Shown in pieces: positions 1-39,526 of a stretch of 39,526 bases of DNA (positions are counted from its first letter, which is position 1; each line of letters starts with the position of its first letter). This stretch comes from Candidatus Zhuqueibacterota bacterium (lineage in GTDB: Bacteria > Zhuqueibacterota > Zhuqueibacteria > Oceanimicrobiales > Oceanimicrobiaceae), in assembly GCA_029262035.1 (NCBI GenBank), contig JAJDAE010000281.1, forward strand, positions 1-39,526. The letters run 5' to 3'. The notes under the pieces were generated by a model. That model was not told the origin of the DNA. It ran no database searches and saw nothing but the letters and a program-made list of their open reading frames with translations. The position numbers and the translations under genes were made by a program.

Positions 1-22
1 TGAACGAGAACTCCCGGGCGCT

Positions 23-159
23 GTCTTTCTGAGCGCGAACCCTCAAATGTGGCACTTGAGGCAGAAGAGGATGCGCGAAGAATCTCCTGCCGGGTGAGAG
101 ATTCTTCACACGGCGGCGATCTTGAGAAGTAATATGTGAGATTTTGTGTTCAGAATGAC
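23..159. repeat. Degenerate palindromic dispersed repeat upstream of feoB
   Basis: The ends are inverted copies of each other: GTCTTTCTGAGCGC (23-36) against GTGTTCAGAATGAC (146-159), about 10 of the first 12 positions complementary. The middle holds a perfect 10-bp stem, GAAGAATCTC (77-86) and GAGATTCTTC (98-107), with an 11-nt loop. Smaller stems lie at 18-36 and 41-61. The motifs resemble the GTCATTCTGAGCG...GAAGAATCTC intergenic repeats common in many bacterial genomes (recalled, not searched). No credible coding sequence was found in 1-268. Confidence 0.6.
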
Positions 160-227
160 GTAGAATTTTTGGTTTTCGGTCAAGCACTAAGTAGAGTTTT
201 GCGTTAAACCGACAAATAACCTACAGC

Positions 228-250
228 CTATCAACCTACAGACTAAACAC
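228..250 (+). repeat. Short intergenic repeat, copy A
   Basis: These 23 bases match the reverse complement of 13609-13631 at 20 positions (core CCTACAG-x-CTAAACAC). A looser third version lies at about 13810-13840. All copies are intergenic, so this is probably a worn dispersed repeat, not a regulatory site. Confidence 0.45.
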
Positions 251-268
251 CTAATAATTGGAACAATT

Positions 269-1693
269 ATGCAAAATCAAATTGAAATAAAATCGATTAT
301 AGATGAAGCCCTCACCCTGAGATGGGAATTGGGCGACAATTTACACGACTCGGTGATTGAATCCATTTACCGGGATGCAGCTAAAATCAGCGACCGTGTT
401 GTAACCAAAACCGGTGAAAAGCCACGCTTCGACTGGGAGAGGAAACTGGACCAGCTTTTAACCAGCCGGACGTTTGGTTTTCCACTCATGGTGCTTATGC
501 TGACAGCGGTTTTCTGGATAACAATTTCCGGCGCAAATGTTCCATCGGCAATGCTCGCGGATTTACTGCTCGGCAGCTTTCATCCGGCGTTAAAAAACAT
601 TGCAGCAAGCATTGGCATGCCCTGGTGGCTGGATGGGTTCCTGCTCGATGGCGTTTATCTTTCCATGGCCTGGGTCCTCAGCGTAATGCTGCCACCCATG
701 GCGATTTTTTTCCCGCTATTTACCTTGCTGGAAGATTTCGGCTATCTGCCGCGCGTAGCCTTTAATCTCGACAACATGTTCCGGAAATCCGGGGCGCACG
801 GTAAACAGGCACTCTCCATGGCAATGGGCTACGGTTGCAACGCAGCAGGCATTATTGCAACGCGCATTATCGACAGTCCCCGCGAGAGGCTTATTGCCAT
901 CGTCACCAATAATTTTTCGCTTTGCAATGGCAGGTGGCCAACCCAAATTCTCATCGCGACTCTGTTTATCGGCTCCCTTGCACCGGCACATTTGGGTGGA
1001 TTAATATCAGCTTCCGCCGTAGTCGGTATCGCATTACTTGGGATCTTTCTGACTTTTGCCACCTCATTGCTTCTTTCGAAAACCATGTTAAAAGGCGAAG
1101 TTTCTTCTTTCAGTTTAGAACTACCTCCCTACCGACCACCTCGAATTTGGCGGACGCTTTACACATCTTTGATCGACCGCACAATATTTGTCCTCTGGCG
1201 TGCCATTGTTTTTGCGGTGCCTGCAGGCGCAGTAATCTGGCTTATCAGCAACATAAATATAGGCGCTCTTTCACTCGCCGAGCATACCATCAATTTCTTC
1301 GATCCATTCGGCCTGTTTATTGGATTGAATGGCGTACTTATTTTGGCATACATCATCGCTATTCCTGCAAATGAAATCGTCATTCCCACCATTTTAATGT
1401 TAACCGTGCTCAGCGCAAAACTGGCCGGCGTTGGCGAAGGCGCCGGTGTTATGTTTGAGCTTGACGATTTGGGCGCCACCATGAACATCTTCCAGGCTGG
1501 CGGTTGGACACTCTTGACCGCAGTGAATTTGATGTTATTTAGCCTGATTCATAACCCCTGCTCCACAACAATTTACACCATCTACAAAGAAACCGGCAGC
1601 GTGAAATGGACAATAATCTCCAGCCTTCTCCCTGTGGTAATGGGAATCATTATTTGTTTTTTTGTAGCGCAAATTTGGCATTTATTTTCTTGA
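269..1693 (+). CDS. feoB: FeoB-type ferrous iron permease without the GTPase domain
   Basis: Inner-membrane ferrous iron transporter, membrane part only (474 aa). The N-terminal 60-70 residues resemble the helical linker that normally follows the FeoB G domain. The Gate/nucleoside-recognition core follows. It carries the family motif [11 protein letters not shown], then CNGRWPTQI (the CNGR variant in place of CSARLP), and near the C-terminus NPCSTTIY with KETGSVKW, so the conserved Gate cysteines are present. No P-loop is present, and 1-268 contains no GTPase gene, so the G protein must be encoded elsewhere, as in known split FeoB systems. GGAA lies just upstream of the ATG. It is followed after 86 bp by the di-heme lipoprotein gene. 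Iron as substrate is inferred from the family. Confidence 0.85.
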
Positions 1694-1779
1694 GAAAACC
1701 AGGAAGCGTGACACGGTAATTCATTTCATCCGCTTACCTACTCCGCTAAACTCTACCGATAAATAAGGAACCAAAACAT

Positions 1780-2997
1780 ATGTGGAAAATTATATTTACA
1801 GTTGTTTTATTAACCGCACTAACCTCGTGCAGCGAACTACTGACAGAAGCACCGGCTGGAGACGAAGTTTTTGATGCCCCCATAGACGGCCTGACCGGCG
1901 CACAACTAAAAGCCCACCTCGATGGCGATGAAGCTTTCGGAGAAGTTTTTAATGTGGACACAGGTCTTGGGCCGGTCTTCAACCAAACAGCTTGCGTCAA
2001 CTGTCACCCCGATGAAGGTAGAGGCCATCCATCCACAAATTTGATTCGATTTGGCCGAATGGGGCAGGATGGCTCATTCGATTTTATGTTAGAATTTGGC
2101 GGCCCGCAATTGCAGGATCGCGCAATACCGGGCTATCCCGCAGAAATATTGCCACCAGAGGCCACAGGCATTTCAGAGCGCGGCGGACCTATTGCCGTGG
2201 GTCTAGGACTTATTGAAGCCATCCCCGATCTAACCATTCTTGCAAATGAAGATCCAAATGATTCGGATGGAGACGGCATCTCAGGTCGGGCAAATTTTGT
2301 GGCAGCACCGGACTATTATATTCCCCCGGCTGATAAAATAATCCGTGACGGAAAATATCTTGGGAAATTTGGGCGCAAAGCAACAGCTATCGACCTGTTG
2401 CATCAAACCGTAAATGCTTACAAAGCGGATATGGGTATTTCCACAGATTTTGACCCGGTGGATATTTTCAATCCACTAATAGGCAACCGCGTCGGTGACA
2501 ACGTAGCAGATCCGGAAGTATCTGCTGAGACTGTGCAGAACCTGGTCATTTATTTACAAACGCTACGCGCGCCGTTACGCCGCAATGAAAACGACGCAGT
2601 AGTCCAGCAAGGCGACGCTCTGTTTACGCAAATCGGCTGCGCCAAATGTCATATTCCTGAAATGCAATCTGGCTCAAGTCTTATAAATCCACTGGCTTTT
2701 GTACCGGTAAACCTGTATTCGGATTTGCTTCTTCATGATATGGGGCCTGCTTTAGCTGACAATTTCCCCGAAGGTGACGCCACGGGTACAGAATGGCGAA
2801 CCACCCCTCTATGGGGGCTTGGAATTGTTAAAAACCTGCTCGGCGGAACACCGTTTTTTTTACATGATGGTACTACCTCGGATTTAGAGGAAGTCATCAA
2901 TCTGCACCTCGGTGAAGCGGAAAATGCCCGTAATGATTTTTTTGCCCTGGACGAAGCTTCAAAGAATGCACTCATCTCATTTCTAAACTCCTTATAG
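1780..2997 (+). CDS. Di-heme c-type cytochrome lipoprotein (DUF1111 / di-heme oxidoreductase family)
   Basis: Periplasmic redox protein of 405 aa. The N-terminus is a lipoprotein signal with lipobox LTSC (Cys17). Two c-type heme sites are visible: CVNCH (72-76) and CAKCH (287-291). Family hallmarks are the acidic DSDGDGISGR (161-170), LLLHDMGP (317-323 region), TTPLWGL (341-347) and FLHDG (360-364). Members of this family often sit beside iron-uptake genes. Here it lies between a FeoB permease and a Rieske lipoprotein whose ATG follows the stop by 7 bp. A role in changing the iron redox state or passing electrons is inferred. The electron partner cannot be read from the sequence, though the adjacent Rieske protein is the obvious candidate. 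Confidence 0.88.
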   Translation: MWKIIFTVVLLTALTSCSELLTEAPAGDEVFDAPIDGLTGAQLKAHLDGDEAFGEVFNVDTGLGPVFNQTACVNCHPDEGRGHPSTNLIRFGRMGQDGSFDFMLEFGGPQLQDRAIPGYPAEILPPEATGISERGGPIAVGLGLIEAIPDLTILANEDPNDSDGDGISGRANFVAAPDYYIPPADKIIRDGKYLGKFGRKATAIDLLHQTVNAYKADMGISTDFDPVDIFNPLIGNRVGDNVADPEVSAETVQNLVIYLQTLRAPLRRNENDAVVQQGDALFTQIGCAKCHIPEMQSGSSLINPLAFVPVNLYSDLLLHDMGPALADNFPEGDATGTEWRTTPLWGLGIVKNLLGGTPFFLHDGTTSDLEEVINLHLGEAENARNDFFALDEASKNALISFLNSL

Positions 2998-3004
2998 GCA
3001 GATC

Positions 3005-3439
3005 ATGAGCACACGACGTAACGTTTTAAAATACTTTGCCGGAGCAATAATCTCTTCTGCGGGAGGGAGCCTTTTAACCACCGGATGCAGCGCGGGGCTG
3101 GCAACACTCCATACCAAAATCAGGCATAACACAATCCTTGTTTCAAAGGCTGAGGCACCACAACTTTCAGCGCTTAACGAGATTTTATTAATTTACGCTG
3201 CCGGGCTGACGACCCCAATCATACTTCGCTCCATTGAAGGTCAGGGAGTAATTGCCTTGTCATTAGAATGTACGCACAGAGGCTGCGAAGTACGCCCATT
3301 TCCTAATTCACTTGAGTGCACCTGCCACGGTTCTGAATTCAACACTTTAGGCGAAGTCGTAGAAGGCCCGGCAATACAGCCATTAAAAAAATTTAAAGTT
3401 GTAGAAAAGACAAACTCATGGACAATAGAAATCCCTTAA
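3005..3439 (+). CDS. Small Rieske [2Fe-2S] lipoprotein
   Basis: 144-aa Rieske iron-sulfur protein. Box I is CTHRGC (C89, H91, C94) and box II CTCHGS (C105, C107, H108). This supplies two Cys and two His ligands plus the disulfide cysteines typical of high-potential Rieske domains. The N-terminus TRRNVLK followed by a hydrophobic stretch is twin-arginine-like and ends in LTTGC, so it is probably a Tat-exported lipoprotein. No cytochrome b gene is adjacent, so it does not look like a bc-complex subunit. It sits 7 bp after the di-heme gene and 16 bp before the porin gene, so it is almost certainly cotranscribed and may exchange electrons with the di-heme protein (inference). Confidence 0.88.
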   Translation: MSTRRNVLKYFAGAIISSAGGSLLTTGCSAGLATLHTKIRHNTILVSKAEAPQLSALNEILLIYAAGLTTPIILRSIEGQGVIALSLECTHRGCEVRPFPNSLECTCHGSEFNTLGEVVEGPAIQPLKKFKVVEKTNSWTIEIP

Positions 3440-3455
3440 AAACACAGGTTCATCA

Positions 3456-4661
3456 ATGAAACATTTAATAGTTTTAATCCTACTGATTATCTTTTCAACA
3501 AATATAGAAAATGCATATAGCCAGCCAGATCCAGATTCTCTACAAAAAACACCGGATGTAATCGGCGGCATTTACGATCGCCCTTACATTTCTCAGTTGG
3601 GCAATAAAATAGCCATTGGTGGTTATGCCGAAATCAATTCAAATTTTCATCGCGAGGAAGGCATTGAAGAAGGCTTGTCATTTGAGGCCAGGCGCTTTAA
3701 TCTTTTCTTCTACTCACCGATTTCAGCACGAGTTAAGTTAACCTCAGAATTAGAGTTTGAACACGGCACGGAAGAAATAGCCCTTGAAACTGCGCTGGTG
3801 GATATTCTTTTTTCTACCACGCTTAATTTACGCATGGGAATTTTGCTTTCGCCGCTAGGTCGCTTCAATATTGCTCATGATAGCCCCCGATATGACATTA
3901 TCGACCGGCCATTGGTTTCTACGCAGATCATCCCTTCCACGCTCTCTGAAGTTGGTTTGGGTCTATTTGGCGCTTTCTACGCAACGCCATTCGATCGGTT
4001 TACATACGAAATTTACACGGTCAACGGCTTGAGTAGCGGCGTTGTCGGCGGCTCCGGCGAAGGCACCAGAATTTCTGCAGGCAAGTCTAGCGAAAGCTTT
4101 GGAGAAGACAATAATGGCTCACCCGCCTTTACTGGCCGGCTGGCTTTTAACCCAAGTTTCGGCGGTGAGCTGGGCTTGTCTTTTCATTCTGGGTACTACA
4201 ATGATTACAAAATTGAGGGGGAGCCGGTTGATGACAAGCGCCGACTGACAATTCTTGCCCTTGACTTTGAATACAAATGGAAACGGTTTCACTTTAGAGG
4301 GGAAGCGGCCAATGCCAAAATCGACGTACCGGCAAGCCTGGGCGAACTATTCGCAGATAAACAAAAGGGATTCTACGGGGAAGTCGGCTATACTTTCCTT
4401 AAAGGCGAAATATTTAACATGCCAGATGCTTCCCTCACTCTGGTCTCAAGATACGACGCTGTTGATTTAAACGATGGTTCTTTTGCTTTCACCGGGCAAA
4501 ACATCGGAGACTCCGCCAAAAAACTAACTATAGGACTTTCTTTCCGGCCAACCGTTGAAACCTCAGTTCGGTTAAATTACGCGCGCAACTGGCAACGCGA
4601 TGCCTTCAACAATCTTACAAATGGTATGAATATTCAGCTTGGCGTAGCAACGTATTTTTGA
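3456..4661 (+). CDS. Outer-membrane porin, phosphate-selective porin O/P-like
   Basis: 401-aa outer-membrane beta-barrel. It has a cleavable signal (about residues 1-22, ending AYSQ) and an early GGYAEINSNFHRE strand followed by EARRFNLFFYSPIS, as in the OprO/OprP-like family. Many alternating amphipathic strands follow, ending in an aromatic terminal Phe (GVATYF), the usual barrel-assembly signal. It is the last gene of the feoB/di-heme/Rieske group. Position suggests entry of an anion or metal complex to the periplasmic redox proteins, but substrate selectivity cannot be read from the sequence. AGGT lies upstream of the ATG. Confidence 0.82.
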   Translation: MKHLIVLILLIIFSTNIENAYSQPDPDSLQKTPDVIGGIYDRPYISQLGNKIAIGGYAEINSNFHREEGIEEGLSFEARRFNLFFYSPISARVKLTSELEFEHGTEEIALETALVDILFSTTLNLRMGILLSPLGRFNIAHDSPRYDIIDRPLVSTQIIPSTLSEVGLGLFGAFYATPFDRFTYEIYTVNGLSSGVVGGSGEGTRISAGKSSESFGEDNNGSPAFTGRLAFNPSFGGELGLSFHSGYYNDYKIEGEPVDDKRRLTILALDFEYKWKRFHFRGEAANAKIDVPASLGELFADKQKGFYGEVGYTFLKGEIFNMPDASLTLVSRYDAVDLNDGSFAFTGQNIGDSAKKLTIGLSFRPTVETSVRLNYARNWQRDAFNNLTNGMNIQLGVATYF

Positions 4662-4837
4662 ATAAGAGGACTCCAAACCAGGGTTTCGTTCTGTATATTC
4701 GTTTATGAAAAACGACAACAAAACAATAGTTTTTTTCATTTTCATTTATTAATTATGAAAAGTAGTGGGCTTGTAAAAACAATTTCTAACAAATCAAAAA
4801 ATTTGTTTGTAGCAGGTTCAAAAATAACTTTTCAACT

Positions 4838-4841
4838 GGAG
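4838..4841 (+). promoter_or_regulatory. Shine-Dalgarno site fixing a TTG start
   Basis: GGAG overlaps the first base of the GTG at 4841, so that GTG cannot be its start codon. The in-frame TTG at 4847 lies 5 nt downstream, a normal spacing. A 7-bp hairpin (AACAAAT 4788-4794 / ATTTGTT 4801-4807) lies just upstream. Confidence 0.6.
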
Positions 4842-4846
4842 TGACA

Positions 4847-5383
4847 TTGGGGCAAAAACAGCCAAGGCGAATTCACGTAAAAGACGCGTTTCAAGTTGCG
4901 GATGAAGCCGCGCAAAAAATTGAGGGCTGGCTGCTTCACTTCGAGGAAACCGAAGAAGTTATAAATGTTGAAAATATTGCCGAGTATCAAAACCAGGATG
5001 TCGATTTAATTTGGCGCACCCGCAACAAGTCATTTAAAATTGAAATCAAGGGTGATCGGTGGCACCAAACCGGAAACTTTTTTTTTGAAACTCACAGCAA
5101 CGAAGAAAAAAATACCCCCGGCTGTTTTATTTATACGCAGGCGGATTACATATTCTATTATTTTATCACGACTGAACTTCTTTTCGCCCTGCCCATGCCT
5201 GCAACGAGAAATTGGTTTATGGGAAAAATGAATCAATTTAAAGAGAGAAGAACAACAACGCCGGTAAAGTCTGGTTTTTACACGACCGTTGGCAGGTTAG
5301 TACCCATAAAACAGGTTTTAAAGGAAGTAAAAGGCGTTAAGAAAGCAGATTTAAAAACAGTTCAAATGTCTCCTAACAAATAA
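4847..5383 (+). CDS. Uncharacterised PD-(D/E)xK nuclease-like protein
   Basis: About 178 aa, no signal peptide or membrane segment. Numbered from the upstream GTG, the segment around residues 51-70 reads NQDVDLIW...FKIEIKGD. An acidic D53/D55 strand followed by E68-I69-K70 is the pattern of PD-(D/E)xK nuclease folds. A helix before it (about residues 14-31) and aromatic strands after it fit that fold. The C-terminal 40 residues are lysine-rich, suited to nucleic-acid contact. It stands alone between the porin gene and mscS, with no methylase, toxin or helicase neighbour. The family was not recognised; nuclease activity is inferred from one motif. The TTG start is chosen on Shine-Dalgarno spacing. 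Confidence 0.55.
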   Translation: MGQKQPRRIHVKDAFQVADEAAQKIEGWLLHFEETEEVINVENIAEYQNQDVDLIWRTRNKSFKIEIKGDRWHQTGNFFFETHSNEEKNTPGCFIYTQADYIFYYFITTELLFALPMPATRNWFMGKMNQFKERRTTTPVKSGFYTTVGRLVPIKQVLKEVKGVKKADLKTVQMSPNK

Positions 5384-5433
5384 TTCAAAATTAATTGGAT
5401 AAATTGTCTTCCATAGACTTCTGGAATGAATTT

Positions 5434-5465
5434 ATGTGCCAGGCACTTTAAAGTGCCTGGCACAT
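5434..5465. repeat. 32-bp perfect palindrome made of two nested hairpins
   Basis: Bases 5434-5465 are a perfect inverted repeat centred at 5449/5450 on CACTTTAAAGTG. Each arm contains GTGCC-x-GGCAC, itself a small hairpin (5436-5446 and 5453-5463). It can fold as one 32-nt hairpin, two small hairpins, or a cruciform. It lies between convergent-free same-strand genes and has no clean T-run, so a repeat element fits better than a simple terminator. GTGCCTGGCAC-type palindromes are widespread dispersed repeats (recalled, not searched). Confidence 0.7.
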
Positions 5466-5569
5466 CGTTTTCGTATCACCATCGCAATTACACTTACCAA
5501 CCGTTCAAGAAATATTTTGAAACCCTTTCCAATTTGTACATACATATCCAATATACTAACACTTTTCCC

Positions 5570-5597
5570 TTGACTCACATTCATTAAAATCTATATT
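5570..5597 (+). promoter_or_regulatory. Putative sigma-70-type promoter of mscS
   Basis: TTGACT (5570-5575), 16-nt spacer, TATATT (5592-5597). Each hexamer is one base off consensus. The expected start near 5604 gives a leader of about 40 nt containing the GGAGAGG ribosome site of mscS. Confidence 0.5.
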
Positions 5598-5645
5598 TAG
5601 TCGAACTTATTTTACCAACATTATATTAACGGAGAGGACTTTAAG

Positions 5646-6461
5646 ATGGACGTTCAACAACTAATGGAGCAGGGAGTAAACTTATTACTCGAACACGGGC
5701 CTGGTGTTTTAATGGCAATCATTACACTACTCATTGGTCTTTGGATTATCAAGATTGTCATTAAACTCGTTTTAAAATCACTATCACATGCCAAAGTTGA
5801 AGAATCTTTATCGAAATTTCTATGCAGTCTGGTTGGGGTACTTCTAAAGGCGCTACTTTTTGTAAGTGTTGCCTCAATGGTTGGCATAGAAACCACCTCG
5901 TTCATTGCTATTTTGGGTGCCGCCGGTTTGGCGGTTGGCTTGGCCTTGCAGGGTAGCCTTGCCAATTTTGCGGGTGGTGTTTTGATATTATTATTCAAGC
6001 CTTACAAAGTTGGAAATTTTATTGATGCCCAGGGCGTTACCGGAACAGTCAAGGAAATCCAGGTTTTTAACACCATACTAAAAACTCCCGACAATAAAAT
6101 AATCATTGTTCCTAACGGCTCTATTTCAAATGGGATCATCACAAATTTCTCAGCCGAATCCACCCGGCGCGTGGACATGACTTTTGGGGTTGGTTATGAT
6201 GATGATATCCAGAAAGCAAAACAAGTGCTTCAAAGTCTCGTAAATGCCGATGAACGCATTTTTAAAGACCCGGAACCACAAATTGTAGTTGCCGAACTTG
6301 CAGACTGTTCTGTGAATTTTGCAGTACGTGTTTGGGCAAATGCAAGTGACTATTGGGGAATTTTCTTTGACATGCAGGAGAAAGTCAAAGAGACCTTCGA
6401 TAAAGAAAAAATATCTATTCCATTCCCACAGCGCGATGTTCACATTTACAATCAAAAGTAA
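5646..6461 (+). CDS. mscS: Small-conductance mechanosensitive channel
   Basis: 271-aa MscS-family inner-membrane channel that opens under membrane tension and protects against osmotic downshock. Three membrane helices are visible: about residues 20-44, 61-80 and 86-118. The pore-lining third helix has the alternating Ala/Gly pattern GAAGLAVGLALQGSLAN followed by FAGG and the FKPYKVG turn. The cytoplasmic beta domain follows (VTGTVKEI, IVPNG). Length matches the E. coli protein class. A strong GGAGAGG lies upstream of the ATG and a good promoter about 50 bp before it. It is followed after 41 bp by the DUF3078 gene. Confidence 0.93.
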   Translation: MDVQQLMEQGVNLLLEHGPGVLMAIITLLIGLWIIKIVIKLVLKSLSHAKVEESLSKFLCSLVGVLLKALLFVSVASMVGIETTSFIAILGAAGLAVGLALQGSLANFAGGVLILLFKPYKVGNFIDAQGVTGTVKEIQVFNTILKTPDNKIIIVPNGSISNGIITNFSAESTRRVDMTFGVGYDDDIQKAKQVLQSLVNADERIFKDPEPQIVVAELADCSVNFAVRVWANASDYWGIFFDMQEKVKETFDKEKISIPFPQRDVHIYNQK

Positions 6462-6502
6462 TTCATAAATTTCAAAAACAAAAAGCGATTCAGGAGAACC
6501 CG

Positions 6503-7375
6503 ATGAGGCAGTTTTTAACAAATTCGATTGCGATACTATTTTTAGCTGCAACTATAATTTCAGCACAAGCGCAGGAGGCTGCGCCAAAAGAACCCGAGTA
6601 TGGGTGGACGAAACTTGTTGCCGGGAATCTAAATCTCACCCAAGCTAGTTTCGACAACTGGGAAGCAGGTGGAGAAAGCACGCTTGCCTGGCAAGTCAAA
6701 CTCGAAACCAAATTCATAAATGATCAGGAAAAATATAACTGGAAAAGCAGCGGCAAATTTACGCTTGGATTTGCAAAAGTTGGGGATCAGGAATCCAGAA
6801 AATCAGCAGATGAAATTTTTGTAGAAAGCGTGTATACCCGGAAAGTTAGCAAACTACTGAACCCATTCCTTTCGGCGACAGCTCAAAGTCAATTTGTATC
6901 GGGTTTCGAGTACTCCGATGATGATTCTAAAGCAAAAATATCCAAAGTTATGAATCCGGGCTATTTCACTCAAAGTCTTGGCGTTGGCTACACACGCGAT
7001 GCTAACTTTACCAGTCGGTTGGGAGCAACCCTAAAAGAGACCATAACCAACGATACAACTTTTGCAAAAAGATACTCCGATGACCCCAATACAGCAAAAA
7101 TAGAAAAAACCAGAATTGAACCGGGCATTACTTCAGTCACGGAATTTCAGAAAAACTTTCAAGACAATGTTGTTTTCTCAAGCAAGCTGAATTTATTTAC
7201 TGACCTGGAAGCTTTTGATAGAATTGATGTGCTCTGGGAGAATAATGTTACTTTTAAGATTTCAAAAATATTTAATGTCGCCCTGGATGTAGATCTATTA
7301 TATGACAAAGATATTTCATCAGAAAAACAACTGAAACAAATTTTGTCGATTGGATTAACTTACTTATTTTTGTAA
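6503..7375 (+). CDS. DUF3078 outer-membrane-type protein
   Basis: 290 aa with a signal peptide ending AQAQ near residue 24. The mature start has the hallmark LVAGNLNLTQASFDNWEAGG, matching DUF3078 proteins of the Bacteroidetes group (Asn-x-Ser/Thr-Gln-x-x-Phe-x-Asn-Trp-x-x-Gly-Gly). The rest is alternating beta-strand-like sequence ending in an aromatic/hydrophobic tail (SIGLTYLFL), consistent with an outer-membrane barrel. The function of the family is unknown. AGGAG precedes the ATG. It ends about 20 bp from the convergent kinase gene. Confidence 0.78.
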   Translation: MRQFLTNSIAILFLAATIISAQAQEAAPKEPEYGWTKLVAGNLNLTQASFDNWEAGGESTLAWQVKLETKFINDQEKYNWKSSGKFTLGFAKVGDQESRKSADEIFVESVYTRKVSKLLNPFLSATAQSQFVSGFEYSDDDSKAKISKVMNPGYFTQSLGVGYTRDANFTSRLGATLKETITNDTTFAKRYSDDPNTAKIEKTRIEPGITSVTEFQKNFQDNVVFSSKLNLFTDLEAFDRIDVLWENNVTFKISKIFNVALDVDLLYDKDISSEKQLKQILSIGLTYLFL

Positions 7376-7394
7376 ACTAGAGGTGCAGGGGGCA

Positions 7395-9989
7395 TTACTC
7401 AATAATTGTAACCTTGTTTGCCCAGTTTTCTATTTTATCCAGAAGAATCTGTTTTTTTACAGGCTTTGTTAAATAGTCATCGATGCCTGCACTTAAACAC
7501 TTGTCTTTATAACCAGTTATTGCATGGGCGGTTAGCGCAATAATAGGCACCTTTTTCTTTTTTGAAGATTTTTCATTTTTTCTAATTTCTTCAGTTGCTT
7601 CAAAACCATCCATAACCGGCATTTGAATATCCATTATAACGGCATCAAAAGAATTCTCTTCAACAGCATTGACAGCTTCTTCCCCGTTTTCCGCCAATAC
7701 AACCTGATAACCGCCAAGCTTTAACATTTCTTTTAGAGTTTTCTGATTCAATAAATTATCTTCAACCAAAAGCACTTTAGGGGTTACAGTCTCCCGTGAT
7801 TCAGGTTCTTCAACTAAACTCAGAGCCTTCTCAGATGTATCCAAATCTTTATTGACTAAATCAATTGCTGCAAATAATTGTTGTTCTTTTATTGGTTTTG
7901 TCAACCAAATGCCGTCTTTAATTCTCTTTAAATTATTCAAGTTAGACTTTGAGACAATTAGAATCATTTTAACATAATCAAGTTCTGAATCCTTTTGTAC
8001 AAGCTTAACCAAATCCATACTATTTGCACAATTTAAAATTATGCAGGTTATCTGTTTGTTACTTTTAATAAGTTCGAGTGGCCTTTGTTGACTTGTACAC
8101 TCTACAACTTTTAAATTTTGAGACTTAAGTTTCTCTAAAAGTACCTTTCGGCTTTTTTCATATTTATCAACTATTAATATGGTATTGTTAAATTCCTTAA
8201 GTACAATTGTTTTGGATTCCCTTTCAAGCACTTGTAAATTAATAAAAATTGTGAAAGTACAACCTTCACCAGGTTTACTGCTTAAACTTAACTTTCCATT
8301 CATAAGCTGAACTAAAGATTTTACAATGCTTAAACCCAAACCGGCTCCACCAACCTTGCGTGCTAATGAATTATCGGCCAACGAGAATTGCTCAAATACT
8401 TTTTCCTGATGCTCATGAGCTATCCCTATTCCGGTATCTTCAACAACAAATTTAAAACGCGAGATAGAGTTCTTCTTTATTCGACCATTTTCAACTTTGA
8501 TGACAACATGTCCGGTCTTGGTAAACTTAATCGCGTTAGCGACTAAATTAATTAAAATCTGGCGTATTCTTGTAACATCTCCCTTAACTTGTAAGGCCAT
8601 ACCAACAGGAAATTGATATAATAACTCAATGCCTTTTTTATCGCTTTCCAGAGAAAATATATCGACGACTCCTTCAATCAGATCTCTCAAGTTAAATTCT
8701 GAAATATCCAACTTCATTTTACCCTCTTCAAGCCTTGAGAAATCTAAAACATCATTAACAATACTAAACAAACCTTCAGAAGATGCACGTACGACTTCAA
8801 CATAATCTTTCTGCTCTCTGTCCAACTCCGTATCCATAACCAGCTCACACATTCCCAAAATCGCATTTAATGGCGTCCGAATCTCATGACTCATGTTTGT
8901 TAGAAATTTACTTTTTGATTCAGTTGCATCTTCCGCCAACTCCTTGGCCAATTTCAAGCTTTTCTCATAAAGTTTACGCTCGGTAATATCCTTATAAATA
9001 GCTAAAACACCCACTTGGGCATTGTTGATGATCAGGGGTGACCAGCTGATGGCAACCTCAATTGTGGAACCATCTTTCCTTTTATGTCTGGTTTCCACCT
9101 GGGCTTGAGTAATTCTTGCTGCCTCGTTCCAAAGCTGTTCTTCTTTTTTCCCCTCTTGAATGGTGAGTCCATTAATATCGTGACCAATAAGTTCATCCAG
9201 CTCATAACCAAACATGGATAAGAATCTTGGATTAGCCATGACTATATTAAAGGAATTATCCAGGGCAATAACGGCCACCGGACTGCTATTAAAAAGAGCT
9301 TCGAAATATACTTTATGGGTTTTTAATTCTTGTTCTGCAGATTTACGAATTTCAATTTCACTCTTTAATTTTTCGTTAATTTGAAGGATATCGAAAGTTT
9401 TTTCTTTTACTTTCTTTTCCAGTCCCTTACTGTGTTCAGCAACTTCTGAATATAGTTTATAGTTTTCAATTGCGAACGAAGTTGTGTTCAACGCGACGGT
9501 AAGTAACTCTAAAGATTCATGGAATATTTCATCTTTTGGAACTTTTAATTGTCCAAAGAAAATCCCCAAAACCGTTTTGTCTGTAGATAGAACATGCAGA
9601 ATTAACTCAGAGCTATCATCTAACTGCAATGGTTTTACAAACACCGGCCCCTTTTGATTCAATGTCCAGGCAAAAGAACCATTCTCTATCTGCTTGTCTA
9701 CCTCAACCAGGAAGTCACTTTTCAAAAATTGTGGATAAAGATGTTCGATTGTAAACTCATAGTTCTGAACATCATACAACAAAAAAGCAATGGCTTTAAA
9801 GTCAATAAGCTCCAGGATCTTCTCAGTACTTTCAGAAAATATCGCCGTTCGCTCATACTCATTACCAATCTTATTTTTAAAGTTGGCAAGATCTATAACA
9901 ACTTCTAATGAATTTGTTATTTTACGATTGACTTCTTCCAGATATTCAACTCGCTTCTGCAAGAAATCTTTACTTGAACTTACACCCAT
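7395..9989 (-). CDS. Hybrid sensor histidine kinase (GAF-like, PAS, HisKA, HATPase, two receivers)
   Basis: About 864 aa, cytoplasmic, with no membrane segments. Domains in order (numbered from the GTG one codon upstream): GAF-like 45-180, coiled coil 183-225, PAS 226-340, HisKA with MSHEIRTPLN (phospho-acceptor H369), ATPase with N486, DTGIGIA (519-525) and GGAGLGLSI (548-556). A first receiver at 603-712 is degenerate: its acceptor strand reads IILNCANS, without the Asp, although TKP is kept. The second receiver at 738-860 is intact (D745, D788, K843). The ATG at 9989 overlaps the stop of the HDOD gene (TGATG) and has GGAG 7 nt upstream, so it is preferred over the GTG at 9992. The signal sensed is unknown. 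Confidence 0.9.
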   Translation of the reverse strand: MGVSSSKDFLQKRVEYLEEVNRKITNSLEVVIDLANFKNKIGNEYERTAIFSESTEKILELIDFKAIAFLLYDVQNYEFTIEHLYPQFLKSDFLVEVDKQIENGSFAWTLNQKGPVFVKPLQLDDSSELILHVLSTDKTVLGIFFGQLKVPKDEIFHESLELLTVALNTTSFAIENYKLYSEVAEHSKGLEKKVKEKTFDILQINEKLKSEIEIRKSAEQELKTHKVYFEALFNSSPVAVIALDNSFNIVMANPRFLSMFGYELDELIGHDINGLTIQEGKKEEQLWNEAARITQAQVETRHKRKDGSTIEVAISWSPLIINNAQVGVLAIYKDITERKLYEKSLKLAKELAEDATESKSKFLTNMSHEIRTPLNAILGMCELVMDTELDREQKDYVEVVRASSEGLFSIVNDVLDFSRLEEGKMKLDISEFNLRDLIEGVVDIFSLESDKKGIELLYQFPVGMALQVKGDVTRIRQILINLVANAIKFTKTGHVVIKVENGRIKKNSISRFKFVVEDTGIGIAHEHQEKVFEQFSLADNSLARKVGGAGLGLSIVKSLVQLMNGKLSLSSKPGEGCTFTIFINLQVLERESKTIVLKEFNNTILIVDKYEKSRKVLLEKLKSQNLKVVECTSQQRPLELIKSNKQITCIILNCANSMDLVKLVQKDSELDYVKMILIVSKSNLNNLKRIKDGIWLTKPIKEQQLFAAIDLVNKDLDTSEKALSLVEEPESRETVTPKVLLVEDNLLNQKTLKEMLKLGGYQVVLAENGEEAVNAVEENSFDAVIMDIQMPVMDGFEATEEIRKNEKSSKKKKVPIIALTAHAITGYKDKCLSAGIDDYLTKPVKKQILLDKIENWANKVTIIE

Positions 9990-10843
9990 CACTTCACTCC
10001 TGCTACCAAGAAAGAAACCATCTCAGAATACTGCTCTATTACTTTATTAACTACTGGCTCCAATGCACTTACTTTTAGTTTGCTTTCCTCCCATATTTGC
10101 TGGCTTAACGGAGGTACAAATTCATTACCGCTAAATCCCAATTGACAAGCATGAGTTATAATATTTGCGATATGAATAAAGGCAACATACTCATTTACTT
10201 TGCTCAATACTTCAGGGGAATGGTGATAGTTTACCGCTTCAAACAGAAAATCAGGCAGTTGCCAATTTTTTATTAAAGCGCCGCCCACATCAGCATGAGT
10301 AAATCCAAAAACTTCCAGCTCTACCTCATGCAAAAAGCAATCCGTATCTTTAGCTTTTTCTATCACTTCTAAGTATTTTTGGGGATAATGCTCCAATAAA
10401 ACCAACCGTCCAAGATCATGCAAAAAGCCCGCAACAAAAAAAGAGTCGGGATTTGGTGTGCCCTGAAATGTTGCCAAAACTCGTGCAGCTACTCCACAGC
10501 CTATGCTGTGTTGCCAAAAACTTGTCATATTTAAAGGACTATTCTCACCTATTTGGGCAAATTGGTCTCGCACAGATATAGCCAAAACAAGCTCTTGTAA
10601 CTGCTTAAACCCTATTATAGTTACTGCTCTGGAAATTGTATTAACTTTTCCGGGCATACCATAAAATGCTGAATTTGCTAATTGCAATAATCTTGATGTC
10701 AGAGCTTGATCAACTTCTATTACATGTGCGATATCCGAAGACGTACTGGTTGGATCATTAATCAATTCCGAAATTTTTACAAAAACTGTAGGGAGACTGG
10801 AAATCTTTTCCACTTTCCGAACGAGTATATTCAGGTCATTCAT
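9989..10843 (-). CDS. HDOD domain signalling protein
   Basis: 284-aa HDOD (HD-related output domain) protein. The N-terminal half shows the typical ISSLPTVFVKI, then LLQLANSAFYG and ISRAVTIIGF. Unusually for HDOD proteins, which often lose metal ligands, an HD-like set is visible: H112, H142-D143 (FLHDLGR), H183 and H207-H208. A metal-binding or hydrolase role is therefore possible but unproven. Its stop overlaps the start of the hybrid kinase and it begins 12 bp after the small module gene, so the three are cotranscribed. HDOD proteins usually act in regulation, often with cyclic-nucleotide or two-component signalling. Confidence 0.88.
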   Translation of the reverse strand: MNDLNILVRKVEKISSLPTVFVKISELINDPTSTSSDIAHVIEVDQALTSRLLQLANSAFYGMPGKVNTISRAVTIIGFKQLQELVLAISVRDQFAQIGENSPLNMTSFWQHSIGCGVAARVLATFQGTPNPDSFFVAGFLHDLGRLVLLEHYPQKYLEVIEKAKDTDCFLHEVELEVFGFTHADVGGALIKNWQLPDFLFEAVNYHHSPEVLSKVNEYVAFIHIANIITHACQLGFSGNEFVPPLSQQIWEESKLKVSALEPVVNKVIEQYSEMVSFLVAGVK

Positions 10844-10855
10844 GGCCTGTGTTTC

Positions 10856-11167
10856 CTATTCGGTTTTTCTAAAACTCAGTGAGATTCTTTTTAATTCAAT
10901 AATGGCAGGGTCTTCATGATTGCTTTTTGAAAATATATGCTCAGTGGTTGAATCACTGGCCAAATCACTATCTTGAAAATTTTCAACTCGAGTATCACTT
11001 TGTGTCTCAACCACAGCAACCTCTGTAAAACCCCACGCCTTCAACGCCTTAATATGTTTAAATGAAATTTTTTCGGCGGCCTTGAATAAAACAGCTCCAC
11101 TATTCAACTTAATATCTAACTCTAATTCCTGACCGACTTTCAAATCGGAAACCTTTACCGCAGACAA
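10856..11167 (-). CDS. Small protein resembling the N-terminal module of HD-GYP proteins
   Basis: 103 aa. Residues 1-55 (VSDLKVGQELELDIKLNSGAV..., then ISFKHIKALKAWGFTEVAVV) match the pattern of the short beta module that precedes many HD-GYP/HDOD domains: an L-x-x-G-x-x-L turn, an N-x-G-x-x-L strand, then a helix of the form H-I-x-x-L-x-x-W-G. The last 45 residues are acidic and probably disordered. The start is TTG at 11167 with AGGA 8 nt upstream; no better in-frame start exists. Being stand-alone and directly before HDOD, it looks like a detached regulatory domain. Function is unknown. Confidence 0.6.
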   Translation of the reverse strand: MSAVKVSDLKVGQELELDIKLNSGAVLFKAAEKISFKHIKALKAWGFTEVAVVETQSDTRVENFQDSDLASDSTTEHIFSKSNHEDPAIIELKRISLSFRKTE

Positions 11168-11304
11168 AGTACCATTCCTGATTAGTTTTTAACTTATTAA
11201 GCTCAAAAAATAAGACACATAGTTAATTTTCGTCAAAAAAAAAATGAAATTTAGAAAACTGACAGGTTATTGCAATTTTTTATCAAAACAATTTGTGGGG
11301 ACAA

Positions 11305-12699
11305 TTAGGAGAGATTTTCTTTTAGAATTTCGTCCTTATGTTCTAATAAATAATCAAAAGCCGCATCATGCTCATTGGGAATTTCACCCTCCAGGATAGC
11401 TTCTTCAATAAAAGCTTTTAACTTGCCAACATCCGGCCCGGGTTGTAATCCCAGGGTTTCCATAATTTCCTGGCCACGAACCGGGGACTGAAAAGCTCGC
11501 ATTCGATCTTTCTCTTCAACTTCCGCAAGTCGCTTCACAACAAAATCAAAATTACTCAAATGCTTTTGCACACGTTTTGGATTTTGCGAGGTGATATCTG
11601 CACGACATAGAGTAAGTAAATCTTCCAGCACATCTCCGGCCTGGAACAAAAGTCTGCGATAGGCTGAATCTGTCACTTCTTCCTCGGTCAAAGCGATGGG
11701 GCGCAAATGCAGACGGGTTAGCTTTTTTGCGTACCTGGTTATTTCGTTGGGTAACCGCAAGCGTTTGCCGATAGCGGGCAGCATTCTCGCACCTACTTCT
11801 TCATGATTATGAAAAGTCCAACCCTTGCCGGCAACAAATTCTTTTGTCCGTGGTTTTGCGATATCGTGCACTAACGCGGCATAACGCAATTCAATTTTTT
11901 CAGTGGCTCCGGCAATATTATCAACCACTTTCAAAGTATGATAAAACACATCTTTGTGGTGATGCCCATCAATTTGTTCTACACCTTTTAATGCAAGCAT
12001 TTCCGGGAAAAGAATTTCCAGGACGCCGCACTCATCCATCAGGATAAATCCTTTTGAGGGAATCTTGGCCAGCAGAATTTTAAAAAACTCATCTGTAATC
12101 CGCTCCATCGAAACAATATCAAGCCGGTTTGCCATTTGCTTTAAGGCAAAACGGGTCTCTTTTTCAATTTGAAAATCGAATCTTGTCGCAAACCTTATTG
12201 CCCGCATAATTCGTAAAGGATCATCCTGAAATGTAACTTGCGGCTCTAGTGGTGTTTTAATAACTCCTTCTTCAATGTCTTTTCTCCCGTTAAAAGGATC
12301 AACTATTTCGCCGATATTTTCAGCATTTAATCCAAGTGCGATGGCATTGATGGTAAAGTCTCGCCGGGAAAGGTCTGTTTGTAAATCAGCAGGTTCAACA
12401 ATTGGATTTCTTGAGTGGCTGCGATAGCTTTCTTTTCTCGCCCCTACAAATTCGAGTTTATATTCCTTGTATTCAACCAAGGCTGTTCCAAATTTCTCAT
12501 ACACTACAACATTTTTTGCAGAAAGTGCCTTGGCAACTTTTCGGGCAAAATCAGTTCCATCTCCAATTACAACAAAATCAATATCTTTATTAGGCTCGCC
12601 AAGAATTGAATCCCTTACAAAACCACCTACAGCATAAACTTTAACGTTCTGCCGGTCACCAATCTCGCCAATTTTTTTGAGGAAATTATTTATAATCAT
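11305..12699 (-). CDS. cca: CCA-adding / poly(A) polymerase family tRNA nucleotidyltransferase with HD domain
   Basis: 464-aa class II nucleotidyltransferase that adds or repairs the 3' CCA end of tRNA. The catalytic head has GGFVRD (25-30) and the metal-binding DID (39-41). RRDFTINA (112-119) and the DPLRIMRAIRFATRF segment (160-174) follow, as expected for the family. An HD phosphohydrolase domain comes next (HHHKDVFYH 246-254, VHDIAKP 277-283). CCA-adding, A-adding and poly(A)-polymerase specificities cannot be separated by eye. The gene is alone on its strand, 137 bp from the signalling operon and 136 bp from the MtnX-like gene. Confidence 0.88.
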   Translation of the reverse strand: MIINNFLKKIGEIGDRQNVKVYAVGGFVRDSILGEPNKDIDFVVIGDGTDFARKVAKALSAKNVVVYEKFGTALVEYKEYKLEFVGARKESYRSHSRNPIVEPADLQTDLSRRDFTINAIALGLNAENIGEIVDPFNGRKDIEEGVIKTPLEPQVTFQDDPLRIMRAIRFATRFDFQIEKETRFALKQMANRLDIVSMERITDEFFKILLAKIPSKGFILMDECGVLEILFPEMLALKGVEQIDGHHHKDVFYHTLKVVDNIAGATEKIELRYAALVHDIAKPRTKEFVAGKGWTFHNHEEVGARMLPAIGKRLRLPNEITRYAKKLTRLHLRPIALTEEEVTDSAYRRLLFQAGDVLEDLLTLCRADITSQNPKRVQKHLSNFDFVVKRLAEVEEKDRMRAFQSPVRGQEIMETLGLQPGPDVGKLKAFIEEAILEGEIPNEHDAAFDYLLEHKDEILKENLS

Positions 12700-12835
12700 T
12701 TAACTTAAATAATTCATCGCCAGGAAAGCATTAAGGGGGTACAAAGATTTTTAAATGAATGTGTTAAATTGGCAACATAACTTTTTGATTTTACAAACAC
12801 CTTCTTCAAAAATTTTGTAAGTCTTCGTGGCAAAA

Positions 12836-13489
12836 TTAATGTATTAGTTTATTTTTGAAAAAACTTAGAATATCACTAAAATTCTCATACTCATGAAAAT
12901 CAATTTCATATTTTTGGCAATACCGTATTAAATCACGATCCCTCTTTGCGAATACAATATCGGCGGCTTTAGCGCCACACCGATCGGATAAACCATCTCC
13001 AATGTAAACAACGGGGCTGAATCCACTCTCCTGAGCTTTCCGGACGTGGTAACCTTTGCAATTGCCACACTCTCCGCAACTATGTCCCCAAAAGGGGAAT
13101 TCTGCAGTGAACGTTTCATTTCCCGTAAACTTCAAACTATTCGCAAACACCGGAACCTCATTAATCAAACCGTGTTTGGCCACAATTCTATTTATATAAA
13201 AATCCAAACCGTCACTCGCAATAGAAACGGGAATATTCAATTTCTTGCAATATTCGACAAAAGCGGCAAAGTCGGCATCAAGCTTTTGGGTGTCGCTAAA
13301 CGCCAACAACTGCTCTTTTGAAGCGGTAGAAATTTCGCACTCAGCCAACAGACATTCTTTCGAATTAATCTCACCGGCCTTCCAGCGATCTACAATTTCG
13401 TAGCATCGTTTATCTGCAAACGTCCGGAAAAGCAAATTCCCAACATCATTTACCGCAGTGGTACCATCAAAATCACAAATTATGTACAT
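12836..13489 (-). CDS. MtnX-like HAD-IB phosphatase
   Basis: About 217-aa cytoplasmic haloacid-dehalogenase phosphatase. Motif I is ICDFDGTTA at the N-terminus, motif II SIASDGLD, and motif III/IV YIGDGLSDRCGAKAADIVFAK. A cysteine cluster, CGECGNCKG, lies in the cap region and resembles that of MtnX-like phosphatases, which act on a phosphorylated intermediate of methionine salvage. No other salvage gene is in the window, so the substrate is uncertain. The ATG at 13489 directly precedes the catalytic strand and is preferred; an upstream in-frame TTG at 13504 would add five residues. Confidence 0.78.
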   Translation of the reverse strand: MYIICDFDGTTAVNDVGNLLFRTFADKRCYEIVDRWKAGEINSKECLLAECEISTASKEQLLAFSDTQKLDADFAAFVEYCKKLNIPVSIASDGLDFYINRIVAKHGLINEVPVFANSLKFTGNETFTAEFPFWGHSCGECGNCKGYHVRKAQESGFSPVVYIGDGLSDRCGAKAADIVFAKRDRDLIRYCQKYEIDFHEYENFSDILSFFKNKLIH

Positions 13490-13520
13490 CTGTTTCAATT
13501 TCAATTATCCATATAATAGT

Positions 13521-13593
13521 TCGGGGCTGTCCGATTTTAGTAAAGCACTTATTTGGTACACCACTAAGTATTTTACTTCAGGGACAACCCCGA
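13521..13593. repeat. 73-bp hairpin element with terminal inverted repeats (MITE-like)
   Basis: Terminal inverted repeats TCGGGGCTGTCC (13521-13532) and GGACAACCCCGA (13582-13593) pair at 11 of 12 positions. An inner stem, AGTAAAGCACTTA (13539-13551) with TAAGTATTTTACT (13565-13577), pairs at 11 of 13 with two wobbles, around a 13-nt loop. Nearly the whole element folds into one hairpin. The GGGG-x-TGTCC end resembles ends of some insertion sequences, so a non-autonomous element is likely. No target-site duplication is clear. Confidence 0.6.
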
Positions 13594-13855
13594 TTTATAA
13601 CAATTCAGGTGTTTAGACTGTAGGCAGATAGGTATTTGCGTAATGCTCTGCTCAAACCCCTAAGCCCTTAACTGCAGTTCTTCTCCTCTGAGAAGTCAAT
13701 CTAAACATTCTTCTCTGGGAAAATATTTTATTCCCAGACAGATTATCAATACCAACTCGTCGGCTAACTCAAAACCTCGAAGTTTTCTATGATCTCGCAT
13801 GGGTTCCAACTACAGCCTAAAACGCTACAGTCTATCTACCTGATCTTCAGAATCG
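13594..13855. other. Non-coding remainder of the ppdK downstream gap
   Basis: No open frame, promoter or terminator could be supported here. It contains a worn copy of the intergenic repeat also found at 228-250 (13609-13631, inverted) and a looser version near 13810-13840 (CTACAGCCTA, then CTACAG). Confidence 0.4.
13609..13631 (-). repeat. Short intergenic repeat, copy B
   Basis: The reverse complement matches 228-250 at 20 of 23 positions. Both copies are outside genes and more than 13 kb apart. Confidence 0.45.
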
Positions 13856-16561
13856 TTATTTCTTTTCTTCAACAACCGCTTGCGCAGCCGCCAATCGTGC
13901 GATTGGTACACGGAAAGGTGAGCAACTCACATAATCCATGTCAACACGATGACAGAACTTAACTGATTCAGGATCGCCGCCATGCTCGCCACAAATACCA
14001 ACCTTCAAATCAGGACGAGAGCTACGGCCACGTTCAATGCCCCACTTGATCAGCTGGCCAACGCCGCTCTGATCGATGGTTTGAAACGGATCGGCATCGA
14101 GAATGCGGTTGTCCAAATAGTCGAACAGGAAATTACCCGCATCGTCACGTGAATAGCCGAAAGTCATCTGGGTTAAATCGTTGGTTCCAAAAGAGAAAAA
14201 CTCCGCAGTTTTTGCAATCTCATCAGCAGTGATTGCAGCGCGTGGAATCTCAATCATCGTTCCAATAAGGTGTTTTACTTCCGTACCTGCTTCCTTTTGG
14301 ACATCAGCAGCAACGCGTTCAACAATAGTCTTCTGATTGTTAAACTCTGCATCCGTACCGATTAGCGGAATCATAATTTCAGGAAATACGGTGGTGCCTT
14401 CCTTTTTATGTTGAGCCGCAGCTTCGATGATGGCGCGAGCCTGCATTTCAGTGATTTCCGGGTAGGTGACACCAAGACGACAACCTCGGTGACCAAGCAT
14501 TGGGTTGAATTCTTTCAGAGATTCAACTTTGTGTTTAACGTCTTCAACAGAAATACCCAGATGGTCCGCCATCTCTTTTTGCGCTTCTGCCTCATGAGGA
14601 ACGAACTCATGCAAAGGCGGATCCAGAAGACGGATGGTTACCGGGCGTTCGCCCATCACTTTGAAAATGTCATAAAAATCCTTGCGTTGCATTGGCAGGA
14701 GTTTGTCGAGCGCAGCTTTTCTACCGGCAACATCATCGGCCATAATCATTTCGCGCATGGCAATAATACGGTCGCCAAAGAACATGTGCTCTGTACGGCA
14801 AAGTCCAATGCCCTCAGCGCCAAATTGAATGGCCTGGGTTGAATCTTCATGGGTCTCCGCGTTTGTTCTTACTTTGAGGCGACGTGTCTCATCTGCCCAG
14901 CTCAAAAGCTGCTTATAATATTGGTTGGTTTCAGGATCGATTGTGACCAGCGGTATTTCGCCTTCGTAGATCAAGCCTTTCGTACCATTTAGCGTAACCC
15001 AATCACCTTCTTTAAGCGTGGTTTCACCAAAGGTAGCTGTCCTGCTCGCATAATCGATGGATAATTCTCCACATCCTACAATGCAGCATTTTCCCCAACC
15101 ACGGGCAACAAGTGCAGCATGACTGGTCATGCCGCCCTTAGAGGTAAGAATTGCCTGTGCAGGCTTCATACCATGAACATCTTCAGGGCTGGTTTCATCA
15201 CGAACCAAAATTACTTTCTCGCCCTTATTTCCCTGCTCTTCAGCATCGTCTGCGGTGAACACGATTTTCCCGTAAGCGCCACCGGGACCCGCCGGCAAGC
15301 CCTTCGCAATGTGCCGATGCTCATGCTCAGATTTTGGATCCACCATTGGGTGGAGCAATTCATCAAGCTGGTCGGGTTTAACTCGAAGCAGCGCTTCATC
15401 CTGAGAAATGAGTCCCTCTCCGGCCATTTCCACAGCCATACGTGTTGCGGCAATACCATTACGCTTCCCGACACGGGTTTGGAGCATCCACAGGGTTCCT
15501 TCTTCAATAGTAAACTCAAGATCTTGCATGTCGCGATAGTGAGTTTCCAGTTTTTTACGGTACTCTTCTAATTTACTATAAATTTCAGGTTGCGCCTCTT
15601 CAAGAGAAATGAATTCCCGGTTGCTGTCTTGCTTTGATTTAATATTGATTGCATTCGGTGTACGAATACCGGCAACCACATCTTCACCTTGCGCGTTGAC
15701 CAACCATTCGCCGTAGAAATAATTTTCTCCAGCACCCGGGTCACGCGTAAAAGCAACACCTGTAGCAGAATTCTCTCCTGTATTTCCGAAGACCATTGCC
15801 TGAACATTTACGGCAGTGCCCCATTCTTCCGGGATGCCTTCAATTTTACGATAGGCAATTGCGCGCTTACCATTCCAGGATTGAAAGACTGCAGACATAC
15901 CGCCCCAAACCTGCTCGTGCGATGAGTCCGGAAACTCCTGGCCGAGGACTTCTTTGATTTTAGCTTTCATATCTACAATCAGCGATTTTAAATCTTCAAC
16001 CGTCATATCGGTATCGCTTTTGTAGCCTTTGCTTTTCTTCAGAGTATCAAGCAGGTGCTCGTTTTGATGACGAATTCCCATGCCTTCCTTGGGTTCAATA
16101 CCAGCAGATTTTTCCATTACAACATCGCTGTACATGGTAATCAATCTACGGTATGAATCGAGTACGAAACGCTCGTTGCCGGTTTTTGCAATCAACCCCG
16201 GAATTGTTTGGCTGGTCAGTCCGATGTTAAGAACTGTTTCCATCATACCCGGCATTGAGATGCGGGCACCCGAACGAACTGAAAAAAGAAGTGGATTTTC
16301 AGGATCGTCGAACTTTTTTCCAAGAATCTTTTCAACTTTTCCAATAGCTTCATTAACTTGTGCGTCAAGTTCACCAGGGTATTTACGGCCATTTTGATAG
16401 TAATAAGTACAAACTTCCGTAGAGAGTGTAAACCCGGGGGGAACCGGTAACTCAAGACTACACATTTCAGCAAGGTTAGCACCCTTGCCGCCCAAAAGGT
16501 TTTTCATGTCAGACTTACCATCGGCACTACCGCCGCCGAAGGAATAAACATACTTAGCCAT
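13856..16561 (-). CDS. ppdK: Pyruvate, phosphate dikinase
   Basis: 901 aa, a normal length for the family. It interconverts pyruvate, ATP and phosphate with phosphoenolpyruvate, AMP and pyrophosphate. The N-terminal nucleotide domain starts VYSFGGGSADG with LLGGKGANLAEM. The central phospho-histidine domain carries SKGGMTSHAALVARG, the catalytic His being H481. The C-terminal PEP/pyruvate barrel ends with GICGEHGGDP (catalytic C857) and YVSCSPFRVPIARLA. GAGGAGG and GAGG lie just upstream of the ATG. It is transcribed in the same direction as ctpA, 76 bp away. The role is PEP synthesis or glycolysis with pyrophosphate. Confidence 0.97.
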   Translation of the reverse strand: MAKYVYSFGGGSADGKSDMKNLLGGKGANLAEMCSLELPVPPGFTLSTEVCTYYYQNGRKYPGELDAQVNEAIGKVEKILGKKFDDPENPLLFSVRSGARISMPGMMETVLNIGLTSQTIPGLIAKTGNERFVLDSYRRLITMYSDVVMEKSAGIEPKEGMGIRHQNEHLLDTLKKSKGYKSDTDMTVEDLKSLIVDMKAKIKEVLGQEFPDSSHEQVWGGMSAVFQSWNGKRAIAYRKIEGIPEEWGTAVNVQAMVFGNTGENSATGVAFTRDPGAGENYFYGEWLVNAQGEDVVAGIRTPNAINIKSKQDSNREFISLEEAQPEIYSKLEEYRKKLETHYRDMQDLEFTIEEGTLWMLQTRVGKRNGIAATRMAVEMAGEGLISQDEALLRVKPDQLDELLHPMVDPKSEHEHRHIAKGLPAGPGGAYGKIVFTADDAEEQGNKGEKVILVRDETSPEDVHGMKPAQAILTSKGGMTSHAALVARGWGKCCIVGCGELSIDYASRTATFGETTLKEGDWVTLNGTKGLIYEGEIPLVTIDPETNQYYKQLLSWADETRRLKVRTNAETHEDSTQAIQFGAEGIGLCRTEHMFFGDRIIAMREMIMADDVAGRKAALDKLLPMQRKDFYDIFKVMGERPVTIRLLDPPLHEFVPHEAEAQKEMADHLGISVEDVKHKVESLKEFNPMLGHRGCRLGVTYPEITEMQARAIIEAAAQHKKEGTTVFPEIMIPLIGTDAEFNNQKTIVERVAADVQKEAGTEVKHLIGTMIEIPRAAITADEIAKTAEFFSFGTNDLTQMTFGYSRDDAGNFLFDYLDNRILDADPFQTIDQSGVGQLIKWGIERGRSSRPDLKVGICGEHGGDPESVKFCHRVDMDYVSCSPFRVPIARLAAAQAVVEEKK

Positions 16562-16600
16562 TTACCTCGTCCTCCTCATATTTCAGAGATGTTTAAATTT

Positions 16601-16628
16601 AAATGAAACGCATAACCGGGTTTCATTT
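16601..16628 (-). terminator. Possible weak terminator after ctpA
   Basis: A perfect 9-bp stem, AAATGAAAC (16601-16609) with GTTTCATTT (16620-16628), has a 10-nt loop. On the minus strand it follows the ctpA stop and ends CATTTAAATTT, a poor T-run. It could equally be a structure in the ppdK leader. Confidence 0.35.
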
Positions 16629-16637
16629 TTTGAATAA

Positions 16638-18362
16638 TTATTTACGTGCTATGCTAAAAACAGCATGATATTTCTCAGAATCCGCAAGTATTTCCAGGGC
16701 TTTTTGTACGGCAGGATCTGTTTTAAATGCTGATTCCATTTCTGCCTTTGAACCCCAGAGCTTTGCAGACACCTCTTTTTTTAATTCTTCGTTGATAAAC
16801 TGTCTGCTGTTTTTATATTCCTGTTTTTTCTGAGCATTTATTTTTTGACGTATCACTTCAAGAGACCCTGAGATACTATCCAGGTAAGACTCCTGTCCGG
16901 CGATTTCCTGCATGCGGTCCAAAGCAAGCTCCACTTCGGACTTAAACTCAAAATTCTTTTCTTGCAGGAAGGCTTCAAACTGGTCTGCAATCTCATCTGT
17001 GACCTCAAAACCACGATCTAACTCCGGATGCTGTGCCGCATAAACAACCGCAAACTGAAACGGCATTGTCTGACGCAGCAAATTCATTTCAAACAACGAT
17101 AAAGTATCTTGTTTTACAATAATGTCCGGTTTAATTCCGTGCGCCGCATAAACTCTTCTGCCCCGCAATGTTTTATAAACTTGTTCATCCAACTCTTCTT
17201 TAGGCTCCTTGTCCTTTGAGCCTTTATCTGTTTTGTTATTTCCTTCGGGGTGATAAAGGATTTCGTCCGGATTATCTAAATATTTTTTGGGATCTTGAAT
17301 AGAACGTCCGCTTGGAATGAGATATTTCGCGGTAGTAATCTTCAAAGCAGATTCACCGGAAATAGGAACAACCGTTTGCACTAACCCTTTACCAAAAGTA
17401 TTAGTCCCGATGATAACGCCTCTGTCCAAATCCTGTACCGCCCCTGCTACAATTTCAGAAGCTGAAGCACTAAAACCGTTCACCAGAACTGCAAGGGGTA
17501 AGTCTTCAAGCATCGGAGATTTTTGTGAAAAAAACTTGTGTACTGAACCTGAGGTTCTACCTTCTGTCGAAACAATTAATGCATCTTTGTTAATAAAATT
17601 TTCAGCAACACTCACAGCAGCATCCAACAAGCCACCAGGATTTGTACGCAGGTCAAGAACCAGTCCTTTTAAACCCTGTTTTTTTAATTCCCGGATAGCT
17701 TTTTCAATGTCCTTGCCCGCATTCCGTGAAAAGTGGCTCAGGCGGATAACGCCGATATCATCTTGCATAATACCAGAATAAACCACATCGGTCACAACAA
17801 TTTCCGAACGAATCATCCTGAATTCAATGTCACGTTTCTCACCTTCGCGGCCAATTTTTAAAAATACTTCACTGCCAATCTCACCTCGAAGAAAACTTGC
17901 GACCTTGGAAATCGTCATGTCTTTGGTGGTAACGCCGTCAATTTCTATAATAACATCTCCCTCGCGGATACCAGCTTTGATGGCCGGTGTGCCATCGAAT
18001 GGCGGCTCAACCACGGTAGGCCAATTGCCACGCAAACCAATTCGCATGCCCAAGCCCCCGTATTTACCGGAAGACATAATTTGCAGTTCTTGATTACCTT
18101 CCTTTTCAACCAGTACAGTATAAGGGTCCAGCGTGGCCAACATGCCGTCGATTCCGGCTTTCATAAACTTTTCCGGATCAATTTCTTCGACATATTTCTT
18201 TGAAATTTCCTGATAAACACGACCAAAAAGCTCAATATTCTTTTGGACTTGATGGTAGTAGTCCGGACTGTTTGCCGAAACCCAACCCGCTAACCAGACG
18301 CTTACCGTCAATACCATAACGGTTAATGAAAGTCCTACATAAATATATCTTTTTTTAGCCAT
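16638..18362 (-). CDS. ctpA: S41 carboxyl-terminal processing protease (CtpA-like)
   Basis: 574-aa periplasmic serine protease anchored by one N-terminal membrane helix (about residues 7-28). An N-terminal helical part is followed by a PDZ domain at about 95-185 (YGGLGMRIG, AGIREGDVIIEIDG). The S41 catalytic core has LRTNPGGLL (238-246) and NGFSASASEI with catalytic S300. K325 (FGKG) completes the Ser/Lys dyad. Spacing matches E. coli Tsp S430/K455 (25 residues). The C-terminal 170 residues are charged and helical. GGAGGT sits 6 nt before the ATG. It starts 25 bp after tmk ends, so the two are probably cotranscribed. Confidence 0.93.
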   Translation of the reverse strand: MAKKRYIYVGLSLTVMVLTVSVWLAGWVSANSPDYYHQVQKNIELFGRVYQEISKKYVEEIDPEKFMKAGIDGMLATLDPYTVLVEKEGNQELQIMSSGKYGGLGMRIGLRGNWPTVVEPPFDGTPAIKAGIREGDVIIEIDGVTTKDMTISKVASFLRGEIGSEVFLKIGREGEKRDIEFRMIRSEIVVTDVVYSGIMQDDIGVIRLSHFSRNAGKDIEKAIRELKKQGLKGLVLDLRTNPGGLLDAAVSVAENFINKDALIVSTEGRTSGSVHKFFSQKSPMLEDLPLAVLVNGFSASASEIVAGAVQDLDRGVIIGTNTFGKGLVQTVVPISGESALKITTAKYLIPSGRSIQDPKKYLDNPDEILYHPEGNNKTDKGSKDKEPKEELDEQVYKTLRGRRVYAAHGIKPDIIVKQDTLSLFEMNLLRQTMPFQFAVVYAAQHPELDRGFEVTDEIADQFEAFLQEKNFEFKSEVELALDRMQEIAGQESYLDSISGSLEVIRQKINAQKKQEYKNSRQFINEELKKEVSAKLWGSKAEMESAFKTDPAVQKALEILADSEKYHAVFSIARK

Positions 18363-18387
18363 AATTTACCTCCAACAAACTACAAAT

Positions 18388-19053
18388 TTACAAACTAATT
18401 ATCTTTTCAAAGTGCTTGAAAACAACTTCAGTAATGGCGTTAATAGACATTTCACCATCTATTACAACAAATCGTGCGCGGTTAGCTTCCGAATTAGCAA
18501 TTGCCAGAAAACCCTCTCTAACCCTTTTATGAAAGAAAATATCCTCCTGCTCCAATCGATCATACTCAATTATATCTTTTCTTTTCAAGGCAATTTCGGG
18601 ATCCAAGTCTATCAAAAAAGTGATATCAGGCTTTACTCCGCAGGTCGCAAATGTATTTAATTTATTTATAAAATCCAAGTCAATTTCTCGACCATAACCT
18701 TGATATGCAGTGGTTGAATCAAAAAACCTATCAAGGATAACAATCTCGCCTTTTTCAATTGCAGGAATGATTTTCTCTACGACCAACTGTGTCCTTGCAG
18801 CAGAGTACAAAAGCACTTCTGTTCTCGATGTCATTCGATGATTTTTATTGTCGAGGAGGATATCTCTGACTTTTTCAGAAATTTCCGTAGCGCCAGGTTC
18901 ACGCAGAACAATAACTGGAATTTGCACGCGGTCAAGCTCTTCAACTAAACGATCTATCTGGGTAGATTTGCCACAAAAATCAACACCCTCAAATGAAATC
19001 AGAATGCCTTTTTTCCCTTTTCTTTCAGCTTTTATATTTGCGATAAGTTCCAT
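18388..19053 (-). CDS. tmk: Thymidylate kinase
   Basis: 221-aa cytoplasmic dTMP kinase of DNA precursor synthesis. The P-loop reads FEGVDFCGKST (21-31); most homologues have Gly or Ser where this has Phe-Cys. LREPGATEIS supplies the DR(E/H)-like substrate motif, and LDRFFDSTTAYQGYGR the nucleotide/thymine-binding region with the conserved YQG. The N-terminus has about ten extra residues before the first strand. Its start lies inside the 3' end of the MATE gene (22-bp overlap), so the two are translationally linked, and ctpA follows at 25 bp. Confidence 0.94.
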   Translation of the reverse strand: MELIANIKAERKGKKGILISFEGVDFCGKSTQIDRLVEELDRVQIPVIVLREPGATEISEKVRDILLDNKNHRMTSRTEVLLYSAARTQLVVEKIIPAIEKGEIVILDRFFDSTTAYQGYGREIDLDFINKLNTFATCGVKPDITFLIDLDPEIALKRKDIIEYDRLEQEDIFFHKRVREGFLAIANSEANRARFVVIDGEMSINAITEVVFKHFEKIISL

Positions 19054-20369
19054 TTACCACTCTTAAATCTCAAAAAATTTATTGTAGAACGTAACATCTC
19101 ATCTCCAAAATGCACCAACCACAACGCCATAAGCGAATAATCCAAAACAAAAACTAAAAGCGCATTTAATCCGAGTTCAAGGAAAAGGACGCTGGCCATG
19201 GTTACCCACATTAGCCATTTCAAATCTCCAACTCCACGCAGGTTGCCAATCAGTACGCCATCCAAAGCTTTGGGTATTTGCACCAGTGCAAACATAAACA
19301 AGACCGCTTTACCCAGCTCAAGTACTTCTGGCTCGGAAGTAAAAACTCCTACAAGCGGTTTTGCAAAAACAACAAGAATAACGAACACAGAAGAGGCAAA
19401 CCAGAACACCAACTTATTTGCTGCAAACGCGGTTCGAAAAGCTCCTTTACGATCGAGTGCGCCGCTATTTTTCCCAACCAAAGTCATAGCGCCAATACTG
19501 AAACCCAAGTAAAACATTGAGAGAATGGCCTGAATTCTGATAAAAATCTGGTGGACGGCTAAAATTGTTACTCCAAGTGTCGCAGCATACCAAGATACAA
19601 TTAACTGGCCAAGTGCCCAGACAAATTGCTCTATTGTTGTGGGGATACCAACCTTAAACAAGCGTTTAAAAGTTTTCAGGTTGGGCGTGGTTATTTCTTT
19701 GAATGAAAGAAAGAGGGCACACTTTCGGCTTCTCAAAACAAGGAGCGTTGCTACAAAGCCAAGAGAATGTGAAATAGACATTGCCAGGGCTGCGCCTTGA
19801 ACCCCCAGCCCGGGAAAGCCCCACAATCCTAAAATCAATAATGGCGCCAGAACAAAATTCAGGGCAACCACCGAAAGATTTATTTTCATGGCCACGCCCG
19901 TTTCGCCGGCGCCGCGTATGATACCAAGGGCGACGAAATTGCTAAGAATCAGCGGACCGAACATCGCAACTGTTTTTAAATATGTCGCCCCGGCCTCTTG
20001 TGCTTGCGTGCCGCCTTCTTTGATCAATTTAAAGATTAAATCAGCGCCGAAGTACCAGCCCAAGGAAATGAGCACAGCCATACCTATCCCCATTATCAGG
20101 GCTTGGCTCATAATATGATTGGCCTCCCACTCATTTTTTTCACCCAAATAACGATTGATAATAACAGAACTCCCAACGATGAATGTTAGGAGTAAGGTTA
20201 AAACGACAACGATTATTTGTACGGCCATCCCGTGACCTGCAAAGGCCGCAGCGCTTAATTTACCGATTAGAATCGCTTCAAAAGTCCACATAAAAGTGGA
20301 CGCCGACAAATCAATAACTGCGGGCAGAGAGGTTTTGAGAACTGCTTTAAGAGGTGACTTTTCCGGCAA
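19032..20369 (-). CDS. MATE-family multidrug/organic cation efflux transporter
   Basis: 445 aa with about 12 hydrophobic segments, the usual MATE size and layout of two six-helix halves. Residues such as PLILSNFVALGIIRGAGET and LAPLLILGLWGFPGLGVQGAALA are characteristic. It exports small molecules using a Na+ or H+ gradient; the substrate is unknown. The start is TTG at 20369: an in-frame TGA lies 15 bp upstream and the next Met is at codon 27, inside the first helix. It lies 23 bp after ino1 and overlaps tmk, so it belongs to the inositol/tmk transcription unit. Confidence 0.88.
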   Translation of the reverse strand: MPEKSPLKAVLKTSLPAVIDLSASTFMWTFEAILIGKLSAAAFAGHGMAVQIIVVVLTLLLTFIVGSSVIINRYLGEKNEWEANHIMSQALIMGIGMAVLISLGWYFGADLIFKLIKEGGTQAQEAGATYLKTVAMFGPLILSNFVALGIIRGAGETGVAMKINLSVVALNFVLAPLLILGLWGFPGLGVQGAALAMSISHSLGFVATLLVLRSRKCALFLSFKEITTPNLKTFKRLFKVGIPTTIEQFVWALGQLIVSWYAATLGVTILAVHQIFIRIQAILSMFYLGFSIGAMTLVGKNSGALDRKGAFRTAFAANKLVFWFASSVFVILVVFAKPLVGVFTSEPEVLELGKAVLFMFALVQIPKALDGVLIGNLRGVGDLKWLMWVTMASVLFLELGLNALLVFVLDYSLMALWLVHFGDEMLRSTINFLRFKSGKWNLSQI

Positions 20370-20392
20370 AGTACGCTTTCTTCATTTTCAGG

Positions 20393-21712
20393 TTAATCAT
20401 AATATTCCAGACCAAGATGCGTAATTAACTCTTCGCCTTTTAGATGTCGCAATGTGTTTTTCAGCTTCATGAGTTGAATAAATATGTCATGTTCAGGATA
20501 TAAACCTTCAGCAACCATTGGGCTTTTAAAGTAGAAAGAAAGCCACTCCTGAATGCCATTCATTCCAGCTCTCGCTGCAAGATCCATAAACAAAACCAAA
20601 TCAAGGACAATTGGTGCGGCCAAAATACTATCGCGGCAGAGAAAATCAATTTTAATTTGCATGTCGTAGCCAAGCCAACCAAAAATATCAATATTGTCCC
20701 AGCCTTCTTTATTATCCCCACGCGGCGGATAGTAATTAATCCGTACTTTGTGGTACATATCGCCGTAAAGATCAGGATAAACTTCCGGTTGCAAAATATA
20801 ATCGAGAACACCAAGCTTGCTAACTTCTTTTGCCTTAAAAGAATCCGGGTCATCTAAAACTTCACCGTCACGATTTCCAAGAATATTTGTTGAAAACCAA
20901 CCTTTTATACCAAGGTGCCGTGCTTTAAAACCAGGGGCAAGAATGGTCTTCATTAGAGTCTGCCCTGTTTTAAAATCTTTGCCGATTACCGGTACACCCT
21001 TCTGTCTGGCAAACTCCATCATTGCCGGAAAATCAGCAGACGTGTTCGGAGCCCCATTTGCATACGGTACGCCTTCTGCTATTGCTGCGTACGCATAAAT
21101 CATACTTGGTGCAATTCCGGCATGGTTATCTACAAGCGCTTTTTCGAAGCTTGCGAGATCTTTATAGATATCGTCTTCGGGTGCAATGTAAACTTCTGTA
21201 CTGCCGCACCATACCATAACCATACGCTCAAGGTTGTTTTCACGCTTAAAGTTCTGAATATCTTCACGCACTTTTTCCACCAATTCCATCTTGGTAGCTG
21301 CCTTTTTTACATTGGTCCCGTCTAACTTTTTTACATATTTTTTTTCAAAAACTGCCGGCCATGGTTTAATCTCTGAAAGTTCTGCCTTAACAGAATTCAA
21401 AAGTTTTTCTTCCAAAACACCCGCATTCATTGCAGCTTCAAAACAGTTGTCTTCAAAAATATCCCAGCCGCCAAAAACGAGGTCCTCTAACCCTGCAAGC
21501 GGGATAAAGTCTTTGATTTTGGGAACTCTGTTTTCTGTACGTTTACCCAATCTAATGGTACCCATTTGCGTTACTGACCCAACTGGTTGTGCGATTCCTT
21601 TCTTAATAGCCTCTACACCGGCTATTAAAGTTGTCGCAACCGCTCCTAATCCCGGGAGCAATACACCGAGTTTCCCTTTCGGATCGGCGATTTTAATTTC
21701 TTTTTGACTCAA
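20393..21712 (-). CDS. ino1: Inositol-3-phosphate (myo-inositol-1-phosphate) synthase
   Basis: 439 aa, NAD-dependent. It converts glucose 6-phosphate to inositol 3-phosphate, the first step of inositol lipid synthesis. The N-terminal dinucleotide site reads LLPGLGAVATTLIAG. Family landmarks are VMVWCGSTEVY, ANGAPNTSADFPAM, GKDFKTGQTLMKT, LGIKGWFSTNILGNRDG and KIDFLCRDSILAAP, which carries active-site Lys and Asp residues of the family. The start is TTG at 21712, with AGGAGG (21718-21723) 5 nt upstream, an unambiguous ribosome site. The neighbouring CDP-alcohol phosphatidyltransferase makes a phosphatidylinositol-phosphate pathway likely. Confidence 0.95.
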   Translation of the reverse strand: MSQKEIKIADPKGKLGVLLPGLGAVATTLIAGVEAIKKGIAQPVGSVTQMGTIRLGKRTENRVPKIKDFIPLAGLEDLVFGGWDIFEDNCFEAAMNAGVLEEKLLNSVKAELSEIKPWPAVFEKKYVKKLDGTNVKKAATKMELVEKVREDIQNFKRENNLERMVMVWCGSTEVYIAPEDDIYKDLASFEKALVDNHAGIAPSMIYAYAAIAEGVPYANGAPNTSADFPAMMEFARQKGVPVIGKDFKTGQTLMKTILAPGFKARHLGIKGWFSTNILGNRDGEVLDDPDSFKAKEVSKLGVLDYILQPEVYPDLYGDMYHKVRINYYPPRGDNKEGWDNIDIFGWLGYDMQIKIDFLCRDSILAAPIVLDLVLFMDLAARAGMNGIQEWLSFYFKSPMVAEGLYPEHDIFIQLMKLKNTLRHLKGEELITHLGLEYYD

Positions 21713-21828
21713 TTTCTCCTCCTAATTATAAAATAGTTATTCGTATTTTTTGCAAATCAAAGTATCTAATAAAAATGTAACTTACCATTGGAGTTATTGG
21801 ATTAGGCTCCCAATAATTTTATTTGTTC

Positions 21829-22446
21829 CTATATTTTCTTTGCCTCTTTCTTCTCATTCTCTTGTTTCCAAACATGGTAAATTCTCTGTACGGCGGTTAT
21901 ATTCGCAAAAATCGCGATCATAAATAATGCAAAACTCAAAGCATAAAGATGGAAAATCGCCCCGAAACCGATGTAAACGATGCGCTCGGGACGCTGCATA
22001 ATTCCAACTTTACATTCAAATCCGAGTGCTTCAGCACGCGCGCGGACATAGCTTACCATAATAGAACCGCCTAAAGCAAAAGAGACCGTTATTGACCGGA
22101 TGTACATATCTTGTTCAACAAAAAAGAATGCCAGGCCAAAGAACATGATGACCTCAGCATATCGATCCAGGGTAGAATCGTACAGGGCACCAAACTTTGT
22201 GACTCTGTTCGAAAGCCGTGCAACTTTACCATCCACAATATCGAATGTTCCAGCGAGCAATATAATAGCGCCGGCCCACCGAATGTTACCGGTAGCAAAA
22301 AGCACCGATGCTACAATCGTTAAAATAAAACCAATAGTCGTAAAAAAGTTGGGGTTTAATTCCAACTTGATAAAAAAATCAACAACAGGCTGCACCAAGC
22401 GCAGATACCACTCTTTAATTCCTTCCGGCAAAATGTCGATTTCCAT
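21829..22446 (-). CDS. CDP-alcohol phosphatidyltransferase, probable phosphatidylinositol-phosphate synthase
   Basis: 205-aa inner-membrane enzyme. The complete family motif is visible: D69-x2-D72-G73-x2-A76-R77-x8-G86-x3-D90-x3-D94. About six hydrophobic segments surround it. It joins a CDP-diacylglycerol to an alcohol. The adjacent ino1 gene suggests inositol 3-phosphate as that alcohol, as in Bacteroides and mycobacterial PIP synthases; glycerol phosphate remains possible. The ATG at 22446 starts 10 bp after the rsmI stop. A longer reading from 22524 would overlap rsmI by 68 bp and add a lysine-rich stretch unlike the family, so the shorter form is preferred. No PIP phosphatase gene is adjacent. 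Confidence 0.82.
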   Translation of the reverse strand: MEIDILPEGIKEWYLRLVQPVVDFFIKLELNPNFFTTIGFILTIVASVLFATGNIRWAGAIILLAGTFDIVDGKVARLSNRVTKFGALYDSTLDRYAEVIMFFGLAFFFVEQDMYIRSITVSFALGGSIMVSYVRARAEALGFECKVGIMQRPERIVYIGFGAIFHLYALSFALFMIAIFANITAVQRIYHVWKQENEKKEAKKI

Positions 22447-22456
22447 TTTAAATATT

Positions 22457-23185
22457 TTAAATGCGGCCAAATTTTTTCTCCTTCTTTTGTTTTTCTTTTC
22501 CGCCGACAACCAAAACAAATTCACCTTTTATTTTTACTTGAGAAAGATCATTATTTAAATCTTCCAGTTTGGTTCTTACCACTTCCTCAAATTTCTTGGT
22601 CAATTCCCGCAAAACAACCACTTTCCGATCACCCCAAAACGTCAACAAATCTCTCAAAGTTCGGGTTAACCGGTGTGGTGACTCATATAAAATTATCGTT
22701 CGCATTTCATCCTGCAATGCCTCAAGCCGTGTTTTTCTACCTTTTTTTTGAGGAAGAAATCCTTCAAAAACAAAACGGTCTGTCGGCAAACCGGATAGTA
22801 CCAATGCAGGAATTAATGCTGTCGCCCCGGGCGCTGTTTCAATGTTAATATTTTCATCAATGCAAGCATTTACCAGTCTGTACGCCGGATCTGAAATTCC
22901 CGGTGTTCCTGCGTCTGAAACAAGCGCAAGATTCTTACCTTTTTTGAGTTTACCAATTAAAGCAGGCAGTTTCTTCTCTTTATTAAAATCGAAGTAACTG
23001 GTAATTGAGGTGTTGATTTTGTAATGATTCAACAAAACCTTAGTATGCCGGGTATCTTCAGCAGCAATCAAATCAACTTCTGACAATATTTCTACCGCAC
23101 GATAGGTAATATCCTTGAGGTTCCCAATAGGCGTACTAACAATATATAAAGTCCCACCTTGAATATCATCATCAGACATCTTCAT
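22457..23185 (-). CDS. rsmI: 16S rRNA (cytidine-1402-2'-O)-methyltransferase
   Basis: 242-aa SAM-dependent methyltransferase of the tetrapyrrole-methylase fold that modifies C1402 in the 16S rRNA decoding centre. Motifs seen: GGTLYIVSTPIGNLKDIT at the N-terminus, AAEDTRHT, LVSDAGTPGISDPAYRLV, APGATALIPALVLSGLPTD and ILYESPHRL. The C-terminal extension of some homologues is absent and the tail is lysine-rich. It is followed after 10 bp by the phosphatidyltransferase gene. M3 (23179) is a possible alternative start. Confidence 0.95.
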   Translation of the reverse strand: MKMSDDDIQGGTLYIVSTPIGNLKDITYRAVEILSEVDLIAAEDTRHTKVLLNHYKINTSITSYFDFNKEKKLPALIGKLKKGKNLALVSDAGTPGISDPAYRLVNACIDENINIETAPGATALIPALVLSGLPTDRFVFEGFLPQKKGRKTRLEALQDEMRTIILYESPHRLTRTLRDLLTFWGDRKVVVLRELTKKFEEVVRTKLEDLNNDLSQVKIKGEFVLVVGGKEKQKKEKKFGRI

Positions 23186-23243
23186 TTAACTCAAATTTAA
23201 AAAGCTTTTAGCTATCAGCCTTTTTTATTCCTACTCTAAAAGA

Positions 23244-23311
23244 GTTTGTAGTCCAGCCTTCAGGCTGCCTCGCACGATCTCGAAATGCAAGCTAAAGCTT
23301 GAACTACAAAC
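23244..23311. repeat. 68-bp inverted-repeat element containing two hairpins
   Basis: The ends are GTTTGTAGT (23244-23252) and its complement ACTACAAAC (23303-23311); over 24 positions the two arms pair at 18. Inside each arm is a small hairpin: CAGCC-TTCA-GGCTG (23253-23266) and CAAGC-TAAA-GCTTG (23288-23301). It lies between rsmI and the aldehyde dehydrogenase gene. It resembles the GTAGT(T/C)CA-GC-rich dispersed elements seen in several uncultured phyla (recalled). It may also end the upstream transcript. Confidence 0.6.
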
Positions 23312-23331
23312 CTAACCATACCCCTCAACCC

Positions 23332-24819
23332 TTAATAATTATCTATTTGCGCGCGCTGAAGCTTTCCGGAATAATCTATAAATACAGCTTTAGTTTCTGT
23401 ATAGAATTCGTAAACTTCCCAGCCGCCTTCCCGATGGCCATTGCCGGTTTCTTTGATTCCACCAAACGGCATGTGCGCTTCCGCACCAATAGTTGGTCCG
23501 TTTATATAAGTTATCCCTGCTTCAATATCACGTATTGCTTTAAATGCCTGGTTAACATCCCTGGTGTAAATAGAAGATGACAAACCGTATTTGGTATTGT
23601 TCAAAACTTTGATGGCTTCCTCAAAAGAATTGATGCGAAGCACAGACAGAACCGGTCCGAAAATTTCTTCCTTGGCAACTCTCATCTCCGGTGTTACATC
23701 ACCCAAAATTGTTGGTTCATGGAACCAGCCGTTAGCACAATCCCCTTCTTTATAGGGCTTACCGCCCGCAACCAGTTTTGCACCCTCTTCCTGGCCAATT
23801 TTTATGTATTTTTGAACAGTCTCAATTTGTCCTTCATTGACCATAGGGCCCACATCAACACCGGATTTCAGGCCATCGCCAAGGCGCAATTTCTTAGTTG
23901 CAGCGACCAGCATGTCCATAAATTTATCATAGACTTTGTCATGCAAGATCAAACGGCTGGTGGCGGTACAGCGTTGCCCGGTGGTACCGAAAGCTCCCCA
24001 CAAAACACCCTCTAAAGCAAGGTCAAGGTCGGCATCATCCATTACAATTTGGGCATTCTTGCCGCCAAGTTCCAACGAAACACGTTTTAAAGTATCACTC
24101 GCTTCTTTGGATAAATTTTTACCCACTGCAGAAGAGCCTGTAAAGGAAATCAGGTTCACATCGGGATGGTTAACGATTGGGCTGCCCACGCTGCTGCCCG
24201 AACCGTGAACCAGGTTTAGAACTTTAGGCGGAATGCCCGCTTCCAGCATAATCTCGATAAAAGTCGTTGCGGTTAAAGGCGTGTCACTGGCGGGTTTGAA
24301 AACAATTGAATTTCCGCAAATCAACGCCGGAAAAATTTTCCAGGTTGGGATCGCCATTGGGAAATTCCATGGAGTGATAATGCCGGCAACACCAATCGGC
24401 ACTCTAATCGACATGTTAAATTTATTCGGCAGTTCTGAAGGAACCGTATGACCAAACATTCTGCGGCCTTCGGTTGCAGCGTAATAAGCCGTGTCAATTC
24501 CTTCCTGAATATCGCCCATAGTTTCGGCCAAAACCTTACCCATTTCGCGCGTCATGTTTTTTGCAATTTCTTCTTTACGCTCGGTCATTAAATCACCGAC
24601 GCGTTTCAGAATGGCGCCGCGTTCAGGCGCCGGCATTAATCGCCAGCCTTCAAAGCCTTCTCTCGCCGCTTTTACTGCCATCTCAACATCAGCCGTTCCC
24701 GATTTTGGGAAAAGACCGATTACTTCATTCCAATTGGCCGGATTGCGGTTTTCAAATGTTTCGCCACTTATCGCATCTCTCCACTCACCCGCAATAAAAT
24801 TCCGGTACGTTTTACTCAT
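23332..24819 (-). CDS. NAD(P)-dependent aldehyde dehydrogenase
   Basis: About 495-aa ALDH superfamily enzyme that oxidises an aldehyde to its acid. The N-terminus FIAGEWRDA and TPWNFPMAIPTWK (catalytic-site Asn152) are typical. The general-base Glu250 lies in LELGGKNA, the nucleophile Cys284 in GTTGQRCTATSR, and the C-terminal EIFGPVLSV and FGGIKETGNGHREGG complete the family pattern. The tail suggests the semialdehyde dehydrogenase branch (2-oxoglutarate or aminoadipate semialdehyde type), but the substrate cannot be assigned. The ATG at 24819 has GAGG 9 nt upstream; ATGs at 24825 and 24834 are possible. A 10-bp inverted repeat lies upstream. Confidence 0.9.
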   Translation of the reverse strand: MSKTYRNFIAGEWRDAISGETFENRNPANWNEVIGLFPKSGTADVEMAVKAAREGFEGWRLMPAPERGAILKRVGDLMTERKEEIAKNMTREMGKVLAETMGDIQEGIDTAYYAATEGRRMFGHTVPSELPNKFNMSIRVPIGVAGIITPWNFPMAIPTWKIFPALICGNSIVFKPASDTPLTATTFIEIMLEAGIPPKVLNLVHGSGSSVGSPIVNHPDVNLISFTGSSAVGKNLSKEASDTLKRVSLELGGKNAQIVMDDADLDLALEGVLWGAFGTTGQRCTATSRLILHDKVYDKFMDMLVAATKKLRLGDGLKSGVDVGPMVNEGQIETVQKYIKIGQEEGAKLVAGGKPYKEGDCANGWFHEPTILGDVTPEMRVAKEEIFGPVLSVLRINSFEEAIKVLNNTKYGLSSSIYTRDVNQAFKAIRDIEAGITYINGPTIGAEAHMPFGGIKETGNGHREGGWEVYEFYTETKAVFIDYSGKLQRAQIDNY

Positions 24820-24865
24820 TTTCATCAACCTCATTTTTAACTTATATTAAACAACACCATAAGTT

Positions 24866-24909
24866 CTGTTAAGCAACCAGATACTCATAGTAAAAAAAAT
24901 GCTTAACAG
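24866..24909. promoter_or_regulatory. Perfect 10-bp inverted repeat upstream of the aldehyde dehydrogenase
   Basis: CTGTTAAGCA (24866-24875) and TGCTTAACAG (24900-24909) are perfect complements with a 24-nt AT-rich spacer, 47-90 bp before the ALDH start. It could be a two-half-site operator or a hairpin in the leader. No regulator gene is nearby. Confidence 0.35.
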
Positions 24910-25218
24910 CAAATTTTTCCAAGATTTAGTAGTTTTCAAAAAGCAGGGGGAAAATAGCAAAAAAATGGTTAAAAGTCAAGAGGGAAACAGAGGATAAAAT
25001 TGAGAAATTTAACCGAATTTCACCATAAAAAGCCAATGTAAACTCCCAAGGGTTTTATCCTGCAAAAGTTTAAACTCCTGTTTGAGTATTCTTAAATCCG
25101 AAAATTTATCACGCATTTTTCGCAACATTAAGAGATTTTGATTGTATCTCCAACCAACCTTTTAATCTCAGTTCATAATTATCAGTCATTTAGCTTCACT
25201 TAATGCAACCACAAGTTA
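24910..25218. other. AT-rich intergenic stretch with no visible feature
   Basis: This divergent gap lies between the aldehyde dehydrogenase and the sigma-54 promoter. No frame, repeat or hairpin could be supported beyond the inverted repeat at 24866-24909. Confidence 0.4.
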
Positions 25219-25235
25219 TTGGTACGGCTTTTGCA
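25219..25235 (+). promoter_or_regulatory. Consensus sigma-54 (RpoN) promoter
   Basis: TTGGTACG-GCTT-TTGCA matches the -24/-12 consensus (YTGGYACG-N4-TTGCW) at every fixed base; GG (25221-25222) and GC (25233-25234) have the required spacing. Transcription is expected near 25246, giving a leader of about 330 nt before the gene at 25577. Sigma-54 promoters need an enhancer-binding activator; none is encoded in this window. Confidence 0.7.
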
Positions 25236-25292
25236 ATTAAGCATGTTGTGTTTGAGTAATACAAACAGTGTGGCAGCGGCGGTGGGAAATTT

Positions 25293-25406
25293 ATGGCGTC
25301 TCCTTTAGATAAAACCCCGAAGTTACTTAAACAAGTTCATCGTGTAGCCGTTAGAGGTTGCCCTGGAAAAGAAACCACAGTTGTTAGAGAAGTTGGGGGT
25401 TGTTGA
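25293..25406 (+). CDS. Possible 37-residue leader ORF
   Basis: ATG at 25293, stop TGA at 25404-25406, inside the leader of the sigma-54 transcript. It starts MASPLDKTPKLLKQVHRV, with a G-rich GGTGGG about 8 nt upstream. The first 15-18 residues recall the N-terminus of integron-type tyrosine recombinases (xPPKLLDQVR), but the rest (RGCPGKETTVVREVGGC) does not, so it may be the remnant of an integrase or a chance frame. Function unknown. Confidence 0.25.
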   Translation: MASPLDKTPKLLKQVHRVAVRGCPGKETTVVREVGGC

Positions 25407-25576
25407 GCTCTCGTGAGTTTTGAATGCTATAGAGTTAAACGAACCGAACAGCGAAGTCGAAGTGTAAAATTTTGTACAATATAAATGGGGATTGTTTACG
25501 TGAGATTTGTATATCTTTATAGAACAAGAGTTAAACTCCCTCAACATAAGAATTTTATCTCTGGAGGTATAATAAT

Positions 25577-27732
25577 ATGCTAAAAATACAGTACCATTTA
25601 ATAGTATTTTTTCAGTTCATTTTTTCTTTCTCCTGTTTGGCGCAGAACTGGCAATGGCAAAACCCTTTACCCCAGGGAAATACTTTGAACGATGTGTGTT
25701 TCCTGGATAGCAACAGACTTATTGCTGTAGGAGAAGGTGGAACTGTCATGCAATCCGATGACAAAGGGGAGAATTGGCAGATAGAACATTATGTAGAGAA
25801 TGTCCACAGTGACTTAACGGGCGTGTTCTTTATGAATCCTGACACAGGCCTCTCAGTTGGCAGAGATGGGATAATTCTGCGAACCGTAGACAGTGGCAGC
25901 ACTTGGTCCATCCAGCAGAGCAATACGACCAATGACCTTCGTGATATTCATTTTTTTGATGAACTCACCGGCATCGTTGTCGGCAACAATGCCACTCGGT
26001 TACGCACTAGCGATGGCGGTTTGACGTGGGAATCACTGGCCAGTACTCAGAATGGTTGGAATCTTTTTGCTGTCAGTATCCTTGATTCACTAAACATTAT
26101 TGCTGTCGGTAACGGCCCGAATATAATCCGTAGTGAAGATGGAGGAGAAAGCTGGATTATTGTTGACAGCGGCACGGTTTCTAACTTGTTTGCTGTCTTC
26201 TTTCATGACTCACAAAACGGAATTGTTGTCGGCGAATTGGGCAAAATACTTCTTACTTGCGATGGCGGTAAAAACTGGACGGATGCTTCTATCACTGCAG
26301 AAGGCTTTCTTCAAGATATTTCATTCCAAAACCCAACAGATGGCATCATCGTTGCCAATACCGGGCTCATCTATTCTACCAAAGATGGTGGTTTATCCTG
26401 GGATATCAAAGGAGAGGCGGAATCGCCGCTTTTGGCTGTTGCTATTGATACAAACGGTTTGGGCCTTGCAGCCGGATGGGGTGGTACAATTTTTAAAACA
26501 GAGGACGCCGCAGAAAGCTGGAAGAATATCTCCAGCGGCACAACCTGGCGGCTGTTGGGCTTCATTTTATCAATGCAAACGAAGGGTTTGCGGTTGGTAC
26601 CCGCAGCCAAATCCTGCATACCACAGATGCCGGTAAAAACTGGCTGATTGAAGAAAGCGGCGCCATCTCCAGCCTTAATTCAGTTTGGTTTTCAGATAAA
26701 GACAATGGTATGCTTGTCGGCGAATTTGGAGAAATTATTCAAACTGAGGATGGTGGCAAAACCTGGGTAAGGCTAAACAGCGGGACCAGAGAGTCTTTGA
26801 CGGACGTCTATTTTAACAAGCCCGATACGATTACGGTTGTAGGCAACGATGGTCTTATCCTGCACTCAACCGACCATGGACAAACCTAGCAGCACCAAAC
26901 AAGTGGTACTGATGGGAGATTGAAAGCTGTTGTCTTCACCAGCGCCTGCACCGGGTTCATAGTTGGGTTCGGCGGTGGTATCTTGCGAACCACGGATTGT
27001 GGGTTGTCCTGGTCGGCTTTCGACACCGGTAGCAGTCACTCTCTCAAAGATATATTTTTTGTTGATGCGGACACCGGATTTGTGGTTGGTAGGAAAGCTG
27101 CTAATATAAATGAAGTTGGCAAAGGCATCATCTTACGAACATCCGACGCGGGTGAAAATTGGCAACTACAAGACAGTGTCACATTAAACGGGTTGTTTGC
27201 TATTCATTTCGCTGACAACCGGAATGGGGCGGCGGTTGGAAATAATGGTGTGGTACTAATATCACATGATGCAGGGCTGACCTGGAAAAAGGAATTTAGC
27301 AGAGCTGCCGGGGCGCTGCATGATGTCTATTTCACCGATGCCGACACTGGCTTCGTTGTCGGAGGCTCAGGGGCGATTGTGCGAAGAAATTCTACAGAGC
27401 CGGTGTCCGTGCGCAATGCCGCTGGTCAGGGAGATAATCCAAGGATTGTGCAAGAGTTTTATCTCGAACAAAATTACCCGAACCCCTTCAATGCAGCTAC
27501 TTCCATCTCATTCTCTCTTACGCAGACGGGGCAAGTGACTATGGGCATTTATGATGTGCAAGGCCGGTTGGTTCAAAACCTTGTGAATGAAAAGTTACAT
27601 GCCGGTACTTATCGCCACTTATGGCAAACGTACGACGTCGCCAGCGGCATCTACTTTATACATTTTCTATTTCAGCCGACAGACAACAATCTCCGGCTTT
27701 CCGAGTCAAGAAAAATTGTTCTGATAAGATAA
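25577..27732 (+). pseudogene. Secreted Asp-box/YCF48-like repeat protein, broken by a frameshift and a stop
   Basis: Reconstructed, this encodes about 718 aa: a signal peptide ending CLAQ, about 13 repeats of an Asp-box type (T-x-D-x-G-x-x-W, each followed by an xVGxxG strand), and a C-terminal sorting domain with NYPNPFN ending IVLIR. Intact pieces are 25577-26647 (its last 30 or so codons are out of frame) and 26920-27732. One base is missing near 26559-26561: the correct frame resumes as HFINANEGFAVG. A TAG at 26887-26889 then replaces the conserved Trp (TGG) of the tenth repeat. Ribosome site GGAGG precedes the ATG, and the sigma-54 promoter lies 340 bp upstream. Probably a surface or secreted beta-propeller; assembly error is less likely given the substitution-type stop. 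Confidence 0.82.
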
Positions 27733-27784
27733 AAAGGGTCTATCACAGGGCCTAAAATCATTCATAACTTAAGAAGGTTAAACT

Positions 27785-30700
27785 ATGAAATCAAAACGGT
27801 GTTTATTCAGCGCTCTAAAAGTTGTTGCTAAGGGTTTAATTTTTCTGGTTCTTGCAGCAAGTCTAAGCAATCCGGCGCTGACACAGTCATCCTCAAACCA
27901 GCAAAACAGCGGACCATTTAAGTTTGAGAATGGGGTACGGAAAGCCAGATTCCTAATCGTCAATTTTAAAAATAAAATTTTTAATCTTCCTCAGGGTAAA
28001 AAAACAGCCGAAGTGAATGACATGCAGAAAACTTATGGTTCAATTCGAAGGCATTTTGAGCAATTGGAAGCCCGTTATGGAAAACTGAACTTTCATAAAC
28101 AAATCCCTGACGCAGTCTGGGGGGATGTTTTGCGGCAAAACCGCAAAACGGGTAAACTTGTACAGTTGCATGAATGGTCACAGTACTTTTACGTTGTCTT
28201 TCCGGATTTTGTACTCATTGATTCCCTTATGGCAACAATGAAGGAGTTGCCCGAAGTAGATTATGTTCGGGCTCCCGTAATTGCTGTGCCCCAGGTTACA
28301 CCCATCGATCCAGAGTTCAATAGTCCCACCGGACAATGGAACCTGGTCAAAGTCGATGCAAAAAATGCCTGGAATATCAGCAGGGGTTCTTCAGATGTTA
28401 TTGTGGCAGTTATAGAGGCAGCAGGCGGCGCAGAAACAGGTATACCTTTTTTTGCAAATCCAGATTTTTGGACCGGTGATGGCGGTACCAGCGGTACGTC
28501 TAAATTTGCTCCCGGGGGGCATACCGGTGCGGCAGGTCCGCACGCAACCGGTGTTGCCGGGATAGTGGCGGCAGCAACCGATGATACGGATGGCATTGCA
28601 AGTCTGGGATGGGATATACGCATGAGACCTTACAAGTTCGACGAAAGCCGGTTACCTGACTTTGGTAATGTAGGCCTTGCTGCGGCAATCGAGTTAGCAA
28701 TTGCTGAAGGCACTGATGTGATTAATTTTAGCTTCGTGTTGGAGACCTTTGAAACAAGACCTCCTGTTCCTTGTACAGGTTGTCTATTTCGTAGGTTGGT
28801 CAATTGCGGCGACATGCCGGACACCGAGGCAGCCATTGAGGACGCCAAGGGCATGGGCATTATAATGGTCGCGGCTGCCGGCAACAATATCAATAATTGG
28901 GTTGTTTCGGGTGGAACAAATTGTGCCCCATGCCTTGAACTAGGTGCACAAGGGGCGTACCCCGCTTTGAATGATTACGTTTCTGCAATAACTGCTACAG
29001 ACAGCAATGACGATGCCGTCACAGATTTCAACTTCGGCAACTTCATTGATTTTGCTGCTCCTGGTATGGTAGTCAGAACGACCGTAGGGAATGCAATCGA
29101 GAATTTCAGTGGTACTTCGTTCGCCTCGCCACTGGTCGCATCCCTGGCAGGTCTTGTTAAGTCCATCAATCCGATGATTACTCAAGCAGATTTCAAAAAC
29201 ATTTTGATTACAACATCTGAAGATGTAAATCAGGCTCAATATCCCGGAAAGGATGTCTATCTTGGTTACGGCCGCATCAACGCCTACGAAGCCCTCAAAT
29301 ACACGCTTGAAAACTATGGCGGCACTTTGAGCGGTGATGTTTTGCTTACAGAAGATTTAACCATTGCATCAGGAAAAACACTGACGATAGAGGATGGTAC
29401 GACCATAGAGTTTGATTCCGGCGTTCAACTCACCATCAACGGCGTTCTCAATGTCAATGGTCTAAGTGTATCTAAGGTCACTTTTACCCGCAGTGGCGGC
29501 ACTGGCAACTGGGATGGCATCAGATTCAACACCGGTTCCTCCGGCAATGTCAACCATGCGATAATTGAGTACGTCAGTAACGGAGACGGCATCAATATTC
29601 AGTCCGCGTCGCCAACCATAGAAAACACCACCATCAGCAATTGCCTGTGGGGTCTCAACCTGAACACATCCAACGCTGTTATTGAAAACTGCATTATCGA
29701 CAACAACGATGAGGGCGTTTTTGACCGCTATGGCGCAGCGCAATACTTGGACAACACCATCAAGAATAGTTTTGGCACCCTCACCGATGGCAACGGGCTC
29801 AATTTTAATAACGCCGATCCGATGCTCTTTCGCAATGTTATCGAGGACAACGATACCGGCGTTTACGGCAGCAATGCCGCATTTGCACAATTTGGGGCAC
29901 CGGCTTGACCGGCAACAATGTGATTCGCGACAATAGCGTGGGACTTTCTTCTTCCGGGGCAAGTACGTATTTATGGCTGGGAGAGGACGGCAATTTCGGC
30001 GGCGACAACAGCGTTTACAGCAACACCGGCCTGGATGCCCTTGGCTTGAGCTCCAGTTGGGTTTGGGCTGAGAATACCTGGTGGGGCAGCGCCTCCGGCG
30101 GTAATGTTTATGGCAATGTTATCGATGATTCCCCTTTGTCTTCCGACCCCAATTCGGGCATGGCGCCGGCGAGAGAGATGGAGTTGCAGGTCGCTCTCGA
30201 GCCCACGGAAGAAAAGGGTGTGGACCAAGCCATTCTCGATTTACTCAAACAACGCCGCCTGCACCGCACCGGCAAACTGCCCGGTTTCATTAGTATTCTA
30301 CAAACTACTGCCACTAATAAATCCGGCACTGAACTGGGCAAAGTAGCAAGAGGCCTGTTGGCAGTGGAATATTATTTAGACGGAAAATTTGACAGCGCCC
30401 TGGCAACTGCACAGGAAAGCAAAATTGAGGTTGCCGGAACAGAATTGGAGGCGCTTGCCATGTTGGTTTTGTTCGACACCTATCTCTACGGTTAAAAGGA
30501 CAGCAATTCCGCCAGCACGATTTTGACTGAGTTGACTGCAAAATACGCCGATGAAAAGTTGGTCAAACGGCTACAGTTTGAACTTGACCGCAACGCATTC
30601 GTTAAGACAGAAAACTTCTCTGTGCTTAAAAGTACATCTCAAGATGAGACTGAATTGCCTCCTGCGGCTCCTGAAAACAAAAGCCTGTTTTCAAATCACC

Positions 30701-30972
30701 CGAACCCCTTCAATCCCGAGACCCGGATTCAATACCAAATCTCCGAAGCCAGCTTAATCCAGCTTAGAATCTACAATCTGATGGGGCAGGAAATCAGAAC
30801 GCTGGTGCAAGAGCAACAAAATCCCGGAACTTACTCAGTCGTGTGGGACGGTAAAAATGACTCCGGCATCGAGGTGAGCAGTGGTGTTTACATTTATCAG
30901 GTTACGGTTCAACCGAATTCGCCGGACTCCCGTCCGTTTCAGAAAAATGGCAAAATGTTGTTGGTGCGGTAA
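27785..30972 (+). pseudogene. Secreted subtilisin-like (S8) protease with beta-helix and sorting domain, disrupted
   Basis: Reconstructed length is about 1062 aa. Order: signal (1-34), propeptide-like 45-170, S8 domain about 180-480, parallel beta-helix about 510-760, a helical tail, and a sorting domain with NHPNPFNPET ending MLLVR. Of the catalytic residues, H253 (PHATGVAGI), N367 (AAAGNN) and S445 (FSGTSFASP) are present. The Asp strand reads VIVAVIEAAGG, with Glu211 where subtilases have Asp-Thr-Gly. Pieces: 27785-29908, 29905-30495 and 30523-30972. A base is missing in the G-run at 29894-29897, after which GTGLTGNNVIRDN continues the helix; TAA at 30493-30495 interrupts the tail. AAGAAGG precedes the ATG. 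Confidence 0.82.
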
Positions 30973-30995
30973 TTTGATTCAGGATTGACCTAAAA

Positions 30996-31025
30996 GTGTG
31001 CGCTGCTTATGAGTGCGGCGCACAC
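30996..31025. terminator. Terminator hairpin between convergent genes
   Basis: GTGTGCGCTGC (30996-31006) pairs with GCGGCGCACAC (31015-31025) over 11 bp with one wobble and an 8-nt loop. On the minus strand the stem is followed by TTTTAGG, so it best serves the nucleotidyltransferase operon ending at 31061. It could also stop the plus-strand transcript. Confidence 0.65.
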
Positions 31026-31060
31026 ATCTAATACTCAGAATTTTAAGGGATCTACAAAAC

Positions 31061-33499
31061 TCAGGAATCAATAAACTCCTTAACGTGGTTTTCATATTCC
31101 GCAATCAGGGAATGGCAACGGTGCTCTTCGGCGGCTTCAACCATAACATGGCAAACGGCTCGATCATGATCCGGCAGTACAAGCACCCAGCCATCCTCAA
31201 AAATAAGTTTTACGCCGTCAACCAACACTCTTGGTTTCCCTTCCGAAAGTTCGGTCATCTTTCTCATAACGGTGCCCTTGCTTTCCCAGGGGCACGGTAC
31301 AATTGCAGTCTTAAAAAACTTCCTGGGTATGGATTGATTTAATTCATGGAGAGAAACGCTATTTATTGTCAGTAACTCAAGGGTTTTTACAAGGGCATAC
31401 ATCCCATCAAATGCAAAATGGAAGGCGGTAAAAATAAATCCGCCACGGATGCCCACTGCAAAATCTACATCGGTATCCTCAGTGGCTTTAATAATTGCAC
31501 TATCAGCATCCGGGGTGTAAACTAATTCGAAACCGTGTTCAAGAGACAATTCTTCAATTTGACTGGGTACACAAACAGGTGCGGCAACTTTGCGGGGTTG
31601 ATTGGATTTTAAGAACAATTGTGTGATTAAAACTGCAAATCTTTCACTGGGAATAATTTCTCCGGTTTCGTCGACTGCAATTATTTTTTCAGCGCCGGGG
31701 TCAATCAGAAATCCCATATTGGAATTAGTAGATCTTACAATTCCGGAAAGCTGTTGTAACGCATTGTCAAACTCTTCTTTACTTTTGCTTAGTTTATTGT
31801 GATCCAAATGTGCATTAAGGGAAATAATTTCACACTCGAGGTCACCGATAATTGAGGGAAAAATTTCCGTAGCAGAACCATAGGAGTAATCAATTACAAT
31901 CCGATAATTTGCATTTTTTATAACATCAAGGCGGGTGTTCTTTAAAAAATCGGTAATATAGAATTCAGTAACACGGCCGGGATATTTAATTTCACCGACC
32001 TCTTCACTATCTACTCGCGGAAAGTCCTCACGGAAAAAAACTCTCTCCACTGCTTTGCTAATGCTGGTGGGTAAATCCCTTCCCGCGCCATCAAAAAATA
32101 AAATATCGGTCATTTTTCTGTCGTAAGGGGATAATCGAATGTAAACACCGCCGGTGCGTACCGAAGATAAAAGCGCGTACCGGATTAGCGGAATAGGCAA
32201 TACCTGCAATGTGCTGATATTTACACCGGCAGACATTAGTCCGGTGATTATCGCCCGGTAAATCATTCGCGAGGCATGGGTCGCATCCCTCCCCAGTAAA
32301 ACATGTTTTCCTTTGCCAACCCAGGCGCCAAAACTTGCACCTAATTTTGCTGCAAACTCGGGGGTAAGTTCATAATTCGTTAATCCGGTCACTCTTGAAT
32401 TCACAAAAACTTCACGCTGCCATGTGTCCCCCCAGACAATGCTTGAATTAACAATTGAAGCAAAATCAATAGATTTTTGGGGCCAGATTTTTATGTTCGT
32501 GTTTATGAAACTATCCGCGCCAATATTCACATCATTGCTAATGTAAACATCATCATTTATAATTGTATTTTTACCTACTTTACAATTATCTGCAATGACA
32601 TCATTTCTTAGTTGGCAATTTTCTCCAACCTCGACATTTGCACCTAAAATGACGTTTGCCATTTCTGCACCACTTCTAACTTTACAATTATCACCAAATA
32701 CAACATTTTGTAATTTTACATTTTCATCAATTTCACAGTTCTCTCCGAGGAAAATATTGCCATCCCTTAACTCAGCCTGGTTCTCTAAGGTGATCAAATT
32801 ATTCATCGCATCCCAATGAACCTGAGAATAAGTTTTTAAATCACCAATATCTTTCCAATAGCAATCCGATGTATATCCAAAAACTGGTTTATTTTCCATT
32901 AATAAAGCCGGGAAAACATCTTTGGCAAAATAATATTCTTTTTCTTCAGGAATATAATCGAAAATTTCAGGCTCCAACATATAAATCCCCATGTTCACCG
33001 TATCGCTGAAAACCTGGCTCCACGATGGTTTTTCCAGAAAGCGGGTGATGCGATCATCGGAATCTGCAATAGAAATACCGTAAGGTGATGGATTGTCAAC
33101 TTTGGTTAGGGCGATGGTTGATATTGCCTTTTTGTTGATATGAAAACCGGTTAATTCATCGAGGTCAATGTCTGTTATTGCATCCCCCGACAAAACCAGG
33201 AAACGCTCTTGAAGCCGACTCGCAGCTTGCTTTACGGCGCCGGCAGTTCCAAAATCATCCTTGGCAATAATATAATCCAGCTTAACCCCGAGCCCGGAGC
33301 CATCGCCAAAATAATCTTTAATTACATCCGGCAGGTAGTACAGCAGAATTATAATATTTCTGAAATTGTATGTTTTAAGGAGTAGAATTGTATGTTCGAG
33401 GATGGGCCTGTTCATAACAGGCACCATGGGTTTTGGGACTTGGCAAGTTAAGGGCCGTAAACGCGTACCGAGCCCACCCGCCATAATTACTGCTTTCAA
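31061..33499 (-). CDS. Mannose-1-phosphate guanylyltransferase / phosphomannomutase-like fusion
   Basis: 812 aa in three parts. Residues 1-235 are a nucleotidyltransferase (MAGGLGTRLRPLT 6-18, VPKPMVPV, GTAGAV 84-89, EKP 156-158, WKDIGD). About 245-370 are left-handed hexapeptide repeats. From about 380 on there is a phosphohexomutase-like domain (LGRDATHASRM). The mutase active sites are altered: the serine loop reads IRLSPYD (454-460) instead of TASHNP, and the metal loop DPGAEK (600-605) instead of DGDxDR. Mutase activity is therefore doubtful. The start is TTG at 33499, required to keep the KAVIMAGG strand, with GAGG in the end of glgC. It lies 2 bp after glgC. Confidence 0.85.
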   Translation of the reverse strand: MKAVIMAGGLGTRLRPLTCQVPKPMVPVMNRPILEHTILLLKTYNFRNIIILLYYLPDVIKDYFGDGSGLGVKLDYIIAKDDFGTAGAVKQAASRLQERFLVLSGDAITDIDLDELTGFHINKKAISTIALTKVDNPSPYGISIADSDDRITRFLEKPSWSQVFSDTVNMGIYMLEPEIFDYIPEEKEYYFAKDVFPALLMENKPVFGYTSDCYWKDIGDLKTYSQVHWDAMNNLITLENQAELRDGNIFLGENCEIDENVKLQNVVFGDNCKVRSGAEMANVILGANVEVGENCQLRNDVIADNCKVGKNTIINDDVYISNDVNIGADSFINTNIKIWPQKSIDFASIVNSSIVWGDTWQREVFVNSRVTGLTNYELTPEFAAKLGASFGAWVGKGKHVLLGRDATHASRMIYRAIITGLMSAGVNISTLQVLPIPLIRYALLSSVRTGGVYIRLSPYDRKMTDILFFDGAGRDLPTSISKAVERVFFREDFPRVDSEEVGEIKYPGRVTEFYITDFLKNTRLDVIKNANYRIVIDYSYGSATEIFPSIIGDLECEIISLNAHLDHNKLSKSKEEFDNALQQLSGIVRSTNSNMGFLIDPGAEKIIAVDETGEIIPSERFAVLITQLFLKSNQPRKVAAPVCVPSQIEELSLEHGFELVYTPDADSAIIKATEDTDVDFAVGIRGGFIFTAFHFAFDGMYALVKTLELLTINSVSLHELNQSIPRKFFKTAIVPCPWESKGTVMRKMTELSEGKPRVLVDGVKLIFEDGWVLVLPDHDRAVCHVMVEAAEEHRCHSLIAEYENHVKEFIDS

Positions 33500-33501
33500 A
33501 A

Positions 33502-34770
33502 TTATACCTCAGCCAATGGCCTGATCGTTTCCCCTGGTTGAATATTATTAGATTTATAATCACCCGCTCTAAGCCGCGGATGCAAAATACTATTTTTCCC
33601 CACTTTAATATTTGGTGGAACAATAGCGCCTTTACCAATCACCACCAGCCCTGACGACAGATGTTCCGGCTTATCGATATTGGCGATTGCACCACTCCCA
33701 ACCCCAATCTCGGTATATTCGCCAATCGTTACTTTTTTATCCAAAATACTTTCCTGCACCTTACTTTGTTTATGAATCAAACAATTGTGCATAATCACCG
33801 AGTCTGTTATTACAGCGCCCTTTTCTACAATAACTCCAGGCGATAAAATTGAATTTTCAACATAACCATGAACAATGCATCCAGGAGACAAAATTGAATT
33901 TTTAACATTCCCGTCCGGCGCAATAAAAGCAGGCGCCCGATCAGCAAATCTGCCTTCTTCTTCAACATTGCTGCGCATACCCCAATCTTTGAGCGCTAAA
34001 CCTGATTCGGGTTTAAGCAAATCCATATTCGCTTCCCAGTAGGCCTGTATCGTCCCGACATCGCGCCAATACCCTGAAAAAGGATAGGCAAAAACATTGT
34101 CATTTTTGATGGCGTCCGGAATAATATTATGGCCAAAATCATGGCCTTCGTGCTGTTTCAGGCGATGCAGTAAATAATCTGCCTCAAACACATAAATGCC
34201 CATTGAGGCATAATTATTACGCGCTTTGGCGGGTTTTTCTTCCCAGTCAATAATTCTATCCTCATCATCTGTAATAGCAATTCCAAAATGCCGGGTATCT
34301 TCCCACGGGACAATGAGCATACCAATTGTTAAATCCGCCTTCTTTGTTTCATGGCAGCGAATCAATGAAGCGTAATCCATATTATAAATATGGTCACCTG
34401 ACAAAATAAGAATTTTATCGGGATTATTGGATTCAATAAAGTCAATATTTTGGCGAACAGCATCGGCAGTGCCTTTGTACCAGTCAGAATCTTCCTGCCC
34501 GGTTCTGGGTGGGAGAATTTTAGCCCCGCGTGTACGTCCCACAAAATCCCAAGCCTCGCCGGTACCAATATGTTCCATTAACGAAAGCGGCTTATATTGC
34601 GTTAAAACACCAACAATATTAAGTCCGGAGTTCATTGCGTTGCTCAAAGCGAAATCTATAATTCGGTAGACACCTCCAAAAGGTACTGCCGGTTTAGCAC
34701 GCGCAGCTCCTAAAACATTCAGCCGGCTTCCCGCTCCGCCAGCTAACAACATGACAAGCGTCGATTTCAT
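33502..34770 (-). CDS. glgC: Glucose-1-phosphate adenylyltransferase (catalytic subunit)
   Basis: 422 aa. It makes ADP-glucose for glycogen synthesis. The N-terminal pyrophosphorylase motif is complete: LAGGAGSRL (9-17), ARAKPAVPFGG (23-33). Also present are WYKGTADAV (97-105), SGDHIYNMD (124-132), WEEKP (176-180), SMGIY (189-193) and YWRDVG (234-239). The C-terminal third is hexapeptide beta-helix. Its ATG shares a base with the stop of the upstream paralogue (TAATG), so the two are translationally coupled and probably form a mixed tetramer, as in GlgC/GlgD pairs. Confidence 0.93.
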   Translation of the reverse strand: MKSTLVMLLAGGAGSRLNVLGAARAKPAVPFGGVYRIIDFALSNAMNSGLNIVGVLTQYKPLSLMEHIGTGEAWDFVGRTRGAKILPPRTGQEDSDWYKGTADAVRQNIDFIESNNPDKILILSGDHIYNMDYASLIRCHETKKADLTIGMLIVPWEDTRHFGIAITDDEDRIIDWEEKPAKARNNYASMGIYVFEADYLLHRLKQHEGHDFGHNIIPDAIKNDNVFAYPFSGYWRDVGTIQAYWEANMDLLKPESGLALKDWGMRSNVEEEGRFADRAPAFIAPDGNVKNSILSPGCIVHGYVENSILSPGVIVEKGAVITDSVIMHNCLIHKQSKVQESILDKKVTIGEYTEIGVGSGAIANIDKPEHLSSGLVVIGKGAIVPPNIKVGKNSILHPRLRAGDYKSNNIQPGETIRPLAEV

Positions 34771-36032
34771 TATAGAATAGAACCTGATTTATATTCTTTT
34801 TGTTGAAAATGTTTTTCGGTTAATCCGGGACTAATGACACAACCTTTTCCAATCACAATGTCCCTAGGGACTGCTGTACCTTTTCCAATTAATGTAATGC
34901 CGAGTTCAGAATGCTCACCACCTCCGGAATTGTTTCCTAACCCAATCTGGGTACCGGCGCCAATAGTCACATCAAAATCTGTTATGGTATAATCAAGCTT
35001 TGCGTCAAAGGAGATTATATTGTCACTGAAAATTATAGAATTCTTTACAACTGCCCCTTTTTTAACTTTTACTCCCGGAAAAAGAATGCTGCTTTCAACC
35101 TCTCCGTCAATCTCACACCCATTCTGGATCAGTGAATTTCGAATATTGGCTTCCGCGCCAATTTGTGCAGGTGCGCGATCTCTCAGCCTGTCATGATCGA
35201 GATTGGTTCTTACTTTCCACCCTTCCAGAACAATTTCAGGGGAGTCTCCCAAAAGCGCCATGTTGGTTTCCCAATATTCATCGATGGTTTTAGAATATCC
35301 CCAATAACCACCAAAATTATAACCATAAACTTTATAATTTTCTAACATTTTAGGAATAATATCACGGCCAAACTCATGTGACTGAGAATTTAAAGAGTTG
35401 TCCTTTAAAACGGAATACAGAACTTCGGGCTTAAACATATAAATCGTCAAACTCGCCCACTCTAACTTGCTCTCATTATCTTTTTCCCGATATTTTAAAA
35501 CACGGCCGCCTGAGGCGTTACATTCAGTATCAATTTCAGCTGCACCAAATCGATGGCTCAAATTCGGGTCTATCGGTGCAAATGCAATGGTTAAATCCGC
35601 ATCCGTTTCTTTATGCATTGCATGCATCGAAATGTAATCCATTTTATAAACATGGTCACCCGATAATATCATAATTGTGTCGGGCTTATTTTCCTGGATA
35701 AATTCAATATTCTGGTAAACCGCATCGGCAGTGCCCTTGTACCAATTTCCCGCGCTATGGCGCAGGGTTGGCATGAGCATGGTTGCACCGCGGTCTCTTC
35801 CAAGAAAATCCCACCAGGAACCTACACCAACATGGTTATTCAACGCAAGGGAGCGATACTGGCATAAAACACCAACGCGTTCAACACCAGAATACATTAA
35901 ATTACTTAGGGGAAAATCAATAACTCTGAACATACCGCCAAAGGGGACGACGGATTTAGGTCGGAATAGAGTCAGTACACTTAGCTCGTCTACCCGGCCT
36001 CCTGCCAGAATAAGCGCCAATACATCCTTCAC
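34770..36032 (-). CDS. GlgD-like degenerate ADP-glucose pyrophosphorylase paralogue
   Basis: 420 aa, same fold and length as GlgC. Key catalytic positions differ: LAGGRVDEL (9-17) replaces LAGGxGSRL, REKD (182-185) replaces EEKP, SLTIY (194-198) replaces SMGIY, and GGYWGYSKT (241-249) lacks the Asp of YWRDVG. The WYKGTADAV (97-105) and SGDHVYKMD (124-132) motifs remain. It is therefore probably a regulatory subunit of the neighbouring GlgC, although a separate active subfamily with this LAGGRVDEL start may exist. Start GTG at 36032 overlaps the TAG of the 56-aa gene upstream (TAGTG). Confidence 0.82.
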   Translation of the reverse strand: MKDVLALILAGGRVDELSVLTLFRPKSVVPFGGMFRVIDFPLSNLMYSGVERVGVLCQYRSLALNNHVGVGSWWDFLGRDRGATMLMPTLRHSAGNWYKGTADAVYQNIEFIQENKPDTIMILSGDHVYKMDYISMHAMHKETDADLTIAFAPIDPNLSHRFGAAEIDTECNASGGRVLKYREKDNESKLEWASLTIYMFKPEVLYSVLKDNSLNSQSHEFGRDIIPKMLENYKVYGYNFGGYWGYSKTIDEYWETNMALLGDSPEIVLEGWKVRTNLDHDRLRDRAPAQIGAEANIRNSLIQNGCEIDGEVESSILFPGVKVKKGAVVKNSIIFSDNIISFDAKLDYTITDFDVTIGAGTQIGLGNNSGGGEHSELGITLIGKGTAVPRDIVIGKGCVISPGLTEKHFQQKEYKSGSIL

Positions 36033-36202
36033 TAAGATTTACCAAATTTTATCTCAATAAGCCTACCCACGCCAAAAATAGCCACACCAATTAATGCTAT
36101 TTTCAATTCGGCGGCTAAATCATCTTGAGAGATTCCGATGAAAACGCCAACGAGTACCTGACCCAATCCAACTACTTCTAATATTTTGGCTAAATACCAC
36201 AT
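36032..36202 (-). CDS. 56-residue membrane protein coupled to the GlgD-like gene
   Basis: ATG at 36202, stop TAG at 36032-36034. The protein starts MWYLAKILEVVGLGQVLVG. It has two predicted membrane segments, about residues 3-23 and 35-48, joined by the acidic loop SQDDLAAE, with the basic end RLIEIKFGKS. The stop overlaps the GTG start of the GlgD-like gene by one base (TAGTG), a typical translational-coupling arrangement, which argues for a real gene. It follows the Rieske gene after 90 bp. The family was not recognised; no Shine-Dalgarno is obvious. Confidence 0.65.
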   Translation of the reverse strand: MWYLAKILEVVGLGQVLVGVFIGISQDDLAAELKIALIGVAIFGVGRLIEIKFGKS

Positions 36203-36292
36203 AAATTCTATGTGCCTAAATTTTCAAAATGAGTAAAATACCTAAAATTATTTCTGCCTTGCAACTTACCCTAAATGCTCAGGCTTCAATAA

Positions 36293-36928
36293 TTAAACAG
36301 AAAGAATAGAGCCCGGTTTACCCCAATCGCCTTTTTCTTCCAGAAACTTAATGCTTTTATCAATCAACAACTGGCCGTCTTCAGCGAGAGCAACTTTTAC
36401 CCGTTCCAAAGGTCGGGGGGCCGGTCCTTCAAAATTAACTCCTTCACTTGTGAAGCCGCTTCCGTGACACGGACATTTAAATTTATTTTCGGCATCCAGC
36501 CACCTCGGCGTACAGCCCAAATGAGTACATTGCGCGAAGATAGCATAAATTCCTTCTTCATTTCTCACTATCCAAACGCGTTGGTCTTTCACCCATTTTG
36601 TAGAAACAGCGCCCAGAGGATAATCATCGGGATACCCTGCTTTAAACACGGGTGATGGTTCAAACAGTACGCGTGGAAACATAAACCGCAGCGAACCGAT
36701 TAAGAATGAGCCTACAAAAGCAAAAAAAGCGATCCAACCTGAACGGCTAAAAAAATTACGGCGGCTCATCCAAAGCGAACCTTTTTCATCAACAGCAACT
36801 TTTTCTCTTGGCGAAGGTCTATCTGTTTTAACAACTTTCTCGGTAGAACTTTCCCCTGGTTTGACATCTGAAGTTACATTTCGAGTCGGCTTGCCTTCTG
36901 CGGAACCTTGATTTATTTCGTCTGCCAC
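36293..36928 (-). CDS. Membrane-anchored Rieske [2Fe-2S] protein (bc-complex type)
   Basis: 211 aa. The N-terminal 55 residues are charged and low-complexity. Then comes a twin-arginine-like MSRRNFFSRSG with one membrane helix (about 63-83). The Rieske domain carries CTHLGC (C134, H136, C139) and CPCHGSGF (C152, C154, H155), ending in GPAPRPLERVKV. This is the architecture of the iron-sulfur subunit of quinol-oxidising cytochrome bc complexes, but no cytochrome b gene lies on either side. The GTG at 36928 has GGAGGA (36936-36941) 7 nt upstream; the longer reading from 37012 runs into the promoter. Confidence 0.9.
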   Translation of the reverse strand: MADEINQGSAEGKPTRNVTSDVKPGESSTEKVVKTDRPSPREKVAVDEKGSLWMSRRNFFSRSGWIAFFAFVGSFLIGSLRFMFPRVLFEPSPVFKAGYPDDYPLGAVSTKWVKDQRVWIVRNEEGIYAIFAQCTHLGCTPRWLDAENKFKCPCHGSGFTSEGVNFEGPAPRPLERVKVALAEDGQLLIDKSIKFLEEKGDWGKPGSILSV

Positions 36929-36983
36929 TTTGCAGTCCTCCAGATTTATATATATTTTGAAATGATTAGTGAAAGCGATTAAA

Positions 36984-37012
36984 AATATATAATATTGCAG
37001 AGAGAAAGTCAA
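36984..37012 (-). promoter_or_regulatory. Putative sigma-70-type promoter of the Rieske gene
   Basis: On the minus strand TTGACT (37012-37007), 17-nt spacer, TATATT (36989-36984). The hexamers are identical to those upstream of mscS. Expected start near 36977, about 49 nt before the GTG. It probably also drives the 56-aa gene and the three nucleotidyltransferase genes. Confidence 0.6.
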
Positions 37013-37058
37013 ACGGTTTTTGACCTGGATATTTAAGAGATAAACTTAAAACAAAAAA

Positions 37059-37081
37059 GGCACACAATTAAATTGCGTGCC
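37059..37081 (-). terminator. Rho-independent terminator
   Basis: GGCACACAATT (37059-37069) pairs with AATTGCGTGCC (37071-37081) with one wobble on the minus strand, followed there by TTTTTTG. It lies 27 bp past the stop of the secreted-protein gene at 37108. A T-run on the other strand makes it potentially bidirectional. Confidence 0.75.
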
Positions 37082-37107
37082 TTTTTCAGTTGAAAAGTTA
37101 AATATTG

Positions 37108-38205
37108 TTAACGAATGAAAGTCAACTTTCTTGACTCACGAAATTTATTGGCGCTAATGCTATAAATATAAACACCACTCGCTACCTCCAGGCCGCTGTC
37201 GTTTCTACCATTCCAATTAACCGAATGAAATCCCGGCGCTTGTTCGCCATTTACCAATTGACTAATAAACTGCCCTTTGAGGTTGTAAATTGCGATGCTA
37301 ACGTTTGCATTTTCAGGCAAAGTATAATCAATTTTTGTTTCAGGGTTAAAGGGATTAGGATAGTTTTGGGCAATGGTGAAATTTTTTGGTGCCGTAATTT
37401 CAATCTGAATTGATTCGGAATAGTCGAACGCGCCATCTAAATCAACTTGTTTTAAACGATAGCTGTAGGCACCGGGCTGTAAACTATTGTCTTCAAAACT
37501 ATAGCTTTGTGCAACCACTGTGGTACCACTACCTTCAACAAAACCAACTTTTTCAAAATCTGCTCCTGCTACGCTGCGCTCAATTTCAAAGCCCAGGTTA
37601 TCGGTTTCGGTTTGTGTTGCCCAGTTCAGAGAAACCTTGTTTTGAAAAACATTATGGGTGAAGGATGAAAGTTCAACCGGTAACAAACCATCCGAATCGT
37701 TGAGGGTACCAATTGAAGCTACAGTTATTTCGTCATCCACAAAAATACCTGTCTGATTTGGAGATGCTGTCCTCCAAGCTAAATTAGCAGTAAGCTGAGG
37801 TTGTGCAATCGTAAAATCAATGGTTGCAACATCCATCCAGTCAGTCGAAATAGTTGTACCATTGTTAGTGCTATTTAGCACGATATTTATAACTACCCGG
37901 CCGGTCACCGGCTCCGAGAGTGCAAGAGTTGAATAATTACCACCGCTAAAATTAGCCGGTGCAATATTAGTTGGGGCGTTCAACCCAGTTGTGTTATATG
38001 TAAAAGCCAATCCACCTGTCCCCATGGCGAACTGTTGTGAACCTGAAGATTTAATTTGTATTTTCACATCATATTCACCGGCTGCAACCATATCATTCTT
38101 AACAATAACAAATTGCAAATCATAGGCATTTGTTTGTGCAACAACTTGACTTGTTCCAAGTGAAAACAACATTGCAAATAAAATAAATAGAACTCTTAGT
38201 CTCAT
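37108..38205 (-). CDS. Secreted beta-sandwich protein with C-terminal sorting domain
   Basis: 365 aa. Signal peptide to about residue 24 (VVAQT). Residues 25-160 form a beta-rich domain that broadly resembles cohesin-like modules (VTGRVVINIVLN, VATIDFTI). A fibronectin-like domain follows (PVELSSFTHNVFQNKVSLNW, about 175-275). The C-terminal FlgD-like/type IX sorting domain has NYPNPFNPETKIDY and ends LTFIR. It is probably exported and bound to the surface by the type IX system. GAAGGAG precedes the ATG. The beta-helix protein gene ends 30 bp upstream, so they are cotranscribed. Confidence 0.78.
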   Translation of the reverse strand: MRLRVLFILFAMLFSLGTSQVVAQTNAYDLQFVIVKNDMVAAGEYDVKIQIKSSGSQQFAMGTGGLAFTYNTTGLNAPTNIAPANFSGGNYSTLALSEPVTGRVVINIVLNSTNNGTTISTDWMDVATIDFTIAQPQLTANLAWRTASPNQTGIFVDDEITVASIGTLNDSDGLLPVELSSFTHNVFQNKVSLNWATQTETDNLGFEIERSVAGADFEKVGFVEGSGTTVVAQSYSFEDNSLQPGAYSYRLKQVDLDGAFDYSESIQIEITAPKNFTIAQNYPNPFNPETKIDYTLPENANVSIAIYNLKGQFISQLVNGEQAPGFHSVNWNGRNDSGLEVASGVYIYSISANKFRESRKLTFIR

Positions 38206-38235
38206 ATACGTACTCCTTCAATTATTAATTTCTTC

Positions 38236-39526
38236 TTATTCAGGAATTTCTGGTAATTGTGTAGCTTTTCCGTTATTTGGCCGCCACTCAAGATTTATAT
38301 CAAAAGCATCAATTCCGCCATCCAGGTTAAAATCACCTAACTTGGTGTAATCCCACGTTGAACCATTTTGAGTACGCCAAATCAGATTTCTATCAAATGC
38401 GTCAATACCACCGTCACCGTTGCCATCACCGGCAATCATACCGAAATTTCCTTCTCCCAAACTAACCATCGCATCTCCACCTAAAGAAAAAGTTTTGTCA
38501 AGTCCCGTGGTAAAGTCATACAATGTAGATGTTTCGTTAGATAAATTAACTTCAGCAGCACTCATAATTGCCAAATGGTTTCGATGTTTAATGACAATAT
38601 AATAGGAATAGGTCAATTCAGAAACACCATTTACAGATTGTTTATCAAACTTGAATTTTCTCTTTGAAAGTGCCTGCTGGAATAGCACTCTGACCTGGCC
38701 GGTTGTTCCATCATCTGCAACGATGCGACCATCCGGGTGCAGAAAAGCGCTATATCTTGTGACAGGAAAGTAAAAAGTTTCATTGATACCGCTTGCAGAT
38801 TCAACTTCACTTAAAACTTGCCACAATTCAATCGAAACCCAATCTACAACACCTTCAGGAACTTCATCCACAGTTCTTCCATCGAAATAAGGAGAACTGG
38901 TGGGAATGCCCCCCTGGGTGTTAAGGTTATTGGTCATTGCATTATTGCCATCATAAGGTCCTTCGAGGAAAATTTTTGCCTCGACCAGGACATAAGGCGG
39001 CTCACATGGTGAATTCGCAAATAGTGTAAATGTTTCAAACGGTATGAACGTAACACCTGAATCTATCAGATCACCATCTCCGGTTCCAGCACCGCTGGGT
39101 CCACCCGGGTCACCCCAGTAATTGCCAGTAGCAATCACATTGGAAGCGCCATCATTATCTACGGCAATACCGCTGTTGCAAAACTCATTGCCTTGAATTT
39201 CCGTACCTGTGCTGGCCTCGTCAAAAATGTAAACTGCAAATCCTTCATTATTGCTAAAAATATTATTCTCAATTTGACCAGACGAAAGAGTGACCATGAC
39301 CCCATCGCCGTTGTCAATAAATTCATTAAAATCAAGATCGAAAGTAGGTACGCCATCAAACAAGACACCCAACTGATTATCCATGAAGTCAGTTGTTTTT
39401 GCTTGAATATATTGAGCGGACTCAGTAAAAATCCCATGACCATTGCTACTCAATGTACTATTTTTAATTTCTACTCTGCTTTTATCGGAACTACCGTCTC
39501 CAACATATATACCCACAGAGTTGTTA
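38236..39526 (-). CDS. Partial secreted parallel beta-helix protein with dockerin-like repeats
   Basis: The reading frame is open to the window edge (codons before the apparent GTG at 39516 continue as N-N-S), so the N-terminus is missing. The visible part, about 430 aa, begins with right-handed beta-helix repeats (NSTLSSNGHG, NIFSNNEGFAVYI) and the GNYWGDPGGPSG motif that ends such helices. A roughly 170-residue beta domain follows. The last 60 residues hold two Ca-binding EF-hand-like repeats, GDGNGDGGIDAFD and GDFNLDGGIDAFD, as in dockerins. No sorting domain is seen at this C-terminus. Confidence 0.8.
   Translation of the reverse strand, partial: NNSVGIYVGDGSSDKSRVEIKNSTLSSNGHGIFTESAQYIQAKTTDFMDNQLGVLFDGVPTFDLDFNEFIDNGDGVMVTLSSGQIENNIFSNNEGFAVYIFDEASTGTEIQGNEFCNSGIAVDNDGASNVIATGNYWGDPGGPSGAGTGDGDLIDSGVTFIPFETFTLFANSPCEPPYVLVEAKIFLEGPYDGNNAMTNNLNTQGGIPTSSPYFDGRTVDEVPEGVVDWVSIELWQVLSEVESASGINETFYFPVTRYSAFLHPDGRIVADDGTTGQVRVLFQQALSKRKFKFDKQSVNGVSELTYSYYIVIKHRNHLAIMSAAEVNLSNETSTLYDFTTGLDKTFSLGGDAMVSLGEGNFGMIAGDGNGDGGIDAFDRNLIWRTQNGSTWDYTKLGDFNLDGGIDAFDINLEWRPNNGKATQLPEIPE

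Follow-up and report, generated by a model that had tools for sequence, protein, structure and literature searches.

The window, that is, the whole analysed stretch of 39,526 nucleotides, contains a small gene whose product probably serves an octaheme Rieske/cytochrome b6 complex, either as a supernumerary subunit or as a factor dedicated to its assembly or stability. Membership in the complex is deduced from gene order and co-occurrence. Besides the Rieske protein, the complex would comprise a cytochrome b6 similar to PetB, a subunit IV similar to PetD and a cytochrome c with eight hemes. The small protein is predicted to be a two-helix membrane protein, and its gene is followed by a gene for a GlgD-like protein. 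The features of this region are as follows.

36293–36928, minus strand: Rieske [2Fe-2S] protein of the octaheme Rieske/cytochrome b6 complex (Pfam Rieske, E = 2.6e-10).
36203–36292, minus strand: spacer of 90 nt from the Rieske stop to the small gene.
36032–36202, minus strand: coding sequence of the small two-helix membrane protein (ATG at 36202, TAG at 36034–36032; 56 residues; supported by homologues, AlphaFold2 and codon statistics).
36032–36032, minus strand: overlap base of TAGTG; this G closes the TAG of the small gene and opens the GTG with which the GlgD-like gene starts.
34770–36032, minus strand: GlgD-like protein (ADP-glucose pyrophosphorylase paralogue), 420 residues, GTG start, downstream neighbour.
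33502–34770, minus strand: GlgC-like glucose-1-phosphate adenylyltransferase, downstream neighbour.
31061–33499, minus strand: nucleotidyltransferase–phosphomutase fusion, further downstream (ORF listed with a TTG start).

Small gene and its neighbours

The preliminary description of this DNA had given the ORF and its 56-residue product, with no strand, and had pointed out two membrane segments, the one-base overlap with the GlgD-like start, and the placement between a Rieske gene and glycogen enzymes. All of these were confirmed, and the strand is minus. The start of the Rieske gene was chosen at the GTG that aligns with the starts of the relatives.

The 56-residue protein has two hydrophobic stretches (residues 7–23 and 35–51). 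According to the AlphaFold2 prediction with 32 relatives, the protein forms a hairpin of two helices, 2–26 and 29–53, with a mean pLDDT of 91.6 and a pTM of 0.69. It is thus, by prediction, a short hydrophobic membrane-spanning protein. Toward its two ends the protein has basic residues, and in its loop acidic residues; therefore, both ends are probably cytoplasmic and the two helices antiparallel. A two-helix hairpin by itself says little about function.

Database comparisons were performed with the small protein and its relatives. None of 32 members matched NCBIfam at E ≤ 0.01, and no convincing family was found in Pfam, where one of 32 showed a weak T4SS_pilin match (E = 0.0013) and one of 13 a YtpI match (E = 0.041). 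Profile A3 matched no PDB sequence at E ≤ 10, and the only match of profile A4 was a partial one to an ATP synthase c chain (E = 1.6). Foldseek gave 22 matches at E ≤ 10 and none at E ≤ 0.001. At the top of the structural comparison is 7q21_K, a 63-residue chain of the Corynebacterium III2–IV2 assembly (r.m.s.d. 2.1, 55 aligned residues), with a Z score of 8.6 and a Foldseek E value of 4.0. Such a Z score is also typical of common arrangements of helices, and the matches of this comparison are common helical hairpins.

At the N-terminus, the GlgD-like protein has GGRVDEL, as compared with GGAGSRL in the adjacent GlgC. We take this segment to be the nucleotide-binding motif. Because GGRVDEL replaces GGAGSRL, the GlgD-like protein may be non-catalytic, judging from the motif.

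Other ORFs of the window were also recorded. Those at 37108–38205 and 30523–30972 end in FlgD_ig domains, and matches to type IX-like sorting domains are below threshold. A right-handed beta-helix protein is encoded at 38236–39526; toward its end it shows a weak dockerin-like match that stays below the cut-off (E = 0.002).

Conservation and selection

Among 60 related genomes, matches to the small protein were found in 6/7 other genomes of the family of the window, f1 (E ≤ 4.5e-19), and in 7/8 genomes of a second family, f8 (E ≤ 3.1e-6). The 14 matches, including that of the window itself, show 40–100% identity and no in-frame stop. Eleven columns are invariant in an alignment of 13 of the 14 sequences (L012 was omitted as near-identical), and the residues invariant over 22 sequences are Gly12, Gly23, Glu32, Gly39, Phe43 and Gly46.

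For the seven small genes of f1 (21 pairs), the mean pN is 0.197 and the mean pS is 0.826, resulting in a mean ratio of 0.24 (range 0.09–0.41), where the synonymous sites are near saturation and dS is finite in only two of the 21 pairs. Variable columns at codon positions 1, 2 and 3 number 30, 17 and 53 of 55, respectively. The remaining five frames contain stops in most sequences. These features of the codons indicate that the small gene is under purifying selection and is not a chance ORF. The earlier proposal of a real, conserved small membrane protein is thus borne out by the frame that stays open in 14 genomes of two families and by the selection on it.

All seven relatives of f8 (L008–L014) have an NTG at one aligned place around position 1489, CTG in six and GTG in one. 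In five of the seven, a GGAG- or GGGA-like stretch is located 5–6 nt upstream of it. L013 and L014 have an additional in-frame ATG four codons earlier. These features make CTG the likely start codon of the small gene in f8, and a start of this kind would explain how the gene could escape gene finders.

Complex genes in the phylum of the window

The small protein was searched for in 82 genomes of the phylum of the window, here called KSB1, with profile A1 and the wider profile A4 (E ≤ 0.001), and was present in 14. G012 was excluded from the carriers; its match with A1 had an E value of 0.008 and two in-frame stops, and with A4 it was absent at E ≤ 0.001. A long Rieske gene (E ≤ 1.2e-90) was found in exactly the same 14 genomes, and weaker Rieske matches occur in some genomes. 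The octaheme cytochrome of the complex was found in 15 genomes, namely all eight of f1 and seven of the eight of f8, where that of G001 is counted from a contig-end piece only, adjoining petB and petD. Three more KSB1 genomes have partial octaheme matches only (30–32%). The fifteenth octaheme genome, G007, contains petB, petD and the octaheme gene; the Rieske gene (E ≤ 1e-20), the GlgD-like gene (E ≤ 1e-60) and the small protein were all not found in it, as if one contig were missing.

Consequently, the small protein is present in 14/15 genomes with the octaheme cytochrome of the complex and in 0/67 without it (Fisher, 7e-15). For GlgD-like matches at E ≤ 1e-60, which occur in 45 of the 82 genomes (at least one of them, G054, only through a GlgC-like gene), the corresponding figures are 14/45 and 0/37 (Fisher, 1.5e-4). 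Both p-values overstate independence, as the carriers fall in only two families. These results, drawn from genome searches, indicate that the small protein tracks the Rieske/b6/octaheme complex more closely than it tracks GlgD.

The gene order in f8 is petB–petD–octaheme–Rieske–small–GlgD in six of the seven carriers (L038–L040, L042–L044); in the seventh, G039, the contig ends inside the octaheme gene. The complex genes of f8 encode a cytochrome b6 of 257 residues, a subunit IV of about 293 residues, and a protein of about 890–920 residues with eight CXXCH motifs. A Pfam check of L039 gave PF00033, PF00032 and cytochrome c domains. In f1, the petB–petD–octaheme part is located on a separate contig, which in the genome of the window itself is C46 (L123, 6426–10847, minus strand); a lipoprotein-like gene follows the three genes there.

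In 12 of the 14 carriers, the Rieske gene lies upstream of the small gene and shares its contig and strand. In G052 of f8, the GTG start of the small gene overlaps the TGA of the Rieske gene. Other listed ORFs lie between the two genes in G001 and G006. Those of G006 (L035, 8440–9118) are two small ORFs, which are possibly a nucleotidyltransferase/HEPN-like pair. In the remaining two carriers, G002 and G005 of f1, the Rieske gene is on another contig and the small gene is still with GlgD.

The modelled subunit IV of Kuenenia has five helices instead of three (PMC12954380). For this reason, we considered the small protein as a split-off piece of subunit IV. Counted crudely, the hydrophobic stretches of PetD number five to seven at loci flagged as carriers (G007, which has no small gene, among them) and five to eight in the majority of the remaining full-length cases. 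No exchange was seen in this count, and the idea was rejected.

Operons outside the phylum

Contigs were scanned with a Rieske alignment. The best 80 loci, out of more, comprise 77 outside KSB1 and three inside. The 13 small proteins already known were made into a profile, which was run over the six frames of these 80 loci (E < 1e-4), and 13 loci gave a match, the three of KSB1 and ten others; further profile rounds added none. By record title, the ten are Deltaproteobacteria (four), Binatia (two), Alphaproteobacteria, Proteobacteria, 'bacterium' and a Klebsiella MAG, a label that we doubt. They are not all independent, as the small proteins of L200 and L207 are identical.

All ten, among these 77 best non-KSB1 loci, have the order Rieske–petB–petD–small–octaheme on one strand, and the distance from the petD stop to the small start is -1 to +23 nt. 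The flanking DNA examined at the ten loci contained no GlgD match at E ≤ 1e-8. Many four-gene operons, including those titled Nitrospina and Poribacteria, have no small gene between petD and octaheme.

Another phylum, that of G117, was searched with 198 genomes. The small protein was found in four, each time in the order petD–small–octaheme. Octaheme matches at E ≤ 1e-40 occur in nine of the 198; four of these matches start from residues 1–9 on and belong to the four carriers of the small protein, and the five others begin only at about residue 240. None of the 194 genomes without a full-length octaheme protein has the small protein (E ≤ 0.001), where the division into full-length and partial matches was made after inspection; if all nine are counted, the figures are 4/9 and 0/189. 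The small gene is therefore encoded with core subunits in unrelated lineages, namely at the ten non-KSB1 loci, in 4/4 carriers of this phylum and at the six f8 loci.

According to the preliminary description, the small protein might serve the respiratory protein. This part gains support from the co-occurrence within KSB1 and from the non-KSB1 operons without a glgD match; the biochemical role itself is a prediction. The small protein would pack via its conserved glycines on the membrane part of the complex, presumably close to subunit IV and to the octaheme anchor. In such a position, it may help to fix the multiheme subunit, or else the anchor of the Rieske protein.

Relatives in other gene contexts

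The genomes behind 45 of the 77 non-KSB1 Rieske loci were searched with the profile; at 38 of these loci, petB and petD adjoin the Rieske gene. A relative of the small protein was found in 30 of these 45 genomes (weakest E = 5.3e-4), and in the other 15, each with such a Rieske gene, no relative was found. Ten of the 30 are the loci already known, and one, G123 (L222), is an additional petD–small–octaheme locus. The remaining 19 relatives are located away from complex genes. Within about 1–1.5 kb on each side of the 19, petB, petD, octaheme, Rieske and GlgD were not found, except for one short, weak petD match on the opposite strand in L223 (E = 2e-5). The 15 genomes with no relative and the 19 with a relative away from the complex argue against an exclusive role in the complex.

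The contexts among the 19, several of them named by eye, include lgt/glutaredoxin, HmuY/DUF420, CBM9, an aspartate-aminotransferase-like gene and an ABC transporter. The lgt context is found in three of the 19 (G092, G094 and G097). Among 395 genomes of the phylum of G097, eight have a relative of the small protein. In 7/7 loci of this phylum (L262–L268), lgt and a DUF836 glutaredoxin-like sequence are located upstream of the hairpin, and an rRNA methylase gene comes after it in six. Pfam supports the lgt context in L262 and L263, with PF05768 in L263. The glutaredoxin-like domain and the hairpin are in one frame in L230 (by Pfam) and in L264. The run in L257, by Pfam, is HmuY, an unassigned 194-residue protein, the hairpin and DUF420. 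A divergent relative of the hairpin occurs in L253 and L257–L260, five of the 19 loci, in runs that are similar as judged by eye, under the titles Nitrospina, Nitrospinaceae, Nitrospirae and Alphaproteobacteria. In L224 and L229, the relative comes after CBM9 genes. Two stop codons flagged by the profile matches in the wider set may also be mentioned. The TGA flagged in G144 (L241) is not seen on reading the locus, which has an uninterrupted frame of 54 codons, and a TAA is flagged inside the match of G098.

An alternative reading of these contexts is a small membrane protein that serves redox- or heme-related membrane processes at large without being a subunit, the Rieske complex being one of several unrelated operons in which it occurs. 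The glutaredoxin-like neighbours after lgt together with the two one-frame cases, the place between HmuY and DUF420 genes (L257, and four look-alike loci by eye), and the loci after CBM9 genes are all in line with this. However, the closest non-KSB1 relatives sit in the complex operon, and none of the 67 and 194 genomes without a full-length operon octaheme, in KSB1 and the second phylum respectively, carries the small protein at E ≤ 0.001. We regard such a general protein as possible, though rather unlikely. As relatives occur in lgt and HmuY/DUF420 contexts, the hairpin family extends beyond the complex, and a dedicated subunit is claimed only for the branch of the window and its closest relatives.

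Relation to the GlgD-like gene

The GlgD-like gene comes after the small gene in 14/14 KSB1 carriers, and the two genes overlap by 1–4 nt in 6/7 genomes of f1. In f1, the small gene is with GlgD in all seven carriers, including the two with the Rieske gene on another contig, and the tight overlap is that with GlgD; this speaks against the assignment to the complex. In f8, there is a gap between the small gene and the GlgD-like gene, and G045 and G027 have an extra, unassigned ORF in the gap.

The preliminary description had offered, as another function, that the small protein recruits an enzyme to the membrane. In a specific form of this proposal, the hairpin is co-made with the GlgD-like protein through the overlapping stop and start codons and, as a membrane tether or regulator, would anchor or tune this glycogen enzyme. 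The invariable GlgD-like neighbour in KSB1 and the overlap, which is kept in the two genomes with the Rieske gene elsewhere, fit the proposal. The distribution does not. A tether would be present wherever the GlgD-like protein is, and many genomes have a GlgD-like gene but no small protein, namely 31 of the 45 in which GlgD-like was matched. No small ORF with two hydrophobic stretches was found upstream of 16/16 GlgD-like genes in genomes without the small protein; the same procedure detected the small gene in 6/7 carriers, so that misses are possible, and only 347 nt upstream were available in L072. At the ten loci outside the phylum, no GlgD match stands beside the small gene, and the extra ORF parts the two genes in the two f8 genomes. 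Recruitment of an enzyme keeps some room within f1, where the small gene overlaps the GlgD start in 6/7 genomes, but as the function of the small protein it is quite unlikely. The overlap is read as an operon arrangement particular to the KSB1 family of the window.

A shared part in KSB1 would combine the preceding readings. The subunit of the complex would also dock the GlgD-like protein with its altered motif and link the synthesis of glycogen to the quinol pool and its redox state, and the family would be a hitherto unrecognized two-helix module of several membrane redox systems (the Rieske complex, the glutaredoxin fusions and HmuY/DUF420). We consider this very unlikely. That the short ORF mainly couples or tunes the translation of GlgD as a spacer, as the stop/start overlap could imply, is hardly credible in view of the amino acids conserved over synonymous change (pN/pS of 0.24) and the occurrence of the small protein where no GlgD match follows.

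Comparison with known systems

The probable assignment of the small protein to the octaheme Rieske/cytochrome b6 complex is next compared with known systems. Small supernumerary subunits are familiar from related complexes: PetG, PetL, PetM and PetN of b6f, with one helix each as compared with two in the small protein, and subunit IV of Rhodobacter bc1. The small gene stands in front of a GlgC/GlgD gene pair in the window, and we know of no small membrane protein as part of the GlgC/GlgD family. A precedent for small subunits recognized late is the Corynebacterium bcc–aa3 supercomplex with P6, P8 and P12 (PMC8795186, in its available part). The chain 7q21_K of the Corynebacterium supercomplex tops the structural list, but no sequence relation to the small protein was found.

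Operons for octaheme Rieske/b6 complexes have been described from Nitrospina gracilis, a nitrite oxidizer, Kuenenia stuttgartiensis, an anammox bacterium, and Methylomirabilis oxyfera, a nitrite-dependent methane oxidizer (PMC3578206). The complexes of Kuenenia have been modelled; the two b6f-like ones also carry putative NAD(P) oxidoreductases, and the precise role of the anammox complexes is called unclear in the abstract (PMC12954380). The complex proposed here shares with those of the three organisms the split cytochrome b, the Rieske protein and the adjacent octaheme gene, whereas their descriptions, in the available parts of the two papers, name no small two-helix protein (PMC3578206, PMC12954380). 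Likewise, no such small protein is named in the titles and abstract beginnings of the open-access literature surveyed. If the small protein is indeed a conserved partner, the parts list for models and for purification of octaheme Rieske/b6 complexes would change. The oversight of a CTG start by gene finders may hold for other small subunits as well.
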